Shown here piece after piece: positions 1-64,000 of a stretch of DNA of 64,000 nucleotides (the stretch's first letter is position 1; each line of letters starts with the position of its first letter). Below the pieces are notes generated by a model. The model did not search any database. It worked only from the letters and a program-made list of their open reading frames with translations, and was not told the origin of the DNA. Where the stretch lies: positions 1-64,000 of the forward strand of contig WQVK01000002.1 in the NCBI GenBank assembly GCA_009784025.1. The letters are read 5' to 3'. Source of the stretch: Defluviitaleaceae bacterium (GTDB lineage Bacteria; Bacillota; Clostridia; Lachnospirales; WQUN01). A program made the translations under genes and the position numbers.

Positions 1-207
1 GCCGAAAATTCTTACTTTCAAACCTTTTTAAAGCATAAGAGTATATTGGAGTTGAACCGTGAATTGCTGGTTGATTTAATCGACATCATATTGTTACATG
101 ACAATGGCACGGTTGAAATTAAACTTAACTTCGATGACCAATACAAGCGCATAATTGAGTATGTCGCAAACAACAGTCAAAATGCCATGATTAAGCGTTG
201 TGTTTAA
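1..207 (+). CDS. C-terminal end of a large serine site-specific recombinase (partial)
   Basis: The first reading frame is open from base 1 to a TAA at 205-207, giving 68 residues with no start in the window. It contains 'LELNRELLVDLIDIILLHD' followed by 'VEIKLNFDDQYKRIIEYV'. This resembles the C-terminal tail of large serine recombinases from Clostridia, which usually reads LTRELV..LID.I.V, then a basic/acidic beta segment and an aromatic 'DEY'. The catalytic resolvase domain would lie outside the window, so the family call rests only on this tail. If correct, the left edge of the window borders an integrated element. The gene converges on a small lipoprotein gene and their ends overlap by 4 bases. 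Confidence 0.6.
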   Translation, partial: AENSYFQTFLKHKSILELNRELLVDLIDIILLHDNGTVEIKLNFDDQYKRIIEYVANNSQNAMIKRCV

Positions 208-362
208 ATTGTCGGCCCAACAGCGGCGGGGCTGGCTGGCTGGTATGGTGTTGGTGTTTCTGCAAAATCGTAAATAGGCTGCAAAACCTCTACAGGCTCA
301 GCCCTGCCGCAGCCCACCAGCGCGATAATGGTTATAGTAAATAGCAAAAGTAGTTTTTTCAT
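204..362 (-). CDS. Small lipoprotein, 52 residues, unknown function
   Basis: A longer frame runs upstream, but the real start is taken as the ATG at 362. It has GGAGG 7 bases upstream and opens a textbook lipoprotein signal (MKKLLLLFTITIIALVGC, lipobox Cys18). The mature part is only about 34 residues, acidic then Pro-rich ('TPTPYQPASPAAVGPT'), and shows no domain. It should be lipid-anchored on the outer face of the membrane. No function can be assigned. It is the only minus-strand gene between the recombinase tail and guaB. Confidence 0.6.
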   Translation of the reverse strand: MKKLLLLFTITIIALVGCGRAEPVEVLQPIYDFAETPTPYQPASPAAVGPTI

Positions 363-535
363 TGGTAGACCTCCATAAAAAGTACCAACATAGGAATGTG
401 GCGGGTACCCGTATTCCTTAACGTATGTAGACTGCGGCTTAGATGCCGCAAATTGGAACTGGTTGGACGCTGCACGTTTTCGCTTCCCACTAGCCATTGT
501 AACCATGGCGAAGCCTCTTGCGGCATCAATTTACC

Positions 536-1981
536 CTAATTTACAATATAATTAAGCGCTTCCCGGGTTATCTGCACGTTATGGGGGTGACTTTCTTGGA
601 TTCCGGCAGCAGTTACTCGTATGAAGCTTGTGTTTGTTTGGAGTTCTTCTATGGTTTTGCAGCCGGCGTGGCTCATGCCTATGGCTAGGCCGCCCAGTAG
701 CTGCTGGAGTACGTCTGATAGGTTGCCTTTGAAGGTTACTCGGCCTTCTATGCCGCGGGATATCTTTATATTGGCTATGGAGTGGCTGTCGTTGTCGTTT
801 TCTGGGTTGTGTTGGCCTAGTTCCATGCCGCAGTAGGCCTTGAATTTACGGCCTTGGAAGAGTTCTGTTGTGCCGGGGCTTTCTTCGCAGCCTGCGAATA
901 GATTACCCATCATGCAGGCGGTTGCACCTGCGGCTAAAGCTTTTATTATATCGCCGCTGTAGCGGATGCCGCCGTCGGCTATTATTGGGGTGCGGCTGGG
1001 GCGTGCCGCGTCTGCACAGGCCTCTATTGCAGAAACTTGTGGGATGCCAACCCCGGCTATCACCCGCTTGGTAGAAACGGATGCCGCGCCAATGCCTACT
1101 TTTATGGCATCTGCTCCGGCCTCGATTAGCATGGTGGTGGCCTGTGGGGTGGCTACATTGCCGGCGATAAGGGCTATCTCTGGGAAGTTGGCTTTTATGG
1201 CCTTGATGGCCGCCAGCACTTCATTGGCGTGTCCATGGGGTGTTTCTAGCACGATTGCGTCTACCTTACGTTTTGCAAGGGCCGCTACTCTTTCCATATA
1301 ATCGTCTGTAATGCCCACCGCTGCACCCACAAGAAGCCGCCCCTGGGCGTCTTTTGCAGACATGGGATATTTCACGGCCTTGTTTATATCCTTGATGGTG
1401 ATTAGCCCTTTTAGGTGGTTTTGCTCGTTTACTATGGGTAGTTTTTCGATTTTATGCCGGGTTAGGATTGCTTTGGCCTCGGCCATGGTTGTGCCCTCTG
1501 GGGCTGTGATTAGGCTGCCCTTGGTCATTACTTCATAGATTTTTTTGCTGTAATCAGTTTCAAAGCGTAGGTCCCGGTTGGTGATAATGCCCACGAGCTT
1601 GTCATGTTCTACTATTGGCACGCCGGATATGCGATATTTGCCCATTAGCTTATCTGCTTCGTACACATAATGGTTTGGCGAAAGGAAGAAGGGGTCTGTA
1701 ACAACGCCATGTTCGCTGCGCTTTACGCGGTCCACTTCTGTGGCTTGGGCTTCTATGGGCAGATGCCTGTGAATAACACCCATGCCTCCATAGCGGGCAA
1801 TAGCAATGGCCATTTTAGATTCTGTAACCGTATCCATACTTGCAGACATAAATGGGATTTTTAGCCGGATATCTTTTGTAAGGCTGACGGATGTATCTAC
1901 ATTGGCTGGTTGGATATCTGAGAATACTGGTTGCACTAGCACATCGTCGAAGGCCAGGCCTTCGGTTATTGGTTTTGGCAT
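536..1981 (-). CDS. guaB: IMP dehydrogenase family protein with altered active site
   Basis: 481 residues with the full IMPDH layout: N-terminal barrel start 'ITEGLAFDDVLVQP', two CBS domains at about residues 93-205, then the rest of the TIM barrel ('LIAGNVAT', 'GADAIKVGIG', 'IADGGIRYSGDI', 'GIEGRVTFKG'). Ordinary IMPDH oxidises IMP to XMP with NAD through a Cys in a GSxCTT loop. Here the loop reads GIGAASVSTKR, so position 303 is Ser (codon TCT at 1073-1075). The NAD-side Asp of the usual DxxHG motif is Glu (LETPHG), the RGMGS loop is CGMEL, and the Arg-Tyr pair of the mobile flap is not recognisable. It may be an inactive or re-purposed paralogue rather than the housekeeping enzyme. Start chosen at the ATG at 1981 because GGAG lies 6 bases upstream; an ATG at 1993 in the same frame has no ribosome binding site. 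It follows the DUF6106 and nitroreductase genes on the same strand. Confidence 0.85.
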   Translation of the reverse strand: MPKPITEGLAFDDVLVQPVFSDIQPANVDTSVSLTKDIRLKIPFMSASMDTVTESKMAIAIARYGGMGVIHRHLPIEAQATEVDRVKRSEHGVVTDPFFLSPNHYVYEADKLMGKYRISGVPIVEHDKLVGIITNRDLRFETDYSKKIYEVMTKGSLITAPEGTTMAEAKAILTRHKIEKLPIVNEQNHLKGLITIKDINKAVKYPMSAKDAQGRLLVGAAVGITDDYMERVAALAKRKVDAIVLETPHGHANEVLAAIKAIKANFPEIALIAGNVATPQATTMLIEAGADAIKVGIGAASVSTKRVIAGVGIPQVSAIEACADAARPSRTPIIADGGIRYSGDIIKALAAGATACMMGNLFAGCEESPGTTELFQGRKFKAYCGMELGQHNPENDNDSHSIANIKISRGIEGRVTFKGNLSDVLQQLLGGLAIGMSHAGCKTIEELQTNTSFIRVTAAGIQESHPHNVQITREALNYIVN

Positions 1982-2106
1982 AATACTCTCCATTTCATTC
2001 TAATGGGGCGCTGCCCTGATCCCTCTCGCAAGCTCTAGCCGAAGCTGCTGTGCGATAAGGATTTCTTCACGCGCTTACCGCGGTCTTTTTCTTGTTAATC
2101 TCATAT

Positions 2107-2610
2107 CTACAAAAACAGCCTTTGCCTGCTAACAGACCCGCTGATGGCCTTTAGCATCATTTCATTGGGCTCGATAATTACCTGGCTGCGCTTGTTTTTG
2201 TAATTTATCATGAAAAAGTATGTGTTTGGTTTGGTTTCGCCACTGGAGAAGTCTAGCAATGTTTCAAATGAATTGAATGCGCCAGATTGGTCTTTGTTTT
2301 CTGCATTGGCCATTATTTCTATATCTTTCACATTTGCAGAAAATAGCTGCTTGCGGCGGGATTGGTTGTAGATTATATCCACATCTAGTTCCCCGTTGGT
2401 GAAAACATATTCGTATTCCACATTGCGGAAGCTTATTAGATACATTGCGCCAAAGCCCGCGGCAAAGGTTATTAGCACGCTAAGCCCCTGCACCAGCATA
2501 AGGCTGATTACAAAAATAGCCGCAACAGCCAAAATAAGCCCAATTTTAACCGCTGCATCTATTGCTGTGGCCTTGCGCTTTACAATTTGTTCTTTAAATA
2601 TATCGCCCAT
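2107..2610 (-). CDS. DUF6106-type small membrane protein
   Basis: 167 residues. Two hydrophobic helices at about residues 20-60 (IGLILAVAAIFVISLMLV, then LITFAAGFGAMYLI) are followed by a soluble domain with 'YEYVFTNGELDVDIIYNQSRRK', a pattern I associate with the DUF6106 family of Clostridia. That part looks like a PH-like beta domain ending in 'MINYKNKRSQVIIEPNEMM'. Function unknown. The AGGGGAG ribosome binding site overlaps the last codons of the nitroreductase gene 11 bases upstream, so the two are very likely co-transcribed, with the guaB-like gene next in line. Confidence 0.65.
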   Translation of the reverse strand: MGDIFKEQIVKRKATAIDAAVKIGLILAVAAIFVISLMLVQGLSVLITFAAGFGAMYLISFRNVEYEYVFTNGELDVDIIYNQSRRKQLFSANVKDIEIMANAENKDQSGAFNSFETLLDFSSGETKPNTYFFMINYKNKRSQVIIEPNEMMLKAISGSVSRQRLFL

Positions 2611-2621
2611 AATTTGCTCCC

Positions 2622-3176
2622 CTAGTTAATATATGTTGCCTTGTTGTGGTCTAAAATATGCGGTGGTTTGCCGCTGTTTACGCGGCCTATGCACACCGCC
2701 ATGCCAAAATTATACCCCTCTGGGAATTTTAGCAGCTTCTTAAACTCGCTGCCCCTCGGGCCATCTAGCGGAATCTTGGCCATGGCACAAATTACGCTGC
2801 CAAGCCCCAGCCCATGTGCCGCCAGGGCTACATTTTGGGTGGCAATACCGCAATCTACCGCAGCAAAATTGCTGTCATCGCTTAAAATAAACACCATGCA
2901 AGGCGCATTATAAAAAATCTTGCCGCCGCGCTCGGTTATGCGATTATACAGCCCTTTATCTTCCCATTGGCCAATGGCCTCTATGGCCGCTGCGTCCATC
3001 TCGTCAATCAGGCCTTTGTTGGTCACGGCCACAATATGCCAGGGCATTTTATTCATGGCGCTTGGCGCGGCCAGCGCAGCCTCTACAATAGCCTGCACCT
3101 GTTCGTCCGCAAGTCTATCCCCGCAAAAATCCCTACAGCTGTAACGCTCCATAATGGCCTTTAAAGTTTCATTCAT
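2622..3176 (-). CDS. Nitroreductase family FMN oxidoreductase
   Basis: 184 residues, the usual length of the family. The N-terminal 'IMERYSCRDFCGDRL' is the FMN-phosphate binding signature of nitroreductases (R-[SY]-x-R-x-[FY]). 'ALAAPSAMNKMPWHIVAV' and 'GIATQNVALAAHGLGLGSV' are the conserved FMN/dimer segments. Such enzymes use NAD(P)H to reduce nitro compounds, quinones or flavins; the substrate here cannot be told. The start has GGAGGG 7 bases upstream and a candidate sigma-A promoter at 3210-3238. First gene of the probable operon nitroreductase - DUF6106 - guaB-like. Confidence 0.85.
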   Translation of the reverse strand: MNETLKAIMERYSCRDFCGDRLADEQVQAIVEAALAAPSAMNKMPWHIVAVTNKGLIDEMDAAAIEAIGQWEDKGLYNRITERGGKIFYNAPCMVFILSDDSNFAAVDCGIATQNVALAAHGLGLGSVICAMAKIPLDGPRGSEFKKLLKFPEGYNFGMAVCIGRVNSGKPPHILDHNKATYIN

Positions 3177-3209
3177 AATATGCCCTCCAATATCTAAGAT
3201 TTTGTTGTA

Positions 3210-3238
3210 ATTGTATACTTGTAGTGGGATTTACGCAA
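3210..3238 (-). promoter_or_regulatory. Candidate sigma-A promoter for the nitroreductase operon
   Basis: Read on the minus strand: -35 TTGCGT (3233-3238), 17-base spacer, -10 TACAAT (3210-3215). It lies 34 bases upstream of the nitroreductase start. Found by inspection only. Confidence 0.45.
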
Positions 3239-3247
3239 GTGTCAGTT

Positions 3248-3439
3248 AAACCGCCAGAAGCTTTGCCGGCCATATCTCCACCGCTTTCATAGGGTTCGTT
3301 TCGCCAACCAGGCATTTCATGCCGCAGGATTTATTTCGTGTTACTTTTGAAAAAAGCTTGGCAAAAAATTTTAGTTTTTTTGGTTTTGTGGTACCATACG
3401 GTACCATTTTTTCTTGATTATGGTACCGTATGGTACCAT
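3248..3439. repeat. Intergenic mosaic repeat with paired GGTACC palindromes
   Basis: The 578-base gap 3177-3754 has no gene. Bases 3248-3375 are a degenerate arm of the dispersed GAGGCTTTGCC element (AAACCGCCAGAAGCTTTGCC, then a TTTCGTGTTACTTTTGAAAAAAGC stretch, shown here in parts). The palindromic cassette follows: GGTACCATACGGTACC at 3390-3405, then its reverse complement inside ATGGTACCGTATGGTACCAT at 3420-3439, able to fold into one long hairpin. The rest of the gap is AT-rich, with a loose inverted repeat (AAATTAGCCAT at about 3493, ATGGCTAAATT at about 3557). The same cassette recurs at 27604 and 44167. Confidence 0.75.
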
Positions 3440-3684
3440 TTTTATGGCAAAAAACAGTGTTTTTACAGAATCCGGATGTTAAAAAGCCCGTAAATTAGCC
3501 ATTATTGTTAAAAAAATTTTTCATTTATTTTTTTGGAAAAATAAATAGGGGTGTAAATGGCTAAATTTTTTAACTTTTTTATGGAAATATAGGGGGCTGC
3601 ACGGCTATTTATGCCTGCGAATGTTTTAATTTTAGCCGTCACCGCTAAACCTGGTTTGTGTTTCGGGGCTTTGTTTCAGTTATG

Positions 3685-3713
3685 TTACATTTGGGCAGGA
3701 TATGTAATAAAAT
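3685..3713 (+). promoter_or_regulatory. Candidate promoter of the SLH protein gene
   Basis: -35 TTACAT (3685-3690), 17-base spacer, -10 TAAAAT (3708-3713). A transcript from here would have a leader of about 35 bases before the ATG at 3755. Visual match only. Confidence 0.45.
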
Positions 3714-3754
3714 CATGGCCGGGTTGTTTACATGATTAGAAGGAGGAAGACAAA

Positions 3755-5575
3755 ATGAAAAAATTTATTGCGTTTTGTATTGCAGTTGTGATGATGGCGG
3801 GTTTTGCGCTGCCTGTGCAGGGGATTACTTTTGTAAATTTGTTTGGCTATAGGGCAGGGGAGGTTGTGGAACTCCGAACTTGGCCTGGCGAAGGCATATT
3901 GATAGAAATAGAGCAAGAAGATGGGCAGCGTATGTTTTTTGTTAAGCAGCCGAATACTTATCTTGTTGGGGATGAGATTGCGGTAGGGGATTTTATTGTT
4001 GGCCATTTTGGGCTTGGGGGCTGGAATGCATTTATGCGCTCCGAGGCCGAGGTGCTGACGATGGTGTCAAGTGCTGATTCTGGGCGGCCAGATGCTTATT
4101 ATGTTCATTTAAGCGGTGATGGTTTTTTCTCGCCACTTACCGTTGATTTTGCTATGACATTTTTTGGCCAAAAGTTTGCTGTGGGGGATGTTGTGGCTTT
4201 CTACCACACGCCATTTGGGGCAACTATAATGTATGATATGCCGCAGATTGAGCCATTGGTTATTGTGAATGGCGATTACGAGATGTTTCTTGGCAGTTTT
4301 GGCAGCGATGGCAGGTTGATTAACAGCCATCGCATACTCTCGGATGAATTTAGCATTTACCTTAATATCACAGATGATGCAGAAGTGGTAACAAGGTATG
4401 GAGAGCCTTTTACGGGTGAGCTAACTCATCTTGAACTTGCAGTTGTTTTTGGGGATGCTTACGCCCAGCGCCCGCCAACCGTAACCCCATCAAAAATTAT
4501 CGTGATTAACCAGCCGCCACCACTTACAGAACCATGGGATGTACACACCCCGGGCGGATGGCTGCCTCCGGGCGGTTTTGGCGGCACATATGTTCCAGAC
4601 ATCTCCACCATAAACTGGGATTTCTACCCAGATATAATCTGGGCAAGGGAATATATAAACCAAGCCCTATCTCTAGGCCTGCTGCCAGAAGAATTGCAAG
4701 GCGACCTGCGCCAGCCCCTAACCCGGGCAGAATTTGCCGCATTAGCCGTGCCGCTTTACCAGCATCTAACCGGCAGAAACTTAACCAGTGCCGCAGCCTT
4801 TAGCGACACCAGCGACCCCAATATACTAAAAATGGCCAACCTAGGTGTAGTAGAAGGCGTGGGCGGCGGTTATTTTAACCCCCAAGGGCCGCTAACCCGG
4901 GAACAAGCCGCAACCATGCTTAATAGGCTGGCCACAGCCACACAGATACCATTCGCTACCTCCTTAATGATTCCGCCGCCATTTGCAGACCAAGGGCAAA
5001 TATCCCCATGGGCGCTAGAGGCCATAATCACAATGCAGCTGGCAGGCATAATGGGCGGCGTAGGCAATATGGAATTTGACCCTCAGGGCAGCTACACCCG
5101 TGCCCAAGGCATAGCCAGTATGATGCGGCTGTATAATATTCTAATCCGCCAAGCGCCAGAACGTGAAGAGTTTAATTGGCGGCAGCCATTGCCGCCCGGT
5201 GAAAGGACTCGCAATATCATTGACGATATCCCCGAAGGCGGGCTTAGCCTTGATGTAATCAGCGTCACGCCGCAAGGGATTACCTATTATATTGTCAACC
5301 CCACAGCCAGGCAGTATATGGGTGGCCGCCCATTCTCGCTGTACAAAATGAATGACGGCGAATGGGAAAAAATGCCCTTCCCAGAAAACACAGCATTTAC
5401 TATGGAGGGCATACCAGTAATGCCCCACTCAAGTTCAACACGAATGGCCCAGAACTTCCCACATTTCTTCGGCGAACTTGCCCCAGGGCAATACTCCTTC
5501 CGCACAGAAGTAATCTTCCTGCGCCGCACCGGGGACTTTGATGTGTATGTACTGTCGGCAGAGTTTGAGGTATAA
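3755..5575 (+). CDS. Secreted S-layer homology (SLH) domain protein
   Basis: 606 residues with an N-terminal signal peptide (MKKFIAFCIAVVMMAGFALPVQG). Residues about 25-260 are a beta-rich region with no family I recognise ('GEVVELRTWPGEGILIEIEQ'). A Pro/Gly-rich linker follows (about 255-285). Then come three SLH-like repeats at about 290-480, shown by 'WAREYINQALSLGLLP', 'PLTRAEFAALAVPLYQ', 'PLTREQAATMLNRLA' and 'YTRAQGIASMMRLYNI'. The C-terminal 110 residues look like a beta-sandwich. SLH repeats usually bind secondary cell-wall polymer, so the protein should sit on the cell surface. The ATG is preceded by AAGGAGG, and an intrinsic terminator follows at 5584. Transcribed alone. Confidence 0.85.
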   Translation: MKKFIAFCIAVVMMAGFALPVQGITFVNLFGYRAGEVVELRTWPGEGILIEIEQEDGQRMFFVKQPNTYLVGDEIAVGDFIVGHFGLGGWNAFMRSEAEVLTMVSSADSGRPDAYYVHLSGDGFFSPLTVDFAMTFFGQKFAVGDVVAFYHTPFGATIMYDMPQIEPLVIVNGDYEMFLGSFGSDGRLINSHRILSDEFSIYLNITDDAEVVTRYGEPFTGELTHLELAVVFGDAYAQRPPTVTPSKIIVINQPPPLTEPWDVHTPGGWLPPGGFGGTYVPDISTINWDFYPDIIWAREYINQALSLGLLPEELQGDLRQPLTRAEFAALAVPLYQHLTGRNLTSAAAFSDTSDPNILKMANLGVVEGVGGGYFNPQGPLTREQAATMLNRLATATQIPFATSLMIPPPFADQGQISPWALEAIITMQLAGIMGGVGNMEFDPQGSYTRAQGIASMMRLYNILIRQAPEREEFNWRQPLPPGERTRNIIDDIPEGGLSLDVISVTPQGITYYIVNPTARQYMGGRPFSLYKMNDGEWEKMPFPENTAFTMEGIPVMPHSSSTRMAQNFPHFFGELAPGQYSFRTEVIFLRRTGDFDVYVLSAEFEV

Positions 5576-5583
5576 AAGATAAC

Positions 5584-5622
5584 GAAAAGCCTTTTGCTAA
5601 AACTATAGCAAAAGGCTTTTTA
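5584..5622 (+). terminator. Intrinsic terminator after the SLH gene
   Basis: A perfect 15-bp stem (AAAAGCCTTTTGCTA and its complement) around a 6-base loop ends in a T run, 9 bases after the stop codon. It could also work in reverse because the other end carries A residues. Confidence 0.85.
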
Positions 5623-5717
5623 TTCCTCGTAAAACAGATTGTTTCCATCCATCCAAAACCCCAGGGCGTTCAGTTATTTTAAGGTATAATTCCCGTAAGG
5701 ATTCTTTGGTGTCACTT

Positions 5718-7742
5718 TTACAAAGGGGTGGGCACATGGTTAGGCCTCCAAACCTGCACTCGGTTCTTCCCAGGTTTTAGCCCGAAAATTGGCCCCGCCA
5801 CGGCTTCGCCTACAAGCTGCTGGCCATGATAATCTGAATCCAGCACAAGCTTACTGCCGTCGGGGTTTTCGTATTCTGCGTCTACAATACGTACCCTGGG
5901 GATGGTGTTTGTGCAATGCGCGCCAGAGGTGAAGCTTTGGAAGCCTTCCGGCAGGGTAATGTTTAGCCAAGCCGCGCCGCTGTCTTCCTCTATGGAGAAT
6001 TCCGTGTCGAAGCCTGGAGTGTCTAGCTTGCGGGCTTCTTTCGCGAAGGCTTTGGCGTTGTTGAAGTAGGCGTTGTCGGATACATATGCGGGTTGTTCTA
6101 CCATTTCGAAAAGATATAAATCCCCCGGGGTGGCTTTGTTCATTGCCTCTATTTTGTCTATATATTCCTCAAGGGAGGCGGTGGCGGGGTCGTACATTGC
6201 CGTGCCGAATAGTTCTGCTGTGTTGCTACCGCCGCTGGCTGCCTCGGGGTCTGCATTTTGGCTGGCGGCGGCTTTGTTGGCGCTGGCTGCGCTGCCTATG
6301 AAAATGTTTTGGTACAGACGGTCATCATAGCCGTATACCATGGCTATCCCGGCTATAGCTGTGCTGTGGGGGATATGGTAGGGTGTGGCGCGGTTTAGCA
6401 TTTTTTTGATAATCATTTTGCCAGCTATTAGGTTGCGGATATAGGCTGTGCCTTGGGCGTAGTTGTCGAAGGCGTATTTAGAGCCGAAGATATTGTGGTC
6501 TATCATGGCTGGGCCGTGGGTTACTTCTATAAACAGGTCGCGGTTATTAGAATGTAGCAGGTTTTTGCTAATGCGCGTGCCTTGAATCTGCCAGTCTAGC
6601 CAGATGCCCAAAGAGCAATCGTGGATGTAATTGCTGTGGATTTGCACATCTATCGCGCCATGTAGCTTGATGCCGCCAATCTCTGAGCCGAAGAACTCCC
6701 GCTTCATATCTATGTTGTAAATATGATTGCCATAAATCTCGCTGAAGGCGCAGCCTAGATGCCCAACTATGCCGTTTTGCCCGCAATTGTAAATTATATT
6801 GTTGCGGATGATATGTGAGCCTATTGTTTCTTTGCTCCAGCCTGCGTGGCTGGCCGCGAAAACAGTTTCTAGCTGGTATAGGTAGCCGGGTTTGTCTTTG
6901 CGGCTGGTGCGGTAGTTGCTGCCGTAGGCTGCGGGCTTGCCTATACTTACTGCGCTGCATTTAGAATCGTGGATTATGTTATTCTCTATTATCCAGCCCT
7001 TGCTCCAATGGGCGCCAATTAGCCCTGGTTGGTCTCCGGTTGGGGGCGTCCAAGGGGTGGCGGCATGTGCCATCTCGAAGCCGCTTACGGTAATATAATC
7101 ACGGCCGGTTTCTTCTGGGTAGAAGCAGCATTTACGCACGTTTATTTCTACACAGGCTTCATTTGGGTTGGCTTCGTGGAAATTGGCGTAGATTGTGGTG
7201 TTGGCCTCGTCTACTTGGCTAAACCATAGATATTTGGTTTGGTTTGGGTTTTTTACTGGTACTATTTCTTCTGTCCAGCGGTCTAGATGTTCTGTGATTA
7301 TTTTGGGGTTTTTGGCATGGTCCAGGCTTTCTGCCTCGAAGAAGGACATGCCGTTTAGGTATACATCCCCAAGGTGGACGGGGCGGTTTACCGGCCATTT
7401 GAACCAGTCGCCATAAATGGTTTCTACATATGGGTTGTAGCCGCCAAAGAAACTGTTTGGCAGCGTCACGCGCCATAGGCTGCCCTCGACATTTTCCCAG
7501 GTTTGTATGCGCTCCGAGCCTTTTATCACAACTTTTTCGCCATCTGCGGCTTTGTAGGTTATGCGGCGGTTATGGCTTAGGCCGGGGTTTTTTGGCTTTA
7601 CCCATTCCCGGTATTCACCCTGGTGTACGATTACGGTGTCCCCTGCGGTGGCCACTGCCGCGGCGGCAGAGATTGTTAAAAATGGCTGGGTTGCGCTCCC
7701 GCTGTTGGACTCTTTGCCTGTTTTGGCTACATGATAGGTCAT
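5718..7742 (-). CDS. Right-handed parallel beta-helix (pectate-lyase-like fold) protein
   Basis: 674 residues. The N-terminus 'MTYHVAKTGKESNSGSATQPFLTISAAAAVA.AGDTVIVHQGEY' is the classic opening of DUF1565/right-handed beta-helix proteins. It is followed by repeated 'IENNIIHDSKCSAVSIG', 'HIIRNNIIYNCGQNGIVG', 'IYGNHIYNID' and 'IHSNYIHDCSLGIWLDWQ' coils at about residues 245-400. Such folds bind or cleave polysaccharides (pectate, alginate, host glycans). No signal peptide is visible, so it may act in the cytoplasm on imported oligosaccharides. The ATG at 7742 is chosen because AAAGGA lies 10 bases upstream and the frame upstream (19 residues) looks non-coding. It diverges from a Gfo/Idh/MocA gene. 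Specific activity unknown. Confidence 0.8.
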   Translation of the reverse strand: MTYHVAKTGKESNSGSATQPFLTISAAAAVATAGDTVIVHQGEYREWVKPKNPGLSHNRRITYKAADGEKVVIKGSERIQTWENVEGSLWRVTLPNSFFGGYNPYVETIYGDWFKWPVNRPVHLGDVYLNGMSFFEAESLDHAKNPKIITEHLDRWTEEIVPVKNPNQTKYLWFSQVDEANTTIYANFHEANPNEACVEINVRKCCFYPEETGRDYITVSGFEMAHAATPWTPPTGDQPGLIGAHWSKGWIIENNIIHDSKCSAVSIGKPAAYGSNYRTSRKDKPGYLYQLETVFAASHAGWSKETIGSHIIRNNIIYNCGQNGIVGHLGCAFSEIYGNHIYNIDMKREFFGSEIGGIKLHGAIDVQIHSNYIHDCSLGIWLDWQIQGTRISKNLLHSNNRDLFIEVTHGPAMIDHNIFGSKYAFDNYAQGTAYIRNLIAGKMIIKKMLNRATPYHIPHSTAIAGIAMVYGYDDRLYQNIFIGSAASANKAAASQNADPEAASGGSNTAELFGTAMYDPATASLEEYIDKIEAMNKATPGDLYLFEMVEQPAYVSDNAYFNNAKAFAKEARKLDTPGFDTEFSIEEDSGAAWLNITLPEGFQSFTSGAHCTNTIPRVRIVDAEYENPDGSKLVLDSDYHGQQLVGEAVAGPIFGLKPGKNRVQVWRPNHVPTPL

Positions 7743-7769
7743 GGCTGGTTCATCCTTTCGGTTTTTGTA

Positions 7770-7799
7770 TATATAAACAAATTTTGGAGTAAAAAACAA
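7770..7799 (-). promoter_or_regulatory. Weak candidate promoter of the beta-helix gene
   Basis: Minus strand: -35 TTGTTT (7794-7799), 18-base spacer, -10 TATATA (7770-7775). Placed in the divergent gap between the beta-helix gene and the first oxidoreductase. Low specificity in AT-rich DNA. Confidence 0.3.
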
Positions 7800-7899
7800 G
7801 CAGCATTTGTAAAACTATGATAAAATATTAGAAAATGTCGTAGGAATAGCAGAGGCTCAAAAAAATCCCCTGCTGCCGCGAAAAAATAGGAGGTTATGT

Positions 7900-9054
7900 A
7901 TGATTAAAGTTGCTATTGTAGGTTGTGGGAATATTTCTGGGGCGCATATTTCCAGCTATTTGATGTTCCCGGAAAGATGCAAGATTGTGGCGCTGGTGGA
8001 TATTTTCCCAGAAAAATGCGAACAAAAAAAGACCCAGTTTGAACTTGCAGATGCCCAGGTTTTTGCATCACACACAGAGATGTTGGAATCTGGCGTGGAA
8101 GTTGATTTGGTATCAAATTGTACTCCGCCTTACGTACATGCAAGTATTTCTATAGATTGCATGGACAAGAAAATGAATGTGCTGGTAGAAAAACCAATGG
8201 CCACCTGCCTTGCAGAATGTGACGAAATGCTAGCGGCAGAAAAGCGCAACGGCGTGGTGTTATCCTGCGGCGCGCAGAACCGCTTTAACGACATGATTTT
8301 TAAACTAAAAACCCTGGCAGACACAGGCATGGCAGGCAAAATCCGCGCAGCCCATGTGGATTCCTTATGGTGGCGCGGCCGGCCATATTACGACCTTTGG
8401 TGGCGCGGAACATGGGAAAAAGAAGGCGGCGGCCCCACATTGAACCATGCGGTGCATCAAATAGACATGATAAACTGGATTCAAAAAGAACTGCCAGCCG
8501 AAGTAACATCTGTGCTATCCAATGTAATGCACGACAACAGCGAAGTAGAAGATTTATCCTTCGCCATACTAAAATACGCAGACGGCGCGCTGGCTAATGT
8601 AACCAGCTCTGTAGTACATCACGGCGGCACACAAAGCATAGTGTTGCAATGCGAAGACGCGAAAATAGCAGCTCCCTTTAGCGTGGCGGCAGAAATATCC
8701 CAGCCAAACGGCTTTGGCAAGCGCAACCCAGAACTAGAAAAAGAACTAACAGATAAGTACAATTCCTTCGCCAACCAGCCATATGAGGGTTTTGCAGGTG
8801 AAGTAAACAACGTGCTGGCCGCCCTAGAAACCAACACCCGCCCCCTAATCACCGGCGAAGACGGCCGCAAAACCGTAGAGCTAATCTCTGCCATATACAA
8901 ATCTGGCTGCCTAAAACAAACAGTAACATTACCCCTAGCCAAAGATGACCCCTTCTACACCTTTGAAGGCATAATAAAACATGGCACACGCTTCTACGAG
9001 AAGGGCAAAGCCGTGGATGATTTGGCCGGAGATATTACATTGGGGAATTTTTAG
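7900..9054 (+). CDS. Gfo/Idh/MocA family NAD(P)-dependent oxidoreductase
   Basis: 384 residues. The N-terminal Rossmann fold starts 'VAIVGCGNISGAH' (residues 4-16). 'VLVEKPMATCLAECDEM' at about 95-111 holds the EKP motif of the family, and a Gfo/Idh C-terminal domain follows ('GGPTLNHAVHQIDMINWI', with the conserved His typical of the catalytic site). Members oxidise or epimerise sugars and inositols. The neighbouring beta-helix protein and second family member suggest a role in degrading an unusual glycan, but the substrate cannot be read from sequence. AGGAGG precedes the ATG by 7 bases. Confidence 0.88.
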   Translation: MIKVAIVGCGNISGAHISSYLMFPERCKIVALVDIFPEKCEQKKTQFELADAQVFASHTEMLESGVEVDLVSNCTPPYVHASISIDCMDKKMNVLVEKPMATCLAECDEMLAAEKRNGVVLSCGAQNRFNDMIFKLKTLADTGMAGKIRAAHVDSLWWRGRPYYDLWWRGTWEKEGGGPTLNHAVHQIDMINWIQKELPAEVTSVLSNVMHDNSEVEDLSFAILKYADGALANVTSSVVHHGGTQSIVLQCEDAKIAAPFSVAAEISQPNGFGKRNPELEKELTDKYNSFANQPYEGFAGEVNNVLAALETNTRPLITGEDGRKTVELISAIYKSGCLKQTVTLPLAKDDPFYTFEGIIKHGTRFYEKGKAVDDLAGDITLGNF

Positions 9055-9062
9055 TAGCTAAA

Positions 9063-9340
9063 ATAAAATCGCAAGAGGCTTCGCCAGGTTTCTTTTGAGT
9101 TGCATTTGAAAAAACTTTCACAAAACTTTAAATTTGAAAAAGACCGTCGCTGAAAAATTCAGTTGGTCGGAAAATCCGACCAACTGAATTACATCCGCAA
9201 AACCGAAAAACACGGGGCGTATAAACCCAAGCAAAATCCGGGCAACACGTCTCTACCACAAAATTAAATTTCAAGTTTTTTTGCTTCTTTTTTTCCAAAA
9301 AAAGAAGTGGAGGTGTCGGAGGCGAAGCCTCTGACGGTCT
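9063..9340. repeat. Composite inverted repeat with GTTGGTCGG palindrome
   Basis: This fills most of the 325-base gap between the two oxidoreductase genes; no gene is seen in it. The left arm at about 9068 reads CGCAAGAGGCTTCGCC, then a TGCATTTGAAAAAACTTT-like tail. The centre at 9157-9189 is a perfect palindrome of arm ATTCAGTTGGTCGGA, 3 bases and the complement. The right arm holds a poly-T/A hairpin (CTTCTTTTTTTCC.. at 9284-9307), then GTGGAGGTGTCGGAGGCG and AAGCCTCTGACGGTC (9307-9339). Arms and centre each recur elsewhere in the window. Confidence 0.8.
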
Positions 9341-9379
9341 TAAATAATCTAACGGTTCAAATAAAAGGAGGACGAAAAA

Positions 9380-10471
9380 ATGCCAGCAAGTGGAATGAAT
9401 TACGCGCCTAAGGGTAAGCCAAACCCGGTTGTTAAACCAGGGGAGTTTGTTTTTGCGGCCATCGGCCTGGACCACGGGCATATTGGCGGCATGTGCAATG
9501 GGTTGGTAGAGGCGGGGGCTACGCTAAAATATATTTATGACCCTGACCCAAATAAGGTTAAAAGATATTTGGAGATGTACCCCCAGGCTGTAGCCGCAAC
9601 TAGCGAAGGCCAGGTTTTTGAAGATAAGGAAGTGGCGCTTGTGGCCAGCGCTAATATTGCCAGCGAGCGTTGCCCGCTGGGGTTGCGAGCCATGGAGGCC
9701 GGAAAGGATTATTTTACAGATAAGGCGCCGCTTACCACACTTGGCCAGCTAGAGGCGGCCAAGGCGATGGTAGAGAAGACCGGGAAGAAGTACGCGGTTT
9801 ATTATTCTGAAAGGTTGCATGTAGAGGCCGCGATTTTTGCGGGGCAGTTGATAGATGATGGCGCGATAGGGCGGGTTGTACAGACCATGGGCATGGGGCC
9901 GCACCGTGCAGGGCTTGGCTGGCGGCCAGATTGGTTCTTTAAAAGGGAGCAATACGGCGGTATCCTTTGTGATATTGGCAGCCACCAGATAGAGCAGTTT
10001 TTGTACTACACAGGCAGTAAAGATGCAGAAATTATGGCCGCTCAGGTTGAAAACTTCAACAACCCAGACCACCCTGGCCTGGATGACTTTGGAGATTGCA
10101 CCCTAAAAGGCGATAATGGCACAACAGGCTACTTCCGGGTAGACTGGTTTACCCCAGACGGCCTAAGCACCTGGGGCGACGGCCGCACATTTATATTGGG
10201 CACAGATGGCTTTATAGAACTGCGTAAATATTGCGACCTAGGCCGCGCAAAAGGTGGCGGGCATTTGTTCCTGGCCAATAAAGAAACCGAACAATATATA
10301 GATGTAAATGGCAAAGTTGGGCATCCATACTTTGGCCAGCTTATTCTAGATTGTTTGAACCGTACAGAAAACGCCATGACCCAGGAACATGCATTTAAAG
10401 CCGCAGAGCTTTGCGTAAAAGCGCAGCGCATAGCGGAAAAAGCCAAGGGAATCACACGGGAGTACGATTGA
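9380..10471 (+). CDS. Gfo/Idh/MocA-like oxidoreductase, divergent subgroup
   Basis: 363 residues. The nucleotide-binding region reads 'FVFAAIGLDHGHIGGMCNGL' (about 24-43) instead of a plain GxGxxG, and the EKP motif is replaced by 'FTDKAPLT' at about 112-119. The C-terminal domain keeps 'GGILCDIGSHQIEQFLYYTG', the family's catalytic-His region. This GLDHGH/DKAP form marks a recognisable subgroup of the family, with substrate unknown. AAAGGAGG precedes the ATG. The stop codon overlaps the start of the next gene by one base (TGATG), so translation is probably coupled. Confidence 0.8.
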   Translation: MPASGMNYAPKGKPNPVVKPGEFVFAAIGLDHGHIGGMCNGLVEAGATLKYIYDPDPNKVKRYLEMYPQAVAATSEGQVFEDKEVALVASANIASERCPLGLRAMEAGKDYFTDKAPLTTLGQLEAAKAMVEKTGKKYAVYYSERLHVEAAIFAGQLIDDGAIGRVVQTMGMGPHRAGLGWRPDWFFKREQYGGILCDIGSHQIEQFLYYTGSKDAEIMAAQVENFNNPDHPGLDDFGDCTLKGDNGTTGYFRVDWFTPDGLSTWGDGRTFILGTDGFIELRKYCDLGRAKGGGHLFLANKETEQYIDVNGKVGHPYFGQLILDCLNRTENAMTQEHAFKAAELCVKAQRIAEKAKGITREYD

Positions 10472-10722
10472 TGAACCTTTCAGTTTGCGGAATAGATTGC
10501 GATGCCTGCGGGTTTAAACTGGAAGGCAAATGCGAAGGCTGCCGCATCTGCGCCCCAAAAGGTGAATGTGTTTGGGGCGGCAGATGCGAAATCCATGATT
10601 GTGCCACAGAGAAAAACCTACCACATTGCGGTAAATGCAAAAGCTTCCCCTGCGCCACGTTGGAAGAATGGTCAGCAGAGGAGAACCCAGAGCGCATAGA
10701 TAACCTAAGAACGCTCGAATAG
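10471..10722 (+). CDS. DUF3795-like Cys-rich small protein
   Basis: 83 residues with ten Cys: 'CGIDCDACGF', 'CEGCRIC', 'GKCKSFPC'. This spacing resembles DUF3795, a probable metal- or Fe-S-binding domain of unknown function common in anaerobes. The ATG overlaps the stop of the upstream oxidoreductase gene, indicating co-translation. A frame-extended start upstream lies inside that gene and was not used. Confidence 0.75.
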   Translation: MNLSVCGIDCDACGFKLEGKCEGCRICAPKGECVWGGRCEIHDCATEKNLPHCGKCKSFPCATLEEWSAEENPERIDNLRTLE

Positions 10723-10736
10723 AACGGAGAAAACCT

Positions 10737-11021
10737 ATGCAAAAACGAATCATTTGTATCTGTGCAATGCTGCTTCTGCTGGGTTTCGCCCTCACAGGCT
10801 GCGTCCCCGGCGGCGGCGCGTATTACTACGAAAACCCAGCCGGGTTCTTTTGGGGGCTTTGGCATGGTGTTATCGTGATTTTTACGCTAATAGGCTCGAT
10901 TTTTAGCGATACCGTAACAATTTACGAAGCCTACAATACTGGGTTTTGGTATAATCTCGGCTTTTTGATGGGTGCAGCCAGTCCCTTTGGCGGGAAGCTT
11001 ATTTTCTTTTCCGGGGATTAA
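10737..11021 (+). CDS. Small membrane lipoprotein with GLWHG...IYE motif
   Basis: 94 residues. The signal peptide ends in the lipobox LTGC (Cys22). A short hydrophobic body follows: 'ENPAGFFWGLWHGVIVIFTLIGSIF', then 'VTIYEAYNTGFWYNLGFLMG'. The pattern GLWHG-x-hydrophobic-IYE..N.G.WYN.GFL.G is shared by a widespread family of small proteins of unknown function in Bacillota and Bacteroidota (from memory). GGAG is 8 bases upstream of the ATG. It lies 14 bases after the DUF3795 gene and is probably the last gene of that operon. Confidence 0.7.
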   Translation: MQKRIICICAMLLLLGFALTGCVPGGGAYYYENPAGFFWGLWHGVIVIFTLIGSIFSDTVTIYEAYNTGFWYNLGFLMGAASPFGGKLIFFSGD

Positions 11022-11139
11022 TGCGCAGGAATGACAAAATGATTAACGTCACGGCGTTAACTGCGTTTTCCCGCTTTGTATGGGCGAGAAGCTTTGCCTT
11101 TCGAAGAACTAAATGCATGAAAATTGACCATCTTCTTAT

Positions 11140-11171
11140 ATGGGTTATGCTGTGAATGGTGGAAATAACGC
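11140..11171 (+). repeat. Left copy of 32-bp inverted repeat around a GNAT gene
   Basis: Begins ATGGGTTATGCTGTGAA and ends GGAAATAACGC. It pairs with 12002-12033 in inverted orientation with a single mismatch (T versus G at the middle). The two copies bracket about 830 bases holding one acetyltransferase gene. The 381-base gap 11022-11402 has no other gene. Confidence 0.85.
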
Positions 11172-11250
11172 AGTTCTGACAACTTCGTCATGTTAAAGTA
11201 TCAAAGATGTGATAAAATTACTTTACTGGCTGGACTGTCCAAACATTAAT

Positions 11251-11329
11251 AGGCTTCTTGCATAACGTCAAGATTGCGGTGAGGGGTTAGCGCAACCCCG
11301 AAGCGAAATTTCAGTTATGCAAAAAGTCT
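11251..11329. repeat. Nested inverted repeat upstream of the GNAT gene
   Basis: The outer arms AGGCTTCTTGCATAAC (11251-11266) and GTTATGCAAAAAGTCT (11314-11329) are inverted copies with two mismatches. Inside is a short hairpin, GGGGTTAGCGCAACCCC (about 11283-11299). The form resembles the end of a mobile element or a structured leader; function unknown. Confidence 0.6.
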
Positions 11330-11402
11330 AATGGCGCACTTATGTACCACCCAACGAGTTGGTACGTGCGTAAAATCTATATTTTGAACAGGGGGAATAA
11401 TC

Positions 11403-11978
11403 ATGGAAATACGTTATATTCCTGATGGGACGATGACGGAAGAACAACAAAAACATGTGGATATAATAAATGAAATGTGCTTGTCGGGCGACCCCGATGA
11501 CCCTGAGGAAGATAATGAATTTGACGAAAGCACATACGAATATAGCGCGCCGGAGGATGGTATGTTCCTGCTTTTTGATGGCGAAAAAGCTGTTGGGCGG
11601 GCTGCGGTGCATAAAGTATTAACCGAATATGACGGACAAGAATATTTTTTGGGAGGCTTCGGCGGTTTGGCGGTTCTTCCCGAATATCAAGGGAAAGGTT
11701 ATGCGAGAAAACTTGCTGAAGCGGCGTTGGCAAAGGCTGACGAAATTGGGATTGACGTTGCCTGCATGGAGGCTGAAACGGAAAGTGGCATAATTAATTT
11801 CTACCAAAAACTAGGTTTCGTACTTTTGAAGCGTCCCGCTTATTTCATAAATCACGGAAATAATGAAGTAACAGATAATAACGTAATGATTATGGGATTA
11901 CGAAATAAAGAACTCGCCAATAAAATCCTTACGACTAATCATAAATTTCATTATGGTAAGAGTTTGGGGCACTGGTAA
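11403..11978 (+). CDS. GNAT family N-acetyltransferase
   Basis: 191 residues. The acetyl-CoA-binding core is 'GGLAVLPEYQGKGYARKLAEAALAKADEIG' at about residues 83-112, containing the Q-x-x-G-x-A/G-type loop QGKGYA. 'ESGIINFYQKLGF' is the typical beta-6/alpha-4 'FY.K.GF' segment. The acceptor is unknown. The ATG at 11403 has AGGGGGA upstream. Its codon choice (GAA, AAT, TAT-rich) differs from the GCC/GGC-rich neighbours, and it lies inside the 32-bp inverted repeat, so recent acquisition is plausible. Confidence 0.85.
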   Translation: MEIRYIPDGTMTEEQQKHVDIINEMCLSGDPDDPEEDNEFDESTYEYSAPEDGMFLLFDGEKAVGRAAVHKVLTEYDGQEYFLGGFGGLAVLPEYQGKGYARKLAEAALAKADEIGIDVACMEAETESGIINFYQKLGFVLLKRPAYFINHGNNEVTDNNVMIMGLRNKELANKILTTNHKFHYGKSLGHW

Positions 11979-12001
11979 GCGAGTAGTATAAGCATTTGTG
12001 G

Positions 12002-12033
12002 GCGTTATTTCCACCCTTCACAGCATAACCCAT
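12002..12033 (-). repeat. Right copy of 32-bp inverted repeat around the GNAT gene
   Basis: Reverse complement of the copy at 11140-11171 with one mismatch. It starts 23 bases after the acetyltransferase stop. No clear target-site duplication is visible outside the two copies. Confidence 0.85.
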
Positions 12034-12066
12034 AAGTTTTCATAGTGGCGGCTTTGGGCGCGGCAG

Positions 12067-12107
12067 CGCAAAACAACTTATTACAATCTGTAATAAGTTG
12101 TTTTGCG
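12067..12107. terminator. Palindrome of the TTATTACA family, likely terminator
   Basis: The stem is CGCAAAACAACTTATTACA (19 bp, perfect) with loop ATC. It is followed by a short T-rich stretch on the plus strand and stands between convergent GNAT and ftsW transcription. The inner part recurs at 19153 and 55853. Confidence 0.6.
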
Positions 12108-12189
12108 TTTTCTACCGTCGCAGTGATTCATACAAAAAAGGGAGACGGTTTTGAAATCGTCTCCCATGAAAATCATAAAAATAAATTTA

Positions 12190-12249
12190 CCACTTCTTTT
12201 TTCAAAGAAAGAAGTGGAGGTGCTAGAGGCGAAGCTCCGGGCGGCCTTA
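12190..12249. repeat. Dispersed GAGGCGAAGC element
   Basis: A poly-T/A hairpin with arm CACTTCTTTTTTC is followed by GTGGAGGTGCTAGAGGCG and AAGCTCCGGGCGGCC, ending exactly at the stop codon of ftsW. Same order of parts as the copy at 9284-9340. Confidence 0.7.
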
Positions 12250-13443
12250 TCACGTTCGGCTACCAGCCCTAGAGAACCTAGAAATATTTATCAGCACCCC
12301 GGCTAAAGCCATACTTACAATTAAAGATGTGCCGCCGTAGCTTATAAATGGTAGGTTTATGCCTGTGTTTGGTATGGTGTTAGTCACTACCGCTATGTTA
12401 ATTATTGCGGGGATGGCTATTGCCAGGACTATGCCTGCGGCCACCATGCTGCCAAAGGTATCGGGGGCGTTTATTGCCACCAGTATGCCGCGCCAAATAA
12501 ATACTGCGAAAAGCAGCAAGATTAAAGACGCGCCAATAAGCCCCATTTCTTCAACAATAACGGCGAATATGATGTCGTTGTGGGGTTCTGGTATAAATGA
12601 AGCCTGGCGGCTGTTGCCAAAGCCCAGGCCAAAAAGGCCTCCGCTGGCTATTGCATACAAGGATTGTATGGTTTGGAAGCCAGTGTCTAGGTGGTCTGCA
12701 AAGGGGTCTAACCAGGCTACAACGCGGTTTCCGCGGAAGTCTCCGCCGTCGTCTGTGGCCATTCGCCAAAGGTACCCGCCAATCCCAACAACTCCAACTG
12801 AACCCACCACAAGAAAGCGCCAAATATGCGGGCTAGCCATAAAAATCATGCCAGCGCCAATGGCCGCGGTAACAATGGCGGCAGTCATGCCCCCCGGCAG
12901 CACTATGAAAAGAACCACCACGCCAACAACTGCGCCGTATACAAAAAGCCCCTTCCAAGTTGCCGCAAGGCGCGGGAATTTATCTGCCATATAAGCCATG
13001 GTGAAAATAACTGCCGCACGTGCAACCTCCGAAGGTTGAAACTGTATCCCAAAAAGTTCTATCCACCGCTGGGCGCCGCCGGCCTCTTCACCAAAAATTA
13101 AAACCGAAATAAGCAGCGCAATAGAAACGCCGTAAATAATCACCACAAAAGGCTTAATAAGCTCGTAGCTCACGTTAATAAGCGCAATCATGGCCGCTGC
13201 CCCAAGAGCCGCAAATACCAAGTTGCGTGTAAGAAAATGGAATGGGTCACCCTGGCGCACGGCAGCGTTCATATGGCTGGCCGAAAACACCATGACAATG
13301 CCAATAAGCACAAGCAAACACACCACAAAAAGCAGGGTGTAGTCGATTCTGTCTATCAGCCGCACCTGTGCGTCGTCTCTTGGGCGGGTTCGCTCGTTAA
13401 CGGTGCCAGATGCGCGGTTTGGTCGCGGCCTGCTCCCTACCAT
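12250..13443 (-). CDS. ftsW: FtsW/SpoVE-type peptidoglycan polymerase (SEDS family)
   Basis: 397 residues, about ten membrane helices. Diagnostic SEDS motifs: 'QFQPSEVARAAVIF', 'FIPEPHNDIIFAVIVEEMG' and 'TNTIPNTGINLPFISYGGTS'. SEDS proteins polymerise lipid II glycan strands together with a class B PBP. The position at the end of a murE-murF-mraY-murD cluster points to the division or sporulation paralogue (FtsW or SpoVE) rather than RodA. The start has GAGGTG five bases upstream. The cluster ends here, and murG, which normally follows, is not in the window. Confidence 0.93.
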   Translation of the reverse strand: MVGSRPRPNRASGTVNERTRPRDDAQVRLIDRIDYTLLFVVCLLVLIGIVMVFSASHMNAAVRQGDPFHFLTRNLVFAALGAAAMIALINVSYELIKPFVVIIYGVSIALLISVLIFGEEAGGAQRWIELFGIQFQPSEVARAAVIFTMAYMADKFPRLAATWKGLFVYGAVVGVVVLFIVLPGGMTAAIVTAAIGAGMIFMASPHIWRFLVVGSVGVVGIGGYLWRMATDDGGDFRGNRVVAWLDPFADHLDTGFQTIQSLYAIASGGLFGLGFGNSRQASFIPEPHNDIIFAVIVEEMGLIGASLILLLFAVFIWRGILVAINAPDTFGSMVAAGIVLAIAIPAIINIAVVTNTIPNTGINLPFISYGGTSLIVSMALAGVLINISRFSRAGSRT

Positions 13444-13460
13444 ATTTTCACCTCATATCA

Positions 13461-13558
13461 CTAGACTTCTTCCGAAATTCCCGTAAGAGAGTTCGAAAAA
13501 GTTACATTTTAAATCATTTGCTTCTTCTGAAATTGCGTTTGTTACAATTTCAGAAGAA
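13461..13558 (-). repeat. Intergenic module D (TTCGGAAGAAGTCTA type) with hairpin
   Basis: Read with transcription it starts, just after the murD stop, with a perfect 14-bp hairpin (arm TTCTTCTGAAATTG, 13522-13558). It continues with a TTTAAAATGTAACTTTTTCG stretch and ends in GGGAATTTCGGAAGAAGTC, 18 bases before the ftsW start. Homologous modules in the same relative orientation lie at 28491-28546 and 48794-48893. Confidence 0.75.
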
Positions 13559-13560
13559 CT

Positions 13561-14874
13561 CTACTGGCTGGCCTTTACATATTGCGTAAAAAGTTCGCCT
13601 CGTTCTTCAAAATTTTTGAACATATCAAAACTAGCACATGCCGGTGAGAAAACCACGTTTTGCCCGGGTTTTGCTAGGTTCTTTGCAATGTTTACGGCCT
13701 CTTCCAAAGTGGCGGCCTTTTGGTGCGCCGTGAAGCCTATTTCTTCGCAGGCCTTGGCTATTTGCCCGCCCGTTTGGCCTATAAGAATGAGATAACTAAC
13801 CTTGGCGGGGAAAAGCTCTACCCATGGGGTAAAATCTGCCTGTTTATCAAAGCCACCCCCTATAAGCACCACCGGCTCGCGAAAGGAATTTAGTGCGGTT
13901 ATAGCCGCATCTGTGTTTGTGGCTTTAGAATCATTGTAGTAGTTTACGCCGCCAATGCTGGCGATATGCTCTAGGCGATGGGGCACCCCGGCGAAGGATT
14001 TTAATACGGTGGCAATCATTTGCGGCGTGGCCCCTGCCAGCAGCGATAAAGCCGTGGCAGCTAGGGCATTTTCAGGGATTACTTTGGTTTGGGAGATATT
14101 AAGTATCGTTGTTTCATTTTCGCCCATGTTAGAAATTATATCGCCGCCGCGCAAGAAAACGCCGCATTGTGGCTCTTCCTTTGCGCTGAAATAAACCACC
14201 CGGCCAGGGGGCCTCATGCCGCAGGTTATGACATTATCTAAGTTTAGCACAGTTACATCGTTTTGTCCTTGATTTTCAAAGATTCGGGATTTCATTGCAA
14301 TGTAATTTTCCATGGTTTTGTGCCGGTCCAGGTGGTCTTCTGTCATATTCAAAACCGTGGCTATGGCTGGCTTGAAAGCCTCTATGGTTTCCAGCTGGAA
14401 GCTAGAAATCTCGGCCACTACAAGGTTTTGCTTGTTCAGCGTGTTAACCAGGGCCGTAAGCGGCGTGCCAATATTCCCGGCTATAACCGTGCCGGGGTTT
14501 TTAAGCCGCATAATCTCGCCAACCAAAGTGGTAACCGTGGTCTTGCCATTTGTGCCGGTTATGGCCACCATGGGGCAGGGGCAAAGGCGGTAGGCCAGCT
14601 CTGTTTCGCCCCATACAGGTATGCCCAAAGCTTCGGCCTTTTGCACAAAAGCCTCATAAATAGAAATACCGGGGCTAATTATAATCAAATCAAAATCCTG
14701 CACAATATCGTCTGGATTGCGCCCAAGATAAACCTCAAAACCAGCCACATCTGCCGGGGCTTCGGCCCTCATATCTTGCAGTGTAACCGCAGCACCCATC
14801 TCGCGCAGCAGCCTAGCCGCAGCAATCCCACTGCGCGCCATGCCGCAAACCAAAATCTTCATATCCTTAAACAT
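13561..14874 (-). CDS. murD: UDP-N-acetylmuramoyl-L-alanine--D-glutamate ligase
   Basis: 437 residues. A Rossmann-like N-terminal domain ('ILVCGMARSGIAAARLL') precedes the ATP P-loop 'ITGTNGKTT' at 105-113. 'NMTEDHLDRH' and the C-terminal 'YYNDSKATNTDAAITAL' are Mur ligase signatures, the last one diagnostic of MurD. It adds D-Glu to UDP-MurNAc-L-Ala in the cytoplasm. ATG with GAGGT upstream. Lies between mraY and ftsW on the same strand. Confidence 0.96.
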   Translation of the reverse strand: MFKDMKILVCGMARSGIAAARLLREMGAAVTLQDMRAEAPADVAGFEVYLGRNPDDIVQDFDLIIISPGISIYEAFVQKAEALGIPVWGETELAYRLCPCPMVAITGTNGKTTVTTLVGEIMRLKNPGTVIAGNIGTPLTALVNTLNKQNLVVAEISSFQLETIEAFKPAIATVLNMTEDHLDRHKTMENYIAMKSRIFENQGQNDVTVLNLDNVITCGMRPPGRVVYFSAKEEPQCGVFLRGGDIISNMGENETTILNISQTKVIPENALAATALSLLAGATPQMIATVLKSFAGVPHRLEHIASIGGVNYYNDSKATNTDAAITALNSFREPVVLIGGGFDKQADFTPWVELFPAKVSYLILIGQTGGQIAKACEEIGFTAHQKAATLEEAVNIAKNLAKPGQNVVFSPACASFDMFKNFEERGELFTQYVKASQ

Positions 14875-14907
14875 AAATCAACCTCATCAATCAAAAAAAT
14901 AGGGACC

Positions 14908-14960
14908 AAGGGGATGAAATCCCCTTGTGGAGGTGCCGAAGGCAAAGCCTCTGACGGTTT
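14908..14960. repeat. Dispersed GGCAAAGCCTCTGACGG element
   Basis: A small hairpin (AAGGGGATGAAATCCCCTT) is followed by GTGGAGGTGCCGAAGGC and AAAGCCTCTGACGGTTT. The repeat touches the stop codon of mraY and fills most of the mraY-murD gap. Confidence 0.7.
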
Positions 14961-15975
14961 AGAATCCCTGAAACGCAAGAAAACCTAACAAACATGCCAT
15001 AGCCGTAATCACGCAGAAGAATGCGACTACTTTTGTTTCTGGCCAGCCGGATTGCTCGAAGTGGTGGTGTATTGGTGCCATCTTGAAAAAACGGCGGCGA
15101 GTCATTTTGAAGTAGCCTATTTGTATGATTACAGACAGGGATTCTATTACGTAGATTATGGCTACAATTGCCAGGAATAGGGGCATGTTAAGCATAAGTG
15201 CTATTGCAGCTATAAAGCCGCCAAGTGCTAGCGAGCCAGTGTCTCCCATGAAAACTTTTGCAGGGTGGGCATTAAACAGTAAAAAGCCCATAAGGCTGCC
15301 CACAGCCGCACCGATAACAGGCAGCAGCGGCGAGTCCAGCATCCACGCGCAAAAAAGAAAAAACACCGCAATGATGGCAGTAACCCCAGTAGCCAGGCCG
15401 TCTAGGCCGTCTGTAAGGTTAGCGCCGTTAGTGCAGCTTAGGAAGATGAAAATTACAAAAAGCCCAAAAATTAGATCGCCGGGGGTGAAGCCCAGCAGGC
15501 TAAATTCAGAGCCCAAAAGGCCATTAATGCCCATAAAATCGAAACTAAAATCAGGGAAGAATGGTATAAGCATCTCCCCAGAAAAGCCAGGCAAGGTGCG
15601 CCAGCACATAAAAAACACAACCGCGACAAAAACCTGCCCAAACAGCTTCTGTTTAGGGGTTAGCCCTTCAGAACGCCGCTTTTTTATTATTATAAAATCA
15701 TCTAAAAAACCTACGAAACCAAGGGCCACAGTGGTAAGCACCACGGCCACGGCATGAGGGTTATCCCGCATGAAGATAAGCGCCGCCAGCACAAAGCTGA
15801 CGATAATCATGATGCCGCCCATGGTGGGCGTGCCAGCTTTCTTTAAATGGGAGGCAGGGCCGTCTGTGCGCACGAACTGGCCGAATTTTAGCTTAACCAG
15901 CGAAGGGATAAGCATAGGGCATAGGGCGATATTCGCCACGAATGCGATTAGGATTGCGTACACTGCGGTATTCAT
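14959..15975 (-). CDS. mraY: Phospho-N-acetylmuramoyl-pentapeptide-transferase
   Basis: 338 residues with about ten membrane helices. Signatures: 'GPASHLKKAGTPTMGGIMII', 'GFLDDFIIIKKRRSEGLTPKQK', 'NGANLTDGLDGLATG' (the NxxNxxDGxDG active-site motif) and 'APIHHHFE'. It transfers phospho-MurNAc-pentapeptide to undecaprenyl phosphate to make lipid I at the inner membrane face. GGAGG lies 10 bases upstream of the ATG. Confidence 0.97.
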   Translation of the reverse strand: MNTAVYAILIAFVANIALCPMLIPSLVKLKFGQFVRTDGPASHLKKAGTPTMGGIMIIVSFVLAALIFMRDNPHAVAVVLTTVALGFVGFLDDFIIIKKRRSEGLTPKQKLFGQVFVAVVFFMCWRTLPGFSGEMLIPFFPDFSFDFMGINGLLGSEFSLLGFTPGDLIFGLFVIFIFLSCTNGANLTDGLDGLATGVTAIIAVFFLFCAWMLDSPLLPVIGAAVGSLMGFLLFNAHPAKVFMGDTGSLALGGFIAAIALMLNMPLFLAIVAIIYVIESLSVIIQIGYFKMTRRRFFKMAPIHHHFEQSGWPETKVVAFFCVITAMACLLGFLAFQGF

Positions 15976-16017
15976 GTGGATAGAACCTCCGAGGCTGATT
16001 GTAGTTTATATCTTGCT

Positions 16018-17364
16018 TCACATGATGCTGTTTGTGATTTTTTCAAATTCCATACCCCGTGAAGCTTTAATTAGCACTACATCGCCGGGTTTTAGGTGGT
16101 TTTGCCATTGGGCAAGGAAGGCTTCTACGGTGGGGAAATGTAGGGAATTGGCGCTGTCTGCGAAGCCTTGGTGGATATGGCTGGCCAGCTCACCTATGGA
16201 GATTAGCAAGCTCACACCGGCCTCTTTGGCGAATTGGCCAACTTCCCTGTGGCGGGCTTCGGCCACATGGCCAAGCTCGTTCATGTCGCCTAGGATGGCT
16301 ACTTTGCGCTGGTTTTCTGCACAGAGGATTTTTATGGCCTCTTGCATGGCGGCGGGGTTGGCGTTGTAGGCGTCGTTGATTATGGTCATGTCGCCGGCGG
16401 TTTCAACTTTTAGGCGGCCCTCTGCGGGGATTAGATAGTCGAAACCTTTGGTGATTTCTTCTGAGGTCGCGCCTAGTGTGAGGCCTGCAACCGTGGCCAG
16501 CAGGGCGTTCATTACCATATGCGCGCCGGGGATGGGTACGGTCAGGTTTATGGTCTTATCCTCCCAGTTGAAGCTGCAGCGGCTTTCAGACAGGCCGATG
16601 GTTTCTGCAGAAATTATGCTTTTTTGGCTTGGATATAGGGTTGTGAAAGGTTTTGTTTTTTCCATGGAGGCAGGGCTGGTAAGCAGCGGGTCATCGCCGT
16701 TTAGGATTACTGTGCCGCCGGGGCGTAGGCCGTCGATTATTTCTAGCTTGGCGTGAAGGATGCCCTCGCGGTTCTCGAAATTTTCTATATGGGCGTCGCC
16801 GATATGGGTGATTATTGCAATATCTGGCGCGCCTATAAGGCTTAGCTCGTGGATTTCGCCGGCGTGGTTCATGCCCATTTCCAGCACCAAGGCTTCGTCG
16901 CCTGGTTCTAGCTGGAAAATGGAAAGGGGTAGGCCAATGTCATTGTTAAAATTGCCTATGGTTTTTTTGGTTTTGAAACGCTGCTCTAGTATATTTGCCA
17001 CCATATCCTTGGTGGTGGTTTTGCCCGCGCTGCCTGTGACAGCCACCACTTTGATATTATGCTTGCGGCGATAATAACCCGCTAAATCCATAAGCGCGCG
17101 GCGGGTGGAAGCCACATAAATTAGCGGAATATCCGAAGTTTGCGCCAGGTTCTCTTTTTCCGTAAACGCGCATACCGCGCCATTTTTGGCGGCGGTTTGT
17201 ATATAATCATGGCCATCGACATTTTCCCCCACAGTTGGCACAAAAAGTGCGCCCGCCTGTATTTTTTGGGTATGTGTTGAAACACTTGTGATGGCCGCGT
17301 CCCGAGCTTCGCCCAGGATGCGCCCACCGCTGGCGCTGGCAATTTCTTGTATGGATAGGTTCAT
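16018..17364 (-). CDS. murF: UDP-MurNAc-tripeptide--D-alanyl-D-alanine ligase
   Basis: 448 residues. P-loop 'VTGSAGKTTTK' at 109-119; 'GNFNNDIGLPLS' and 'EMGMNHAGEI' are MurF-specific segments, and 'NDAYNANPAAMQEAI' near residue 335 is the C-terminal signature. It adds D-Ala-D-Ala. The ATG at 17364 is chosen because it opens the conserved 'MNLSIQEIASASGG' and has AAGGA upstream. The open frame continues 29 codons further up, but those codons are translated from the dispersed repeat at 17393 and are not protein. Confidence 0.96.
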   Translation of the reverse strand: MNLSIQEIASASGGRILGEARDAAITSVSTHTQKIQAGALFVPTVGENVDGHDYIQTAAKNGAVCAFTEKENLAQTSDIPLIYVASTRRALMDLAGYYRRKHNIKVVAVTGSAGKTTTKDMVANILEQRFKTKKTIGNFNNDIGLPLSIFQLEPGDEALVLEMGMNHAGEIHELSLIGAPDIAIITHIGDAHIENFENREGILHAKLEIIDGLRPGGTVILNGDDPLLTSPASMEKTKPFTTLYPSQKSIISAETIGLSESRCSFNWEDKTINLTVPIPGAHMVMNALLATVAGLTLGATSEEITKGFDYLIPAEGRLKVETAGDMTIINDAYNANPAAMQEAIKILCAENQRKVAILGDMNELGHVAEARHREVGQFAKEAGVSLLISIGELASHIHQGFADSANSLHFPTVEAFLAQWQNHLKPGDVVLIKASRGMEFEKITNSIM

Positions 17365-17392
17365 GGGGTGATTGTCCTTTCGGTAGGGATTA

Positions 17393-17573
17393 CAACCGTC
17401 GGAGGCTTCGCCTCCAACACCTCCACTTCTTTTTTTCAAAAAAAGAAGCAAAAAAACTTAGCATTGGAATAACAGGCCATGGATCCTCATCCACCCCATA
17501 AACTTTAAAGTTTTTGTCAAACTTTTTTCAAAAAGTTTGTGGAGGTGTGGTCGGCGAAGCCTCTGACGGTTTC
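17393..17573. repeat. Inverted pair of dispersed elements in the murE-murF gap
   Basis: The left arm is ACCGTCGGAGGCTTCGCC, TCCAACACCTCC and a poly-T/A hairpin (17393-17448). The right arm is an AAACTTTTTTC hairpin, then GTGGAGGTGTGGTCGGCG and AAGCCTCTGACGGTTT (17502-17573). The arms point at each other, and the right arm ends 4 bases short of the murE stop. Confidence 0.75.
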
Positions 17574-17577
17574 AGAT

Positions 17578-19017
17578 TTAACTCAAAGCCTCAACCGCTA
17601 CTTCATAATCGCTGAAATGGCGTTTTTCTTTGCCTATTATTTGGTAATCTTCGTGGCCTTTGCCGGCTATTATTAGAGCATCGCCGGGATTTAGTAGTTT
17701 TACTCCTTGGAAGATGGCTTCGCGGCGGTTTTCGTGGATTGCGTAGGGGGTGGTGGTGTTTTTTAGGCCCTGTTCTATTTCGGATAGGATTATGTGTGGG
17801 TCTTCTGTGCGGGGGTTGTCGGAGGTTAGTATGCAGTGGTCGGATAGGGTTGCGGCGATTTTGCCCATTATGGGGCGTTTGGTTTTGTCACGGTCGCCAC
17901 CGCAGCCGAAGATGGTGATTACGCGGCCTGTGGTGAACTCGCGTACGGCGCGGATTATATTTTCTAGGCCGTCTGGGGAATGTGCGTAATCTACAAGTAC
18001 GTTTACGCCGCTGTTGTTCGGTACGGATTGTATGCGGCCGTCTACGCCAGTTAGCCTTGCCACAGCAGATTGGGCTGCATCCATGGTGATTCCCAGGGCA
18101 AGAGCCGCACCCACTGCCGCCAGGGTGTTGTATATGTTAAAGCGCCCGTTAATGGGTAGGTTAAATTTGCGGCTGGATACTTCAAATGTTGAGCCTTGGG
18201 GCAGGTAATCTATGCTGGTTGCCCGTAGGTCGGATTTATTTTCTATGGAATATGTGAGGTAAGGGTCGCTGCCGTGATGCTGTAGCATCACTTCGGTAGA
18301 GGCGTCGTCGGAGTTTACCACAGCAAAGCGGCTTTGTGCAAAGAGTTTTGCTTTGGCCAGGCGGTAGTTATGCATTGTTTTGTGGAAATCTAAATGGTCC
18401 TGGGTTAGGTTGGTGAAAACGCCGACATCGAAGGTTAGGCCTTCCACTTTGTCTAGCGCCAGGGCGTGGGACGAGACTTCCATGGCCACGTCGGTTACGC
18501 CCGCCTGCAGCAGTTTTGCGAAAAGCTCGTGGAGCTGAGGTGCATCTGGTGTGGTGTCTGTGTCGAATTTAAAGTCGAAGTTCTTACCGTCTACTTTTAT
18601 GCCTGTCGTGCCAATTAGGCCGGTTTTGCGGCCGCAATGGCGCAGGATTTCTTCAATAAAATAGGTGGTGGTTGTTTTGCCGTTGGTGCCTGTTACGCCT
18701 ATCAGGCGCAGGTTTTTGGCTGGGTTGCCGTAGAAATTGGCCGCGGCGTAGGCCATTGCCTTGCGGGTGTTTTCTACCAGAATAACCGCCACGCCTTCTG
18801 GCGGGTTGCCCGCAAATTCTTCTGCCAAAATAACCGCCGCACCGGCTTCTATGGCCTTTGGGATGTAGTCATGCCCGTCTTCAGACAGCCCCCGCAGGCA
18901 AATAAACAGCGTGCCATGTTCCACCTTGCGGGAATCATGGGTGAGGGCTGATATTTGCTGGGTCGTGCGGCCTTTTATCGTATGTGGGATGTTTTGGAAA
19001 ATTTCTGCTAAATTCAT
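17578..19017 (-). CDS. murE: UDP-MurNAc-L-Ala-D-Glu--meso-diaminopimelate ligase
   Basis: 479 residues. P-loop 'GVTGTNGKTTTT' at 107-118; 'DTTPDAPQLHELFA' and 'MEVSSHALALDKV' are MurE signatures. 'TSDNPRTEDP' contains the DNPR motif that marks enzymes adding meso-diaminopimelate rather than lysine, so the wall is probably A1-gamma type. AGGTG lies five bases upstream of the ATG. First gene of the wall cluster in this window, behind an extended -10 promoter at 19082. Confidence 0.97.
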   Translation of the reverse strand: MNLAEIFQNIPHTIKGRTTQQISALTHDSRKVEHGTLFICLRGLSEDGHDYIPKAIEAGAAVILAEEFAGNPPEGVAVILVENTRKAMAYAAANFYGNPAKNLRLIGVTGTNGKTTTTYFIEEILRHCGRKTGLIGTTGIKVDGKNFDFKFDTDTTPDAPQLHELFAKLLQAGVTDVAMEVSSHALALDKVEGLTFDVGVFTNLTQDHLDFHKTMHNYRLAKAKLFAQSRFAVVNSDDASTEVMLQHHGSDPYLTYSIENKSDLRATSIDYLPQGSTFEVSSRKFNLPINGRFNIYNTLAAVGAALALGITMDAAQSAVARLTGVDGRIQSVPNNSGVNVLVDYAHSPDGLENIIRAVREFTTGRVITIFGCGGDRDKTKRPIMGKIAATLSDHCILTSDNPRTEDPHIILSEIEQGLKNTTTPYAIHENRREAIFQGVKLLNPGDALIIAGKGHEDYQIIGKEKRHFSDYEVAVEALS

Positions 19018-19081
19018 ATTATCACCTGATACAGTTTATTAGCGGCGGTGCTGCGGTATGCGGATTTGTTGAATTATGAGG

Positions 19082-19110
19082 ATTATATCATATAGTTGAT
19101 GAAGATAAAA
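19082..19110 (-). promoter_or_regulatory. Candidate extended -10 promoter of the mur cluster
   Basis: Minus strand: perfect extended -10 TGATATAAT (19082-19090) with a weak -35 TTTTAT (19105-19110) 17 bases away. It gives a leader of about 60 bases before murE. Confidence 0.5.
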
Positions 19111-19152
19111 CTGCTGGCGTGGCGATTTTGTGAAATCTGGAGGTGGCGGTTG

Positions 19153-19187
19153 AAACCAACTAATTACAGATTGTAATTAGTTGGTTT
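19153..19187. terminator. Terminator after the U32 gene (TTATTACA-type palindrome)
   Basis: A 16-bp perfect stem (AAACCAACTAATTACA and complement) with loop GAT. T runs on the plus side and A on the other side, so it may work both ways. It starts 10 bases after the U32 stop and separates it from the mur cluster. Confidence 0.65.
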
Positions 19188-19196
19188 TGTTTTCTA

Positions 19197-21728
19197 CTAC
19201 AAATCCACTCCCCGGAAAAAATGCCCATACGTAAAATCGGAAATATCCGGGGCGTTGCCGCCTGTTTTCATGGCTTTTTGGAACGCTGCGATGGTATCTG
19301 CCATTGTGTTTTCATCCTCTATTGTAAACACCAGCCGAAACGCTGCGGCGGCGGTAGCCGTTAGTTGCTCCATTTTACCTACCATGTTTAGGGTTTTGCT
19401 GTTCAAAATATGCGCGATGCAGCTATGGCAGCCTGTAAGTATGGGGAAGCTTGTGCCTGTGCGGTCTTTTAGGGCGAAACCTTCGCCCTTGTGGCGCAGG
19501 CTGCAAAATTGCCCGGTTTTTTTCGCCGCGAAGTTGCCTATGGGGCAGTTGTGGGTGTGCATTAGGGTTTGGCGGCCGTAGATTATTAGCTCGTATCCTG
19601 TGGCGGCCAGGGCGTTTATTTCGCTTAAGTTTAGCTCTTGGGAAAGGGTAATGCCGTGGCCAAGCCCGGCGAAAAACCCTGCGGAATGGCTGTTGAAAAT
19701 ATTGAAGCTATGGTTTAGCTGAATTTTTTTGCCGCTATGTTGCAGCAGCTGTAACTGCCCGTAGTTCGAGGCCAGGTAGCCGTCTGCCTGCGGCAGGTTT
19801 GCTAGTTCTTTTTCAGTTTGGTTGCGGCTGATAGGAGGCAGGGCCAGGAAAATTTCGGTATCGCCGCGGTGTTTTGGGATGTGTTTTTCTATGCCTGGGC
19901 TATAGTTTACATATATGCGAGATGGCCTTGCAGCCAAGGCCGCTGGCAGGTGGGCGGGGTTGTGAATTTGTATATGCAGGGCCTGTGGTTTGCTGGTGGG
20001 TGCGCTGGGTTGTATTGTAGGGAATGCGTTTTTCTGCGCAGGGGTTATCGGCCTTTTTATAGACGCGATAACCGCCGCCTCCAGATTAGCCAACGCCTGG
20101 CGGCGCAGCTTATTTAACGCAGATTTGCTAACGAAAATGCCATCATCAATATCCGCGTGGCTGAAACGGATGTTAAAGGGGGTATCCCCGGTTTTGGATA
20201 ACTGGGCGATAATTTCTGATGGATGCATGGGTGCATTTTTGGCTGGTTCTACGGCTTCGCCCAGGGCTTTTGCCGTGGGTGCGTCCGTGCCGGGGAAGGT
20301 TACCGCCAGCCGCAAGGGTTTGCCTGCTACTGCCTGCACGGTCCCGGTTATCTCCAGCTTTTTGGCTACGGCCATAAGCCGCCTAGTATCGTCTATAAGC
20401 GCCTTGTCATGAGATTTGTACACCTTGTTGCCGCTTTTTATCGCGCCTTTTATCTGAAAATCTGCCACCGTACCGGCAGGGATTTTTTTAGAAATGCCAG
20501 TGCCCACATGTGGCGCGTTCGTTGTCCAGATTTCAATGCCGTCGCCGGGCAGCAAGCCCGCATGGAAGGCGATTTTACAGCGGTCGTTTTTGTAGGAAAC
20601 AACCTCGCCAACCAGCACGCCAGAGCTTTTTGGCGTGGCGGCGCTAATCATGCCCTCCCCGGAATGGGTCTTGTAGTATCCGGCAGAAAAACTGCCGCCC
20701 CGGTTGAAGATTTGCAGTAGGTTTTGTTTGGTGATGTCGGGGTTTTCGCGTGATATTGTAGATATAGCGTTGCTATTGTTGGCATGGGAAGGAGTATCCT
20801 TACTACTATGCAATTGCGAGCCATGCCCGCAATAACTAGCCTCTGGTTGCTTCTGTACAATTTGGTTGCTTGCGGGTTTTGTGGCAACAGAAGCCGTCCC
20901 TGCAGCCTCAGAGCTGCAATGGTACATACAATGTTGTTTCAGCGCAGTCACCTCATCCAGCCCGCGCCTATAAGCCGCCGTAGCCAGGTAAACATACTCC
21001 GCACCCTTCATCCGTCCCTCAATCTTTAGCGACCGTACCCCCGCAGCGGCAATTTCCCCCAAAATATCCAGGGTCATCATATCTTTGGGGCTTAGCAGAT
21101 ACCCACTTTTTCCGCTGCCCAGCAGCTCAAAACTTGTGCGGCAAATTTGTGCGCATTTGCCGCGGTTGCCGCTTCTGCCGCCAATCATGCTAGACATCAG
21201 GCATTGCCCAGAATACCCAACGCAAAGCGCCCCATGGGCAAAAACTTCGCAATCCACTTGGGTTTCTGCCACAATTTCTGCCACCTCGCCCAAAGACAAC
21301 TCCCGGCTAAGTATAACCCGCGAAAACCCCATCCCCGCCAGGTATTTTGCCCCAGCGCTGCTATGGGCGGTCATTTGAGTAGAGGCATGAATCTCTACCC
21401 CCGGCAGCTTCGTTTTAATTATGTACGCCAGCCCCGCATCTTGCAAAATAAACGCCGCCGCCCCTTGTCCATGCATTTCCCGCACAAAATCCACCGCCGT
21501 GGGTATTTCTGCGTCTTTTATCAGGGTGTTAACGGCAACATAAACGGCCACCCCACGCAGGGCGGCGTATTCGATTATGGAAACAATCTCATCGTTGGAA
21601 AAATTCTGCGCAAAGCTGCGGGCGCTAAAATTCTTCCCCCCAAGGTAGATTGCATCTGCCCCGGCATTTATGGCAGCCATTGCGCTTTCTATGCTGCCTG
21701 CGGGGGATAATAACTCTGGTGTTTTCAT
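19197..21728 (-). CDS. U32 family peptidase / RlhA-like 23S rRNA hydroxylation protein
   Basis: 843 residues, the long form with an extra C-terminal domain (DUF3656 type). 'ELLSPAGSIESAMAAINAGA' opens the TIM-barrel-like U32 fold. 'EVFAHGALCVGYSGQCLMSS' with 'NRGKCAQICR' is the family signature, whose Cys ligate an Fe-S cluster in homologues. E. coli RlhA of this family is needed for hydroxylating C2501 of 23S rRNA with prephenate; others are called collagenase-like proteases. An atypical low-complexity segment at about residues 258-325 (Ser/Asn/Gln/His with several Cys) interrupts the domain junction. GGAGG precedes the ATG. Confidence 0.85.
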   Translation of the reverse strand: MKTPELLSPAGSIESAMAAINAGADAIYLGGKNFSARSFAQNFSNDEIVSIIEYAALRGVAVYVAVNTLIKDAEIPTAVDFVREMHGQGAAAFILQDAGLAYIIKTKLPGVEIHASTQMTAHSSAGAKYLAGMGFSRVILSRELSLGEVAEIVAETQVDCEVFAHGALCVGYSGQCLMSSMIGGRSGNRGKCAQICRTSFELLGSGKSGYLLSPKDMMTLDILGEIAAAGVRSLKIEGRMKGAEYVYLATAAYRRGLDEVTALKQHCMYHCSSEAAGTASVATKPASNQIVQKQPEASYCGHGSQLHSSKDTPSHANNSNAISTISRENPDITKQNLLQIFNRGGSFSAGYYKTHSGEGMISAATPKSSGVLVGEVVSYKNDRCKIAFHAGLLPGDGIEIWTTNAPHVGTGISKKIPAGTVADFQIKGAIKSGNKVYKSHDKALIDDTRRLMAVAKKLEITGTVQAVAGKPLRLAVTFPGTDAPTAKALGEAVEPAKNAPMHPSEIIAQLSKTGDTPFNIRFSHADIDDGIFVSKSALNKLRRQALANLEAAVIASIKRPITPAQKNAFPTIQPSAPTSKPQALHIQIHNPAHLPAALAARPSRIYVNYSPGIEKHIPKHRGDTEIFLALPPISRNQTEKELANLPQADGYLASNYGQLQLLQHSGKKIQLNHSFNIFNSHSAGFFAGLGHGITLSQELNLSEINALAATGYELIIYGRQTLMHTHNCPIGNFAAKKTGQFCSLRHKGEGFALKDRTGTSFPILTGCHSCIAHILNSKTLNMVGKMEQLTATAAAAFRLVFTIEDENTMADTIAAFQKAMKTGGNAPDISDFTYGHFFRGVDL

Positions 21729-21762
21729 ACTACCTCCATTAAAGTGTTCAGTTTGCCTGACT

Positions 21763-21880
21763 ATATAGTGAAATAATTCGAAAGCAGTCTCGCCTGTCGC
21801 GGCAAAAACGCTTGAAACGCCTTATCTCGGCGTTTCAGGTGCCGCTCTGGCAAGGCCGTTTCTCATTTATTTCACTATAT
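21763..21880. repeat. Nested inverted repeat (cruciform-like), 118 bp
   Basis: The outer perfect 14-bp arms ATATAGTGAAATAA (21763-21776) and TTATTTCACTATAT (21867-21880) enclose a second palindrome, GAAACGCC...GGCGTTTC (about 21814-21837). It lies in the divergent gap between the U32 gene and cysK. It has the size and form of a miniature inverted-repeat element or a structured leader. Confidence 0.65.
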
Positions 21881-21925
21881 TCAACCAATTTTGACATGTT
21901 GCTATGGTAATGTCAAAAGAAATCG

Positions 21926-21954
21926 TTGACGAAGAAATTCTCCAGCGGTATAGT
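21926..21954 (+). promoter_or_regulatory. Near-consensus promoter of cysK
   Basis: -35 TTGACG (21926-21931), exactly 17 bases, -10 TATAGT (21949-21954). Expected start of transcription near 21961, with a leader of about 50 bases. A target for the CymR-like regulator encoded downstream would be expected nearby; no clear operator was recognised. Confidence 0.7.
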
Positions 21955-22009
21955 ATCAAAACATATTAAACTTATATGTAATAAAAATTCCCTTAAAAGG
22001 AGCGTAAAT

Positions 22010-22936
22010 ATGGCAAAAATCTACAACAGCATCACAGAACTGATAGGCAACACGCCATTGTTGCAGCTTAATAACTATGCCGCAGCAATGGGCGCAAAAT
22101 CGCGGATTATTGGCAAGCTAGAAAGCTGCAACCCTGGCGGCAGCGTAAAAGACCGTATTGCCAAGGCCATGGTAGATGATGCAGAGGCCAAGGGCTTGCT
22201 TAAGCCAGGATCGGTAATAATCGAGCCAACCAGCGGCAACACAGGCATTGGCCTGGCTTCTGTGGCCACTGCTCGTGGCTACAAAATAATCCTAACCATG
22301 CCAGAAACCATGAGCATAGAACGCCGCAACCTACTAAAAGCCCTAGGTGCAGAACTGGTTCTTACCGATGGCGTAAAAGGCATGAAGGGCGCAATAGCCA
22401 TGGCCGAAGAAATAGCCGCCAACACCCCAAACTCCTTCATACCAGGCCAATTTCAAAACCCTGCCAACCCAGCCGTGCACCTAGCCACCACCGGCCCAGA
22501 AATATGGAACGACACAGGTGGCAAAATAGACTTCCTAGTAGCTGGGATAGGCACCGGCGGCACAATAAGCGGCGCAGGAGCATACCTAAAAGCAAAAAAC
22601 CCAAGCTTGCAAATAATAGCCGTAGAACCTACAGATTCCCCCGTACTCACCCAAGGTAAGGCTGGCCCCCACAAAATTCAAGGCATAGGCGCAGGTTTTA
22701 TCCCAGACACCCTAAACACCAAAATATACGACCAAATAATAACCGTAAAAAATGAAGACGCCTTCCAAACAGGCCGTATTATAGCCCGCTCTGAAGGCCT
22801 ACTGGTGGGAATATCATCGGGCGCAGCCCTTTGGGCCGCCACCCAAATAGCCACCCAAGAAAACGCGACAATAGTGGTGATTCTGCCAGATACTGGTGAG
22901 CGGTATCTATCTACGCCGCTGTTTAATGAGGGGTAA
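22010..22936 (+). CDS. cysK: Cysteine synthase A (O-acetylserine sulfhydrylase)
   Basis: 308 residues. '[15 protein letters not shown]', then '[14 protein letters not shown]' with the PLP lysine at 47, '[14 protein letters not shown]' (PLP phosphate/substrate loop) and '[14 protein letters not shown]'. It makes L-cysteine from O-acetyl-L-serine and sulfide in the cytoplasm. The ATG at 22010 has AAAGGAG upstream; the frame continues 28 codons up across the promoter and is not coding there. It precedes a CymR-like regulator, as expected from the CymR-CysK partnership known in Bacillota. Confidence 0.95.
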
Positions 22937-23026
22937 AACCGTTAGCTGATTAGCGAACCTGGCACGACCTGCTGCCAGGAAATCAAAAAACATGATTTCA
23001 AAAGAAGTCAATTTAGGAGCTTCAGC

Positions 23027-23452
23027 ATGAGAATTTCTTCTAAGGGTTGTTATGCCATTGCGGCGCTTACGGAAATGGCTTTGGATAGCGGCAGCCGGGT
23101 TACGGTGCTGGCTTTGGCGCAGCGGCTTGGGATTTCTAAAATTTATCTAGAGCAGGTGTTCTCTATTTTAAAACGAAGCGATGTGATTGCCTCTACAAAA
23201 GGCGCCCATGGTGGGTATACTTTGCAAAAACCGCCGGGAAAAACCACCATTTATGATATTTTGAAGCCTATAGAGCTGGTCGTTTTTGAATCCGCGGAAA
23301 AATCTCTGGAAAATATCCCGCAAGAACAGGCAGCGATAATCAACGATATAATTCTCCAGCCGCTAGACGAAGCCGTAAAAACCCGCTTGATGTCAATAAC
23401 ATTGGCAGATTTGGCCGAGGCCAAAAGCCAAAGTGGGATGTATTATATTTAG
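23027..23452 (+). CDS. cymR: Rrf2 family regulator, CymR-like
   Basis: 141 residues. The N-terminal winged helix 'MRISSKGCYAIAALTEMALDSG' with 'LAQRLGISKIYLEQVFSILKR' and 'GAHGGYTLQKPP' is typical of Rrf2 proteins. The three Cys that hold the Fe-S cluster in IscR/NsrR are absent from the central loop, which fits CymR, the cysteine-metabolism repressor that binds CysK. It sits 90 bases after cysK. The gap contains GAAATCAAAAAACATGATTTC-like hairpin arms (GAAATCA/TGATTTC) and the tail AAAGAAGTCAA similar to module D. The terminator at 23463 ends the operon. Confidence 0.8.
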   Translation: MRISSKGCYAIAALTEMALDSGSRVTVLALAQRLGISKIYLEQVFSILKRSDVIASTKGAHGGYTLQKPPGKTTIYDILKPIELVVFESAEKSLENIPQEQAAIINDIILQPLDEAVKTRLMSITLADLAEAKSQSGMYYI

Positions 23453-23462
23453 CCCCGTGCAA

Positions 23463-23502
23463 AACTCAGTTGGTCGGAATTTCCGACCAACTGAGTTTTT
23501 TT
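23463..23502 (+). terminator. Terminator after cymR, built from the GTTGGTCGG palindrome
   Basis: The stem AACTCAGTTGGTCGGAA pairs perfectly with its complement around a short loop and is followed by seven T. Same palindrome core as at 9157, 36512, 52076, 59847 and 63833. Confidence 0.85.
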
Positions 23503-23538
23503 GTGACAGGGGGTTTTTAGGTGGAGCGATTATAGCAC

Positions 23539-23578
23539 AAAAAAATTAAGGCATTGAAGCCAAGCTCCAATGCCTTAA
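23539..23578 (-). terminator. Terminator after the sugar-binding protein gene
   Basis: On the minus strand an 11-bp stem (TTAAGGCATTG and complement, 23546-23578) is followed by a run of seven T (A at 23539-23545). It lies 48 bases downstream of the gene's stop. Confidence 0.75.
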
Positions 23579-23625
23579 CATGTGAGGATATTTGAGGCTA
23601 GTAAAAGCCTATAGCAGTATCAATA

Positions 23626-25065
23626 TTAAACGTCGCCGTTAGCCCTTGCGATATATTCATCCCAGCGAGGCTGTGCTTCTTCCAAAATTACGGCTGGGTC
23701 ATTGCCGCTCCAGATACGCCATCCAAGCTCTGGGCCAAATGGCATACCGCCTGGGATTAGCCACATATACAGTGGAGAGGACAATGCTGGGTTGCGGGTG
23801 AACATTATCATGGTTTCGTTAACGCTTCTTGGGTGGTAATGGCTTGCGAAAGCGCCTGCTGTCCATGCAAGAGGGTCGTCATGTGCTGGCAATGGGCGAA
23901 TCCACTGGCGCAGCGCAAACATTACATCGTCAACTTCTTCTGCGCTAAAGTTTACTGGTATGGCCTGGAAGTTCATATTGCCTTGGAACAGCGGAGTAGC
24001 TGCCCTCGGGCCCCTTGGGAATGTTACGAATCCCCATGGGTCTGCCAGGTTTGGGTTAACTTGTGCCCCTGCAACATAGTCGCCAGCGGCGCGCATTGCA
24101 GCCATGCCGTTGTTGAATGCTGGTAGGAAGAAATCCCAGCCCATGCCTTCTGGTTCTGGCATTGTTACCCCTTCTTCAGAAAGAGCATTGGCCCATGCAA
24201 GTGCTTCTAGGAATTCTGGTGTGTTAGTTGTGTTTAGGAAGCGGCCGGTGCTTGCGTCAAAACCTACAGGTTCTGCGCCATTAGATGCCAAAGCCATCTC
24301 TAAAAACTGTGCGCCAAAGGTGGCTATACCCCATGTGTCTGGGATACCGTCGCCGGTAAGGTCGCGGGTTGCGGCCCGGGCTACGTCCATAAATGCATCC
24401 CATGTCCATTCGCCAGCAAGTTGCAGGTCAAATGGAAGTTCTGGGTCTAGGCCTGCTTCTTCAAGCAAACGCATGTTAAAGTACACGCCGCCGCCTGGCA
24501 CTACGCCTGTGGCGAAGGCATGTGGCACGCCGCCTCTTCTGGAAGCGTCAATAGTGTTTCTATGCCAGTTGATACCAGTTGCTGCATCAAAATATTCGTC
24601 CAATAATGGCGCAAACAAGCCCTGTGCGTGCATTGTGCCAAACCAGTCTGGTGCCATATGCCAGATATGAACCTCACGGCTGCCCGCCATAATCTGCAGC
24701 GGAATCATATCGCGCACTTCGCCCCAGCCGCCCATGCGGCGCTCTTCCATAGTAAAGTTGTAGCGTTCCATCACTTCAATACGGTCGAAGAGGCGGTCTT
24801 CGGCTTCTTCTGTTTGGGGTTCAAAGGTGTCTACATGCCAGTAGCTCCACCAGTTGCCTATTAGAATATGTTGCCCGCCTAGGTCGCGCAATACTTCTGG
24901 TTGTGCAGGGGTTTGGTCTGCTGCGTCGTTACCTGTTTGTGCTGGTGGCTGCTGCTCTTGGCCAGTGTCTGCTGCTGGCTCGTTTGTGCCGCCACCGCCA
25001 CCACATGCCACGAGGACGCCAAGACCTAACAGGCCCATGATTGCTAAAATACTGAACTTTTTCAT
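23626..25065 (-). CDS. Extracellular solute-binding lipoprotein of a sugar ABC importer
   Basis: 479 residues. A lipoprotein signal with Cys21 (LVAC) precedes a Gly/Asn/Gln-rich tether and a family-1 type solute-binding fold: 'YFNMRLLEEAGLDPELPFDLQLAGEWTWDAFMDVARAAT' (quoted in shortened parts: YFNMRLLEEAGLDPE, GEWTWDAFMDVARAA). 'RDLTGDGIPDTWGIATFG' holds the common D-x-D-G-x-D-x-W motif of these proteins. The ligand is probably a carbohydrate. No permease or ATPase gene is adjacent, so it must share a transporter encoded elsewhere. The ATG at 25065 has AAAGGAGA upstream; the frame continues upstream, but those 22 codons precede the signal peptide. Confidence 0.88.
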   Translation of the reverse strand: MKKFSILAIMGLLGLGVLVACGGGGGTNEPAADTGQEQQPPAQTGNDAADQTPAQPEVLRDLGGQHILIGNWWSYWHVDTFEPQTEEAEDRLFDRIEVMERYNFTMEERRMGGWGEVRDMIPLQIMAGSREVHIWHMAPDWFGTMHAQGLFAPLLDEYFDAATGINWHRNTIDASRRGGVPHAFATGVVPGGGVYFNMRLLEEAGLDPELPFDLQLAGEWTWDAFMDVARAATRDLTGDGIPDTWGIATFGAQFLEMALASNGAEPVGFDASTGRFLNTTNTPEFLEALAWANALSEEGVTMPEPEGMGWDFFLPAFNNGMAAMRAAGDYVAGAQVNPNLADPWGFVTFPRGPRAATPLFQGNMNFQAIPVNFSAEEVDDVMFALRQWIRPLPAHDDPLAWTAGAFASHYHPRSVNETMIMFTRNPALSSPLYMWLIPGGMPFGPELGWRIWSGNDPAVILEEAQPRWDEYIARANGDV

Positions 25066-25227
25066 TTCAATCTCCTTTCGCTGGAAGCGCCGTTTAATCC
25101 ACAATGCGTGGTTACAACCGCCACTTTCCATTACAAAACTATGACAAAGTCACTATACAGTATCTACGCAGAAAATAAATTAGGGTTTTTTCCATATGTA
25201 TTGATATTTTTTCCGATGTTTGCCGGA

Positions 25228-25257
25228 AAAAAACTGCCCTGGCAAAATGCCCAGGGC
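25228..25257 (-). terminator. Terminator after the Fur-family gene
   Basis: Minus strand: stem GCCCTGG/CCAGGGC around an 8-base loop, then a T run (A at 25228-25233). It starts 8 bases after the stop of the regulator gene. Confidence 0.75.
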
Positions 25258-25264
25258 GGTCTTG

Positions 25265-25618
25265 TTATTTACATTCATCGCAGATATATTGCACAGATAG
25301 TTCTGCATGTACTATTTCTGCTGTGGTGTGGCTGCTTATATATTCCATCAGCCCAGGTATCAATAGGTCTACGGTTTTGCCGCAGTGGATGCATGTCATA
25401 TGCTCGTGAGGGGATGGGTTGTCGTCAAAGAGGTCTGGCAGGGGGCTGCGTGTTAGGCGCCTTATGGTATTATTTTCCGCAAATATATTTAGGTTGCGGT
25501 ATATTGTGCCCATTGCCACAGTTGGGATTTCCTTACGCACCTCTGTGTAAACTGTTTCGGCGGTGGGGTGTTTTACTGCACAAAGTACGCGCAATATTTC
25601 TTTTTGCGCTTTGGTCAT
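25265..25618 (-). CDS. Fur family transcriptional regulator, PerR-like
   Basis: 117 residues from the ATG at 25618, which has AGGTG 7 bases upstream. An in-frame ATG at 25624 overlaps the previous stop as ATGA and is an alternative. The winged helix contains 'KHPTAETVYTEVRKEIPTVAMGTIYRNLNIFAENNTI' (TVAMGTIYRNL is the recognition helix). 'SPHEHMTCIHCGK' and the C-terminal 'YICDECK' give two CxxC pairs for structural zinc plus HxH for the regulatory metal. It is a little short at the N-terminus compared with typical members. The gene context (reverse rubrerythrin, redox Cys protein) favours a PerR-type peroxide sensor over Fur or Zur. Confidence 0.85.
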   Translation of the reverse strand: MTKAQKEILRVLCAVKHPTAETVYTEVRKEIPTVAMGTIYRNLNIFAENNTIRRLTRSPLPDLFDDNPSPHEHMTCIHCGKTVDLLIPGLMEYISSHTTAEIVHAELSVQYICDECK

Positions 25619-25620
25619 AA

Positions 25621-25848
25621 TCATTCACCTGCTTCTATATCTTGCGGGATTTCGCAGACGGTATCTGTACAGTCTGGTTGGGGGAGTTCGCAAGCTTCGC
25701 TTTCGCAAAGGATTTCCGTTGCGGTAGCTTCTTTGGGCTCTCTTATATCTAAATTCTCATTGACTGCGATTTTACAGACTATGCATATCTCCGGTGTGTT
25801 GCAGCCTTCCTGAAAATAACTGCACATTTTACATTCTATATGTTTCAA
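25621..25848 (-). CDS. Cys-rich mini-protein with rubredoxin-like Cys spacing
   Basis: 75 residues with nine Cys. It starts with TTG at 25848, preceded by GGAGG 8 bases away. The N-terminal 'IECKMCSYFQEGCNTPEICIVCK' (in parts: CKMC, EGCNTPEICIVC) reproduces the C-x2-C ... G ... P-E-x-C-x2-C spacing of the rubredoxin domain in the nearby rubrerythrin ([20 protein letters not shown]). The C-terminal 45 residues are acidic with four more Cys. No known family was recognised; a redox or metal role is inferred. The stop overlaps the start region of the Fur-family gene, so the pair is co-translated. Confidence 0.65.
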   Translation of the reverse strand: MKHIECKMCSYFQEGCNTPEICIVCKIAVNENLDIREPKEATATEILCESEACELPQPDCTDTVCEIPQDIEAGE

Positions 25849-25870
25849 AAAATACCTCCATCTTCTTGCA

Positions 25871-25918
25871 AAGGAATAGTTCCTAATATAAGTTTACCAC
25901 TTAGTTAATAAATGTCAA
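25871..25918 (-). promoter_or_regulatory. Promoter and candidate PerR/Fur-type operator of the regulator operon
   Basis: Minus strand: -35 TTGACA (25913-25918), 16 bases, -10 TAAACT (25891-25896). Five bases on is an imperfect 7-1-7 inverted repeat, TAGGAACTATTCCTT (25871-25885). The layout is the same as at the rubrerythrin promoter, so the regulator probably controls itself. Confidence 0.55.
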
Positions 25919-25998
25919 TGGTAAAAACCAACGGCAGCAAATGTGGACAAGGAAATCACATTTGCTGCCGCAGGCCGAGAGTGGAGGGTGGAACTCTA

Positions 25999-26544
25999 TC
26001 AGAAATACCTGTTTAGCAAGCCTTGGAATGCTCTGCCGTGGCGGGCTTCGTCTTTGCACATTTCGTGAACGGTGTCATGTACTGCGTCTAGCCCCAGCTC
26101 TTTTGCGCGCTTGGCTATGGCTAGTTTGCCTTCTGTTGCGCCATGTTCTGCCACTACGCGTTTTTCTAGGTTGGTTTTGGTGCATGGGTCTACAACTTCG
26201 CCCAGCAGTTCTGCAAATTTTGCTGCATGTTCTGCTTCTTCAAATGCAATGCGCTTGTAAGCTTCTGCCACTTCTGGGAAGCCTTCACGGTCTGCTTGGC
26301 GGCTCATGGCCAGGTACATGCCAACCTCGGCGCATTCTCCCACAAAATGGTCACGCAGGCCTTTTAGCACCTCTGGGTCGCAATCTTTGGCCACGCCTAT
26401 GCGATGCTCGTCTGCAAATATCAGGCCTTCGGAAGGGTCGTGGGATACAAATTTATCTGCCCCTGCATGGCATATTGGGCAGGCTTCTGGTGCTTGGTTG
26501 CCGTCTTCAGCATAACCGCAAACTGTACATACGAATTTTTTCAT
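25999..26544 (-). CDS. Reverse rubrerythrin (N-terminal rubredoxin domain)
   Basis: 181 residues. The rubredoxin domain comes first ('[23 protein letters not shown]', Cys6, 9, 21, 24), followed by a four-helix ferritin-like diiron domain with '[17 protein letters not shown]', '[15 protein letters not shown]' and '[13 protein letters not shown]' supplying the Glu/His ligands. Ordinary rubrerythrins have the reverse order. In Clostridia such proteins reduce H2O2 (and O2) with electrons from NADH and rubredoxin reductases. Strong AAGGAGG ribosome binding site. Controlled by a near-consensus promoter with a palindromic operator. Confidence 0.93.
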
Positions 26545-26566
26545 TTTATTTCCTCCTTCAAATAAA

Positions 26567-26614
26567 TAAGAATGATTCTTAATCGCAGTATATCATGTGG
26601 AGGAGAAATGTCAA
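26567..26614 (-). promoter_or_regulatory. Rubrerythrin promoter with 7-1-7 PerR/Fur-type operator
   Basis: Minus strand: -35 TTGACA (26609-26614), 16 bases, -10 TATACT (26587-26592). Five bases on is the perfect 7-1-7 inverted repeat TAAGAATCATTCTTA (26567-26581), covering the expected start of transcription. Occupancy would block the polymerase, so peroxide-released repression is likely. Confidence 0.7.
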
Positions 26615-26632
26615 GTATAAATTTAAAAAAAT

Positions 26633-27409
26633 TTATGAGCCTGTAGATTTATAAAACCTAAGCCCAACCCTAAACAAAACATAACATGGCAAAAGAAACG
26701 CCGTAGCCAGCAGCGGCAAAAGCGCATACAAAAAATTATTTGTGCGCCCCACCAGGTATTGCAGCGGATAATACTGCACCAAAGCCAGCGGCACAACAAA
26801 TGTTAAAAACTTTAGCACCCCATCCCCATACACCCCAAATGGAAGGCGGCCGTGCTCTTGCCCGCCATTGGTTAGCAAGTTCATAGCCTCCAACCCCTGC
26901 ACAGTAAAAAACGCAATGGAAGCATACATTACAAAAAGGCCAAAAAACACAATAGAACCACAAATAATCATAAGCGAAAGGGTGAAAATATTATCCAAAG
27001 TCCAAACAACACCGCTGCGGGGCAGCGCATAAACCAACACAATCGCCGCCTGCAAAAGCCGCCCCAGTCTTGTAAAATTCATCTGGGACGCCAGTACCTG
27101 AAAAATCACATTGCGCGGTCTAACCAGCGCCCTGTCAAACCCACCATCCCCCAGCAGCCTAGGGAAAAGGTCAAACCCCCGCCCAAAAAATTCCCCCAAA
27201 GAAAAAGCCATCAACATAACCGCAAAGCAAATAAGCACTTCTTCATATGTAAATCCTCCAACAGAATCGAAACGCGCAAAAAGAAAACTAATACTAAGAA
27301 ACATAGCAAAAGAAACCAAAAACTGCCCCAAAGTAGTGAAAAAGAAAGAAACTTTATACTGCATCTGGCTTTTAATATGCATAGAAAAATACTTGGCATA
27401 GAGGTTCAT
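26633..27409 (-). CDS. ABC-2 type export permease (DUF990/PF06182-like)
   Basis: 258 residues with about six membrane helices. 'YKVSFFFTTLGQFLVSFAMFLSISFLFARF' (read in parts) and 'FFGRGFDLFPRLLGDGGFDRALVRPRN' are typical of the permease family that occurs in pairs with one ATPase. It is the last gene of the set ATPase - permease - permease read from 29354. Exported substrate unknown; related systems are linked to antibiotic or lipid export. AAGGAG precedes the ATG. Confidence 0.85.
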   Translation of the reverse strand: MNLYAKYFSMHIKSQMQYKVSFFFTTLGQFLVSFAMFLSISFLFARFDSVGGFTYEEVLICFAVMLMAFSLGEFFGRGFDLFPRLLGDGGFDRALVRPRNVIFQVLASQMNFTRLGRLLQAAIVLVYALPRSGVVWTLDNIFTLSLMIICGSIVFFGLFVMYASIAFFTVQGLEAMNLLTNGGQEHGRLPFGVYGDGVLKFLTFVVPLALVQYYPLQYLVGRTNNFLYALLPLLATAFLLPCYVLFRVGLRFYKSTGS

Positions 27410-27424
27410 AATGGGGTCTCCTTA

Positions 27425-27656
27425 TTTAAAACAGTGGGCTTTGCCAACACCTAAAAACTTTTAATAATGTTCGCTTTGCCCGATTTGTTTCGGGCTACAT
27501 TTGATAAAGTTTTTCAAAAAACTTTATCGTCCAACTAAACAATGTTGATATTCCGGGGAAAATTCAAGTTCTGATATTGAAAAAAGGGGAGAAAACACGA
27601 AATTATGGTACCATACGGTACCATTTTCTATGAAAAATGGTACCGTATGGTACCAT
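27425..27656. repeat. Mosaic repeat with GGTACC hairpin between the two permease genes
   Basis: The arm region at 27425-27535 (TGGGCTTTGCCAACACCT, TTTCGGGCTACATTTGATAAAG) is followed by the GGTACC cassette: ATGGTACCATACGGTACCAT at 27604-27623 and its complement at 27637-27656. The 13-base loop itself can pair further. It separates two genes that should be co-transcribed, so it could lower expression of the second permease. Confidence 0.8.
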
Positions 27657-27665
27657 TTTTTTAAA

Positions 27666-28472
27666 TCATCCGCCCTGCACCACAATCCTGTTTAGCGAAC
27701 GCTTCATCAAAATCCTGCCCACACAAAGCAGCATCACCAACCAAAAAACCTGCAAAACCAGTCCTCTGGCCAGGGCGCCGCCATACAAATACCCACTGAA
27801 AATAAGCAGTGGCATATTCTGCATTGCCCCAAATGGTGAAAGTTCCACGGCTGCCCTTAACGCATCTGGGAAGAAAGGTATAGGAATATACCCGCCCGCC
27901 AAAAAATCCCCCACAACTCCTGCGGCCACCCGCACCCCAAGGCTGTTTAGTGTGTAAAAAGTAGAAATATACACCGGCATTGTAAAGCTAACCACAACCC
28001 CCATAGACAGCAACACGCTAAGGAAAAATAGCCCCAGCAGCCCAGCCTCCCCAGGCAACACCAACCTAAATGGCGCAGGCAAAAGGAACGCCACCGTTAA
28101 AATAGGCACACAGCGCAAAGCCGCTCCTGCCAGCCTATTGGCAGAAGTTTGAGTAAACCATCTGCCGTACAAATCTATAGGGCGCACCAGCTCGTACGCA
28201 ATCTGCCCGCTTTCGATGGAATCAAAAATACTATTGTCAAATATCCAAATAAAAAACAAGGCCATAAACGCCTGCTGCATCCAAATATATGTCACTGTTT
28301 GCTGCATAGTCATGGGAAACGTGCCAGGGTTGCTGCGATAAAACGCCAGAAAAGCCAATATATACATAAACCCCCAAGCAAAATTGGTAAACAGCCCCGC
28401 AATGGCCGCAGCCCGGTATTGCAGCGAGTTTGTAAAGCGTATACGAAAAAGCGCCCGATATGCCGTTACCAT
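27666..28472 (-). CDS. ABC-2 type export permease (DUF990/PF06182-like), second subunit
   Basis: 268 residues, about six membrane helices. 'NFAWGFMYILAFLAFYRSNPG' and 'IFDSIESGQIAYELVRPIDLYGRWFT' match the same permease family as the 258-residue neighbour; the 'ELVRP' loop is the shared mark ('ALVRP' in the other). It probably forms a heterodimer with that protein. AGGAGG precedes the ATG. The mosaic repeat follows the stop. Confidence 0.85.
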   Translation of the reverse strand: MVTAYRALFRIRFTNSLQYRAAAIAGLFTNFAWGFMYILAFLAFYRSNPGTFPMTMQQTVTYIWMQQAFMALFFIWIFDNSIFDSIESGQIAYELVRPIDLYGRWFTQTSANRLAGAALRCVPILTVAFLLPAPFRLVLPGEAGLLGLFFLSVLLSMGVVVSFTMPVYISTFYTLNSLGVRVAAGVVGDFLAGGYIPIPFFPDALRAAVELSPFGAMQNMPLLIFSGYLYGGALARGLVLQVFWLVMLLCVGRILMKRSLNRIVVQGG

Positions 28473-28490
28473 AATACCTCCTGTGCCATA

Positions 28491-28546
28491 AGTAGACTTC
28501 TTCCGAAGTTCCCGCAGGGGGTTTCGGAAAAGTTACATTTTCAATC
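28491..28546 (-). repeat. Intergenic module D, second copy (truncated)
   Basis: Minus strand: GATTGAAAATGTAACTTTTC, then CGAAACCCCCTGCGGG and AACTTCGGAAGAAGTCTACT, ending just before the ribosome binding site of the permease gene. It lacks the leading hairpin seen at 13522 and 48794. Confidence 0.7.
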
Positions 28547-28556
28547 TTATAGTTAG

Positions 28557-29354
28557 CTAAATCTCATACTCCCTATAAAGCGCCGCCACCATTTCTTCTG
28601 CATTTGCCCCATCTTGCGCGCGTGATTTCAGCTCGCTTAGGCTGCCGTCCAGCAGCACCTGCCCCTTGCCAATTAGGATTATCCGCTCTGTCAAGGCTTC
28701 GATATCCTGCATATCATGGGTGGTTAGCAGTACCGTAGTGCCGTGCTTTTGGTTCAGCCGTTTGATAAATTGCCGCACCGCAATTTTAGATACTGCATCA
28801 AGCCCAATAGTAGGCTCGTCCAAAAATAATACCTTAGGGTTATGCAGCAGGCTGGCCACAATTTCGCAGCGCATACGCTGGCCAAGGCTTAGGCTGCGCG
28901 CAGGGGTTTTCAGAATTTCCTGCAGTTCTAGAATTTCTACAAGCTCGTCTAGGTTCTTTTTATACGCATCCTGCGGCGTGCGGTATATATCACGAATCAG
29001 CTCGAAGCTGTCTATCACCGGCACATCCCACCAAAGCTGGCTTCGCTGCCCAAACACCACGCCAATATCCCGCACATGCACAATCCGCTCGCGCCATGGG
29101 GTGCGTCCGTTTATTCGGCATTCCCCGCTATCTGGCGTAAGTATGCCGCACATTATTTTTATCGTAGTGCTTTTGCCCGCTCCGTTTGGACCTATGTAGC
29201 CAATCATCTCACCCGGCGCAATAGAAAAAGACACATCCCGCAAGGCGTAAATAGTTTCATACTCCCTGGTGAAAAGTGCCTTAACTGCCTGGCTAAAGCC
29301 AGCTTGCCGCCGCGCAACGCGGAATGTTTTGGTTATATTCTTTAAGGTTATCAT
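28557..29354 (-). CDS. ABC transporter ATP-binding protein of the ABC-2 exporter
   Basis: 265 residues. Walker A 'GPNGAGKST' (55-63), signature 'LSLGQRMRCEI' and Walker B 'VLFLDEPTIGLD' with the following His loop 'LLTTHDMQDIE'. 'GVVFGQRSQLWWDVPVIDSFEL' is characteristic of the ATPases paired with DUF990-type permeases. Works with the two downstream permeases at the membrane. Start at ATG 29354 with GAGG upstream. Confidence 0.93.
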   Translation of the reverse strand: MITLKNITKTFRVARRQAGFSQAVKALFTREYETIYALRDVSFSIAPGEMIGYIGPNGAGKSTTIKIMCGILTPDSGECRINGRTPWRERIVHVRDIGVVFGQRSQLWWDVPVIDSFELIRDIYRTPQDAYKKNLDELVEILELQEILKTPARSLSLGQRMRCEIVASLLHNPKVLFLDEPTIGLDAVSKIAVRQFIKRLNQKHGTTVLLTTHDMQDIEALTERIILIGKGQVLLDGSLSELKSRAQDGANAEEMVAALYREYEI

Positions 29355-29491
29355 GGCGGCCTCAATCTATTTGTGGATTTGGGATGAGGATTGTATACCA
29401 TGTCTTAGAGAATGTCAAATTAGCTAAAATCTGCAAGAACAATCCTCCACAAGCCTACCCATACCACATAGCCTTACAACCTCGCAAAATT

Positions 29492-29575
29492 AAAACCGCC
29501 AAGCATTCGCCCCGGCATCTCCCTCTTCTTTTCAAGAAAGAAGAGGGCATCGGGGCGAATACTTGGTGGTTTTAA
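29492..29575. terminator. Long hairpin after pyruvate carboxylase
   Basis: The arms AAAACCGCCAAGCATTCGCC (continuing CCGGCATCTCCCTCTTC) and their near-perfect complement run up to 29574 around a tiny loop. It stands 5 bases beyond the pyc stop, between pyc and the ABC operon, and is the likely transcript end for pyc. The arms resemble the dispersed element but with a different core. Confidence 0.6.
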
Positions 29576-29579
29576 CTTA

Positions 29580-32500
29580 TCATCCCATCCGCATAATAAG
29601 CTCGCCAGCCTTTACAGACTGCCCTTCGCTTACAAATATTTCGGATACTACGCCGGCGGTTTTGCTTAGTATTGTTGTTTCCATTTTCATGGCCTCTATT
29701 ATGGCTACTACGTCGTTTTTCTTTACGGTCGCGCCGGATTTTACCATTATTTTGCTAATCATGCCTGGCAGGGTTGCCCCAACATCTTTTGGGTTGTTGG
29801 GGTCTGCAACTTGTACTTTTACGCCGCCCGCTTTGGCTTGTTCGTTTTGTTGGTAGGTGTCTGTGATAATAATTTCGCGGCGGAAACCGTTTAGTTCAAA
29901 TTCGATTGTGCGCTGGTTGTCTGCATTTGCTTCGCTAATATGCACCAGCTTTATGAAGAGGATTTTGCCTTCTTCAATTTCCACTTCGGTTGTTTCGCCG
30001 GGCGCTAAACCGTTAAAGAAAATGCTGGTGTCCATGCTAGATAGGTCGCTGTATTCTGTTCTATGCTTGAAGAAATCTTCAAGTACCTTGGGGTACAGAC
30101 AATAAGAGACGATATCCTTAGAATCTGCATCTGGACAAAATTCTTGCATGCTTGCCTTTACTTCAGAGAAGTCTACAGGCGCAAGATGCTCGCCTGGGCG
30201 GCCTGTTATGGCCTCTTTGCCCTTTAGCACTACAGCTTGGATATCTGCCGGGAAGCCGCCCTGTGGTTGCCCCATGCGGCCGCTAAAGTAGCTAACCACG
30301 GAATCTGGGAAGGCCAAGGATTCGCCCTTTGTTACGATATTTTCGGCATTAAGGTCGTTCTGCACCATGAATATGGCAAAGTCACCCACCATTTTAGATG
30401 AAGGCGTAACCTTAACTATGTCACCCAGCATTTCATTAACTTCGCGGTATTTATCCTTCACTTCTTGGAAGCGATGGCCAAGGCCTATACTTTCAACTTG
30501 CGCCTTTAGGTTAGTGTACTGGCCACCTGGCATTTCATACTTATAAATCTCCGAAGCAGGGAAGGTTAGGCCTTCCTCGTAGCTGCTGTAATATTTGCGT
30601 ACGCCTTCCCAGTAGCTGGAGATTGGCTGCAGGTCGTCGTCATTTAGACCTGTAGCGCGATCTGTGCCGTCTAGGGCGGTTACGATTGCGTTCATGGACG
30701 GCTGGCTGGTTAAGGATGATAACGATTGGATGGCGGTGTCTACAATATCCACCCCAGCTTCGGCGGCTTTTAGCAGGGTTGCTACGCCATTGCCGCTGGT
30801 GTCGTGGGTATGCAGGTGTATTGGCAATCCAATTTCATTTTTAAGGGTGCTTACCAGTTTATGGGCCGCATATGGTTTCAGCAGGCCAGACATATCCTTG
30901 ATACCTAGGATATGAACGCCGCGTTTTTCCAGTTCTTTAGCCATGTTTACATAGTAGTTTAGGCTGTATTTATCCCGGGTTGGGTCGTCTATATTGCCGG
31001 TGTAGCAGATATACCCCTCTGCGATTTTGCCATGCTTTAGCACTTCTTCGATAGACAGCTCCATATTAGGCAGCCAGTTTAACGAGTCGAAAATACGGAA
31101 GACGTCTATGCCACTGGTGGCGGCTTCCTTAATAAACTCGCGGATAACATTGTCTGGGTAGCTGGTGTAACCCACGGCGTTTGCGCCGCGCAGCAGCATC
31201 ATGAAAAGCACATTGGGGATTTTCTCCCGTAGGGCTTCAAGCCGCGCCCACGGCGATTCATTTAAGAAGCGATACGCCACATCGAAGGTTGCGCCGCCCC
31301 ACATTTCCAGTGCGAATGCGTCTTTTAGCGCATGTGACATATAGCTTGCTATTGCGGTCATATCCTTAGTACGCACACGGGTGGCCAGCAGGCTTTGGTG
31401 GGCATCTCGCAGAGTGGAGTCTGATATCAGCAACTGTTTGCTGTTTAGGCAGAAATCCCTTATGGCTTCTGGGCCTTTTTCGTCCAGTAGCTGTTTCAGG
31501 CCGGGTTCTGGCTTGTTTGGTGCTTTGGGAATGGTGAAAAGTTCGCTTTGTGGGTTTTCGCCGCGCTTTGGGTTGATAGATTTGTTGGCTATATAGTTTA
31601 GGATTTTTGTGTCACGGTCGCGTGATTCTGGTAACTCGTAGAGGCTTGGGGTGTCGTCTATGAAGGTTGTGTTGCATGCCCCCGCCGCAAATTTGGGGTG
31701 CTTCAATATATTTTGTAGGAATTCTATATTGGTTTTTACGCCCTGTATACGCATTTCGTTCAGTGCGCGGATGCTGCGGCGTATGGTGGCGTCGAAGCTG
31801 CGGCCGAAGGTTGACACCTTAACCAGCAGGCTGTCGTAATACGGAAGGATTTCTGCCCCTAGGAAGGCGTTGCCTGCGTCTAGACGTACCCCATGGCCGC
31901 CGGTGGTGCGGTACACAGTGATTTTACCCACATCTGGTGAGAAATTGTTGGTTGAATCCTCTGTGGTTACGCGGTTTTGGATTGCGTAGCCGTATATTGG
32001 CACAGATTCTTGGCTGGGAATGTCTATCATGGGGCTGTCTAATTTATGGCCCTCGGCTATTAGTATTTGCGCCTGCACAATATCCACGCCGGTTATCATT
32101 TCAGTGATGGTATGCTCTACCTGTATGCGTGGGTTCATTTCTATAAAATAGTGGTTATTGTCTTTGTCTACAAGGAATTCCACTGTGCCTGCACTTACAT
32201 AGTCTACGGATTTTGCGATTTTTACTGCATCGTCGTATAATGCTTGCCGCACATTCTGTGGCAGTGACACTGATGGGGCTATTTCGATTACTTTCTGGTA
32301 GCGCCTTTGCAGCGAGCAATCTCTCTCGTACAGATGCACGACATTGCCGTGTTTGTCTGCCAGGATTTGAATTTCTATATGTTTAGGCTCTACCAGGTAT
32401 TTTTCCATGAAAATATCGCCACTGCCAAAGGATTTTAATGCTTCGCTTTGTACCAGCGGGAATGCGGTTTTTAGCTCTTCGTCGTTGTTTACACGGCGCA

Positions 32501-33020
32501 TGCCACGGCCGCCGCCGCCAGCTGCGGCTTTCAATATAACTGGGTAGCCGTATTCCTTGGCGCGTAGCACTGCTTCGTCTAGGCCTTCAAGGGGGTCTGT
32601 GCCGCCGGGAATGGTGGGAACATTACATTTTTGGGCGATTTCTTTCGCATTTAACTTGTCACCCATTTTGTCTAGCACTTCTGCAGATGGGCCTATAAAG
32701 GTGATGCCTGCTTCTTCGCAGGCTTTGGCAAAGCCCGCGTTTTCGCTTAAAAAGCCATAACCCGGGTGGATTGCATCTACTTTCTTAGATTTAGCCAGGC
32801 GGATTATGCCTTTAATATCCAAATACGCCCCAAGGGGGGTGCGATTTTGCCCTATTAAGTACGCAGTGTCGGCCTTTGTGCGGAAAAGATTATAGGCATC
32901 TTCCTTAGAATAAATGGCCACGGTGCTAAGCCCTAGGTCCTTACAAGCCCGAAACACCCTTATTGCTATCTCCCCTCGGTTTGCCACTAATACTTTTTTA
33001 ATCTTCTTCATTTCAGACAT
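29580..33020 (-). CDS. pyc: Pyruvate carboxylase
   Basis: 1146 residues, full length for the single-chain enzyme. The biotin carboxylase domain fills about 1-460 ('VLVANRGEIAIRVFRAC', 'KAAAGGGGRGMR', 'FIEMNPRIQVEHT'). The carboxyltransferase barrel is at about 530-800 ('LISDSTLRDAHQSLLATRVR', 'LEMWGGATFDVAYRFL'), then the PC tetramerisation region, then the biotinyl domain with 'EAMKMET', Lys1112. It makes oxaloacetate from pyruvate, CO2 and ATP. GGAGGG lies 8 bases upstream of the ATG. Transcribed alone; a candidate promoter lies at 33074. Confidence 0.97.
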   Translation of the reverse strand: MSEMKKIKKVLVANRGEIAIRVFRACKDLGLSTVAIYSKEDAYNLFRTKADTAYLIGQNRTPLGAYLDIKGIIRLAKSKKVDAIHPGYGFLSENAGFAKACEEAGITFIGPSAEVLDKMGDKLNAKEIAQKCNVPTIPGGTDPLEGLDEAVLRAKEYGYPVILKAAAGGGGRGMRRVNNDEELKTAFPLVQSEALKSFGSGDIFMEKYLVEPKHIEIQILADKHGNVVHLYERDCSLQRRYQKVIEIAPSVSLPQNVRQALYDDAVKIAKSVDYVSAGTVEFLVDKDNNHYFIEMNPRIQVEHTITEMITGVDIVQAQILIAEGHKLDSPMIDIPSQESVPIYGYAIQNRVTTEDSTNNFSPDVGKITVYRTTGGHGVRLDAGNAFLGAEILPYYDSLLVKVSTFGRSFDATIRRSIRALNEMRIQGVKTNIEFLQNILKHPKFAAGACNTTFIDDTPSLYELPESRDRDTKILNYIANKSINPKRGENPQSELFTIPKAPNKPEPGLKQLLDEKGPEAIRDFCLNSKQLLISDSTLRDAHQSLLATRVRTKDMTAIASYMSHALKDAFALEMWGGATFDVAYRFLNESPWARLEALREKIPNVLFMMLLRGANAVGYTSYPDNVIREFIKEAATSGIDVFRIFDSLNWLPNMELSIEEVLKHGKIAEGYICYTGNIDDPTRDKYSLNYYVNMAKELEKRGVHILGIKDMSGLLKPYAAHKLVSTLKNEIGLPIHLHTHDTSGNGVATLLKAAEAGVDIVDTAIQSLSSLTSQPSMNAIVTALDGTDRATGLNDDDLQPISSYWEGVRKYYSSYEEGLTFPASEIYKYEMPGGQYTNLKAQVESIGLGHRFQEVKDKYREVNEMLGDIVKVTPSSKMVGDFAIFMVQNDLNAENIVTKGESLAFPDSVVSYFSGRMGQPQGGFPADIQAVVLKGKEAITGRPGEHLAPVDFSEVKASMQEFCPDADSKDIVSYCLYPKVLEDFFKHRTEYSDLSSMDTSIFFNGLAPGETTEVEIEEGKILFIKLVHISEANADNQRTIEFELNGFRREIIITDTYQQNEQAKAGGVKVQVADPNNPKDVGATLPGMISKIMVKSGATVKKNDVVAIIEAMKMETTILSKTAGVVSEIFVSEGQSVKAGELIMRMG

Positions 33021-33073
33021 GTTTCACCCTCCGTGATTTTATATTTAATATGAAATTTTATATAAATTAAGTA

Positions 33074-33101
33074 ATTGTAGCATAAATATTAGAAAAAACA
33101 A
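33074..33101 (-). promoter_or_regulatory. Candidate promoter of pyc
   Basis: Minus strand: -35 TTGTTT (33096-33101), 16 bases, -10 TACAAT (33074-33079). Leader of about 45 bases. AT-rich surroundings make this tentative. Confidence 0.4.
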
Positions 33102-33113
33102 TAAAATGTTTTA

Positions 33114-33180
33114 AAACCGTCAGTGGCTTTGGCTGGGATGCAGTGGAGAGCCTCAGGCACCTGTAAAAACTTTAATTTTT
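33114..33180. repeat. Degenerate dispersed element before the tubulin-like gene
   Basis: AACCGTCAGTGGCTTTGGC...GAGCCTCAGGCACCTGT, then AAAAACTTTAATTTTT, directly followed by the ribosome binding site. It matches the general order of the GAGGCTTCGCC arm with many changes. Confidence 0.5.
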
Positions 33181-33193
33181 AAGGGGAGATTAT

Positions 33194-36100
33194 GTGAAGC
33201 AAATAATATTGGAAAATATTCGGCAGATGGATATTTCTGCGGGGGGTGGGGTTTCTTCCGATGGCGTGCGGGTGGATACTATTAACCATCCCGTGCTGGT
33301 TATTGGGCTGGGGGGGACTGGCATTGATGCTTTGCTGCGGGTGAAGCGTGAGGTGGGGCGGCGGTTTAAGCTGCCAGACAACCCAATTACTAAGCAGAAA
33401 AAGCAAAAACCGGATAATATTGAATATCTTGCCCTGGAAACTAACGAGCATGATAAGAAGAAATACCGCGGCACAACGCTGGACCCATTGGCAGAGATGC
33501 TTGTGTTGTCTAATGCCGGCATAGGGTCTATTTTGAACAACCGTAGTACCATGCCGGATTATATTAAAAGCTGGCTTAGTCCAGAAATTACCATAACAGA
33601 CGGCACTAAAGGTGCAAGCGGGAACCGCCAGGCAGGGCGGTTATTGCTGTTTGAGAAGATTAACACCGTAATAGACGCCATAGACAATAAAATACGCAGC
33701 TTGCGTACAGAAAAAGAGAATAAACTGCTTGTGTACATGTTGTCTGGGTTGTCTGGTGGTACTGGCGGCGGGATGTTCTTGGATATTGCATATATTATAC
33801 GCGGGCTTATGGAGCGTGATTATGGCAGCAAGGGCGTGGATAAGGTTGAAATAATGGGTTATCTTTTTACGCCGGATGTGAATATGGCTTGTGCTGGCTT
33901 GAATGTTCATACAGAAGAATACATACAGCGCAATGGTTACGCGGCCTTAAAAGAGCTGGACTACTGGATGAATATTGAAGAACGCCAGGGGGAGCGGTTT
34001 TGCCAAAAGTATGGCACACGTCTGGATGTGGCCAGCCCTCTTGCACCTTTCAATTTATGCCATTTGGTGGGGGCTAGCAATATCGACGGGGTTTTCATTA
34101 GAGATGCTTATGATTATTGCATGAATGTGACCGCAGAGAATATTGTGAATTTCCTTGCTTTGGAGGAAAAAGAATCCGGCCAGGAATTTGCCATACAGGA
34201 TTACCACAGTAACTTGCTGGCCAATATTGCCACCATGAAAACTACTTTGCCCCCAGGGATGCCCCAGGGCGCAAATTTTTGCTACAACATAATTGGTGCA
34301 TCTGCGGCGGTGCTGCCTACGGCTGGCATTAATGCATATCTTGCATGTGGGATGTTTCGTCAGGTAGCTGGCATGTTTGATGCCAGACCAACTGACCATG
34401 GGCTGGCGCAGTTTGCTCAAGCTGCCAGGCTTGATATCAACGCAATGGGGGAAGAGTTGATGCGGCAACTGCCGCCTATTAAACTTGATTACGCCCATAC
34501 GGATTATTTTAGCTATATGAATGTGATAAAAACCAGTCGGGTGGATATTGACGAAAAATTAACGCAGCAGCTAAACGCTGCCAAGGGCGAACTTGGTGAC
34601 ATGCGCGCCTTTGCCGCCAAAATAATGGATGGCGTAAAGGCCGAGCTTAGGGCTAGTTTTATTAACCCAAAAGAAGGGCCAATATATGCCACAAACCTGA
34701 TATACAGCGAGACCTACCCATGCCTGCTGGCCAGAATAGAAACATGCAAGCAGCATCTGCAGGAGAAAATTTCCAAAACGTCCCAGGATATCCATGCCGC
34801 AGAACTTGCCGCCGCAGATAGGCTGGCCGAGGCAAAGCGGGGGATTTTTATAACAAAGAATGCACGTAAAAACGCTTATATAGAAGCAAAAGTGAGGTTG
34901 TACCAACTACGGCTGCAGGGGGATTGTTATGCGGCTATGGTTGAGGCGTATAAGGAGATTGCAAAGGCGCTGGAGGCCGAGAATGACAAGGTTTACGCGC
35001 CATATGCGCAAATTCTGGAAGAGTTACGTAAGACAGTTTCCCAAAACGAAACCGCGCTTGATGCACCAATGCTAGATGGGCAAAAAAATTACCATTGGGA
35101 TGTAATAACAGTGGCAGATATTGCGCCAGAGATTGATAAAATCATGGAAAATACCGGGGTAGAACTGCTTACAAGAGAGTTAGCAAAATTTATGCTGGAT
35201 GAAACAGAGCGGTTCTTAAGCGAAAGCCGCATGGATATAACCGGGGCGGTGTCGGATTTTATTTATAATCAGTTTAGCGGGGTTTTGTCGCTAACTATGG
35301 CAGAAATGCTGGAAACCCGGTACGGCAGCGAGCTTAGTGTAGAGCGTATAATCGAGGGGGAGATTGCCCCTAGGCTTTTTCGGGATGCAAAGCCTGTGTT
35401 CCACCTGGATAACGCATCTGGGGTGTTTAATTTCCCAAGTTATGGCATGGTTAGCCTGCCACAAAATAGCCCCGAGGTGCAGCGCGGGGTGGCGGCGTAC
35501 CAGAGACAAAACCTTAGCAACCTGCGGTTTAATATCCGCAAAAGCAGCATAACAGACAGAATTTTTTGGCTTAATTCCCAAAATGGAATCCCGCTTTTTG
35601 CCTACAGCCCCATCAAGGTGTACGAAGAACTTTACGAGCGCACAATCCTAACCAAGGAAGGCGTAGGGCGGCATCTGGTAATGACCGCCCAGGAAAGCTG
35701 GGTAAACCTGCCGTCTCCAATCCCAGAGGTGTTATGGGGCGATACTTACCGCAACCCACGGCAAAAAGCCGCAAATGACAATGCCCGCAAGCTTTTTGCA
35801 CAGGGGCTAGAGGCAGGCACGGTATGGGAGCAAAACGACCGCTGGCATATTATAAAAACCGCAGAAGCGCAGAGCTTTCCCCCAGACGCAACTGCCTGCC
35901 GGGCTACGCTGGAAGAAATGCAGGCAAACCTAACCCGCCAGCCAGAATATGTGACAATAATGGGAGCAGCCACTGCCGCCGAGGCCTGCGAGGCATTTAT
36001 CCGAAGCCCAAATCTAATCCGCCTGCTAACCGCAGAAAACGCGAAGCATGAGAAAATACGCAATACAAAAGCCGCGCTGCAAAATAAGCTGGCCGATGGC

Positions 36101-36505
36101 AACCGGGAAAAGGGGCAGCTGGAGGGGTTTTTGAAGGCGTTAGTCTGCGAGGCTATTGTGAAGCGAGGCGCGCTTTATATCTTCGAAAAAGAGTTGCAAG
36201 ATGACCCATGGCCGCCATTTGTAAATTTGATAGACCAGGCAGATTACCCGGAGTTTGCTATGTTTGAGGTGTACAAATGCTTGCCAGAAACCCGCCGCAA
36301 AATAGTGGACCAGAAAGCCATAGAAGCCGTCTTACCGGAGGAAAAACTGCTGATAAATTTGAAGAAATGGCAGGGTAAGATTGCCATTCGTAAGGGGCAG
36401 TTGGATGAAGATATGCCACAGGGCGCAGCCGGGCAGCAGATGTATTTATTTTACAAAAATGCGCTGGTTAGGCTGAATGCGCAGGTTGCGGCTGTTGTAG
36501 GGTAG
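33194..36505 (+). CDS. Large tubulin/FtsZ-like GTPase domain protein (Tubulin_2 type)
   Basis: 1103 residues. The N-terminal Rossmann-like nucleotide domain shows 'VLVIGLGGTGIDALLRVKREV' (34-54, like the GxGGxG start of FtsZ), 'GASGNRQAGRLLLFEK' (140-155, phosphate loop) and the tubulin/FtsZ signature 'LSGGTGGGMFLDIAYII' (186-202, GGTGxG). 'LMERDYG...IMGYLFTPDV' continues the fold. The remaining 700 residues are mostly helical: a charged helical stretch at about 430-620, a region with 'YLACGMFRQVAGMF', and no membrane helix or signal peptide, so the protein is cytoplasmic. Families of giant FtsZ/tubulin relatives in bacteria have been predicted to act in membrane remodelling, but no function is established for this one. 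The start is GTG with GGGGAG 6 bases upstream. It stands alone, divergent from pyc, and is closed by a strong terminator. Confidence 0.8.
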   Translation: MKQIILENIRQMDISAGGGVSSDGVRVDTINHPVLVIGLGGTGIDALLRVKREVGRRFKLPDNPITKQKKQKPDNIEYLALETNEHDKKKYRGTTLDPLAEMLVLSNAGIGSILNNRSTMPDYIKSWLSPEITITDGTKGASGNRQAGRLLLFEKINTVIDAIDNKIRSLRTEKENKLLVYMLSGLSGGTGGGMFLDIAYIIRGLMERDYGSKGVDKVEIMGYLFTPDVNMACAGLNVHTEEYIQRNGYAALKELDYWMNIEERQGERFCQKYGTRLDVASPLAPFNLCHLVGASNIDGVFIRDAYDYCMNVTAENIVNFLALEEKESGQEFAIQDYHSNLLANIATMKTTLPPGMPQGANFCYNIIGASAAVLPTAGINAYLACGMFRQVAGMFDARPTDHGLAQFAQAARLDINAMGEELMRQLPPIKLDYAHTDYFSYMNVIKTSRVDIDEKLTQQLNAAKGELGDMRAFAAKIMDGVKAELRASFINPKEGPIYATNLIYSETYPCLLARIETCKQHLQEKISKTSQDIHAAELAAADRLAEAKRGIFITKNARKNAYIEAKVRLYQLRLQGDCYAAMVEAYKEIAKALEAENDKVYAPYAQILEELRKTVSQNETALDAPMLDGQKNYHWDVITVADIAPEIDKIMENTGVELLTRELAKFMLDETERFLSESRMDITGAVSDFIYNQFSGVLSLTMAEMLETRYGSELSVERIIEGEIAPRLFRDAKPVFHLDNASGVFNFPSYGMVSLPQNSPEVQRGVAAYQRQNLSNLRFNIRKSSITDRIFWLNSQNGIPLFAYSPIKVYEELYERTILTKEGVGRHLVMTAQESWVNLPSPIPEVLWGDTYRNPRQKAANDNARKLFAQGLEAGTVWEQNDRWHIIKTAEAQSFPPDATACRATLEEMQANLTRQPEYVTIMGAATAAEACEAFIRSPNLIRLLTAENAKHEKIRNTKAALQNKLADGNREKGQLEGFLKALVCEAIVKRGALYIFEKELQDDPWPPFVNLIDQADYPEFAMFEVYKCLPETRRKIVDQKAIEAVLPEEKLLINLKKWQGKIAIRKGQLDEDMPQGAAGQQMYLFYKNALVRLNAQVAAVVG

Positions 36506-36511
36506 GGGTGT

Positions 36512-36556
36512 AAAAAAACTCAGTTGGTCGCATTTTGCGACCAACTGAGTTTTTTG
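36512..36556 (+). terminator. Strong terminator built from the GTTGGTCG palindrome
   Basis: A-run, stem ACTCAGTTGGTCGCA, 4-base loop region, complement, T-run. A near copy of the cymR terminator with GCA/TGC in place of GGAA/TTCC at the loop base. It may act in both directions. Confidence 0.85.
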
Positions 36557-36675
36557 TGTGCCAGGAAATTGCTTTGCAGTTTCTATGCTAGGCTTAAGAA
36601 ACCAGATGCGGCAAAGCCATTTTGCCCATATTTTACAGGGTTTATTGTGTTATGCTTCCAAACCCACGATTCGTA

Positions 36676-38163
36676 TTACCCGTACAGCTTATCCAGCATC
36701 TTGCCCACTGCACCAGGCGCGCTGGCAAGCTCCGCGAACAACGCTGTAATCTTCTCCCCAAGGCCAGCATCATATAGGCTCACCCCAAAGGTAGTGGCAT
36801 CGCTTAACATTGGCGCCAGATCAACTATCCCGCCAAATGCCAGCCCTTCCAGCGCTTTAAATGCCTCTGGCAGCCGTGGGTCCGGGCTTACTTCTATCGG
36901 GTTGCCATTATCATCTTTGCCCATCAAATACCGCAGCCAAAGCGCCACAAATAGCGGCGCGGCTTCTAAATCCCCGGTGGGGATGCCTGTTTTCATGCGT
37001 TCTTGCATGGCCACCCCAAAACGTACCGGCACTTTTTGCGAGGTGTCGCAGGCAATGCGGACGGGCTGGTCTGGGATGAAGGGGTTGGGGAAGCGTTCGG
37101 TTAATACGGTGTTCAAGAAGTCCTCCGGGTCGATTATCCCGGGGTTTTCTACCACGGGTAATGCCTCTTGGGCAGATTTTTTTATCAGTTTTACCAGCCG
37201 CGCGTCTTCCATACATTGCCAAATTGTTGGGTAGCCCAGCAACATGCCAGATACCGCCAAAATCGTGTGCAGCGGGTTTAGGCAGGCGCAGACCTTCATC
37301 TGGTCGGTTTTTTTCACGGTTTCGCGGTCTGTCATATATGCGCCGGCGCGCTCCAGGGGCGGGCGGCCATTCGGGAAGTTGTCTTCAATTATCAGATACT
37401 GGGCAGATTCCGCATTTACAAAGCTGGCCACGAAGGTGTGCTTGGCTGTTTCTGTGATTTCTGTGGCGTTGTAGCCATCCGCCGCCAGCATTTTTGCTAC
37501 TTCTGGCGAAGGCCGTGGGGTGATTTTGTCAATCATTGTCCAAGGGTAGGCCTGTTTGCCCAGGTATTCAATAAACTCACGGCTTACAAGCCCGGCTTTT
37601 TCCCAGGATTCTGCCACTGTTCGGATTGCTTGTGCCAGCTGTGTGCCGTTTTCTGCAAAATTATCCATTGTAACCAGCGCAAGGGGCGCAGCTTGGGCAT
37701 TAAAACGCGCCAGCAGCCCTGCCGTAACCTGCTCTATAGTAGTAGCCGCCGCCTGTGGCGAGGCGCAAATATTGGCCGGGTCAACAGCGTAACCCTTCTC
37801 CGTTATGATTATACTAATCATCTGCAAGCTGGGCGCGGCAATTATCCCGTACAGCCTAGCTGTATCCCCAGCAAAAGCATCTGCAATGCTGGCAATCTCC
37901 CGTTTTTCTAGGCTGCCATCTGCCCGTAGCGTAACCCCAAGCGTCCTATTGTCAAACGGCTTAAACGCCTTCTCTATAATCTCTTCGTCGTAAGCCTCGT
38001 ACACGATAATCCCCGTATCTGCCAGCCCAGCATCCAACAAATCCTGCTGCAAACCAGCCACAAAAATACGAAAAATATTGCCAGCCCCAACTTGCAACCA
38101 AGTAGGCCGCGCCAGCGTCTTATCCCGCATGGCGGCTACATCAAACTTAGGTTTATCAATCAT
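36676..38163 (-). CDS. Mannitol dehydrogenase family protein, fructuronate reductase-like
   Basis: 495 residues. The N-terminal Rossmann domain starts 'WLQVGAGNIFRIFVAGLQQD'. The second domain has 'ALVTMDNFAENGTQLAQAI', 'YPWTMIDKITPRPSPEV' (the DRITP-type family motif) and 'KVCACLNPLHTILAVSG' (catalytic N-x-x-H). In hexuronate catabolism UxuB interconverts D-fructuronate and D-mannonate with NADH; the gene next to uxuA supports that role, but a related polyol substrate is possible. AAGGAGGG precedes the ATG at 38163. The frame extends nine codons upstream without a ribosome binding site. Confidence 0.82.
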   Translation of the reverse strand: MIDKPKFDVAAMRDKTLARPTWLQVGAGNIFRIFVAGLQQDLLDAGLADTGIIVYEAYDEEIIEKAFKPFDNRTLGVTLRADGSLEKREIASIADAFAGDTARLYGIIAAPSLQMISIIITEKGYAVDPANICASPQAAATTIEQVTAGLLARFNAQAAPLALVTMDNFAENGTQLAQAIRTVAESWEKAGLVSREFIEYLGKQAYPWTMIDKITPRPSPEVAKMLAADGYNATEITETAKHTFVASFVNAESAQYLIIEDNFPNGRPPLERAGAYMTDRETVKKTDQMKVCACLNPLHTILAVSGMLLGYPTIWQCMEDARLVKLIKKSAQEALPVVENPGIIDPEDFLNTVLTERFPNPFIPDQPVRIACDTSQKVPVRFGVAMQERMKTGIPTGDLEAAPLFVALWLRYLMGKDDNGNPIEVSPDPRLPEAFKALEGLAFGGIVDLAPMLSDATTFGVSLYDAGLGEKITALFAELASAPGAVGKMLDKLYG

Positions 38164-38202
38164 TAGAACCCTCCTTAAATTTAAGCCCACGAGTAAAGCT
38201 TC

Positions 38203-39285
38203 TTATTCCTTACCTCGCCCAATAGCCTCCCACAAGCCCTGTAGGTACACCGCACCTAAGGCTCTATCGTATAGGCCGTAACCTGGGCGGCCTTTTTTTG
38301 TGGTTTCGTCCCATATCATGCGGCCGTGGTCTGGGCGTATCCAGCCCGTGAAGTTTACGTCGTGGAAAGCCTTCATTATGTCGTACATGTTTAACGAGCC
38401 ACATGGCGAAAAATGGGCAGATTCGTAGAAATCTGTGTCGTTTTCAAATTTTAGGTTGCGTACATGGGCAAAGTGGATGCGGCCCTCTGCACCAAATTCG
38501 CGTATCATGGTGGGGATATCTGCGCATTTTTTTGCCCCTAAGCTGCCCGTGCAAAGGGTTAGGCCGTTGTTTTTGTTTGAGTTTAGGTCTAGGTATTTGC
38601 GTAGGTTGTCGCGGCTTATTATCAGCTTTGGCAGGCCGAATATTGGCAGTGGCGGGTCGTCTGGGTGTACGGCCATTTTAATGTCCAGTTTTTCTGCTAC
38701 AGGAATGATTGCGTCTAGGAAATATTTCATGTTTGCGTAAAAAGTTTCGGTTGTCATGCCTTCGTAGGCGGCTAGAGCCTCGTTTATTTTTTTCATGCGC
38801 TCGGGTTCCCAGCCGGGCATTTCGTATGTGTCAGATTCCTTGGCGTAGCGTTCTGCCAGGGCTTCTGGGGTGATGTTGGCGATAAATTCTGCCTGGTAGC
38901 GCATGGTGTTGCTGCCGTCTGGCAGGTTGTAATACAAATGGCTGCGGGCCCAGTCCAACACAGGCATCATGTTATAGCAGATGCATTTTATGCCGTATTT
39001 GGCCAAGCGCTCCATGGTAATGATATAATTTTCAATCTTCTCGTCCCGGCCGGGTGCGCCAAGCTTAATATCCTCATGAATATTAACGCTCTCGATTACC
39101 TCCACCTCAAGCCCATGGGCAACAATGCCATCGTACATGGCCTTAATACGTTCTTCTGGCCAGGCCTCGCCCGCAGGCATGTCCAGCAAGCTAGTAACAA
39201 CCCCGGTCATCCCCGGAATCTGCCTGATTTCTGCAAGGCTAATAGGGTCCTGCCCCGCCCCGAACCAACGAAATGTCATTTTCAT
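38203..39285 (-). CDS. uxuA: Mannonate dehydratase
   Basis: 360 residues. 'FRWFGAGQDPISLAEIRQIPG' is the diagnostic start of UxuA. 'AVHPDDPPLPIFGLPKLI', 'LCTGSLG', 'HFAHVRNLKF' and 'RPDHGRMIWDE' carry the His/Cys/Asp metal-site residues of the xylose-isomerase-like barrel. It dehydrates D-mannonate to 2-keto-3-deoxygluconate. The ATG at 39285 has AAAGGA 9 bases upstream. It lies 39 bases before the fructuronate reductase-like gene on the same strand, probably one operon. The isomerase and KDG enzymes are not in the window. Confidence 0.95.
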   Translation of the reverse strand: MKMTFRWFGAGQDPISLAEIRQIPGMTGVVTSLLDMPAGEAWPEERIKAMYDGIVAHGLEVEVIESVNIHEDIKLGAPGRDEKIENYIITMERLAKYGIKCICYNMMPVLDWARSHLYYNLPDGSNTMRYQAEFIANITPEALAERYAKESDTYEMPGWEPERMKKINEALAAYEGMTTETFYANMKYFLDAIIPVAEKLDIKMAVHPDDPPLPIFGLPKLIISRDNLRKYLDLNSNKNNGLTLCTGSLGAKKCADIPTMIREFGAEGRIHFAHVRNLKFENDTDFYESAHFSPCGSLNMYDIMKAFHDVNFTGWIRPDHGRMIWDETTKKGRPGYGLYDRALGAVYLQGLWEAIGRGKE

Positions 39286-39349
39286 ATGCTTTATTCCTTT
39301 CAAAATGTCATATCGGAAACATAGCAAAAAAAATGGAATATGTAAAGAC

Positions 39350-39458
39350 TAAGACCGTGGGCTTTGCCGGCTATACCTCCACTTCGCTTCATAAGGTTCA
39401 CTTTGCGAACCTCATGAAATGCGGGCGGGTATGTCCGGCGAAGCCTCTAACGGTCTTA
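39350..39458. repeat. Inverted pair of dispersed elements, 109 bp
   Basis: The left arm TAAGACCGTGGGCTTTGCC and the right arm GGCGAAGCCTCTAACGGTC (continuing TTA) are inverted copies. Between them lie CTATACCTCCACTTCG and a TTCATAAGGTTC/GAACCTCATGAA inner palindrome. It separates uxuA from the LCP gene and ends on the LCP stop. Confidence 0.75.
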
Positions 39459-39460
39459 GT

Positions 39461-40603
39461 CTACTCCGCAATTTGCAGCATATTATCAGTTATATCCCTC
39501 GTGAAAGGGTTTATAGTCCGGTTAATCAGCTCCAAAGTCTCGTCAACCATCAAAACTTCATACCAGCTGGTAGTTCTCACGCTGGTGGTGGGCAGGTTGT
39601 AGCTATGCAGCTCTATTTCGTCACGTATAAATTGCTCTGCAAACCACATCAAGTGAAAGGCAGACAAATCTGTATTAACATAGCTACGGTACGTGCGCAC
39701 AAGCTCTGGCACGCTGGTTATAGTGCGTGGCGACCATAACTCTTGCATTATCGCGTTTATAAGCATCTGGTGATGCTCCATGCGCCTGTGGTCAGATATT
39801 GTTAGGCGTTGTTCATTGCCCAGGCGGTAGCGGGCAAAATGCAGGGCATTGCGGCCGTCTAGCCGCTGATGGCCTGCTGGAATATTTATATGAAGCCGCT
39901 GTGCAGGGTCATCGTAACGCATATTGAAAGGCACTGTCACGTATACGCCGCCTATTATATCTATCACCCGCACGAAGGCCGCCTCGTCTATGCTAATGTA
40001 AAAGTCTGGCCGGAAGCCTATTATTGTTTGCACTTCGCGCTTTAGCTGGTCTACACCGCCTTCGTGACCGCCGCCGCTTATGCGCCCAGCCGGGTAGGCA
40101 GAGTTTATCCGCCTTATGCTGCGCCGCACATCAACCCTGGTATCCCGCGGGATACTTACTAAATACGCCTGCCTATTTGCCGCATCAAAAGCAGCCATCA
40201 TGATAGCGTCAGTATTAAACCCATCATCGTGGCCAAATATCAAAAATGTAAAAAATTCCGGCCGCCGCACCCATTCATCTGCCGCCGCCACGGTAACTGG
40301 GGCGTCTACATTTATAAGTGCATCCTCAGGGTCTGGTTCTACCTCTTTAAATGCCGGAACGTAGGCCTCGTCAGGCTCTACCTCTGTTCCATCCCAATCA
40401 CAAGTAGGCCACGGCGATGGTGATTCCGCCGGCGTGGGGTCAATATAACCGCCCTCAAGCGGACTATGTACAATATTAGGCTGTATCACAGGAACAACCG
40501 GTGGCCGCACCAAAAGACGCAACGCCACAGCAGTCCCACCAAGAATTAAAGCCAAACAAGCAAAGAAAATAGCAAGAACACGAAATGCTTTGCCCCTAAG
40601 CAT
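39461..40603 (-). CDS. LytR-CpsA-Psr (LCP) family cell-wall polymer ligase
   Basis: 380 residues. Short cytoplasmic start, one membrane helix at about 8-30, a Pro/Glu-rich spacer to about 105, then the LCP domain: 'FLIFGHDDGFNTDAIMMAAFD', 'AYLVSIPRDTRVD', 'IDEAAFVRVIDIIGGVYV' and 'ALHFARYRLGN'. The Asp and Arg residues that hold the polyprenyl pyrophosphate are present. LCP proteins attach teichoic-acid-like or capsular polymers to peptidoglycan outside the cell. Start at the ATG at 40603 (GGTGA 5 bases upstream); an ATG four codons earlier is possible. Confidence 0.9.
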   Translation of the reverse strand: MLRGKAFRVLAIFFACLALILGGTAVALRLLVRPPVVPVIQPNIVHSPLEGGYIDPTPAESPSPWPTCDWDGTEVEPDEAYVPAFKEVEPDPEDALINVDAPVTVAAADEWVRRPEFFTFLIFGHDDGFNTDAIMMAAFDAANRQAYLVSIPRDTRVDVRRSIRRINSAYPAGRISGGGHEGGVDQLKREVQTIIGFRPDFYISIDEAAFVRVIDIIGGVYVTVPFNMRYDDPAQRLHINIPAGHQRLDGRNALHFARYRLGNEQRLTISDHRRMEHHQMLINAIMQELWSPRTITSVPELVRTYRSYVNTDLSAFHLMWFAEQFIRDEIELHSYNLPTTSVRTTSWYEVLMVDETLELINRTINPFTRDITDNMLQIAE

Positions 40604-40625
40604 AAATATCACCATCCTCTGCAAT

Positions 40626-40654
40626 ATTATGACAGGAAGATGCAGCAAATGCAA
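40626..40654 (-). promoter_or_regulatory. Candidate promoter of the LCP gene
   Basis: Minus strand: -35 TTGCAT (40649-40654), 17 bases, -10 CATAAT (40626-40631). The leader is very short, about 15 bases. Confidence 0.45.
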
Positions 40655-40746
40655 GGTGAAATATAGGGCCGCGGGTTTCACCCACACCCAGCATCTTTTT
40701 TTGAAAAAAGATGGGCAAAAAACTTGAATTTTTGGGGATTTACTTC

Positions 40747-40825
40747 AGCGAAGTTTAGGCAAAAGCCAAGGGCGCAAGAAAGGAAACAACGTTCTTACAC
40801 TCTTGGCTTTTGCCTAAATTTCGCT
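40747..40825 (-). terminator. Long hairpin after the histidine kinase gene
   Basis: The arms AGCGAAGTTTAGGCAAAAGCCAAG (24 bases, quoted in part AGCGAAGTTTAGGC) at 40747-40770 and 40802-40825 pair with one mismatch around a 31-base loop. It begins 13 bases past the kinase stop codon. It probably ends the kinase transcript; the T run is weak. Confidence 0.55.
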
Positions 40826-40837
40826 TAACAAAAAAAA

Positions 40838-42538
40838 TTAAATTTGGTGGCTGTATCCCAGTTTTTGCTTCAATATATCCAACATATCTTCTATTTTTAA
40901 GGGTTTGCCTATATGGGCGTCCATGCCAGCTGCTAGGCATTTTTCTATGTCTTCCCGGAATACGTTGGCTGTCATGGCTATTATTGGGATGGTTTTTGCG
41001 TTGGGGGCGGTTAGTGTTCGTATGCTGCGCGTGGCTTCGAAGCCGTCCATTTTGGGCATTTGTAGGTCCATGAATATTAGGTCGTATGATTCTGGGGCTG
41101 CTTGGTACATATTTACGGCGTCTTGGCCGTTTACGGCACAGTCTATGGTAATGTTGGTGGGTTTTAGCAGGGATGTTACAATTTCGCGGTTTATATCTAC
41201 ATCTTCCACCAGGAGTACGCGCTTGCCCGTGAAATCTACTACTTTGCCCTTCATTGCCGATGGCATAGGGTAGAAGCTGCCGGTGCGGCCGCCTTGGCCG
41301 CCGCGTTTCATTTTGAATGTGACATTAAAGGTCGAGCCTTCGCCAAGCGTGGATTCCACCCATATGCGGCCGCCCATTAGTTCTACTATGTTTTTTGTAA
41401 TGGACAGGCCAAGGCCCGTGCCGCCGTATTTGCGGGTTGTGTTGGATTCTGCCTGGTGGAAGGCTTTAAAGAGGTTTTTTTGTTGTTCTGGGCTTATGCC
41501 TATGCCGCTGTCGGTTACTTGAAGCTGGATGGTGCACATGCCGTTTTCTTCTTCTAGCAGCCAGGAGTCCAGTCGGATTAGGCCGTTGCTGGGGGTGAAC
41601 TTTACTGCGTTGCTTAATAGGTTTGTTAGCACTTGCACCAGCCTGTGGTCATCGCCAACAAGTAGCTGCGGTACGCTATCGTCTATTTTTAGTTCAAAAT
41701 GCTGGTCCTTCTCGCGCACTCTAAGGGAAATCACTTCTGCTACCCAGCCCATGGTTCTTTTGAAGTCAAATTCTTCATCAGAAAGTTCAAGTTTGCCGGA
41801 GTCAATTTTGGCCATATCCAGGATATCGTTGATAATGCTAAGCAAATGCTTGCTGGCTTCTTCTATTTTTTCTAAAGAATACTGGGCCTGCTCGAATTCT
41901 TTTGCGGATTTTCCTATGGTGGTCATGCCAATTATTGCGTTCATTGGGGTGCGTATTTCGTGGCTCATGTTTGACAAAAACACCGCGCGCGCCTGGGCTG
42001 CATGGGTGTAAGATGTACAAAAAACGCAAACGATTGCGTTTATGCCAACCATGGTAAGATAATTCACGTAGTTTTGCGCTACGGTAAAGTTTTCGCCCAG
42101 CATATTGCTGCCCAGCCCGAACAGTATAATCCCCTGGGCAATGCTTATAGAAACCGTGTAAATAATTATGCCGCGAGGTTTCATATAAGTGAAAGAAATA
42201 AGCGCCCCGCCGATAGTATAGGTAAAAATTAAAAAATCGCCGCCAAAAATCACAGCCCCAATGGATAGGAACATGATAAGCATTAGCGGCGTTAGAAATG
42301 ATAGCACTTCAGCTTTTAATGAACTTCTTTCCAACAAAACATAACCAACAAGTTTGCAGGCACTAAGGGCAATTCTTGTAACAAATGTATCCATATCAAA
42401 AACAAGATAAGCATATGCTCCAGAGGCAATCGAATAAAATACCAAAATAATAAAAATATGAGGCGCAGTAACATTTTTCTCTAACCCGCCCAGCACGTAT
42501 TTTCTAACAAAAGGAACCATAAATGAACTCCTCGCCAT
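40838..42538 (-). CDS. Membrane hybrid histidine kinase with C-terminal receiver
   Basis: 566 residues. About six membrane helices fill 25-175, with no extracytoplasmic sensor domain large enough to name. The HisKA box is 'FLSNMSHEIRTPMNAIIG' with His193. The HATPase domain has 'NLLSNAVKFTPSNG', 'DSGIGISPEQ' and 'GGTGLGLSI'. The receiver at about 439-566 carries 'VLLVEDVDINREIV' and phospho-acceptor Asp491 in 'FMDLQMPKMDG'. No Hpt domain or output domain follows, so phosphate must pass to a separate protein. Start at the ATG at 42538 (GGAG 7 bases upstream); the ATG at 42520 also has GGAG and is an alternative. Confidence 0.92.
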   Translation of the reverse strand: MARSSFMVPFVRKYVLGGLEKNVTAPHIFIILVFYSIASGAYAYLVFDMDTFVTRIALSACKLVGYVLLERSSLKAEVLSFLTPLMLIMFLSIGAVIFGGDFLIFTYTIGGALISFTYMKPRGIIIYTVSISIAQGIILFGLGSNMLGENFTVAQNYVNYLTMVGINAIVCVFCTSYTHAAQARAVFLSNMSHEIRTPMNAIIGMTTIGKSAKEFEQAQYSLEKIEEASKHLLSIINDILDMAKIDSGKLELSDEEFDFKRTMGWVAEVISLRVREKDQHFELKIDDSVPQLLVGDDHRLVQVLTNLLSNAVKFTPSNGLIRLDSWLLEEENGMCTIQLQVTDSGIGISPEQQKNLFKAFHQAESNTTRKYGGTGLGLSITKNIVELMGGRIWVESTLGEGSTFNVTFKMKRGGQGGRTGSFYPMPSAMKGKVVDFTGKRVLLVEDVDINREIVTSLLKPTNITIDCAVNGQDAVNMYQAAPESYDLIFMDLQMPKMDGFEATRSIRTLTAPNAKTIPIIAMTANVFREDIEKCLAAGMDAHIGKPLKIEDMLDILKQKLGYSHQI

Positions 42539-42561
42539 AAAACAACTCCATTTCTGCGATA

Positions 42562-42590
42562 AATATAACATTTGATAAAGTTGCAGTCAA
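42562..42590 (-). promoter_or_regulatory. Near-consensus promoter of the hybrid kinase gene
   Basis: Minus strand: -35 TTGACT (42585-42590), 17 bases, -10 TATATT (42562-42567). Confidence 0.6.
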
Positions 42591-42595
42591 ATGTT

Positions 42596-42634
42596 AAAGG
42601 CCGTAAGAAAGCGGTTTGCTTTCTTACGGCCTTT
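42596..42634. terminator. Hairpin between zinc-ribbon and kinase genes
   Basis: A perfect 17-bp stem (AAAGGCCGTAAGAAAGC and complement) with a 5-base loop. The following T tracts are short on both strands, so terminator function is likely but not certain. Just upstream of the kinase promoter. Confidence 0.55.
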
Positions 42635-42699
42635 AGCTTTTGTCAATTGGCTACGATGAAGTATCGCCCAAAAGTTAGAGTTTTTTGCCTCTTTTTTTC

Positions 42700-42797
42700 A
42701 AATGTAACCCGAAAGAAATCGGGCGGCAGGTCGTGCCGGGTTCACGAAGCGAACCTTATGAAAAGAAGGGGGTGTGGGGCGAAGCCTCGCGGTTTTA
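42700..42797. repeat. Dispersed element after the zinc-ribbon gene
   Basis: TTTTTTTCAAATGTAACCCG, AAAGAAATCGGGCGGC, GGTTCACGAAGCGAACC (a small palindrome) and GGGGCGAAGCCTCGCGGTTT in series, abutting the zinc-ribbon stop codon. Same parts as the arms at 44066-44392. Confidence 0.65.
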
Positions 42798-42799
42798 AC

Positions 42800-43072
42800 C
42801 TAAGCACTGCGCCATCTTTTCAAAGTTGGTATACCTTCTTTGCATTGTTCCATGGCGTCTTCTGGGGCGAATCCGAAGTCTTTTACCATTATGGCGGCTA
42901 TGGAGTTTATCATCTCATCCAGGGTGATGTTTGGGTTGGTGAACTGGCCGTCTTGGTAGCAGGTTTTGCAGTAGTCGGTGCTTAGGGTGCCGTTGGCTTC
43001 TGTGCCGTAGCCGTACATGTCGTCGTTGGCGCCTATTGGTGCGCCGCAGCTTTCGCAAAATTTTTCTTGCAT
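42800..43072 (-). CDS. Putative zinc-ribbon domain protein
   Basis: 90 residues. 'FCESCGAPIGANDDMYGYGTEANGTLSTDYCKTCYQDGQF' (key residues Cys6, Cys9, 'GTEANG', 'YCKTCYQDG') is the zf-ribbon_2-type pattern. It is followed by 'PNITLDEMINSIAAIMVKDFG', typical of the small anaerobe family. Function unknown; nucleic-acid or protein binding is possible. AAGGAG upstream. It lies 64 bases after the WYL regulator on the same strand and may be its operon partner. Confidence 0.82.
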   Translation of the reverse strand: MQEKFCESCGAPIGANDDMYGYGTEANGTLSTDYCKTCYQDGQFTNPNITLDEMINSIAAIMVKDFGFAPEDAMEQCKEGIPTLKRWRSA

Positions 43073-43136
43073 GTTTTCATCTCCTTTTTTGGTTGGTTTG
43101 GGGGTATTTTAACATGGGTAAGGTGACAGCTGCATG

Positions 43137-44048
43137 TCATGTTCTGGCTTGGTATTTATTCCTTATTTTTTCCAGGTGTGCTAGCATTTGTTCTCGCAGT
43201 TCTTGCGGCTCTAATACTTCGGCGGTCATGCCGTATGACAGAAAATAATCGTATATCCACTGCCCTTGAGGGATGAGCAGGGTAAATGTTCCGTCTGGGT
43301 TAAGGGTTATATCTCCCTCGGCAAATTCGTCGTAAACACGGTACTTTGCATAGGGCGAAACGGCGAATTTTATTTCCACAAGGGGTTCTGTTGGGGCGTC
43401 TTCTACAGATTTCATCTCTGGGGGCTGGTAATCGTTTTGGCAAAAAGATTCGCCCAATATTTTCATGTTGCTTATGCGGTTAAATTTAAACACCAGGTAC
43501 TCATTTTCTCTAGGGCAAAAAAACTGCAAATACCAAGATTTAGACTTAAAAGACAACCTAAGCGGAAAAGCTACATGCCCCTTTTGCTCGCCAAGGGGGC
43601 TTACATAATCAAAAGAAATTGCCCGCTCGCCAATGATAGCATCCTTCATAAGCTCAAACTTCGTATTATCCTCTGCGCTATGCCCCCAGCGCGAAAAGTC
43701 TACATCTATCCATTCCCTGCCAGGTTTATTAAAAAGGCCACGCAACCTGCCCAGCACTTGCTTGGTGTCTATCAGTTCCGTAGCGGCCATGCTTTGCAAC
43801 GAAAACAAAATCTGCTTCTGCTCGTCTTCTGAAAAGAAAGCCTTATTCAACAAAAAACTATCCTGAATAAAAATCCCGCCACCCTTACCCTGGGTGGTGT
43901 AAACAGGAATCCCGGCCATAGCCAGCGCATCAATATCCCGCAAAATAGTCCTTTTAGAAACCTCAAAATGCGCAGCTAACTCATTGGCCGTCACATGTTT
44001 CTTATTCATAAGCAAATAAACAATCTCGAATAACCGGTTAATTTGCAT
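43137..44048 (-). CDS. YafY-type transcriptional regulator (HTH-WYL-WCX)
   Basis: 303 residues. The N-terminal helix-turn-helix is 'ANELAAHFEVSKRTILRDIDALAMAGIPVY' (quoted in parts LAAHFEVSKRTILRDID). The WYL domain at about 135-215 has 'SWYLQFFCPRENEYLVFKFNRISN', and a WCX C-terminal domain follows. WYL proteins sense ligands such as nucleotides or nucleic acid and usually control nearby genes. AGGTG five bases upstream of the ATG. Confidence 0.9.
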   Translation of the reverse strand: MQINRLFEIVYLLMNKKHVTANELAAHFEVSKRTILRDIDALAMAGIPVYTTQGKGGGIFIQDSFLLNKAFFSEDEQKQILFSLQSMAATELIDTKQVLGRLRGLFNKPGREWIDVDFSRWGHSAEDNTKFELMKDAIIGERAISFDYVSPLGEQKGHVAFPLRLSFKSKSWYLQFFCPRENEYLVFKFNRISNMKILGESFCQNDYQPPEMKSVEDAPTEPLVEIKFAVSPYAKYRVYDEFAEGDITLNPDGTFTLLIPQGQWIYDYFLSYGMTAEVLEPQELREQMLAHLEKIRNKYQART

Positions 44049-44065
44049 AAAATCACCTCTTTTTT

Positions 44066-44392
44066 AACCGCCAAAGGCTTCGCCAGCCGCACCTCAAAAA
44101 AATTTTTAATCTCTTTCGGGTTATGTTTGAAAAAAAATTTATCAAAAACTCAGTTTTTTTGAATTTATGGTACCGTATGGTACCATTTTTTTGCGATTAT
44201 GGTACCACATTTATGTCAAAAAAGGACTATAGTACACCAGAGAACCCCATAAATTCACTGTTTTTGTGAAAAATTTTTAAAACTTTTGATAAGAGTTTTT
44301 TTAAACGTAATTTCAGAAATAAATCGGGCAGCGTGAAGCGAGCCTTATGAACGGTTTTTGAAGGTGCGGCGGGCAAAGCCTCCAACGGTTTC
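44066..44392. repeat. Complete composite repeat with GGTACC palindrome (327 bp)
   Basis: This occupies nearly the whole 353-base gap 44049-44401; no gene is seen. Outer left AACCGCCAAAGGCTTCGCC and outer right GGCAAAGCCTCCAACGGTTT are inverted. Inner left TCGGGTTATGTTTGAAAAAA.. and inner right ..AAACGTAATTTCAGAAATAAATCGGG (in parts) are also inverted. In the middle stands ATGGTACCGTATGGTACCAT (44167-44186) with a half copy ATGGTACC at 44199. It is the clearest example of arms plus palindromic cassette. Confidence 0.8.
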
Positions 44393-44401
44393 AATAAGGT
44401 T

Positions 44402-45391
44402 TTAGCCCTGTATTATCAACAGTTCCACGCCTATCTCTGGGGCTATTAATCCGGTTTTGATTTGTGTGTCGGTTTTTAGGGCTTTGTTTAGGGTGGCTAG
44501 TAGTTTTTCTTTGGTGAAGCGGCGGCTTTGTTCTAGGGCTTCGGTTATTATGAAGTCACGCAGGTTTAGTTTTGCTGCTATTTGGTGGCGTTGCAGGCCT
44601 TTTTCATGGGCACATTTGGCTAGTAATATGTTGCGGTATTGGCGGATTATCATGGTTAGTATCATGATGGGGGATTCTTTTAGGGCCAGCATATTGCGGT
44701 ACATTTTTAGGGCTTGGGGGGTGTTGCCTGCGCCCACGGCCTTTGTAAGCTCGAAAATGCGGCTTTCTAGGGTTGTGGCAGATATTATGGCTATATGTTT
44801 TGTGGTGATTTCGTTTTCGCTGCCGGCTAGGGCGGCTAGTTTTTTTATTTCGTTGTGGATTACGTTCATGTCTGTGCCGGTGGTGCGCACAAGATGGCTG
44901 GCGGTGGCTGGTGATATTGTTTTGCCGTTTTCTTTACCGCTGCGTATTATCCATTTGGTTAGCATAGGCGGGGAAGGAGGTTCGCAATCTACGGCGCGGC
45001 CGTGTTTTACGGCGGTTTTGTATAGCTTGCTGCGGCGGTCCACATCTGCTTCTACGAATACCAAAATAGTGTCTGGCGGGATATTTGGCAAAAAGGCCGC
45101 CATAGCCTCGGAATCTGCCTTCCTGCCCGAAGTAAATAGCTTCGAATCATTTACATAAATGACTCGTTTTTCAGATTCTCCCATGAAAAAGGGCAAAGTT
45201 TCTGCCGCCATGATAATTTCATGGGCGGGTGTGCTGGCGTCATAGCTGTCTTTTTGCGCGCCAGGTATGGCTTTTTCTATAGCTTTAGAATAATGCCGCA
45301 CAAGAAAATTCTCCTGGCCAAACAGCAGATATAAATTATGCAATTTGCCAGATTTTAAATCATCATGAATATTACCTTTGGATTGTTCCAT
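44402..45391 (-). CDS. holA: DNA polymerase III delta subunit
   Basis: 329 residues. 'NLYLLFGQENFLVRHYSKAI' is the N-terminal AAA-like start of the clamp-loader delta subunit. 'SKLYKTAVKHGRAVDCEPPS', 'GTDMNVIHNEIKKLAALAG' and 'IMILTMIIRQYRNILLAKC' are typical of HolA. It opens the beta clamp as part of the clamp loader. It diverges from pyrH. The ribosome binding site is weak (AGGGT). Confidence 0.9.
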   Translation of the reverse strand: MEQSKGNIHDDLKSGKLHNLYLLFGQENFLVRHYSKAIEKAIPGAQKDSYDASTPAHEIIMAAETLPFFMGESEKRVIYVNDSKLFTSGRKADSEAMAAFLPNIPPDTILVFVEADVDRRSKLYKTAVKHGRAVDCEPPSPPMLTKWIIRSGKENGKTISPATASHLVRTTGTDMNVIHNEIKKLAALAGSENEITTKHIAIISATTLESRIFELTKAVGAGNTPQALKMYRNMLALKESPIMILTMIIRQYRNILLAKCAHEKGLQRHQIAAKLNLRDFIITEALEQSRRFTKEKLLATLNKALKTDTQIKTGLIAPEIGVELLIIQG

Positions 45392-45562
45392 TTTGGGCTA
45401 CCCTTTCTCCAATGTTTATGTTATATTTTTTGTGGACAAATTCTAAGACGCAGCAAAAAAATATTTGTGCATGCAGTGCACACCCGCAGGCGACGAGCCG
45501 CCCATGAAGCGCAAACGGGCTGCGGGGTTTGGGGCAAGCCCCCATTAGAATGAGGTGTTACA

Positions 45563-46303
45563 GTGCTAAAGAGAGTTGTAATTAAACTAAGCGGCGAGGC
45601 CATAGGCTCGGCCAACAGCGAAAGCGGCTACAATGATTCTGTGGTTGATGCAATAGTAAAACAAATTATAACAGTAATGCAAGCGGGAACGGAAGTAGCC
45701 CTAGTAGTTGGCGGTGGAAATATCTGGCGGGGGCTACAAGCCAGGCCAGATATGGACAGGGTAAAAGCAGACCAAATGGGAATGCTAGCCACCATAATGA
45801 ACGCAGTTTACCTAGAAGAAGCCTTCAAACGCCAGGGGCAAAAGTCGCGGGTACTTACGCCAATGCCGGTGGGGAATATTACCACCGTGTACGACAAGGA
45901 CCATGCGCTGGAATGGATGTATAACGGAATTGTTTTGATAAACGCCGCAGGCATAGGGCATCCAATGTTTTCTACAGACACGGTAACAGCCCTGCGCGCG
46001 GCGGAACTAGAAGCGGATTGCGCCCTATACGCCAAAAGCATAGATGGCGTGTACGACAGCGAACCAAAGCATAACCCAAGTGCCCGTAAATACGAGGTGC
46101 TAAATTACAATACAGCAATAACCAAAAGCCTACAAGCGGCAGATTTGGCTGCGCTGCACTTATCTAAAGATGCAAAAATGCCAGCCTATATGTTTGGGTT
46201 AAACCAGCCAAACAGCATAATAGAAGCGGCAAAATTCCCGGCAACGGGTAGCTTAAAAGGCACATACATCCATGTGGATAAGGAGGATAAATTTTATGAC
46301 TAA
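45563..46303 (+). CDS. pyrH: UMP kinase
   Basis: 246 residues, amino-acid kinase fold: 'VVIKLSGEAIGS', 'VVGGGNIWRG', 'MDRVKADQMGMLATIMNAV'. It phosphorylates UMP to UDP. The usual GTGNPxFxTD loop reads 'AAGIGHPMFSTDT', and the C-terminal third ('YNTAITKSLQAADLAALHLSKDAKMPAYMF') departs from textbook sequences, but the core residues are kept. The start is GTG with TGAGGTG upstream. The 3' end carries the ribosome binding site of frr, overlapping it by 8 bases. rpsB and tsf, which often precede it, are absent; holA stands there in the opposite direction. Confidence 0.9.
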   Translation: MLKRVVIKLSGEAIGSANSESGYNDSVVDAIVKQIITVMQAGTEVALVVGGGNIWRGLQARPDMDRVKADQMGMLATIMNAVYLEEAFKRQGQKSRVLTPMPVGNITTVYDKDHALEWMYNGIVLINAAGIGHPMFSTDTVTALRAAELEADCALYAKSIDGVYDSEPKHNPSARKYEVLNYNTAITKSLQAADLAALHLSKDAKMPAYMFGLNQPNSIIEAAKFPATGSLKGTYIHVDKEDKFYD

Positions 46304-46847
46304 CACAAAGGAATTTGAAAGTCGCATGAAAAAAACCATCTCCGTATTGGAGGAAGATTTCGAGGCAATACGGGTAGGCCGCGCCAATCCAAGGGTGCTT
46401 GACAAACTTACTATAAACTACTACGGCACAGATACGCCACTTAGCCAAGTGGGTAATATCACCGTGCCAGAGGCAAGGCTGTTGCAGATTGCCCCATGGG
46501 AAGCAAATATCCTAAAAGATATTGAAAAAGCCATCCAGGCCAGTGACCTAGGGCTAAATCCATCCAACGACGGAAAAGTAATCCGTCTCACCTTCCCAGA
46601 GCTTACAGAAGAACGGCGCAAGCAGCTAGCCAAAGATGTAAAGAAAAAAGGCGAAGACGCAAAAGTCGCTATAAGAAACATCCGCCGCGACGCAATGGAC
46701 GCTTTCAAAAAATCCGAGAAAAAAGGCGATCTCACCGAGGATGATTTAAAGAACCTAGAAAAAGAAACGCAAGACTTAACAGACAAAAACATTGCCGAGC
46801 TTGACAAAAAAGTGGAAGCAAAAACCAAAGAAATAATGACCGTATGA
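46296..46847 (+). CDS. frr: Ribosome recycling factor
   Basis: 183 residues, the standard length. 'EFESRMKKTISVLEEDFEAIRVGRANPRVLDKL', 'YYGTDTPLSQVGNITVPEAR' and 'PELTEERRKQLAKDVKKKGE' are all canonical (key run IRVGRANP). It dissociates ribosomes with EF-G after termination. The ATG at 46296 has AAGGAGG 9 bases upstream, inside pyrH. Its last four bases (ATGA) start cdsA. Confidence 0.97.
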   Translation: MTNTKEFESRMKKTISVLEEDFEAIRVGRANPRVLDKLTINYYGTDTPLSQVGNITVPEARLLQIAPWEANILKDIEKAIQASDLGLNPSNDGKVIRLTFPELTEERRKQLAKDVKKKGEDAKVAIRNIRRDAMDAFKKSEKKGDLTEDDLKNLEKETQDLTDKNIAELDKKVEAKTKEIMTV

Positions 46848-47659
46848 TTAAACGCGTCCTTACAACAATAATAGGCCTCCCCCTTGTGCTGTTAGTTGTG
46901 CATATGGGGGGAGTTCTGCTTCTGGCGGCTTGTGGGCTTCTGGCGCTAACCGGGCTGCGAGAATTGTATTCTGCCATATCAAAGGGCGATAAACCCATCC
47001 ATTGGGTGGGGTATGCTTTTACTGTGGTCTACTTTTGTGTTGTTTATTTTTTTGGTGTGGGGCAATTATTACTTATTGCGTTAACGTTTTTTATTATCGT
47101 GGTGCAAACTTGTTTGGTTATATTCTTCAATAAGCTGCCCTTGGCAGATGTGATTGCTGTGGTGTACGGCTTTTTGTATGTGCCGTTTCTGTTGTCGTTT
47201 ATTGTGCTGGTTCGGGAGCATGAAATGGGGCAATACTATGTATGGCTCATTTTTGCTACGGCTTTTGGCACAGATACATTTGCTTATTTGGCGGGTGTTA
47301 CTTTGGGCAAGCATAAACTTGTGGGTACGCCCAGCCCTTCAAAATCCGTTGAGGGGATTATTGGAGGGGTGCTGGGGGCGGCCTTGGTTGGGTTTTTGTA
47401 TGGGTTTTTCATTTCGCGGTTTGCGGTAGATGCGCCGGAGTATATCATGCTTATTGCGGTGCTTATTGCTGTAGCAGGGGCGTTTTTCTGCGTGGTTGGT
47501 GATATGGCGGCTTCGGCTATAAAGCGGCGAACAGAGATTAAAGATTTTGGCAATGTGTTCCCTGGCCATGGTGGTGTGCTTGATAGGCTTGATAGCATTA
47601 TGATGGTTGCGCCGGTGGTTTACATGGTTATGACTGTGATGATATGGATGCTACTATGA
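46844..47659 (+). CDS. cdsA: Phosphatidate cytidylyltransferase
   Basis: 271 residues, about seven or eight membrane helices. The C-terminal signature 'SAIKRRTEIKDFGNVFPGHGGVLDRLD' at 224-250 (S..KR....KDF....PGHGG..DR.D) is complete. It makes CDP-diacylglycerol from phosphatidic acid and CTP. It overlaps frr by ATGA at the start and dxr by ATGA at the end, so translation along this operon is coupled. Confidence 0.96.
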   Translation: MIKRVLTTIIGLPLVLLVVHMGGVLLLAACGLLALTGLRELYSAISKGDKPIHWVGYAFTVVYFCVVYFFGVGQLLLIALTFFIIVVQTCLVIFFNKLPLADVIAVVYGFLYVPFLLSFIVLVREHEMGQYYVWLIFATAFGTDTFAYLAGVTLGKHKLVGTPSPSKSVEGIIGGVLGAALVGFLYGFFISRFAVDAPEYIMLIAVLIAVAGAFFCVVGDMAASAIKRRTEIKDFGNVFPGHGGVLDRLDSIMMVAPVVYMVMTVMIWMLL

Positions 47660-48819
47660 CAGGTTTAAAGGTGGCGCTGCTTGGGGCTACCGGGTCTATA
47701 GGCACACAAACATTGGATGTGCTGCGCCAGGCCATGCCCTGGGCAAAAGTAACGGCATTAACTGGCAACAATAATATAAAGTTGTTGGCAAAGTTGGCAC
47801 AAGAGTTCCGCCCGGGCTATATTTGTGTGCCAGATGAAGCGCGGCAGAACGAGCTGGCAGGCCTAATTGATTTCCCCTGCGAAATTTTAACCGGGGCAAC
47901 CGGCCTAGAAAAATGTGCAGCCCAAACAGACGCCTCTGTAGTGGTTAACGCCCTCGTGGGCCGCGTGGGGCTTGCCCCAACTCTGGCAGCGATAAATGCC
48001 GGTAAACATGTAGCCATTGCAAATAAAGAAACATTAGTGACAGCAGGGGCAATAGTAATGCCCTTTGCAAAAAAAATGGGCGTGTGTATAACCCCAATAG
48101 ACAGCGAACATTCTGCCATATTGCAATGCCTGCAGGGCAACCCGCTGCCTGCGGTAGAGAAGATTGTTTTAACAGCATCTGGTGGGCCTTTTCGCAAATG
48201 GGATAAGGATAAAATTGCCGCCGCCCGGCAGGTACAGGCCTTGAAGCACCCTAACTGGGGCATGGGGCCTAAAATCACGATAGACAGTGCCACGTTGATG
48301 AACAAAGGCCTTGAACTGATAGAAGCCATGTGGCTGTATAGCATGCCAGTGGATAAAATTGAAGTGGTAATCCATCCCCAAAGCATCATACATTCTATGG
48401 TGCAGTTTACAGACGGCGCAATGATGGCGCAAATGGGGCCAGTGGATATGCGGCTGCCAATCCAATACGCCCTTACCGCGCCAGATAGGATAATAAATGA
48501 TTTCCCTCGGCTGGATTTACTGGCCTGTGGCGAATTAACCTTCGAGCCGGTGGATATGGATAAATTTCCATGTTTGGCTTTGGCGGTTTATGCCGCGAAG
48601 GCGGGCGGCACTTTGCCCGCGGTGATGAATTATATAAACGAATGGGCCGTGTCGCAGTTTTTAGAAGAGAAAATTAGCTTTTATGGCATTTCAGATATAA
48701 TAGCCCGTGCATTTGGGGCATATACTGTAAAACCTGCTGCCTGTGCCCAAGATATCTGGGAGGCAGAGGCCTGGGCAGACGAATTTATTAAAGTTCTTCC
48801 GAAATCACAGAAAACGTGA
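47656..48819 (+). CDS. dxr: 1-deoxy-D-xylulose 5-phosphate reductoisomerase
   Basis: 387 residues. NADPH motif 'LLGATGSIGTQTLDVL' (8-23); 'IANKETLVTAG', 'PIDSEHSAILQCLQG' (metal Asp/Glu), 'TASGGPFRKW', 'KHPNWGMGPKITIDSATLMNKGLE' (in parts) and 'IHPQSIIHSMVQF' are all conserved. Second step of the MEP isoprenoid pathway. Start set at the ATG at 47656, which overlaps the cdsA stop (ATGA); an upstream ATG at 47644 lies inside cdsA. The last codons (VLPKSQKT) are encoded by the first arm of the module D hairpin. Confidence 0.96.
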   Translation: MTGLKVALLGATGSIGTQTLDVLRQAMPWAKVTALTGNNNIKLLAKLAQEFRPGYICVPDEARQNELAGLIDFPCEILTGATGLEKCAAQTDASVVVNALVGRVGLAPTLAAINAGKHVAIANKETLVTAGAIVMPFAKKMGVCITPIDSEHSAILQCLQGNPLPAVEKIVLTASGGPFRKWDKDKIAAARQVQALKHPNWGMGPKITIDSATLMNKGLELIEAMWLYSMPVDKIEVVIHPQSIIHSMVQFTDGAMMAQMGPVDMRLPIQYALTAPDRIINDFPRLDLLACGELTFEPVDMDKFPCLALAVYAAKAGGTLPAVMNYINEWAVSQFLEEKISFYGISDIIARAFGAYTVKPAACAQDIWEAEAWADEFIKVLPKSQKT

Positions 48820-48893
48820 TTTCGGAAGAAGCAAAAGATTGAAAATGAAACTTTTTCGAAATTAAAAGCCTAATTTCGAAAGAAGTCTATTAG
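48794..48893 (+). repeat. Intergenic module D, complete copy, overlapping the dxr end
   Basis: A perfect 15-bp hairpin (arm TTCTTCCGAAATCAC, 48794-48830) contains the dxr stop codon. GATTGAAAATGAAACTTTTT, then TAATTTCGAAAGAAGTCTAT follow, ending 16 bases before the rseP start. Same orientation relative to transcription as the copies at 13461 and 28491. Confidence 0.75.
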
Positions 48894-48908
48894 AAACAGG
48901 TGATTTTG

Positions 48909-50033
48909 TTGGGTAATCTTGTACCTATTTTGATTTTTATTATTATACTTGGGCTGGTGATTTTCATTCATGAGCTTGGGCATTTCCTTATGGCCAGGCG
49001 TGCTGGGGTTTTTGTGAAGGAATTTGCCATGGGTATGGGGCCAAAGTTGTTTTCGTTCAGGGGGCGCAAGCAGGCTTTAAATGCCATCCCCGGCGAGGAT
49101 GATGTAACGGTGTTTTCCCTGCGGGCGCTGCCTATTGGCGGCTTTTGTGCCGTGCGCGGCGAGGAAGAAGGCGTAGAGGGCGACCAAGAGGCCTTAAATA
49201 ATAAGACGATTTTGCAGCGGGGGCTTTTTATGCTTGGCGGCTCGTTGTTTAATTTTATCATGGCATTTGTGGTGTTTTTTGTGCTGGCGCTGCTGGTGGG
49301 TTATACGATTCCGCGGGTGTATATGGTTGCAGAGGGTTCCCCTGCTTATGAAAGCGGGCTTATGGTTGGGGATAGGATTACGCATTTTAATGGCACTGGG
49401 GTGCGGTTGTGGAGCAATTTGCAGCTTACTTTAGATATGTACGGCGGGCAACCCATAGATGTAAGAGTTATACGTGATGGGCAAAGGGTTAACCTTAATA
49501 TAACACCGGCGGTTGCTACTGATGGCAGGTATGTTATTGGGTTTGTCCCCCATAGGGCGGTTGGGCTTTTGGACGAGATGCGAGACGGTGACCGTTTTGA
49601 GAGGGTTGGCGTTTGGGGCAGCCTGGTTAATTCTGCCGACAATGTTATGTTTAATGTTTCTGCGCCGTTTAGGTTGTTGTCGCGGTTTGTTACCCGCCAG
49701 CCAGTGCCGGAAGGTGGCGGCGTGATGGGGCCTATTGGCATGGCCGGGGTTGTTACTGATATTTACCAGGAAGTGTCTGCCGAAAGCATGATGGATACTT
49801 TTCTTGTGATGCTGTCGCTGCTTGGGGTTATTAATGTGGCTTTGGGTGTGATGAACCTGCTGCCCATACCGGCGCTGGATGGGTCTAAGCTGGTGTTTTT
49901 GATGATTGAAGCCGTACGGCGCAAGCCTGTTCCACAGGAGAAAGAAAACCTTGTGCATTTTGTGGGCATGGTACTGCTTATTGCGCTTGGTATTTTTATT
50001 GCGTACAGGGATATCGCGAATCTTCTGCAATAA
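48909..50033 (+). CDS. rseP: Site-2 membrane metalloprotease RseP
   Basis: 374 residues. The first helix has the zinc site 'VIFIHELGHFLMARRAG' (HExxH at 21-25). A PDZ domain lies at about 140-220 ('VAEGSPAYESGLMVGDRITHFNG'), and the second active-site motif 'NLLPIPALDGSKLVFL' follows near 325. It cleaves membrane anchors such as anti-sigma factors or cleaved signal peptides. The start is probably TTG at 48909, six bases after AGGTG; GTG at 48900 and TTG at 48906 are in frame but too close to or inside that site. Fixed neighbour of dxr and ispG in Bacillota. Confidence 0.93.
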   Translation: MGNLVPILIFIIILGLVIFIHELGHFLMARRAGVFVKEFAMGMGPKLFSFRGRKQALNAIPGEDDVTVFSLRALPIGGFCAVRGEEEGVEGDQEALNNKTILQRGLFMLGGSLFNFIMAFVVFFVLALLVGYTIPRVYMVAEGSPAYESGLMVGDRITHFNGTGVRLWSNLQLTLDMYGGQPIDVRVIRDGQRVNLNITPAVATDGRYVIGFVPHRAVGLLDEMRDGDRFERVGVWGSLVNSADNVMFNVSAPFRLLSRFVTRQPVPEGGGVMGPIGMAGVVTDIYQEVSAESMMDTFLVMLSLLGVINVALGVMNLLPIPALDGSKLVFLMIEAVRRKPVPQEKENLVHFVGMVLLIALGIFIAYRDIANLLQ

Positions 50034-50053
50034 TTGCAGGAAGGGGCAGTTTG

Positions 50054-51100
50054 ATGAAAACAAAAGTGGTGCACATTGGCGGCGTGCCAATAGGCGGCGG
50101 CCATAGCATAAAAATCCAATCCATGACCAATACGGACACCCGCGATGTGGCCGCCACGGTAGCGCAAATTAACGCCCTAGCTGCCGCCGGTTGCGAAATA
50201 GTGCGGGTGGCCGTGCCAGACATGGAAGCCGCAGAGGCGATTGTTAAAATAAAGCAGCAAATAAGCCTGCCCCTGGTGGCAGATATCCATTTTGATTATA
50301 GGCTGGCTATCGAGGCTGTAAGAAATGGCGCGGACAAGCTACGGATTAACCCCGGCAACATAGGCGGCGAGGAACGTGTACGGCAGGTGGCGCTTGCTGC
50401 AAAGGCAAACGGCCTGCCCATTCGGGTTGGGGTTAATGGTGGCTCGCTGGAGAAGGATTTGCTACATAAATACGGCGGCGTGACAGCAGAGGCCCTGGCA
50501 GAAAGCGCCTTGGCCAATATCGCCATGCTGGAAAAATGCGGTTTTAATGATATCGTGGTTTCTGTAAAGGCTAGCAGCGTGCCGCTGGTGATAGATTCCC
50601 ATAAAATTTTGGCACAGCGGATAGATTACCCGCTACATATTGGTATAACAGAGGCGGGAACGCCTTATCACGGGGCTATTCGCTCTGCGGCGGGGCTTGG
50701 TGCACTACTCAATTTGGGGCTGGGGGATACCATAAGGGTAAGCCTGTCTGGCGACCCGGTGCAGGAAATCCGCGCCGCCCGTGAAATTTTGCAAGCCATG
50801 GGGCTTCGCCGTTTTGGCGCAAAAATAATCGCCTGCCCAACATGCGGCCGCACAGAATTTGACGTAAGCAGAATTGCCGAAAGCATTGAAGAGAGGCTGC
50901 TGCATGTAGAAAAACCCATAACCGTAGCAGTAATGGGTTGCGTAGTAAACGGCCCCGGCGAAGCCAGGGAAGCCGACGTAGGGGTCGCCTGCGGCAAAGG
51001 CGTAGCAGCAATTTTCCGTAAAGGCGAAATATTAAAAAAAGTGACAGTAGACGAGGCCGAGACAGCAGTGTTGGCGGAGGTTGAGAAACTGTTAATGTGA
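50054..51100 (+). CDS. ispG: (E)-4-hydroxy-3-methylbut-2-enyl-diphosphate synthase
   Basis: 348 residues, the short bacterial form. The TIM barrel starts with 'IKIQSMTNTDTRDVAATVAQI'; 'PLVADIHFDYRLAI' and 'KLRINPGNIGGEERV' follow. The Fe-S domain has 'ACPTCGRTEFD' and 'VMGCVVNGPGEAREAD', giving the three Cys and Glu ligands of the 4Fe-4S cluster. Penultimate step of the MEP pathway. The ATG at 50054 has AAGGGG 7 bases upstream and stands 20 bases after rseP. Confidence 0.97.
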   Translation: MKTKVVHIGGVPIGGGHSIKIQSMTNTDTRDVAATVAQINALAAAGCEIVRVAVPDMEAAEAIVKIKQQISLPLVADIHFDYRLAIEAVRNGADKLRINPGNIGGEERVRQVALAAKANGLPIRVGVNGGSLEKDLLHKYGGVTAEALAESALANIAMLEKCGFNDIVVSVKASSVPLVIDSHKILAQRIDYPLHIGITEAGTPYHGAIRSAAGLGALLNLGLGDTIRVSLSGDPVQEIRAAREILQAMGLRRFGAKIIACPTCGRTEFDVSRIAESIEERLLHVEKPITVAVMGCVVNGPGEAREADVGVACGKGVAAIFRKGEILKKVTVDEAETAVLAEVEKLLM

Positions 51101-51114
51101 TAAGGCCGCCAACA

Positions 51115-51190
51115 TGATAAGACCGTCAGAGGCTTTGCCTCCGACACCTCCAAAAACCTTTTTGAAAAAAAGTTTTATCAAAAAACTTTA
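51115..51190. repeat. Dispersed element after ispG
   Basis: AAGACCGTCAGAGGCTTTGCC, TCCGACACCTCC, then an AAAAAGTTTTATCAAAAAACTTT-type tail (parts ACCGTCAGAGGCTTTGCC and AAAAACTTTAACTTTTT). One of the best preserved left arms. Confidence 0.75.
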
Positions 51191-51213
51191 ACTTTTTGTG
51201 ATAGGGGGAACAT

Positions 51214-51972
51214 ATGGGCATTAAAATGATAGTAACAGACCTAGACGGAACGTTTTTGCGGGATGATAAGACGGTGTCTGATTATACTCGTGATGTGTTT
51301 AGAAGATGCCGAGAGAAGGGGATTAAGCTGGTTTTTGCTACGGGGCGAAGCAGTTATAGGCAAATCCCTAGGGAGCTGTTTGATGGGGAAGTTTTATCCA
51401 ACGGGGCTGTGGCTTTTGTGGGTGATGAGAGGATTTACCACAAGCCCATGCCCATTGCCCAAGCGCGGAAGCTGTTAACCACCGCAGAAAATGCCGGGAT
51501 GTATATAGTGGCCAGCAGGGGTGACAGGCATCTGGCAAATTTTAACCTGCGAGAGGCTACAGGTTACTTAGATGGCGAAATTGCGGATTTTAACAAGCTT
51601 GACTTCGAGCCGCATATTATATTTTCTTCTGCTAAAACGGCGCAGGAGATAGAGTTTTTTGAAAACAATTTGCCGGAAAATTACCACATGATAGTTTTTA
51701 AGGATGGCATGGCCTTGATTGCCCGTGAAGAGGCGGTGAAATCTAAGGCTGTGGCGGCCGTGGCCGGTTATTGGGGGATAAAACCGGCAGAAATAGCGGG
51801 CTTTGGTGATGATTTAAACGACATAGATTTGCTGCAATATTGCGGGGTTGGCGTGGCTATGGCAAATGCCCAGGATGAAACAAAACAAGTGGCAAATCAA
51901 ATTTGTGATACCAACGAGAATGACGGTGTGGCCAGGTGGATAGAGGAGAACCTGCTACGGAATGAACTTTAA
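51214..51972 (+). CDS. Cof-type HAD hydrolase
   Basis: 252 residues. Motif I 'VTDLDGTFL' with the nucleophile Asp, motif II 'VFATGRS', Lys in 'EEAVKSKAVAAVAGYWGI' and motif IV 'GFGDDLNDIDLL'. The C2-type cap of the Cof/YidA subfamily lies between. Members remove phosphate from sugar phosphates or flavin precursors; the substrate is unknown. AGGGGGA lies before the ATG. Confidence 0.92.
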   Translation: MGIKMIVTDLDGTFLRDDKTVSDYTRDVFRRCREKGIKLVFATGRSSYRQIPRELFDGEVLSNGAVAFVGDERIYHKPMPIAQARKLLTTAENAGMYIVASRGDRHLANFNLREATGYLDGEIADFNKLDFEPHIIFSSAKTAQEIEFFENNLPENYHMIVFKDGMALIAREEAVKSKAVAAVAGYWGIKPAEIAGFGDDLNDIDLLQYCGVGVAMANAQDETKQVANQICDTNENDGVARWIEENLLRNEL

Positions 51973-52021
51973 CCTTAAAACGGCGGACGGCAATATGCTT
52001 CGGTGCAACCCAAATGCCTAG

Positions 52022-53677
<1,656 letters not shown>

Positions 53678-53811
53678 TGTACGCACAGGAAATGGCGTGA
53701 CGCAATAGTTAAACTTAGAGTTAAACAAGGGGCAGCTTTCTAGAAATGAAAACTGCTGAAATTCCGCCAAGGATGCGTGGAACAGGCTTGAAGGATGAGG
53801 TGAGTGCAAAC

Positions 53812-54465
53812 ATGTTCAAAGCTGTGATGTTCGATTTAGACGACACCTTGCTTGACAGAAGCAAGGCGGCTGACGCCATGTTTTCTATTATTGCAAGAGA
53901 ATGTTATTCAAATAAAGCTACGGATGAAATGCTGCAAAGCTTTCGAAAATATGATAACAACGGATATAGCAGCAAGGTGACGGCATTAAATCGCCTGTTT
54001 GACGATTTCCGGCCTGATTATAGGATACCATCTACGGAAATCTATGCCTTTTGGGGCGCGCATTTTTCGGATTGTTTTTTGATGGACGAGACTGCCCTTG
54101 CCACGATAAAAATAATAGTTTCCAGTGTGAAAACGGCAATAATCACAAACGGGTCAAGCCAAATGCAGAGGGCTAAGATAGAAAAAACAGGGCTTGATAA
54201 GATTTTTGACGTGATACTAATATCCGATGATGTTGGGGCAAAAAAGCCCGATTTGCGGATTTTTGAAATGGCGATACAAAAGTTGGGCATACAGCCCAAA
54301 GAAGCATTATTTGTAGGGGACAACCTGGCGAATGATGTGGGTGGCAGCCAAAAGGCCGGCATGAATGGGGTTTGGTTTAATCCAAATAGGCTTAGAAACG
54401 ATACGGATGTTGTTCCGTTTAAAGAAATTGCTTGTTTTTCAGAGATTTTGCCCCTTGTTTCCTAG
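53812..54465 (+). CDS. HAD family hydrolase (phosphoglycolate phosphatase-like)
   Basis: 217 residues. Motif I 'VMFDLDDTLLDRS', motif II 'AIITNGSS', 'KIFDVILISDDVGAKKPDLRIFE' with the conserved Lys (SDDVGAKKPD), and motif IV 'FVGDNLANDVGG'. The cap is the small helical C1 type. Substrate unknown. Start placed at the ATG at 53812 (AGGTG 9 bases upstream), which begins the conserved fold; the frame extends 22 codons further up. Its end overlaps the convergent spoIVB stop by 4 bases. Confidence 0.9.
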   Translation: MFKAVMFDLDDTLLDRSKAADAMFSIIARECYSNKATDEMLQSFRKYDNNGYSSKVTALNRLFDDFRPDYRIPSTEIYAFWGAHFSDCFLMDETALATIKIIVSSVKTAIITNGSSQMQRAKIEKTGLDKIFDVILISDDVGAKKPDLRIFEMAIQKLGIQPKEALFVGDNLANDVGGSQKAGMNGVWFNPNRLRNDTDVVPFKEIACFSEILPLVS

Positions 54466-55730
54466 CTAGATGCCGCTTCCCCCACCATATTTTCGATAAA
54501 AATCCCATATCCTTTGGTGGGGTCTTGTACAAACACATGGGTGACAGCCCCAATTACCCTGCCGTCTTGTAGGATTGGGCTGCCGCTCATGCCTTGTACT
54601 ATGCCGCCGGTGATTTTTAGTAGGGTGGGATCTGTGATGCGTATTACCATGCCTTTTGTTTCGTCTGTGGTGAAGCGGTTTACGTTTTCTATTGTTATTT
54701 CAAATTCTTGTACTTTGGTGCCTGCTACATTCGTAAGGATTGTAGCGGGCCCTTCTTGTATTTGGCTACGTAGGGCTATGGGCATGGGGGCGCGGCCTGT
54801 GGACACTGCCCCGTAGTCTAGCTTGCCGTAGATGCCGCTGGGGCAGTTTTTTGTTACAACCCCTATGGTTTGGTTGGTGTTTACGCTGCCTTCTAGCTCA
54901 CCCGGGGCGCCCCTTGCGCCGCGTTTTACGCTGGTTACGGTGGAGGGCATTATTATGCCGCTTTGTACGCTCATTAGGCGTTTTGTATCCACATCTACTA
55001 TACCATGGCCAAGTGCGCCAAAGCTGCCGTTTGCGGGGTTATAAAATGTTAGCGTGCCTATGCCCTTTGTGGAATCCCGCACCCATGCTCCAATACGGCG
55101 CGTGTTGTCGTTGGCGGCTTCTTCGGGGGATACTGTTACTTCTATTTCAATATCGTCGCGGAGCAGGGTAAAAACTACGCAGGCTACGCTGTTTGCCACA
55201 TGTTCGCTTAGGGCTTCTTTGGTTTTAATTTCCACGCCGTCTGCGGAGATTATTAAATCTCCACCGCGCAATATTTCATCGGATGGGCGATGGGTTTCGC
55301 CGTCTGTGCCGGGGAAGCTACTTGTGCCCAGCACCATCACGCCGTCTGTGTTTATACGCACGCCAATGGCAGTACCCAGCGGAACTACCTTGGTTTCTGG
55401 CACTACATTCAAAAGCACCCTGCGCAGCGGCAGCCCAAAGGCTTCTATGGTCATTTCTGCGTAGCCTTGCCCCTGGGTGTGCAGCATCACCGGCCCAGAC
55501 AGACGCAGGCGCGGCCCGTCGCTTATGGAATAATCATTTACCTTAGCTACGGCCATGGTTTCGCTGCTAAAAGTGGCAGAAAGAGGCAGGCCAATATCCA
55601 ATGTGTGGGTGGTAAATTCCACAAGCCGAATGGTGCTGGGTAACCGCATAAGAAATGCCGCATTGCCAACAATAAACCCGATGGCCACGGATATGAAAAG
55701 CAAAATTACAGTCTTAAATTTTTGGCGCAT
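54462..55730 (-). CDS. spoIVB: SpoIVB sporulation signalling protease (S55 family)
   Basis: 422 residues, like B. subtilis SpoIVB. One N-terminal membrane helix (about 8-27), a PDZ domain at about 120-200 ('GGDLIISADGVEIKTKEAL'), then the S55 peptidase with 'GALGHGIVD' (His) and 'GGIVQGMSGSPILQDGRVIG' (catalytic Ser near 382-384), ending 'HVFVQDPTKGYGIFIENM'. Secreted from the forespore, it triggers pro-sigma-K processing. Its presence shows a spore-forming lineage. spo0A, its usual neighbour, is not here. AAGGGGG precedes the ATG. Confidence 0.95.
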   Translation of the reverse strand: MRQKFKTVILLFISVAIGFIVGNAAFLMRLPSTIRLVEFTTHTLDIGLPLSATFSSETMAVAKVNDYSISDGPRLRLSGPVMLHTQGQGYAEMTIEAFGLPLRRVLLNVVPETKVVPLGTAIGVRINTDGVMVLGTSSFPGTDGETHRPSDEILRGGDLIISADGVEIKTKEALSEHVANSVACVVFTLLRDDIEIEVTVSPEEAANDNTRRIGAWVRDSTKGIGTLTFYNPANGSFGALGHGIVDVDTKRLMSVQSGIIMPSTVTSVKRGARGAPGELEGSVNTNQTIGVVTKNCPSGIYGKLDYGAVSTGRAPMPIALRSQIQEGPATILTNVAGTKVQEFEITIENVNRFTTDETKGMVIRITDPTLLKITGGIVQGMSGSPILQDGRVIGAVTHVFVQDPTKGYGIFIENMVGEAASS

Positions 55731-55770
55731 ATATAAAACCCCCTTTCTCTTATGCGGAGGGCGACTCCGT

Positions 55771-55798
55771 TAAAATACAGGCATGTGCTTTCGTATGC
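55771..55798 (-). promoter_or_regulatory. Candidate forespore (sigma-G-like) promoter of spoIVB
   Basis: Minus strand: -35 GCATA (55794-55798), 16 bases, -10 TATTTTA (55771-55777). This fits the sigma-G pattern gyATr ... cAtnmTA at all but one position. spoIVB is sigma-F/sigma-G dependent in B. subtilis, which supports the reading. Confidence 0.45.
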
Positions 55799-55852
55799 GT
55801 CTCGCAGCCTGATTCAAAGCTGGTGGCTGAAACGGTTCTGGCATCCTATCCG

Positions 55853-55893
55853 GCGATTTCAACTTATTACAGATTGTAATAAGTTGAAATCGC
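55853..55893. repeat. TTATTACA-family palindrome in the spoIVB-ung gap
   Basis: A 19-bp perfect stem (GCGATTTCAACTTATTACA and complement) with loop GAT. The inner part is the same as at 12067 and 19153. There is no T run, so it is not an obvious terminator here. The remaining part of the 339-base gap 55731-56069 shows no gene. Confidence 0.75.
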
Positions 55894-56069
55894 TTCTGCC
55901 GAACGTTGTCTCCGGTTAATGAAATACAATCCTCGTTATTCTTGCCGGGTTTCGGCGTAGTTATGCAGAAAAAAACTCCAGCAAAGGGATATGTTTATAT
56001 CCTAATGCTGAAGTTTTTGTCACGTTTTTTAAAAAGCGGATGGAGCGACTATGAAACCGCAGATGAGTG

Positions 56070-56741
56070 TTAAACATTAGGAATCTGCCAGTCTATCCCA
56101 TCAATTCCATGCCCGGCCAGGAACTCATTAGCCCGGGAGAAATGCCTGCACCCAAAAAATTTCCCGCCTGCCAGCGGGCTAGGATGCGCCGCCTGTAGCA
56201 CCAGATGCTGCGGGTTGTTAAAAATCTGTCCCTTGGCTTTGGCATCGTTGCCCCAAAGCATGGCCACTAGTGGTTTTTTCCGCTGGTTTAGTTTTTCTAG
56301 CACGGCGGCTGTGAAAATTTCCCAGCCGCGACCGGCATGGCTACGGCTGGCTTTTGCCCGCACGGTTAGCACATTGTTTAGCAATAACACGCCTTGGTTT
56401 GCCCAATGCACAAGATGCCCATTATTTGGCAGAGTACATCCAATATCCGTGGCCAGTTCCTTAAAAATATTCTGCAAAGAAGGGGGCGTTTTTGCCCCAG
56501 GCAGCACAGAAAAAGCCAGCCCATGGGCTTCGCCAGGGTTAATATAAGGGTCTTGTCCCACAATCACCACCTTAACATCCCCAAAAGATGTAAGCTTAAG
56601 CGCATTAAAAATATCAAACATCCCTGGGTAAACCGTTAGGCTTCGGTACTCATTCTTCAAAAATTCCCGCAGCTGAAGGTAGTAATCTTTCTCAAATTCC
56701 CCGGCCAAAATCTCATCCCAATCGTTGTTTAGCTGTACCAT
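56070..56741 (-). CDS. ung: Uracil-DNA glycosylase
   Basis: 223 residues. 'VVIVGQDPYINPGEAHGLAFSV' with catalytic Asp64, 'GVLLLNNVLTV' and 'VLQAAHPSPLAGGKFFGCRHFSRAN' (catalytic His in AAHPSPL) are family-1 Ung motifs. It removes uracil from DNA. The ATG at 56741 has GGGGTGA upstream; the ATG at 56759 would add six unlikely residues. Confidence 0.97.
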   Translation of the reverse strand: MVQLNNDWDEILAGEFEKDYYLQLREFLKNEYRSLTVYPGMFDIFNALKLTSFGDVKVVIVGQDPYINPGEAHGLAFSVLPGAKTPPSLQNIFKELATDIGCTLPNNGHLVHWANQGVLLLNNVLTVRAKASRSHAGRGWEIFTAAVLEKLNQRKKPLVAMLWGNDAKAKGQIFNNPQHLVLQAAHPSPLAGGKFFGCRHFSRANEFLAGHGIDGIDWQIPNV

Positions 56742-56762
56742 AAAAATCACCCCAGACAAAAT

Positions 56763-56791
56763 TTGACGATTAAGTCAATGATGTGTATAAT
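56763..56791 (+). promoter_or_regulatory. Near-consensus promoter of the rplS operon
   Basis: -35 TTGACG (56763-56768), 17 bases, -10 TATAAT (56786-56791). The start near 56798 gives a leader of about 125 bases. The leader contains a CCCAGCTTTTTT/AAAAAAGCTGG hairpin, which could be L19-type regulation or just a dispersed-repeat arm (TGTGGGCAAAGCCCATTG). Confidence 0.75.
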
Positions 56792-56923
56792 ACCCTAGCC
56801 TAAGCAAAAAGCAAAATAAAACTTTGAAGTTTTTGCCCAGCTTTTTTCGCGCTTTAGTAAAAAAGCTGGTGGGTGTGGGCAAAGCCCATTGTCTTGTCAT
56901 AATACAGTAGGAGGCAACAAGCA

Positions 56924-57292
56924 ATGCATTCTAAAATTAGAGAAATTGAACAGGCGCAGCTTAAATCAGAAGTGCCAGCGTTCAACATCGGCGACACTGT
57001 TAAGGTGTACGGCAAAATCGTAGAAGGCACAAAGGAAAGAATCCAGGTGTTTGAAGGTGTAGTGCTAAAGCGTCAAGGCGGCGGCCCTCGTGAGACTTTC
57101 ACCGTGCGTAGGCTTTCTGGCGGTATTGGCGTAGAAAAAACATGGCCGCTTCATTCACCAAGGGTGGATAGAGTAGAAGTTGTGCGCCGTGGTATTGTGC
57201 GCCGCGCAAAACTATTCTACCTTAGGGATAGGATTGGTAAAGCTGCCAAGGTTAAAGAGGCAATTTTCACGAAAGCAAAAAAGGACGCTTAA
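56924..57292 (+). CDS. rplS: 50S ribosomal protein L19
   Basis: 122 residues. '[34 protein letters not shown]', '[26 protein letters not shown]' and '[27 protein letters not shown]' are canonical for bL19 (read in parts). It sits at the 30S-50S interface. AGGAGG is 10 bases upstream. First gene of rplS-lepB-rbgA-dusB. Confidence 0.97.
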
Positions 57293-57295
57293 TAT

Positions 57296-57856
57296 ATGTT
57301 AAGCCGCATTAGTAACCCGTTTTTGCGTGGCCTGGCGGAATGGCTGGCGACAATTTTGTTGGCAGTTATACTCTTCTTTGTGATGCGGACTTTCCTGTTT
57401 AGAACTGCCTCAGTTGTGGGCAATTCTATGGAGCCAACCCTTCAACATGGTGATATGGTTGTGCTAAACCGCCTTTCTTACTGGTTTATTAGCCCCAGGG
57501 CAGGCGATATCGTAGCTTTTCCGTATCAGGGCAACCCGTCTGAAATGTATATCAAACGGGTTGTTGGCGTACCCGGAGATATTATAGACCTACGCAATGG
57601 CATATTCTACGTGAATGACCAACCCATGGACGACGATTTCACAGGAATTGAAGTTCTAGCCATAGGCAATATCAGCTTCCCTACAGAAGCAGTGCCAGAA
57701 GGGCATTTCTTCGTGCTGGGCGACAACCGCAACCAAAGCAAAGACAGCCGCTTCACATCTGTAGGCACAATCCCAGAAGGGGATATGCTGGGCAAGGTGC
57801 TGGTGCGCATATGGCCGCTAGGCTCTCTTGGGCGGGTGGGCAGCAATGGACAATGA
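57296..57856 (+). CDS. lepB: Signal peptidase I
   Basis: 186 residues. One N-terminal membrane helix (about 14-34), then 'VVGNSMEPTLQHGDMVVLNR' with catalytic Ser44, 'MYIKRVVGVPGD' with Lys87, and 'FFVLGDNRNQSKDSRFTSVG', the family's C-terminal box. It cleaves Sec signal peptides outside the membrane. It starts 3 bases after rplS and overlaps rbgA by 11 bases. The rplS-lepB-rbgA order is common in Bacillota. Confidence 0.95.
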   Translation: MLSRISNPFLRGLAEWLATILLAVILFFVMRTFLFRTASVVGNSMEPTLQHGDMVVLNRLSYWFISPRAGDIVAFPYQGNPSEMYIKRVVGVPGDIIDLRNGIFYVNDQPMDDDFTGIEVLAIGNISFPTEAVPEGHFFVLGDNRNQSKDSRFTSVGTIPEGDMLGKVLVRIWPLGSLGRVGSNGQ

Positions 57857-58772
57857 CAGGTTGATGGATATACAGTGGTACCCAGGTCATATGACCAAAA
57901 CCAAGCGAATGCTAGTCACCCAAATGAAATTGGTAGATGTGGTGGTAGAGCTGCTTGACGCCAGGGTGCCCATGTCTAGCCGCAATCCAGACCTTGACAC
58001 ATTAGCTAAGGATAAACGCCGCGTGCTGGTGCTGAACAAAGCAGACCTTGCAGACCCAGATACTACAGCTCAGTGGGAGGAATATTTCCGGCAACTGGGC
58101 TTTTTTGCATTGGCGGTGAACGCTAAAGACAACGACAAGAAAAAAGGCGGCACAGGCCGCATGGCCGCCAAGCTACAAGAGATAATGCGCCCAAAATCAC
58201 AGCAGCAGCTAAAGCGCGGCCGGGTTAACATTCCAATACGCGCCATGATTGTAGGTATCCCAAACGTGGGTAAATCCACATTCATAAACCAGCTGGCTGG
58301 CCGGGCAAGCACCATCACCGCAGACCGCCCGGGCGTTACCCGCGGCCGCCAATGGATAAAAATAGACAATTCCTTCGACTTAATGGACACCCCAGGCGTG
58401 TTATGGCCAAAATTTGAAGACCAAATGGTGGGCTTGCGCCTGGCTGTAACCGGCGCAGTATCCGACAACATACTAGACAAAATCACACTCTGCGAACACC
58501 TAATAAAAATGCTAATGGAAATAGACCCACAAATACTAAGCAAACGCTACAAAACCGACCTAACCCCCCCAATGCCCCCTCGGGAAATCCTAACCGAAAT
58601 AGGCGCAGCTCGCGGCTTCAAAATGAAGGGCGGCATAATAGACATAGAACGTGCCGCAATAATAATAACCGACGAGTTTAGGGGCGGGAAACTGGGTAGG
58701 ATATCATTGGAAAAACCGCCAGAGGAAAAATCGTCAGAGGCTTCGCCTCCGACACCTCCACCCGCTTTTTGA
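57846..58772 (+). CDS. rbgA: Ribosome biogenesis GTPase RbgA (YlqF)
   Basis: 308 residues, a circularly permuted GTPase: 'VLNKAD' (G4, 62-67) comes before 'GIPNVGKST' (G1, 137-145) and 'DTPGV' (G3, 181-185). 'MDIQWYPGHMTKTKRML' is the conserved N-terminus. It acts in late 50S assembly. Two starts are possible: ATG 57846 (used, overlapping lepB) and ATG 57864, which matches the usual first residue. The last ~15 residues (SSEASPPTPPPAF) are translated from a dispersed intergenic repeat, so the gene has been extended by it. Confidence 0.93.
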   Translation: MDNDRLMDIQWYPGHMTKTKRMLVTQMKLVDVVVELLDARVPMSSRNPDLDTLAKDKRRVLVLNKADLADPDTTAQWEEYFRQLGFFALAVNAKDNDKKKGGTGRMAAKLQEIMRPKSQQQLKRGRVNIPIRAMIVGIPNVGKSTFINQLAGRASTITADRPGVTRGRQWIKIDNSFDLMDTPGVLWPKFEDQMVGLRLAVTGAVSDNILDKITLCEHLIKMLMEIDPQILSKRYKTDLTPPMPPREILTEIGAARGFKMKGGIIDIERAAIIITDEFRGGKLGRISLEKPPEEKSSEASPPTPPPAF

Positions 58773-58795
58773 AAAAAGCGGGGCAAAAACTTTAA
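58729..58795. repeat. Dispersed element inserted over the rbgA 3' end
   Basis: ATCGTCAGAGGCTTCGCC, TCCGACACCTCC and a CCCGCTTTTTTG-type hairpin, with AAAAACTTTAAT after it. The first 44 bases are read as rbgA codons in frame up to the TGA at 58770-58772. Confidence 0.8.
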
Positions 58796-58809
58796 TATTG
58801 GATGTTGGT

Positions 58810-59775
58810 ATGAAGATTGGTAGCCTTGAGCTAAGAAATAACCTGATTATGGCCCCTATGGCAGGGGTTACGGATAAATTTTTTCGGGAGATTGTGCATG
58901 ATTTTGGCGCGGGGCTTACGGTTTCCGAGATGGTTAGCGCTAAGAGTATTGTATATGGCAACAAGAATACGGCTAGGCTGATGGAAAACCCGCCAAAGCT
59001 GCGGCCGTTTTCAGTGCAATTCTTCGGCAGCGAGCCGGAAACAATAGCAGAAGCGATAAAAATACTTGGCCCGGCCGAGTTTGACATAGTTGATATAAAC
59101 ATGGGCTGCCCCATGCCAAAAATCGTGAAAAACGGCGAGGGGGCGGCACTTATGAAAGACCCGGCCCTAGCTGGGCGGATAATCTCTGCGGCGGTGAGGG
59201 CTTCCAACCGCCCCGTAACCGTGAAAATCCGCAGGGGTTTCACCCCCAGCACCGCCAATGCTGTAGAAATGGCAAAAATAGCCGAGGCTTCTGGCGCGGC
59301 GGCAATAGCCGTACACGGCCGCACCCGTGACCAGCTGTACATGGGGCTTGCAGACTGGAACATAATCCGCGAAGTAAAGGCCGCCGTAAAAATACCTGTA
59401 GTAGGCAACGGCGACATTTACACCCCGCAAGATGCAGCCAGCCGCCTAGCCGAAACCGGCTGCGACGGCATAATGTTAGCCCGCGGCGCAATGGGTAACC
59501 CTTGGCTTTTTAGCCGCAGCCTAACCCTGCTACAAACAGGTCAGCTACCCCCACCGCCATCCCACGCCGAAATAATCGCCACGGCCCTAAAACACCTGCA
59601 AATGGTAGCAGAGTGCCCCCAAACCCAACCATACGAAATGCGCAAGCATCTATCCTGGTACACAAAAGGCATGCCCGGTTCTGCCGAAGCCCGCCACCAA
59701 ATTAACCAAGCAAAAACAGCGCAAGAAATGAAAGAAATATTAATGTCATTAGCGGAGGAACCCGTTGATATATAA
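58810..59775 (+). CDS. dusB: tRNA-dihydrouridine synthase (DusB type)
   Basis: 321 residues. 'MKIGSLELRNNLIMAPMAGVTDKFFR' opens the FMN barrel. 'VQFFGSEPETIAEA' and 'DINMGCPMPKIVKNGEGAALM' with catalytic Cys100, 'VHGRTRDQLYMGLADW' and 'GNGDIYTPQDA' are Dus signatures. It reduces uridines in tRNA D-loops with NADPH. The ATG at 58810 (GGAT upstream) matches the family start; a TTG at 58798 is in frame. It follows rbgA after the repeat, so it is probably the last gene of the operon. Confidence 0.94.
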   Translation: MKIGSLELRNNLIMAPMAGVTDKFFREIVHDFGAGLTVSEMVSAKSIVYGNKNTARLMENPPKLRPFSVQFFGSEPETIAEAIKILGPAEFDIVDINMGCPMPKIVKNGEGAALMKDPALAGRIISAAVRASNRPVTVKIRRGFTPSTANAVEMAKIAEASGAAAIAVHGRTRDQLYMGLADWNIIREVKAAVKIPVVGNGDIYTPQDAASRLAETGCDGIMLARGAMGNPWLFSRSLTLLQTGQLPPPPSHAEIIATALKHLQMVAECPQTQPYEMRKHLSWYTKGMPGSAEARHQINQAKTAQEMKEILMSLAEEPVDI

Positions 59776-59780
59776 AAATA

Positions 59781-59965
59781 AGACCGTCAGAGGCTCTGCT
59801 TCAGGCACCTCAAAAAACTTTAATTTTTGGGTAGCAGGCTATGCAATTCAGTTGGTCGCAAATTGCGACCAACTGAAACCACAAGTATCTGCAAAAACAC
59901 CAATGTTAAAGTTTTTGCCAAGCTTTTTTCAAAAAGCGGAAGGGGTTTGGGGCTACGCCCCAAGG
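59781..59965. repeat. Composite repeat with GTTGGTCG palindrome between dusB and the secreted protein
   Basis: Left arm ACCGTCAGAGGCTCTGC..GGCACCTC. Palindrome at 59847-59877 with arm TTCAGTTGGTCGCA. Right arm GCTTTTTTCAAAAAGC, then GGGGCTACGCCCCAAGG. Same build as 9063-9340. Confidence 0.75.
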
Positions 59966-59991
59966 TTTTGACTACGAAGGGATGACAAAAT

Positions 59992-60594
59992 ATGAAAAAG
60001 AGAAGCATAGCGGCAGTGTTGGCGCTTTGTATTGCGGTGGTTTCAATGGGGTATTTGTATACTACGGTTACCGCGCAGCCCGGGGATATTACAGACCCGC
60101 TGGTTACAAGGCGTTATGTAGATGATAGGATTGCCCAGGTTACGGCAGAGTTAGAGGCGCTTCGGGCGCAGATTTCTGGCGGGGGAGTGGCTTTCCCGCC
60201 TCCTGCAGAGCCTGGCCAGCCCATAACCCTAAGTGATAGGGAAATGCTTTTTCAAGATGTGATGATATTTTTTGAAGAAGTTTATGGAGATATGCTGCGG
60301 GTGGCCATGCATGGCGGCGCAGGGGAAGTAGTGCCGTTCGAGGCGCTGTTTGTGCCTGCGGGGCGTATCCTTATTGCAGAGGCTGGGGTGGAGTTTATCC
60401 TGCGTAGTGGCAATGGCATTGCTATTTCTGGGCCGGACGGCATGGTGAATATCACCGCTGGGGTGGATGTATCCAACGGCGAGACGATTCCACATAATAA
60501 TCTGATGCTTGTGCCGCGCAGTGACGGGCGCGGAATCAGTTTTGTAACGGATTCATGGCTTATGATAAAAGGCGGGTATAACATTGTCGGCTAA
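59992..60594 (+). CDS. Secreted or membrane-anchored protein of unknown function
   Basis: 200 residues. An N-terminal signal or anchor helix (MKKRSIAAVLALCIAVVSMGYLY) is followed by 'RRYVDDRIAQVTAELEALRAQI', a short predicted coiled coil. A C-terminal domain follows with 'VVPFEALFVPAGRILIAEAGVEFILRSGNGIAISG', 'VNITAGVDVSNGETIPHNNLMLVPRSDGRG' and 'WLMIKGGY' (read in parts). The pattern AEAG.EFILR...G...D...G..IP.NN...PR.DGRG recurs in clostridial secreted proteins, as far as I recall, without assigned function. It overlaps the membrane polymerase gene by 11 bases, so the two are co-translated. Confidence 0.75.
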   Translation: MKKRSIAAVLALCIAVVSMGYLYTTVTAQPGDITDPLVTRRYVDDRIAQVTAELEALRAQISGGGVAFPPPAEPGQPITLSDREMLFQDVMIFFEEVYGDMLRVAMHGGAGEVVPFEALFVPAGRILIAEAGVEFILRSGNGIAISGPDGMVNITAGVDVSNGETIPHNNLMLVPRSDGRGISFVTDSWLMIKGGYNIVG

Positions 60595-62182
60595 ACTTGG
60601 CTCAATATGGGCTGGGGTATCCAACTGGATGGACGGGAGCTTGTTCTTCCGTGCTTTGGTATGGGTTTTTGACTTTGTAAAGCGGCTTTGTGGCGGCAGT
60701 TTTATTGCCGGGTTTTTTGTGGGGGATGATGCTCACCAGGAACAGAAGCTGAAGGGCAGTATATTTGCGAAAGCTGCGGATAAGCTGCTTAACGGCCTGC
60801 CAAAGCCATTTGTTTCGCCAGAGGAATGGCCTAGATGGCTGTCTAATTTATGCCGTGGCAGCTTTGCGATAAACACAGTGGCAGATGGTGCCGATGTGCC
60901 TATACCGCAGCCTGGCGCCAATGCTGGGTTTAACAGCCTGCTGCAATGGGCGCTGTTTGCTTTGCCTTCATTGGGGCTGCTGATGGTTGTATTTGCTGCG
61001 CCGCTGCTACCTACTATGGCGCTGGCTGGGGCTCTTGTGATAGTTTTGGTTTTTGCGCTACTTAGCCGCCGGTTTGTTGTTGATAATCAGGCGGTTTTTT
61101 TGCTTGTTTTTATTGGGTTAAATATTTTTATCGGATTTATTTCCCTTACTCCGGGGTCTAGCATACGTGTTGCGGCTTTAATTAGCGTGTTTATGTCCAG
61201 TTTGCTGCTGGTTGTGGCTTGTTGTAAGACCCGCCGCAGTGTAGATTTTATGTTTTTTGCATTTTTAATGGGTGCGGCCTGCACTGGGGTTTGGGGTTTT
61301 TATCAGTGGGTTGCGGGGTATGGCTCTGGTATTTGGCTTGACCAAGAGCTTTTTGCCGGGCAATCTAGGGTGTCTTCTACTTTTGGCAACCCTAATGTTT
61401 TTGGCACTTATTTGCTGCTGGCCATTCCCTTAGCTGGGGCATGTGTGATTTATGCGAAAAAGCCATTTTATAAGCTTTGCGCCATGGGGATTACGGGGCT
61501 TTTGGTGGTTAATTTGCTGCTAACTCTGTCTCGTGGCTGCTATTTGTCACTGGCGCTGGCCGCCGGGGTTTTTGTGCTGATTATTGAGAAACGGCTGATT
61601 GTGGCGTTTATTCCGGCCTTGCTGGCGTTGCCATTTGTGCTGCCGGCCACTGTGGTGGCGCGGTTGGTTTCTATTGTTAATTTGCAGGATACTTCCACTG
61701 AGTTTCGCCTATTTATATGGCAGGGTTCGTTGCGGATTTTGGGCGATTTTTGGATGATTGGCCTGGGGCAGGGGATTGAGGCCTATAATGTGGTGTACCC
61801 CTATTATGCCTTTGCAGCCATAGTTTCGCCCCATACCCACAACTTGTTTATGCAGGTGTTTGTGGAGCTAGGGATAGTTGGGCTGGTTGTGTTTATTGGC
61901 GTGCTGGCCTGCTTCTTTAGGGTGATGGCCAATTTTTTGCGCCGTAGCACAAATTTTGGCGATAAAGTGATTGCGGCTGCCATGGTTGCGGCTGTTATCG
62001 GGTTTTTGTTCCAGGGGATTTTTGATTATGTATTCTACAACTACCGTGTGCAGTTGGTTTTTTATATTTTCTTGGGGTTGGGCATTGCTTTCGCTATTAG
62101 CAGAGGGCAAGCTCGTGATAATGCGGATGAGACTAATTTGCTAGACCCGCGGCCGAATTTTACAGAGGGGGATGTGTCATGA
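60584..62182 (+). CDS. O-antigen ligase/polymerase family (Wzy_C) membrane protein
   Basis: 532 residues. A soluble N-terminus of about 125 residues ('LVWVFDFVKRLCGGSFIAGFF') is followed by about eleven membrane helices. The periplasm-type loop has 'SRVSSTFGNPNVFGTYLLLAIP', and 'LLLTLSRGCYLSLALA' and 'SPHTHNLFMQVFVELGIVGLV' are the O-antigen ligase signatures (conserved Arg and His). It likely polymerises or transfers lipid-linked glycans outside the membrane. The start is TTG at 60584, overlapping the upstream gene; GGCGG lies 8 bases before. Its end overlaps the glycosyltransferase start as ATGA. Confidence 0.87.
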   Translation: MSAKLGSIWAGVSNWMDGSLFFRALVWVFDFVKRLCGGSFIAGFFVGDDAHQEQKLKGSIFAKAADKLLNGLPKPFVSPEEWPRWLSNLCRGSFAINTVADGADVPIPQPGANAGFNSLLQWALFALPSLGLLMVVFAAPLLPTMALAGALVIVLVFALLSRRFVVDNQAVFLLVFIGLNIFIGFISLTPGSSIRVAALISVFMSSLLLVVACCKTRRSVDFMFFAFLMGAACTGVWGFYQWVAGYGSGIWLDQELFAGQSRVSSTFGNPNVFGTYLLLAIPLAGACVIYAKKPFYKLCAMGITGLLVVNLLLTLSRGCYLSLALAAGVFVLIIEKRLIVAFIPALLALPFVLPATVVARLVSIVNLQDTSTEFRLFIWQGSLRILGDFWMIGLGQGIEAYNVVYPYYAFAAIVSPHTHNLFMQVFVELGIVGLVVFIGVLACFFRVMANFLRRSTNFGDKVIAAAMVAAVIGFLFQGIFDYVFYNYRVQLVFYIFLGLGIAFAISRGQARDNADETNLLDPRPNFTEGDVS

Positions 62183-63261
62183 TTCGGGTGCTGCATGTTC
62201 TTTCTGATAGCAATATTGGCGGGGCGGGGCATCAGATGCTGGCGCTGCTGGCCAAGCCGCGGGATGGTTTTGAAGTGGAGGTTGCGCTGCCAGAGGGGGC
62301 GCTGCTGATTCCGGCCTTGCAAGAGGCTGGGGTGAAATGCGTGGAGCTGCCGTACCTTGCAGAGAAATCGTTTTCGTTTAGGGCGGTGAGGGCTTTGCGC
62401 ACGTGTATGGAGGCCTACAAGCCGGATATCGTGCATACCCATGCGGCAATGTCTGGACGGTTGGCGGCGCGACTTTATGGCAAATGCAAGGTGGTGCATA
62501 CCAGGCATAGCGTGTTTGACCCAAGCCTCAAACAGCGAGCGCTGGGGCGGTTGGCCAACTGGCTTAGCGATGCGGTTATTGCGGTATCGCCGGCGGCCAT
62601 GGATAATCAGCTTGCCCTGGGCACAAGGCCGGAAAAAATCCATGTGATTTTTAACGGAATGCCAAAGCCGCGGGCGTTTACCCCGGAAGAACGCACCGCC
62701 CTGCGCGAAAAGTACGGCATACCCCAGGAAGCCTTTGTGCTGGCGCAGGTTGCGCGGCTTACAGAGGTGAAGGGCCAGGGGGATATGCTAACGGCGGCCC
62801 GTGATTTTAACCAGAATATTCTGCTGCTGATGGCTGGCGAGGGCGAACTCCGCCCAGAACTGGAGGCCAGGATAGCGGCTGAGGGTATAAAAAATGTACG
62901 TTTGTTGGGTTTTATCAAGGAAGTGGAGGAAGTTTTGGCCGTGATGGATGCGCAGGTATCTGCGTCCTTTGGCACAGAGGCCACATCTTTGGCGCTGGTG
63001 CAGGGAATGAGCATTGGCAAACCCGCGATAGTAACGGATTATGGGGGTAACCCATATGTGATTTCCACCGGGAAGAACGGCGTGGTAGTACCCACGTGCA
63101 ACCCGGCAGCCATGGCTAAGGCGATAAACGGCCTTTGTCAGGATGGTGAGATGTACAACAAGCTGGCGCAAGGTGCGGTGCAAGAGTACGAGAGCCGCTT
63201 TACCGTGGAAGAGATGGTGGATAGGACTTTCGGGCTTTATAGGGAGTTGTTGGTGGGCTGA
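62179..63261 (+). CDS. Glycosyltransferase family 4 (GT-B)
   Basis: 360 residues. 'VLHVLSDSNIGGAGHQMLALL' is the N-terminal acceptor domain. 'KPDIVHTHAAMSGRLAARLYG' and 'VIAVSPAAMDNQLALG' are interdomain elements. The nucleotide-sugar site is in 'VARLTEVKGQGDMLTAA' and 'SFGTEATSLALVQGMSIGKPAIVTDYGG' (E-x7-E type). The donor and acceptor are unknown. It is co-translated with the O-antigen ligase-like protein through an ATGA overlap, which suggests a joint role in a surface or spore polysaccharide. Confidence 0.92.
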   Translation: MIRVLHVLSDSNIGGAGHQMLALLAKPRDGFEVEVALPEGALLIPALQEAGVKCVELPYLAEKSFSFRAVRALRTCMEAYKPDIVHTHAAMSGRLAARLYGKCKVVHTRHSVFDPSLKQRALGRLANWLSDAVIAVSPAAMDNQLALGTRPEKIHVIFNGMPKPRAFTPEERTALREKYGIPQEAFVLAQVARLTEVKGQGDMLTAARDFNQNILLLMAGEGELRPELEARIAAEGIKNVRLLGFIKEVEEVLAVMDAQVSASFGTEATSLALVQGMSIGKPAIVTDYGGNPYVISTGKNGVVVPTCNPAAMAKAINGLCQDGEMYNKLAQGAVQEYESRFTVEEMVDRTFGLYRELLVG

Positions 63262-63305
63262 AGCGAGGCAAAGCCCTATGCGGCCTTAATAAGGAGGATT
63301 TAGAA

Positions 63306-63782
63306 ATGAGAAAATACAGGTTGTTCGGTTTAATCAACCCTGTGGATGTGCTTTTGGTTATTTTAGTTGTGCTTGTTGTTTGGGCGGGGTATCTTTTTTC
63401 TGCGCCGCAGCAGGTTGTTGCGGATAATGCGCAGCGGGTACGGTTTACTATAGAGCTGCCAGCACGGCCGGAGGGTTTTCATGAGGGTATAAGGCCCGGG
63501 GGCGTTGTTTTTGACAGCGTTAGGGGGCTTAATATTGGGCATGTGGTTGATGCTTATGGGCTGCCGTTTTTGGAAGATGCGCCAGATGAGGCCAATAATG
63601 TAATAAGGCGCGGCGCGGTTGAAGGGCTAGAGTTCACTTATATTGTGGTGGAGGCCTGGGCCGTGGTTACGGATTATGCCACGGAAATTGGGCAGTATGT
63701 GGTGCGGGTTAACCAGGAGATTGCGGCAAGGTCTGTGGATTTTGCGGGGCTTGGGTTTATCACCAGCGTAGAGCATATGTAG
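63306..63782 (+). CDS. DUF4330-type single-pass membrane protein
   Basis: 158 residues. 'RLFGLINPVDVLLVILVVLVVWAGYLF' (a LFG..N..D start, then the helix) followed by a beta-rich extracytoplasmic part 'VRFTIELPARPEGFHEGIRPGGVVFDS' fits DUF4330. No function is known. AAGGAGG precedes the ATG. Follows the glycosyltransferase by 44 bases and is probably in the same operon. A second copy of the family starts at 63964. Confidence 0.75.
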   Translation: MRKYRLFGLINPVDVLLVILVVLVVWAGYLFSAPQQVVADNAQRVRFTIELPARPEGFHEGIRPGGVVFDSVRGLNIGHVVDAYGLPFLEDAPDEANNVIRRGAVEGLEFTYIVVEAWAVVTDYATEIGQYVVRVNQEIAARSVDFAGLGFITSVEHM

Positions 63783-63832
63783 CTTAAGAATAAAAATTTT
63801 TTGAAATCAAAAACCGTAATTTTGAAAAATTT

Positions 63833-63859
63833 CAGTTGGTCGGAAAATCCGACCAACTG
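63833..63859. repeat. GTTGGTCGG palindrome between two DUF4330 genes
   Basis: Arm CAGTTGGTCGGA, 3 bases, complement: the same 27-base core as at 9160 and 52079. A TTGAAATCAAAAACCGTAAT stretch like an eroded arm precedes it. Confidence 0.75.
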
Positions 63860-63963
63860 GATTTGACAGGAAGCCCGGCGTAAGGAAAGCAGTTTGTTTC
63901 CCGCAACGCGGCACAGCTCACGGTGGTTAATATTAGTATTACAATGGCAGAATGGAGGACAAG

Positions 63964-64000
63964 ATGATAGACGAAAAAGGTAGACTCTTTAAGCGGGTAA
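63964..64000 (+). CDS. Start of a second DUF4330-type protein (partial)
   Basis: ATG at 63964 with GGAGG 5-6 bases upstream opens 'MIDEKGRLFKRV', which resembles the usual DUF4330 beginning (MIDEKGRLFGK). The window ends after 12 codons. It is probably a tandem relative of the gene at 63306. Confidence 0.6.
   Translation, partial: MIDEKGRLFKRV

Follow-up and report, generated by a model that had tools for sequence, protein, structure and literature searches.

Products with a rubredoxin-type Cys4 site are known from operons that also encode a PerR-like repressor. The available part of PMC545781 describes the perR-rbr-rdl operon of D. vulgaris, in which the rubredoxin-like product Rdl is encoded together with such a repressor, and the available part of PMC11980386 describes CD0828 from the rbr operon of C. 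difficile, a protein of 480 aa with predicted FMN and Fe-S parts and the spacing C-x2-C-x21-C-x2-C, which is co-expressed with perR. One Cys4 domain can also exist as a free small protein, as in mini-proteins of the NF045720/RCKP type, or form the N-terminal rubredoxin domain of reverse rubrerythrins (PF21349), enzymes that dispose of peroxide. Rubredoxin domains whose Cys pairs lie 10–14 residues apart are classed as "short-spaced" in the accessible text of PMC5114695.

In the window, i.e., the whole stretch of 64,000 nucleotides that was analysed, a small ORF directly precedes a gene for a PerR-type regulator (perR) and shares features with each of these systems. It has the same Cys spacing near the start as the PF21349 domain, together with Y11, E14, G15, P19, E20 and K26; unlike reverse rubrerythrins, however, it has no ferritin domain and has lost Gly10, Pro23, Lys31, Phe32 and the aromatic residue at position 4. 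It differs from Rdl, as far as the description in the available part of PMC545781 allows a comparison, in that it precedes perR, lies apart from rbr and has a different operator core, and it lacks the size, the additional parts and the longer Cys spacing reported for CD0828. Two free mini-proteins of our data set (L171 and L173), which match NF045720 weakly and below its cut-off, retain the CGY motif and a Phe near the domain end, unlike the small ORF. A rubredoxin-type product in a perR operon is thus known; what is new here is its reduced size, its divergence, its location ahead of perR and the absence, so far, of full-length relatives. No small ORF of this kind before perR was found in the literature searched, which covered subscription journals sparsely and other sources in the parts available. 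The features of the locus are as follows.

25236–25257, minus strand: terminator-like site downstream of perR (consensus scan)
25265–25624, minus strand: perR, Fur-family regulator of the PerR type; 119 aa, or 117 aa with a second ATG (25618) as start
25621–25848, minus strand: small ORF with a TTG start, 75 codons; residues 1–26, diverged fragment of a reverse-rubrerythrin rubredoxin domain; residues 27–75, acidic tail
25855–25859, minus strand: Shine-Dalgarno (SD) sequence GGAGG ahead of the small-ORF TTG; −10.6 kcal/mol duplex with the anti-SD sequence
25872–25884, no strand assigned: palindrome AGGAATAGTTCCT between the promoter-like site and the small-ORF SD
25891–25918, minus strand: sigma-70-type promoter-like site TTGACA-16-TAAACT, with TG before the second hexamer
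25926–25976, minus strand: strong hairpin downstream of rbr; core arms 25932–25945 and 25957–25970; −31.4 kcal/mol, z −6.95
25999–26544, minus strand: rbr, reverse rubrerythrin of 181 aa with an N-terminal rubredoxin domain; intact neighbour
26567–26581, no strand assigned: perfect 7-1-7 palindrome TAAGAATCATTCTTA between the rbr promoter-like site and rbr
26587–26614, minus strand: rbr promoter-like site TTGACA-16-TATACT (consensus scan)

The coordinates and TTG start given for the small ORF in a preliminary description proved exact, and its strand and 75-aa length were confirmed. Its residues 1–26 contain C6, C9, C22 and C25 as well as C16, and its tail contains C48, C53, C60 and C65. The acidic, Cys-rich character previously ascribed to the tail was borne out by 14 Asp/Glu against 2 Lys/Arg past residue 30 and by the Cys content of the whole protein (9 of 75 residues); shuffles of its own bases contained 1.3 Cys on average, at least five in 0.8% of cases and nine in 0 of 5000. 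A 12-residue repeat within the tail (CESEACELPQPD/CTDTVCEIPQDI) was considered and rejected: the best pair has 5 identical residues, which 635 of 5000 Cys-fixed shuffles equalled, and 17 of 36 bases are identical at the DNA level.

The likeness of the small ORF to the neighbouring rubrerythrin was confirmed, in that C6/C9 and C22/C25 share with it the x12 spacing and the distance from the start codon, and the surrounding G and PE residues mentioned in the preliminary description correspond to G15, P19 and E20, which coincide in both proteins. More generally, the C-x2-C-x12-C-x2-C pattern is in register with reverse-rubrerythrin N-termini, start codon included, and falls within the spacing of PF21349-type domains (C-x2-C pairs 10–14 residues apart). 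We built a 26-residue profile from 77 reverse-rubrerythrin N-termini, i.e., from 80 loci minus L083 (shorter loop) and L112 and L121 (other first residue). The small ORF scored 37.3 bits against this profile, and none of 20,000 Cys-fixed shuffles scored as high, which establishes common descent with the rubredoxin domain of reverse rubrerythrins rather than for the mimicry of a rubredoxin iron site that had been supposed. Judged from sequence, residues 1–26 are a diverged fragment of this domain, neither a full rubredoxin nor a chance mimic. In 12 of the 26 positions (M1, K2, C6, C9, Y11, E14, G15, P19, E20, C22, C25 and K26) the small ORF has the commonest residue, each present in at least 62% of the 77 relatives; if matches were random, the hypergeometric chance that all four Cys ligands are among them would be 0.033 (12 matches) or 0.014 (10 matches).

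The departures from the 77 relatives comprise aromatic 4, V/I5, V/I8, G10, A/P18, P23, K31 and F32, and several of these are otherwise highly conserved (Gly10, Lys31 and Phe32 in 77 relatives each, Pro23 and aromatic 4 in 74 each). The small ORF scored 13.3 bits against PF21349 (RUBY_RBDX), under the curated cut-off of 26.5, and gave no match to PF00301 (Rubredoxin) at E values up to 1 or to NF045720 (RCKP-type rubredoxin-like) at E values up to 5. It had been set apart from known rubredoxins on the ground that the second Gly-Tyr and the aromatic core are missing. The loss of the core stands, whereas the Gly-Tyr argument does not, because the second Gly-Tyr is also absent from reverse rubrerythrins, which have Ala or Val at position 27 in 77 of 77 cases. 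An origin as a recent copy of the window's own rubrerythrin was rejected: the two have 10 of 26 residues in common, yet the small ORF shares more than 10 with 60 of 80 other rubrerythrins and at best 14 of 26, with Paraclostridium and Romboutsia records. Since it is no nearer to the window's own rubrerythrin than to others, it does not stem from a recent duplication of the adjacent gene.

When modelled without an alignment, the small ORF had a mean pLDDT of 46.5. Addition of 32 rubrerythrin N-termini raised the pLDDT to about 82 for residues 1–30, a value biased by the very N-termini supplied, and left it low in the tail. The best PDB matches of the model were rubrerythrins with E values of at least 0.3, and unrelated zinc-site proteins were close behind.

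The TGA of the small ORF overlaps the ATG of perR (ATGA), and an alternative perR ATG lies two bases downstream. This overlap, together with the best match of the regulator among solved structures, 2fe3 ("Peroxide operon regulator", 1e-18), upheld the previously noted coupling to a PerR-like regulator. The positions aligned with 2fe3 include what we take to be the PerR metal ligands. The regulator scored 67.7 bits against PF01475 (cut-off 23.1) and has two C-x2-C pairs; given that it reached at best 80 bits against the NCBIfam PerR equivalog models, whose cut-off is 200, we do not name this putative peroxide sensor beyond "PerR-type". The predicted SD duplex energies were −10.6 kcal/mol for the small ORF, −11.7 kcal/mol for rbr and −6.1 kcal/mol for perR, and the weak SD of perR fits translational coupling to the small ORF.

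On the minus strand, the order is rbr, hairpin, promoter-like site, palindrome, SD, small ORF, perR and terminator-like site. The small ORF and perR appear to share a transcript that is separate from rbr, and the hairpin, which was absent from the terminator list of the consensus scan, is probably the end of the rbr transcript. The scan of 1.5 kb returned 3 promoter-like and 3 terminator-like sites, as compared with 2.2 and 1.8 in shuffles; because these counts are near the shuffle level, the sites were judged by their place and quality rather than by their number.

PerR probably uses the palindrome AGGAATAGTTCCT as its operator for the two-gene operon. A genome of another family of the same order (G163), which contains the nearest PerR relative found (42% identical), has AGGAATTATTCCT immediately upstream of perR, without room for a small ORF between them, and the small ORF of the window therefore sits between perR and its probable operator. 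Desulfovibrio PerR sites are tabulated in Table 7 of PMC545781, e.g., AATAGGAATCGTTCCTGTT before D. vulgaris rbr2; going by the part of this source that was available, AGGAATAGTTCCT and the core of this rbr2 site, AGGAATCGTTCCT, differ in the middle base only, and the D. vulgaris perR-rbr-rdl operon itself is preceded by a site whose core is AGTAATTGTTACT instead of AGGAAT. By resemblance, the palindrome upstream of rbr, TAAGAATCATTCTTA, also appears to be of the PerR/Fur type.

A box with at most two mismatches occurred within about 200 bases upstream in 8 of 63 other PerR loci, as compared with 1.3 in shuffles; the 8 include the relative that supplied the box as well as L137 and L138, which look like near copies. 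It was absent at this threshold from the remaining 55 loci. We found no genome-wide enrichment of the box pattern at up to one mismatch (48 matches versus 42 in the control) and none in the window at two mismatches (4 versus 3.8). A regulon defined by the box pattern was dropped on the genome-wide counts of 48 and 42, and the support is limited to the two sites at the small-ORF/rbr locus. The rbr palindrome, which follows a promoter-like site, and the perR box suggest a small regulon.

The full-length sequence of the small ORF was found in one genome only. Partial matches were present, with its own genome counted, in 9 of 61 genomes at E ≤ 0.01, in 17 of 398 at E ≤ 0.003 and in 282 of 392 at E ≤ 1. 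Among the matches listed, the best foreign one had an E value of 2.8e-5, none covered more than 62 of the 75 residues, and most of the matching frames were rubrerythrin-sized (about 180–230 aa). The small ORF was not found in viral contigs, phages, PHROGs or a pattern-based search of the contigs of close relatives, and plasmids gave one weak match (E 0.3). A search for the pair of small ORF and regulator in other genomes, as proposed in the preliminary description, came back empty: 0 of 63 other PerR loci had it, and none of the 63 had a comparable ORF at the perR start. The listed frames with at least four Cys near those perR genes were rubrerythrins, out-of-frame rubrerythrin readings (L100, L110) or frames whose ends lie far upstream of perR. 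In a second scan of the collected loci, the small ORF was the only short ORF with two C-x2-C pairs that abuts perR.

Ten places among the matches from the same order were read in sequence, and none could be recognised as a full-length relative. In G259 and G266 a contig end truncates a rubrerythrin, and in G193 it truncates the frame too early for assignment. An in-frame stop splits the rubrerythrin of G206, that of G045 is ordinary, and the extra part in G136 is longer; the rubredoxin-like ORFs of G293 and G058 stand alone, and G364 and G346 are unrelated matches to the tail. In a further match, G347, the frames (62 and 47 aa) lie close to contig ends.

Our preferred reading, to which we give a probability of 0.42, is that the small ORF encodes an evolutionarily young Cys4 protein with a metal or thiol role in the peroxide response governed by PerR. 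It would be translated as the leading gene of an operon of two, perR being the other, and would be controlled by the operator that PerR probably uses for itself. It descends from the rubredoxin domain at the N-terminus of a reverse rubrerythrin, has diverged strongly and lacks the ferritin domain. The four Cys of the metal site are kept and further Cys are present, mostly in the acidic tail, but the aromatic core and the knuckle Gly and Pro are gone. Once peroxide lifts PerR repression, the small protein and PerR would be made together, and the former may hold Fe or Zn, or offer thiols, in a loosely folded Cys4 knuckle, as a metal/thiol buffer in the peroxide response rather than as an efficient rubredoxin. 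The strong SD, the coupling to perR, the kept ligands, the extra Cys and, more weakly, the open frame argue for the small ORF being used, and, if it is, the metal domain of an enzyme would have been freed to serve in the operon that controls the very stress response to which the enzyme belongs. We rate this plain metal/thiol role above two more specific ones. A minimal rubredoxin that feeds electrons to the neighbouring rubrerythrin, as proposed for Rdl of D. vulgaris, would agree with the Cys4 motif, the place in the perR operon, the absence of a PF00301 match at E values up to 1 from the genome (82% complete) and the rubredoxin-like partners described for PerR operons in the available parts of PMC545781 and, for CD0828, of PMC11980386. 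However, with neither an aromatic core nor the Gly that normally follows the first C-x2-C, an efficient FeS4 electron carrier is unlikely; moreover, the neighbouring rubrerythrin has a rubredoxin domain of its own, and C. difficile CD0828 gave electrons to Rbr and Sor only very slowly, according to the accessible text of PMC11980386. It is quite unlikely that the small protein, translated together with PerR, assists it by loading or stripping its Fe or Zn or by taking the first oxidant hit; if it did, a domain cut from a response enzyme would now tune the sensitivity of that enzyme's regulator.

Nearly as likely as the metal/thiol reading, though still short of an even chance, is the possibility that the small ORF is a relic: a reverse rubrerythrin before perR would have lost its middle (about residues 32–124) and decayed, leaving a peptide without a specific role, translated mainly for the ribosome supply of perR. 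Evidence from codon use bears on this. The synonymous codons of the small ORF scored below all 116 gene segments from 19 hand-picked genes, a set that left out the antisense frames 25108–25620 and 25941–26582, and were level with unselected codons, unlike perR and rbr, whose codon use was adapted in the same comparison. In a second, whole-codon score, the small ORF stood below 97.8% of true segments and above 98.8% of wrong-frame segments; the training set, chosen by length, included those two frames, which are antisense to perR and rbr, and its lower tail is therefore slightly polluted. In addition to unadapted codons, the weak perR SD and the failure to find full-length relatives would suit a relic, as would the neighbourhood of such genes elsewhere: perR lies beside the rubrerythrin in 22 of 80 rubrerythrin loci, downstream in 17, and in a genome of the same family (L022) perR follows an apparent reverse-rubrerythrin end, cut by the contig end. 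The tail also aligns in order with rubrerythrin residues 125–165, with a best score of 47 over 81 rubrerythrins; this maximum was equalled in 11 of 1000 shuffles and the mean in 28 of 1000, and 142 of 3000 shuffles did as well when the tail was compared with the rubrerythrin of the window. Taken together, the unadapted codons and the weak likeness of the tail to a rubrerythrin C-terminus hint at a shrunken operonic rubrerythrin, and loss of the middle part of such an enzyme is a tentative origin of the small ORF. However, the tail resemblance was found post hoc, 4 of 236 pieces taken from reading frames of the window itself match the tail equally well, and BLAST aligns the same tail to rubrerythrin residues 32–70 too. 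Likewise, the 75-codon frame is open despite the divergence, has a strong SD, and keeps four Cys plus five more. If it is a relic, a leader ORF left by gene decay may still drive the translation of the regulator. Unadapted codons would also be expected of a chance open frame in the perR leader, and dinucleotide shuffles of the stretch produced an ORF of 75 codons or more on the same strand in 45 of 2000 cases (2%) and on either strand in 191 of 2000 (about 10%), which makes ORF length by itself weak evidence for a gene. Nevertheless, the likeness to a rubrerythrin N-terminus, which is aligned on the start codon and which none of 20,000 shuffles equalled, the strong SD and the ATGA overlap with perR render the chance frame highly improbable, and we strongly disfavour it.

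Several other arrangements of rubredoxin-type domains were observed among the records examined. Free-standing, short-spaced rubredoxin-like mini-ORFs, about 35–37 aa long from the first Met, lie at positions 712–840 of L171 and at 804–974 of L173 (minus strand), and a gene near the latter presumably encodes a flavodiiron protein, which it resembles. In G206/L170, a reverse rubrerythrin at positions 773–1330 has an in-frame stop just past the rubredoxin domain, possibly a sequencing error, so that a 48-codon frame and a ferritin-domain frame lie in one reading frame. L174 encodes, at positions 462–815, a rubredoxin-type domain followed by about 75 further residues with no family match in NCBIfam, the one collection compared. 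A 52-aa rubredoxin-like ORF starts at position 3605 of L051, a Victivallales record, soon after a reverse rubrerythrin, which is the usual form of a rubredoxin neighbour. In four Clostridium records (L046, L062, L081 and L118), two complete reverse-rubrerythrin copies adjoin each other.

Follow-up and report, generated by a model that had tools for sequence, protein, structure and literature searches.

FtsZl1 proteins (Pfam PF13809, Tubulin_2) are large bacterial relatives of FtsZ, about 1050-1130 residues long, in which an N-terminal FtsZ-like domain is followed by coiled-coil-like helices and a helical C-terminal part. Their genes sit mostly in operons, the orthologous ones containing vWA proteins and a GTPase (according to the sections of Makarova and Koonin, 2010, PMC2875224, on which we draw throughout). 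GAP1-N2 systems, which have been proposed to act in biological conflict, include a tubulin theme in Firmicutes with two tubulin and two vWA genes, together with DO-GTPase2, GAP1-N2/M, and an FN3-like protein (Kaur et al., 2020, PMC7159879). No experimental study of FtsZl1 function was found in the open literature searched. The protein described here, TUBw, resembles FtsZl1 in length, in domain order, and in the operons that surround its orthologues, and the system to which it is related has the same components as that of Kaur et al. (2020), i.e., DO-GTPase2, GAP1-N2/M, two tubulin-fold proteins, two vWA proteins, and an FN3-like protein. Unlike the majority of FtsZl1 genes, the TUBw gene is detached from the operon, and stepwise detachment is not described in those sections of Makarova and Koonin (2010); unlike the system of Kaur et al. 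(2020), the parts lie on at least three contigs and the second tubulin is without a GTP loop. Judged from its sequence, TUBw is a member of a known family and, through orthology, of a known predicted system, and it is the detached, scattered arrangement that is new.

The TUBw gene (33194..36505, forward strand) was confirmed as an intact open reading frame of 1103 residues with a GTG start in the window, the whole 64,000-nucleotide stretch analysed here; the locus is interior to a 93,968-base contig, away from the contig ends, and belongs to a genome bin (G000) that is 82% complete. It is preceded by a ribosome-binding-site-like AAGGGGAG (33181..33188, forward strand) and followed, 7 bases past the stop, by an intrinsic terminator (36513..36555, forward strand) that has a perfect 20-bp stem, a 3-base loop, and a T tract, and for which fold computation gave -31.1 kcal/mol and a z of -8.0, consistent with the strong terminator of its own that the original prediction had assigned to the gene. 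To the left is pyruvate carboxylase and to the right are a polyol dehydrogenase/fructuronate-reductase-like gene and mannonate dehydratase (uxuA), all on the opposite strand, so that TUBw is a single-gene unit in metabolic surroundings, between pyc and hexuronate genes, as had been claimed. The vWA and GTPase genes of the system operon are absent at the locus itself and present around TUBw orthologues. A sigma-70 promoter scan upstream of TUBw on the strand of the gene gave no site, with counts at or below chance, and an Rfam search at the locus gave no match.

The Tubulin_2 domain occupies residues 35-391 (33296..34366, forward strand) and was matched by PF13809 with an E of 2.5e-64 and 218 bits against a cut-off of 27, also in a whole-genome search; the FtsZ-like domain and its two motifs had thus been placed correctly and are not a chance resemblance. 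In the T1 loop GLGGTG (residues 38-43; 33305..33322, forward strand), G38, G40, G41, T42, and G43 are invariant among 41 aligned orthologues and L39 is nearly invariant. The T4 GTP-binding loop SGGTGGG (residues 187-193; 33752..33772, forward strand), located by alignment and profile, is kept in all close homologues, reading GGTG-[GS]-G in 41/41 orthologues with G or S at the fifth position, and pairs with GGGTGTG of FtsZ in the profile alignment. The score against PF00091, the canonical FtsZ/tubulin family, is 11.8 bits and below the cut-off of 33, no FtsZ_C or tubulin_C domain was found by Pfam, and NCBIfam gave no family. Of the residues invariant across the other members of its clade, TUBw keeps 96%, which gives no sign of an altered active site. 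Two further identities were considered and rejected: that of a defence gene, PADLOC having matched neither TUBw nor nine Bacilli operon proteins, and that of a gene of viral origin, a scan of viral contigs by short peptide patterns having given no relative.

A sequence search of solved structures with TUBw gave no relative, and FtsZ was found by fold comparison only. An AlphaFold2 model built with the 41 orthologues has a mean pLDDT of 73 and a pTM of 0.60; confidence is good for most of the helical part and low at 131-142 and in patches between 227 and 364. Foldseek against the PDB returned FtsZ, CetZ, TubZ, and tubulin as the top matches (E 6.7e-5, probability 1.00) over ~360 columns, with TM values normalised by target mostly of 0.4-0.5, and a structure model accordingly contains the tubulin-type fold that the original prediction had expected. 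When the TUBw family was compared by profile with the FtsZ proteins of its own genome and of relatives (E 1.4e-5), T1 and T4 were aligned and the alignment ended near residue 204, in agreement with the account in those sections of Makarova and Koonin (2010) that elements past H5 are not placeable in the FtsZl1 family. By profile and by modelled fold, together with the conserved GTP loops, the GTPase domain of TUBw is assigned to the tubulin/FtsZ type.

The chain beyond Tubulin_2 is mainly helical in the secondary structure of the model and matches no Pfam family, as had been proposed, and leads from the N-terminal domain through a coiled-coil-like region to a helical C-terminal part. The long, coiled-coil-like helices are modelled at residues 511-549 and 555-623 (34724..35062, forward strand; pLDDT mostly 79-92), and a modelled alpha/beta segment without known family at residues 749-819 (35438..35650, forward strand) makes up the family's second conserved block. 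No membrane-helix-like segment is present in TUBw, the highest 19-residue Kyte-Doolittle mean being 1.44, which bears out another of the earlier claims. Canonical FtsZ is encoded elsewhere in the same genome (G000:C13), so TUBw is not the division FtsZ; the two share the T1 and T4 loops and the tubulin-type GTPase fold, but TUBw has 1103 aa compared with about 390 aa, falls below the PF00091 cut-off, and can be aligned by profile to ~204 only.

Of 61 genomes from this family and order, 30 carry Tubulin_2 genes, many of them two; from their isolate codes, we take the bins of the matching contigs to be termite-gut bins. Within the window's bacterial family, a tree of 48 proteins resolved an operon type (14 rows) and a window type (17 rows), both orthologous groups having a support of 100. 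The window type includes 16 orthologues in the related termite-gut genomes, with 46-65% identity to TUBw, and no internal stop within the domain match was found in 17/17 orthologues of the clade. Full-length orthologues with 41-44% identity are present in Bacilli (Paenibacillus, Neobacillus, Bacillus, Cytobacillus, Saccharibacillus, and Brevibacillus), and by sequence comparison TUBw is an orthologue of the Bacilli operon tubulin of the FtsZl1 family. The operon of Bacilli has the order vWA, tubulin, 643/784-aa protein, vWA, FN3-like (~210 aa), DO-GTPase2, and GAP1-N2/M, and this seven-gene order is kept in 64 of 67 loci, two of the three exceptions being short contigs. A close relative of the window genome (G003; L058/L078) has all seven of these genes and, in addition, a membrane gene, and Pfam matched VWA, DO-GTPase2, and GAP1-N2/M there. 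The DO-GTPase2 of the operon has N-terminal cysteine motifs, and the vWA and SH3-like proteins carry membrane segments, one operon vWA protein being membrane-anchored with a signal-like N-terminus and the other a multi-helix membrane protein. The FN3-like protein matched no Pfam family and owes its label to its length, its place in the operon, and what Kaur et al. (2020) describe.

The 643/784-aa operon protein is, by its sequence profile and model, a second, degenerate tubulin without a GTP loop. Profile comparison aligned it with the TUBw family across 380 columns (probability 92.5, E 4.9e-7), and fold comparison of its model (mean pLDDT 86) gave CetZ, TubZ, and tubulin with a probability of 1.00. 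Pfam gave no family for this protein, PF13809 matching one tubulin-fold gene per operon only, and the GTP loop is lost (e.g., VVFLFVGDKS where TUBw has VLVIGLGGTG). The 625-aa protein (P625) of the other tubulin operon, described below, matches the Bacilli degenerate tubulin by profile (E 2e-12) and is in the same family, so each tubulin type has its own degenerate partner. Direct profile comparison of P625 or of the shortened degenerate tubulin of the related genomes with the TUBw family gave no match, and both were tied to it via the Bacilli degenerate-tubulin family. FtsZl1-type proteins come as pairs, a tubulin with a GTP loop and a degenerate one.

The original prediction described TUBw as a stand-alone cytoskeletal or membrane-remodelling GTPase that works outside a defence or division operon. 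The tubulin/FtsZ-type domain and the single-gene unit stand, but independence from an operon system is not supported, since in Bacilli and in G003 the orthologues belong to a seven-gene operon of fixed order and the partners are present unlinked in the TUBw genome itself. In a tree rooted with the operon-type tubulins, the linkage states are nested in the order Bacilli operon, G003 operon, genus g12, in which, of the system, just the shortened degenerate tubulin follows the tubulin, and lastly an 11-member clade (window, g2, and g8), in which the tubulin is alone; each state arises once, with supports of 98-100. As this tree has it, the solitary state of TUBw is derived and not original, the ancestral operon having broken up stepwise, and TUBw looks solitary because its lineage split up the ancestral seven-gene operon. 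With their graded states, these genomes provide a natural experiment on which of the parts need linkage.

The components in the TUBw genome are distributed among three or more contigs (C2, C4, and C12). Genes for the FN3-like protein, DO-GTPase, GAP1, and an SH3-like membrane protein are clustered at G000:C4 (L137:8272-12102), unlinked to TUBw, and this four-gene order is repeated in several relatives; the partner genes are unlinked in most of the solitary-type relatives. The shortened degenerate tubulin is likewise unlinked in nine g2 and g8 genomes with a solitary tubulin, and in one genome (G034) it is a separate gene and no window-type tubulin was found. The window-type degenerate tubulin was searched for in the TUBw genome, 82% of which is covered, and not found, and no clear orthologue of the window-type vWA proteins was found outside G003, other vWA matches having 25-34% identity. 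Pairwise distances of the TUBw-type proteins correlate with the corresponding distances of three unlinked proteins, DO-GTPase (Spearman 0.80), GAP1 (0.73), and the operon-type tubulin (0.83), which speaks against faulty binning or an independent gain of the parts. Of 17 genomes that carry the tubulin, 15 have the window-type DO-GTPase, compared with 4 of 20 genomes without the tubulin (Fisher p 4.7e-5, a value that takes no account of phylogeny and includes DO-GTPases assigned by type), and genus g16 has this DO-GTPase without the window-type tubulin. Given the scattering, the parts seem not to need tight co-expression.

Because most of the former partner genes persist elsewhere in most genomes, TUBw is probably part of a scattered GTP-driven machine, and the explanation that we prefer, with good but not full confidence, is that it is a GTP-binding tubulin-fold subunit of a tubulin-type DO-GTPase/GAP1-N2 system whose parts are now in trans. 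The ancestor would have had one operon for a membrane-anchored vWA protein, the tubulin, the degenerate tubulin, a multi-helix membrane vWA protein, the FN3-like protein, DO-GTPase, and GAP1. In the window lineage this operon would have been split, the tubulin ending up alone with a terminator of its own and the genes for the FN3-like protein, DO-GTPase, GAP1, and the SH3-like membrane protein in a separate cluster. Cytoplasmic TUBw may bind GTP and assemble, probably as a heteromer paired with the degenerate-tubulin partner; the DO-GTPase/GAP1 pair may switch this assembly, and the vWA and SH3-like membrane components may tether it to the envelope, which the tethered assembly would help to monitor or reshape. 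A solitary gene seen as part of a scattered, co-inherited system shows which genes belong together for testing, and the Bacilli with an intact operon are tractable hosts for the system.

As regards the output of the assembly, for which envelope upkeep, membrane remodelling, and defence are the candidates, an envelope role is favoured because the operon order is fixed across Bacilli genera and comes without a recognised effector, a PADLOC match, or a viral relative. The components do fit the Firmicutes tubulin theme of Kaur et al. (2020), with DO-GTPase2 bearing cysteine motifs, GAP1-N2/M, vWA proteins, and tubulins, and the system may be directed against phages or serve in another conflict, the assembly being a threshold switch that causes cell damage on infection; this alternative, a rival on the output only, is unlikely in our judgement. 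An order kept across several Bacilli genera is unlike that of typical mobile defence genes, the neighbours of TUBw are metabolic, no toxic effector domain was recognised among the components, and the negative results with PADLOC and in the peptide-pattern scan of viral contigs point the same way.

The scattered-system reading was also weighed against an autonomous TUBw, one that took a new role without its partners after leaving the operon. The gene stands alone and has a terminator of its own, the tubulin of the solitary clade is linked to no further gene of the system, the neighbours vary in nearly all of the solitary-type relatives, and one relative (G001, 96% complete) retains the TUBw-type gene alone of the whole system, a search for DO-GTPase, GAP1, the degenerate tubulin, and the second tubulin having found none; the protein may thus function without the other parts or be a relic there. 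We nevertheless regard autonomy as distinctly unlikely for TUBw itself, since the window-type DO-GTPase accompanies the tubulin in nearly all genomes, the agreement of distances gives the unlinked parts one common history, and the clade-invariant residues are kept, with an active site seemingly unchanged. That TUBw is a decaying leftover of the dismantled operon is scarcely credible, even though some solitary-type relatives are shortened (907-941 aa) and G001 has lost the rest of the system, because the frame is open over 1103 codons, the clade orthologues are free of internal stops in the domain match, identity to TUBw is held at the level given above across genera, and the GTP loops are invariant.

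TUBw has a paralogue in the same genome that is still in an intact operon of five genes (G000:C12; L003:2152-11395). The order of this operon type is vWA, tubulin, 625-aa protein, 207-aa protein, and DO-GTPase2 wherever the contig is long enough, except that one small gene was unrecognised at one locus. The paralogue thus has the same kinds of partner as the TUBw system (vWA, the degenerate tubulin P625, a small protein, and DO-GTPase2), but its operon is intact and there without GAP1, and it has SYTIxS where the window type has EFAIxD. In TUBw this conserved motif is EFAIQD (residues 331-336; 34184..34201, forward strand), with E331 in 40/41 and D336 in 41/41 orthologues, and it precedes a strand and a helix resembling S7 of FtsZ and the following elements. 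From this position it could be the acidic T7-type catalytic loop, a judgement from pattern, as the end of the profile alignment near residue 204 leaves T7 not placeable by sequence. Alpha-tubulin activates GTP hydrolysis in beta-tubulin. If EFAIxD is a T7-type loop, TUBw could activate GTP hydrolysis in the other subunit, and the catalytic loop would distinguish the two tubulins of one cell in the way that it distinguishes alpha- from beta-tubulin. A dispersed tubulin system with division of labour between two GTP-loop tubulins, each lineage with its own degenerate partner, is a very doubtful extension of these observations. TUBw and the operon-type paralogue are 27% identical over nearly their full length.

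The related genome G001, which is 96% complete, keeps the window-type tubulin (L059:7027-10389), and searches of it for further components of the system found none. In genus g16, three genomes carry the window-type DO-GTPase as a separate gene (L263, L264, and L265), and no window-type tubulin was found in these three.

The window's own genome has a second Tubulin_2 operon on contig C12 (L003:2152-11395), which encodes, in order, a vWA protein with a membrane anchor and a signal-like N-terminus, a tubulin, the degenerate tubulin P625, a 207-aa protein, and DO-GTPase2; GAP1 is absent from this operon. A cluster of genes for FN3-like, DO-GTPase, GAP1-N2, and SH3-like membrane proteins lies on contig C4 of the same genome (L137:8272-12102), unlinked to the window tubulin gene, and is followed by two ORFs that, by their sequence, look polyketide synthase-like (1860 aa) and condensation domain-like.

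Tubulin-like genes of yet another type, the third and a divergent one, occur at L040 (G029), L043 (G034), and L046 (G036), each alongside its own vWA gene; downstream at L043 are genes for 686-aa, 207-aa, DO-GTPase-like, and 903-aa proteins.

Upstream of the Bacilli operon, at L172:4962-7730 and the equivalent sites of other loci, a divergently transcribed gene, whose product has a membrane segment and CxxC motifs, was present in 64 of the 67 loci, and a second gene, encoding ~600 aa with one membrane segment, was recognized in 41.

As for the neighboring genes called "hexuronate" in the original prediction, the product of window:36676-38190 matches fructuronate reductase weakly and D-arabinitol 4-dehydrogenase slightly more closely, both scores being far below the curated cut-offs; the next gene clearly encodes a mannonate dehydratase.

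Follow-up and report, generated by a model that had tools for sequence, protein, structure and literature searches.

The window analysed here, a stretch of 64 kb, is the beginning of contig C2 of a bacterial genome of 2.14 Mb that is assembled in 67 contigs and 82% complete (G000). Judged by the DusB protein, its closest named relatives are MAGs labelled Defluviitaleaceae, mostly at 67-72% identity. The codes Emb289, Co191 and Lab288 in the names of these MAGs denote higher-termite gut samples in the accessible part of PMC7024585, and the window probably stems from an uncultured bacterium of the termite gut. Like the genome as a whole, which is unusually rich in small repeats, the window carries several families of short repeated sequence, including 12 sites of three palindrome classes (P1, P2 and P3) that lie 2.9 to 8.9 kb apart, as well as an arm repeat that often forms convergent pairs (Table 1). 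P1 is a 27 bp palindrome, CAGTTGGTCG-N7-CGACCAACTG, of ca. 35 bp with its commonest flanks; P2 is a site GGTACCRTAYGGTACC, usually present as two sites exactly 32 bp apart; and P3 is another 27 bp palindrome, CAACTWATTACA-N3-TGTAATWAGTTG. Two inverted repeats of other kinds are also found. One of 33 bp (11139-11171 and 12002-12034; 97% complementary, 830 bp apart) encloses a GNAT acetyltransferase gene (11403-11978), with which it possibly forms an invertible or mobile unit, and one of 42 bp (40739-40833; 83% complementary, 11 bp apart) adjoins the 3' end of a minus-strand gene (40838-42571).

Table 1. Palindrome sites and arm repeats located in the window.
Feature	Position	Strand	Remarks
P2 pair, 32 bp apart	3390..3437		exact match
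Convergent arm pair	9069..9337		around P1 site at 9160; module scan
P1 palindrome	9160..9186		inside gap 9063-9340
P3 palindrome	12074..12100		
Convergent arm pair, empty	17396..17569		example without palindrome site; module scan
P3 palindrome	19157..19183		
P1 palindrome	23467..23493		
P2 pair, 32 bp apart	27607..27654		
P1 palindrome	36521..36547		
Convergent arm pair	44068..44388		around focal P2 site; module scan
P2 site, intact	44169..44184		focal gap 44066-44392
P2 partner, half-decayed	44201..44216		at a distance of exactly 32 bp; first box kept, second lost; read directly
P1 palindrome	52079..52105		
P3 palindrome	55860..55886		
Arm repeat, 3 mismatches	59783..59800	+	left of P1 site at 59849; motif scan
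P1 palindrome	59849..59875		inside gap 59781-59965
P1 palindrome	63833..63859		

Beyond the window, we scanned every module in a discovery sample of 847,129 bp of the same genome, in which a custom gene-calling script recognised 703 genes, and then in a hold-out of 387,518 bp of fresh stretches for which all patterns had been fixed beforehand. Both samples together cover 58% of the genome, and the findings thus come from one incomplete genome.

Arm repeats and other small repeat families

The preliminary description had seen one shared plan in the gaps at 9063-9340, 44066-44392 and 59781-59965, with inverted arms bracketing palindromes that are exchanged as modules. The arms and palindromes noted there are indeed present, and a genome-wide search with the arm and cassette sequences confirmed that the modules recur far above chance in this genome, where P1, the arm core and the GGTACC site of P2 are all found genome-wide instead of being confined to the window. 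The relatives examined are mostly without these sites, so that the copies are not each conserved at orthologous places across distant species. At up to 2 mismatches, the core of the arm (ACCGTCAGAGGCTTCGCC...) has 79 forward and 76 reverse copies (reversed-pattern control 0), and intergenic arm neighbours up to 500 bp apart in the 847 kb are convergent in 13 cases, tandem in 1 and divergent in 0. However, the 13 convergent pairs do not follow one plan but differ in content: 3 hold P2, 2 hold P1, 1 a MITE and 2 a TTTCGGGTTACATTTG block alone, while 5 contain no recognised module. Conversely, just 2 of 74 P1 and 6 of 98 P2 sites in the 847 kb lie inside convergent arm pairs, and 35 of 115 arm clusters fall within 500 bp of P1 or P2 (null mean 44), which is no enrichment. 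Since so few palindromes are enclosed and the arms do not gather near them, we regard the arms as separate from the palindromes. Arms, P1 and P2 thus appear as independent families, now and then found in the same gap, not as modules exchanged between arms, and the common plan of the three gaps is most plausibly a matter of chance, with repeats nested in gaps that are rich in them. The arms are a decaying family, with 29, 35, 31 and 49 copies at 0, 1, 2 and 3 mismatches, and their spacing in the 847 kb is no more regular than random.

The TTTCGGGTTACATTTG block itself belongs to a segment CATAAGGTTCGCTTCGCGAACCCGGC...TTTCGGGTTACATTTG with 37 matches in 847 kb; some arms carry this segment in the loop of their CTTTT...AAAAG hairpin and others lack it, as if it had been inserted there (examples are L071:12004-12210 and the L058/L059 region at C5:65435). 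Further families add to this repertoire. The MITE-like F2 has the ends ATAGTGAAATAATTCGAAATCGGTCTCGCC and GGCGAGACCGTTTCTCATTTATTTCACTAT and an inner hairpin AACGCCTTATCTCGGCGTT, and one or other of its end patterns is matched ca. 120 times in 847 kb, one example lying behind the P1 site at G000:C4:54453; 2 matches in L086, a contig of another relative MAG, suggest that F2 may be shared between genera. E5 (ACTAATCTCAATTAAA), E6 (TTAGAGTTCTTCTGAAAT), E7 (TAGACTTCTTCCGAAATTCC) and E8 (CGCTCCACCTAAAAAC) have 14, 102, 105 and 36 matches in 847 kb, respectively, with window examples among these four families at 13457-13515 and 28488-28546, and 14 of 30 intergenic E8 matches lie between convergent genes. 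Copies at 0, 1, 2 and 3 mismatches number 15, 44, 34 and 54 for E6 and 17, 19, 12 and 47 for E7, a broad spread that marks both, like the arms, as decaying families.

Conservation, context and distribution of the palindromes

P1 has 158 copies with up to 1 mismatch in the genome (reversed-pattern control 6), and its copies are distributed over 0, 1, 2 and 3 mismatches as 90, 8, 2 and 1. Stem positions 1-10 are nearly invariant in 101 copies, and 180 of 192 CAGTTGGTCG half-sites are part of perfect palindromes. Beyond the core the flanks remain symmetric, with a mean exact extension of 4.22 against 1.82 for shuffled flanks (n = 74), which could result from hairpin upkeep or equally from insertion into palindromes that were already there.

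P2 is more elaborate. Its GGTACC site occurs 250 times in the genome (control 0) and forms 108 pairs when up to 2 mismatches are allowed, while consecutive sites within clusters are spaced by exactly 32 bp in all 62 of 62 cases (43 and 19 in two successive scans). Single sites are distributed over 0, 1, 2 and 3 mismatches as 133, 11, 3 and 4. Sites that match exactly have a best partner that is either preserved (0-1 mismatch; 110 of 133) or lost (5-10 mismatches; 23 of 133), with nothing in between, and in elements with exact outer boxes the inner boxes are intact in 38 of 38. At the same time, 49 of 52 exact pairs have differing linkers, with a pairwise identity of 0.433 in the inner eight bases against 0.279 in the nearby background. 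Because the linkers have diverged while the boxes stayed intact, the intactness of P2 is not mere recency. P3 has 58 copies at up to 2 mismatches (control 0), and 29, 0, 3 and 0 copies at 0, 1, 2 and 3 mismatches. Nearly undecayed as all three classes are, and with P2 boxes that outlast their linkers, they look selected; P1 and P3 could simply be recent, as a clear internal clock exists only in P2.

Two further properties of P2 were considered and set aside. GGTACC is avoided in genes of this genome (observed/expected 0.39), a possible sign of P2 binding, but the value is 0.33 in G029, and A/T tracts phased at ca. 10.5 bp around P2 have a counterpart in the similar phasing around E6 and E7, so that shared ancestry may explain them. 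Many P2 elements also carry A/T tracts and a terminator-like hairpin on one side (e.g., AAAAAAGCCCGCAAACATGGGCTTTTTTT), 50-70 bp from the boxes, whose sequence varies between copies while the pairing is kept in several; P2 may have in this flank a second part that acts at the level of RNA.

The intergenic DNA of the genome is divided by neighbouring genes into 58% tandem, 20% convergent and 22% divergent base pairs. Of 85 P2 clusters, 39 are tandem, 29 convergent and 14 divergent, with 2 at contig ends and 1 in a low-scoring gene call, so that gaps between convergent genes hold more than their share of P2 (29 of 82 intergenic clusters). No such enrichment is seen for P1 (n = 101; 61 tandem, 11 convergent, 13 divergent, 1 contig end, 15 in genes) or P3 (n = 32; 21 tandem, 5 convergent, 5 divergent, 1 contig end). 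The 15 P1 copies inside called genes, one of them a short and low-scoring call, use the reading frames unequally: 12 share one frame (mostly SVGRxxRPTE), 3 use a second (QLVGxSDQL) and 0 the third. We aligned relatives for 3 of these 15 genes, namely those for what we take from the look of their sequences to be V-ATPase subunit B, a YgiQ-type radical SAM protein and an RNB-type protein. The P1 motif occurs in 0 of 29, 0 of 28 and 0 of 29 aligned sequences of relatives, respectively, with the qualification that one YgiQ sequence (L221) misses the insertion place and two RNB locus pairs share genomes. The extra segments of the P1-bearing proteins exceed P1 alone, e.g., with ca. 17 residues in V-ATPase B compared to L165, and some relatives carry unrelated insertions in the same loop, which indicates that these places tolerate insertion.

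Outside this genome the palindromes are rare. Among 397 further genomes of the phylum none has P2 pairs, P3 is missing from all 37 family relatives, and the exact P1 core occurs among these 37 only in G014, a member of another genus of the same family, with 18 copies. The looser pattern CAGTTGGT-N11-ACCAACTG has 160 matches in the own genome, 64 in G014, 2 in G022, 1 in G016 and 0 in 34 others. The palindromes of G014 change in their inner stem on both sides together (CGC/GCG, GGC/GCC, TGC/GCA, AAC/GTT; e.g., G014:C1:35986-36012), and its 64 P1-like sites are much less dense than in the own genome and lack evident even spacing as judged from their positions; neither P2 nor P3 was found there. 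The single G016 site resembles the outer half of P1 joined to the inner half of P3 and, with the shared length of 27 bp, hints that P1 and P3 may be relatives. Contigs of the nearest named relatives (L084-L090, 102.6 kb) gave no P1, P2 or arm, zeros that are weak since the scan may skip matches. Plasmid records contained no match to the focal gap, and viral contigs contained neither P2 pairs nor P3, and P1 in one; this is IMGVR_UViG_3300029927_000060, with an exact P1 at L313:614-640.

Three unlike palindrome classes are evenly spaced and avoid each other

Taken together, the 74 P1 sites and 55 P2 clusters of the 847 kb form 114 neighbour intervals with a mean of 6.5 kb and a CV of 0.448, whereas 5000 random sets placed in distinct intergenic gaps with weighting by gap length (the gap null) had a mean CV of 0.85 and a minimum of 0.648. 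None of these intervals is shorter than 2 kb (24 expected) and only 4 are shorter than 3 kb (37 expected), with the closest neighbours 2921 bp (P1-P2), 2606 bp (P2-P2) and 2378 bp (P1-P1) apart. P3 shares this behaviour, as just 1 of its 20 sites lies within 2 kb of P1 or P2 where 14 were expected, and it was joined to the set only after this avoidance had been seen. All three classes then make up 149 sites and 134 intervals in the 847 kb with a mean of 5.6 kb and a CV of 0.395 (null 0.834, minimum 0.639 in 3000 sets), and 1 interval below 2 kb remains against 32 expected. The longest interval of the discovery sample spans 16.2 kb on C6, across a mostly same-strand run of genes.

For single classes we used the positions of other repeat families as an empirical null. 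P2 alone is evenly spaced by this measure (CV 0.549 vs 0.89), while P1 alone (0.725 vs 0.90, P 0.036) is clear only at short range, with 1 interval below 3 kb against 10.7. The other repeat families of the genome have no such spacing rule and serve as built-in controls: E6 and E7 are spaced no more regularly than random, and F2 has no shortage of short intervals, although its CV is rather low (0.751 vs 0.88, P 0.08-0.10). A search for further sequences that avoid P1-P3 among 20,707 words yielded none that convinced us (best P ca. 1e-4 before correction).

The hold-out gave the same picture, with 69 sites, 57 intervals and a CV of 0.444, compared to 0.774 under the gap null (minimum of 3000 sets 0.524) and 0.942 under uniform placement. 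Intervals below 2 kb number 4 against 14.9 (gap null) and 19.8 (uniform), and P1 and P2 without P3 have a CV of 0.478 vs 0.783. A P2 and a P3 site only 766 bp apart, the closest pair of the hold-out, show that the exclusion is not absolute. Pooling both samples results in 218 sites and 191 intervals with a mean of 5460 bp, a median of 4989 bp, a CV of 0.411 and 5 intervals below 2 kb. Neighbours are of the same class in 65 of 191 intervals (73.7 expected, P 0.09), i.e., the classes are mixed almost at random.

This distribution is closely matched by a simple model in which the observed number of sites is inserted at random into intergenic DNA with an exclusion of 3 kb around every site already placed. 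The model gives a CV of 0.413, a median of 4949 bp, quartiles of 3899 and 6484 bp and a 95th percentile of 10103 bp, compared to observed quartiles of 4062 and 6629 bp and a 95th percentile of 9840 bp; without exclusion the CV is 1.12. However, 19 of the 191 pooled intervals fall below 3 kb, a range that the model leaves empty, and the real exclusion is therefore graded and softer than modelled.

Proposed chromosome landmarks and competing explanations

We consider it an evenly balanced proposition that P1, P2 and P3 are interchangeable, evenly spaced landmarks of the chromosome, about one per 5 kb. Each class would be recognised by a putative DNA-binding protein, to which conservation and fixed geometry point only indirectly, with P2 presumably bound by a multimer that touches two sites three helical turns apart, and one protein or related ones might read all three classes. 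New sites would arise through insertion of short palindromes, and a site already present, whatever its class, would bar them or lead to selection against them over a distance of ca. 3 kb; together the sites would serve chromosome organisation or another DNA-level function. Such an explanation must assume one rule common to three dissimilar sequences, and the intervals below 3 kb and the P1-like sites of G014 with their lack of evident even spacing speak against it. Of the possible uses, we find chromosome organisation the likeliest, with selfish spread under target immunity as the main rival. The idea of a nucleoid landmark, already raised in the preliminary description, fits the palindromes well, as they are evenly spaced and mutually exclusive; the flanking arms are unrelated repeats.

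The rival that fares best, though we think it unlikely, sees selfish palindromic mobile elements that share one transposition machinery with target immunity and are of no use to the host. Existing copies of Tn7, Mu and Tn3 repel new insertions nearby, and some transposons show such immunity over kilobases. The good fit of a simple insertion model with exclusion speaks for this view, as does P1 inside genes in segments absent from relatives. However, no ends are common to the three classes, and the immunity would need to extend to all of these dissimilar sequences. Free decay of dead copies would also not leave P2 boxes intact between diverged linkers, and no match to the Y1 transposase family PF01797 at E <= 0.001 was found in the own genome at its 82% completeness, which leaves the RAYT link considered in the preliminary description unsupported.

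Signals for DNA uptake or packaging, where one site per fragment of several kb suffices and sites would consequently spread out, are quite improbable. Haemophilus uptake sequences are dispersed genome-wide at ca. 1 kb average spacing according to the accessible part of PMC7811141, and a benefit of one site per fragment could yield an even spread. Yet the same text has uptake sequences arise by point mutation while P1 sits in inserted segments, P1 is almost always a whole palindrome, and it would take three dissimilar motifs.

That the sites are bidirectional terminators of transcription, spread as copies through the genome, is highly improbable. Several P1 sites form hairpins bordered on either side by A and T tracts, e.g., at 23467 and 36521 just behind genes, and the enrichment of P2 between convergent genes would suit termination. 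But P2 (14), P1 (13) and P3 (5) also lie between divergent genes and 15 of 101 P1 copies inside genes, which equally weakens the transcription-end landmark proposed before; terminators moreover tolerate stem changes that are nearly missing from P1, and their use leaves the avoidance between classes unexplained. A single modular REP/MITE-like element with exchangeable palindromes is barely credible, for all that three window gaps look like one with convergent arms, given the sparse palindromes within arm pairs, the 5 of 13 pairs without a recognised module, the lack of arm enrichment near palindromes and the different decay and spacing of arms and palindromes.

Among known systems, P1 resembles the Rickettsia palindromic elements (RPE), in-frame palindromic repeats inside unrelated protein genes (PMC10969869, accessible part), as it too lies inside genes with the reading frame kept. 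Length and description set them apart, with ca. 150 bp for RPE and 27 bp with short semi-conserved flanks for P1, and the accessible text of that source does not mention even spacing or shared exclusion. REP and REPIN sequences are similar in being many short intergenic palindromes with doublets of fixed spacing. However, REPIN doublets are consistent with a random distribution over extragenic DNA in the accessible part of PMC3116915, unlike P1-P3 (CV 0.395 vs 0.834; hold-out 0.444 vs 0.774). REPs further carry a GTAG or CGTC tag at the end of a hairpin with a stem of 8-9 bp (PMC3733652, accessible part), and neither tag is found at the consensus ends of P1, P2 or P3; the arm does hold CGTC, but its hairpin stem has only ca. 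5-6 bp. USS/DUS are likewise short motifs dispersed over the whole chromosome, but are not whole palindromes of several kinds.

Protein-binding sites offer another comparison, since P2 boxes are kept relative to their linkers and P1, P2 and P3 are less decayed than arms, E6 and E7. parS, matS and Noc sites are palindromes that are each read by one protein in chromosome organisation, but they are far fewer or regional, whereas P1-P3 occur once per ca. 5 kb in three classes with shared exclusion. NrdR boxes, paired 16 bp palindromes at a distance of about three helical turns, resemble P2 in paired geometry, but they have another sequence and occupy few sites at nucleotide-reductase genes, compared to 108 P2 pairs genome-wide. 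We found no described spacing rule shared by unlike DNA sites in a literature search that had most subscription journals outside its scope, and rate this rule as new, while single P1 elements resemble a known kind, the RPE.

The usual view of short palindromic repeats is that they are selfish DNA or RNA hairpins, and REPINs, where tested, are placed randomly. Dissimilar palindromes under one spacing rule imply something that senses distance along the chromosome, which bears on the division of bacterial DNA into kilobase domains and on the placement of small repeats. We tentatively suggest, as a possibility somewhat short of an even one, that the three palindrome classes are interchangeable docking sites of one protein system, kept or inserted about every 5 kb, even in genes, and with none within ca. 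3 kb of another. If true, this would be a bacterial means of measuring distance along DNA.
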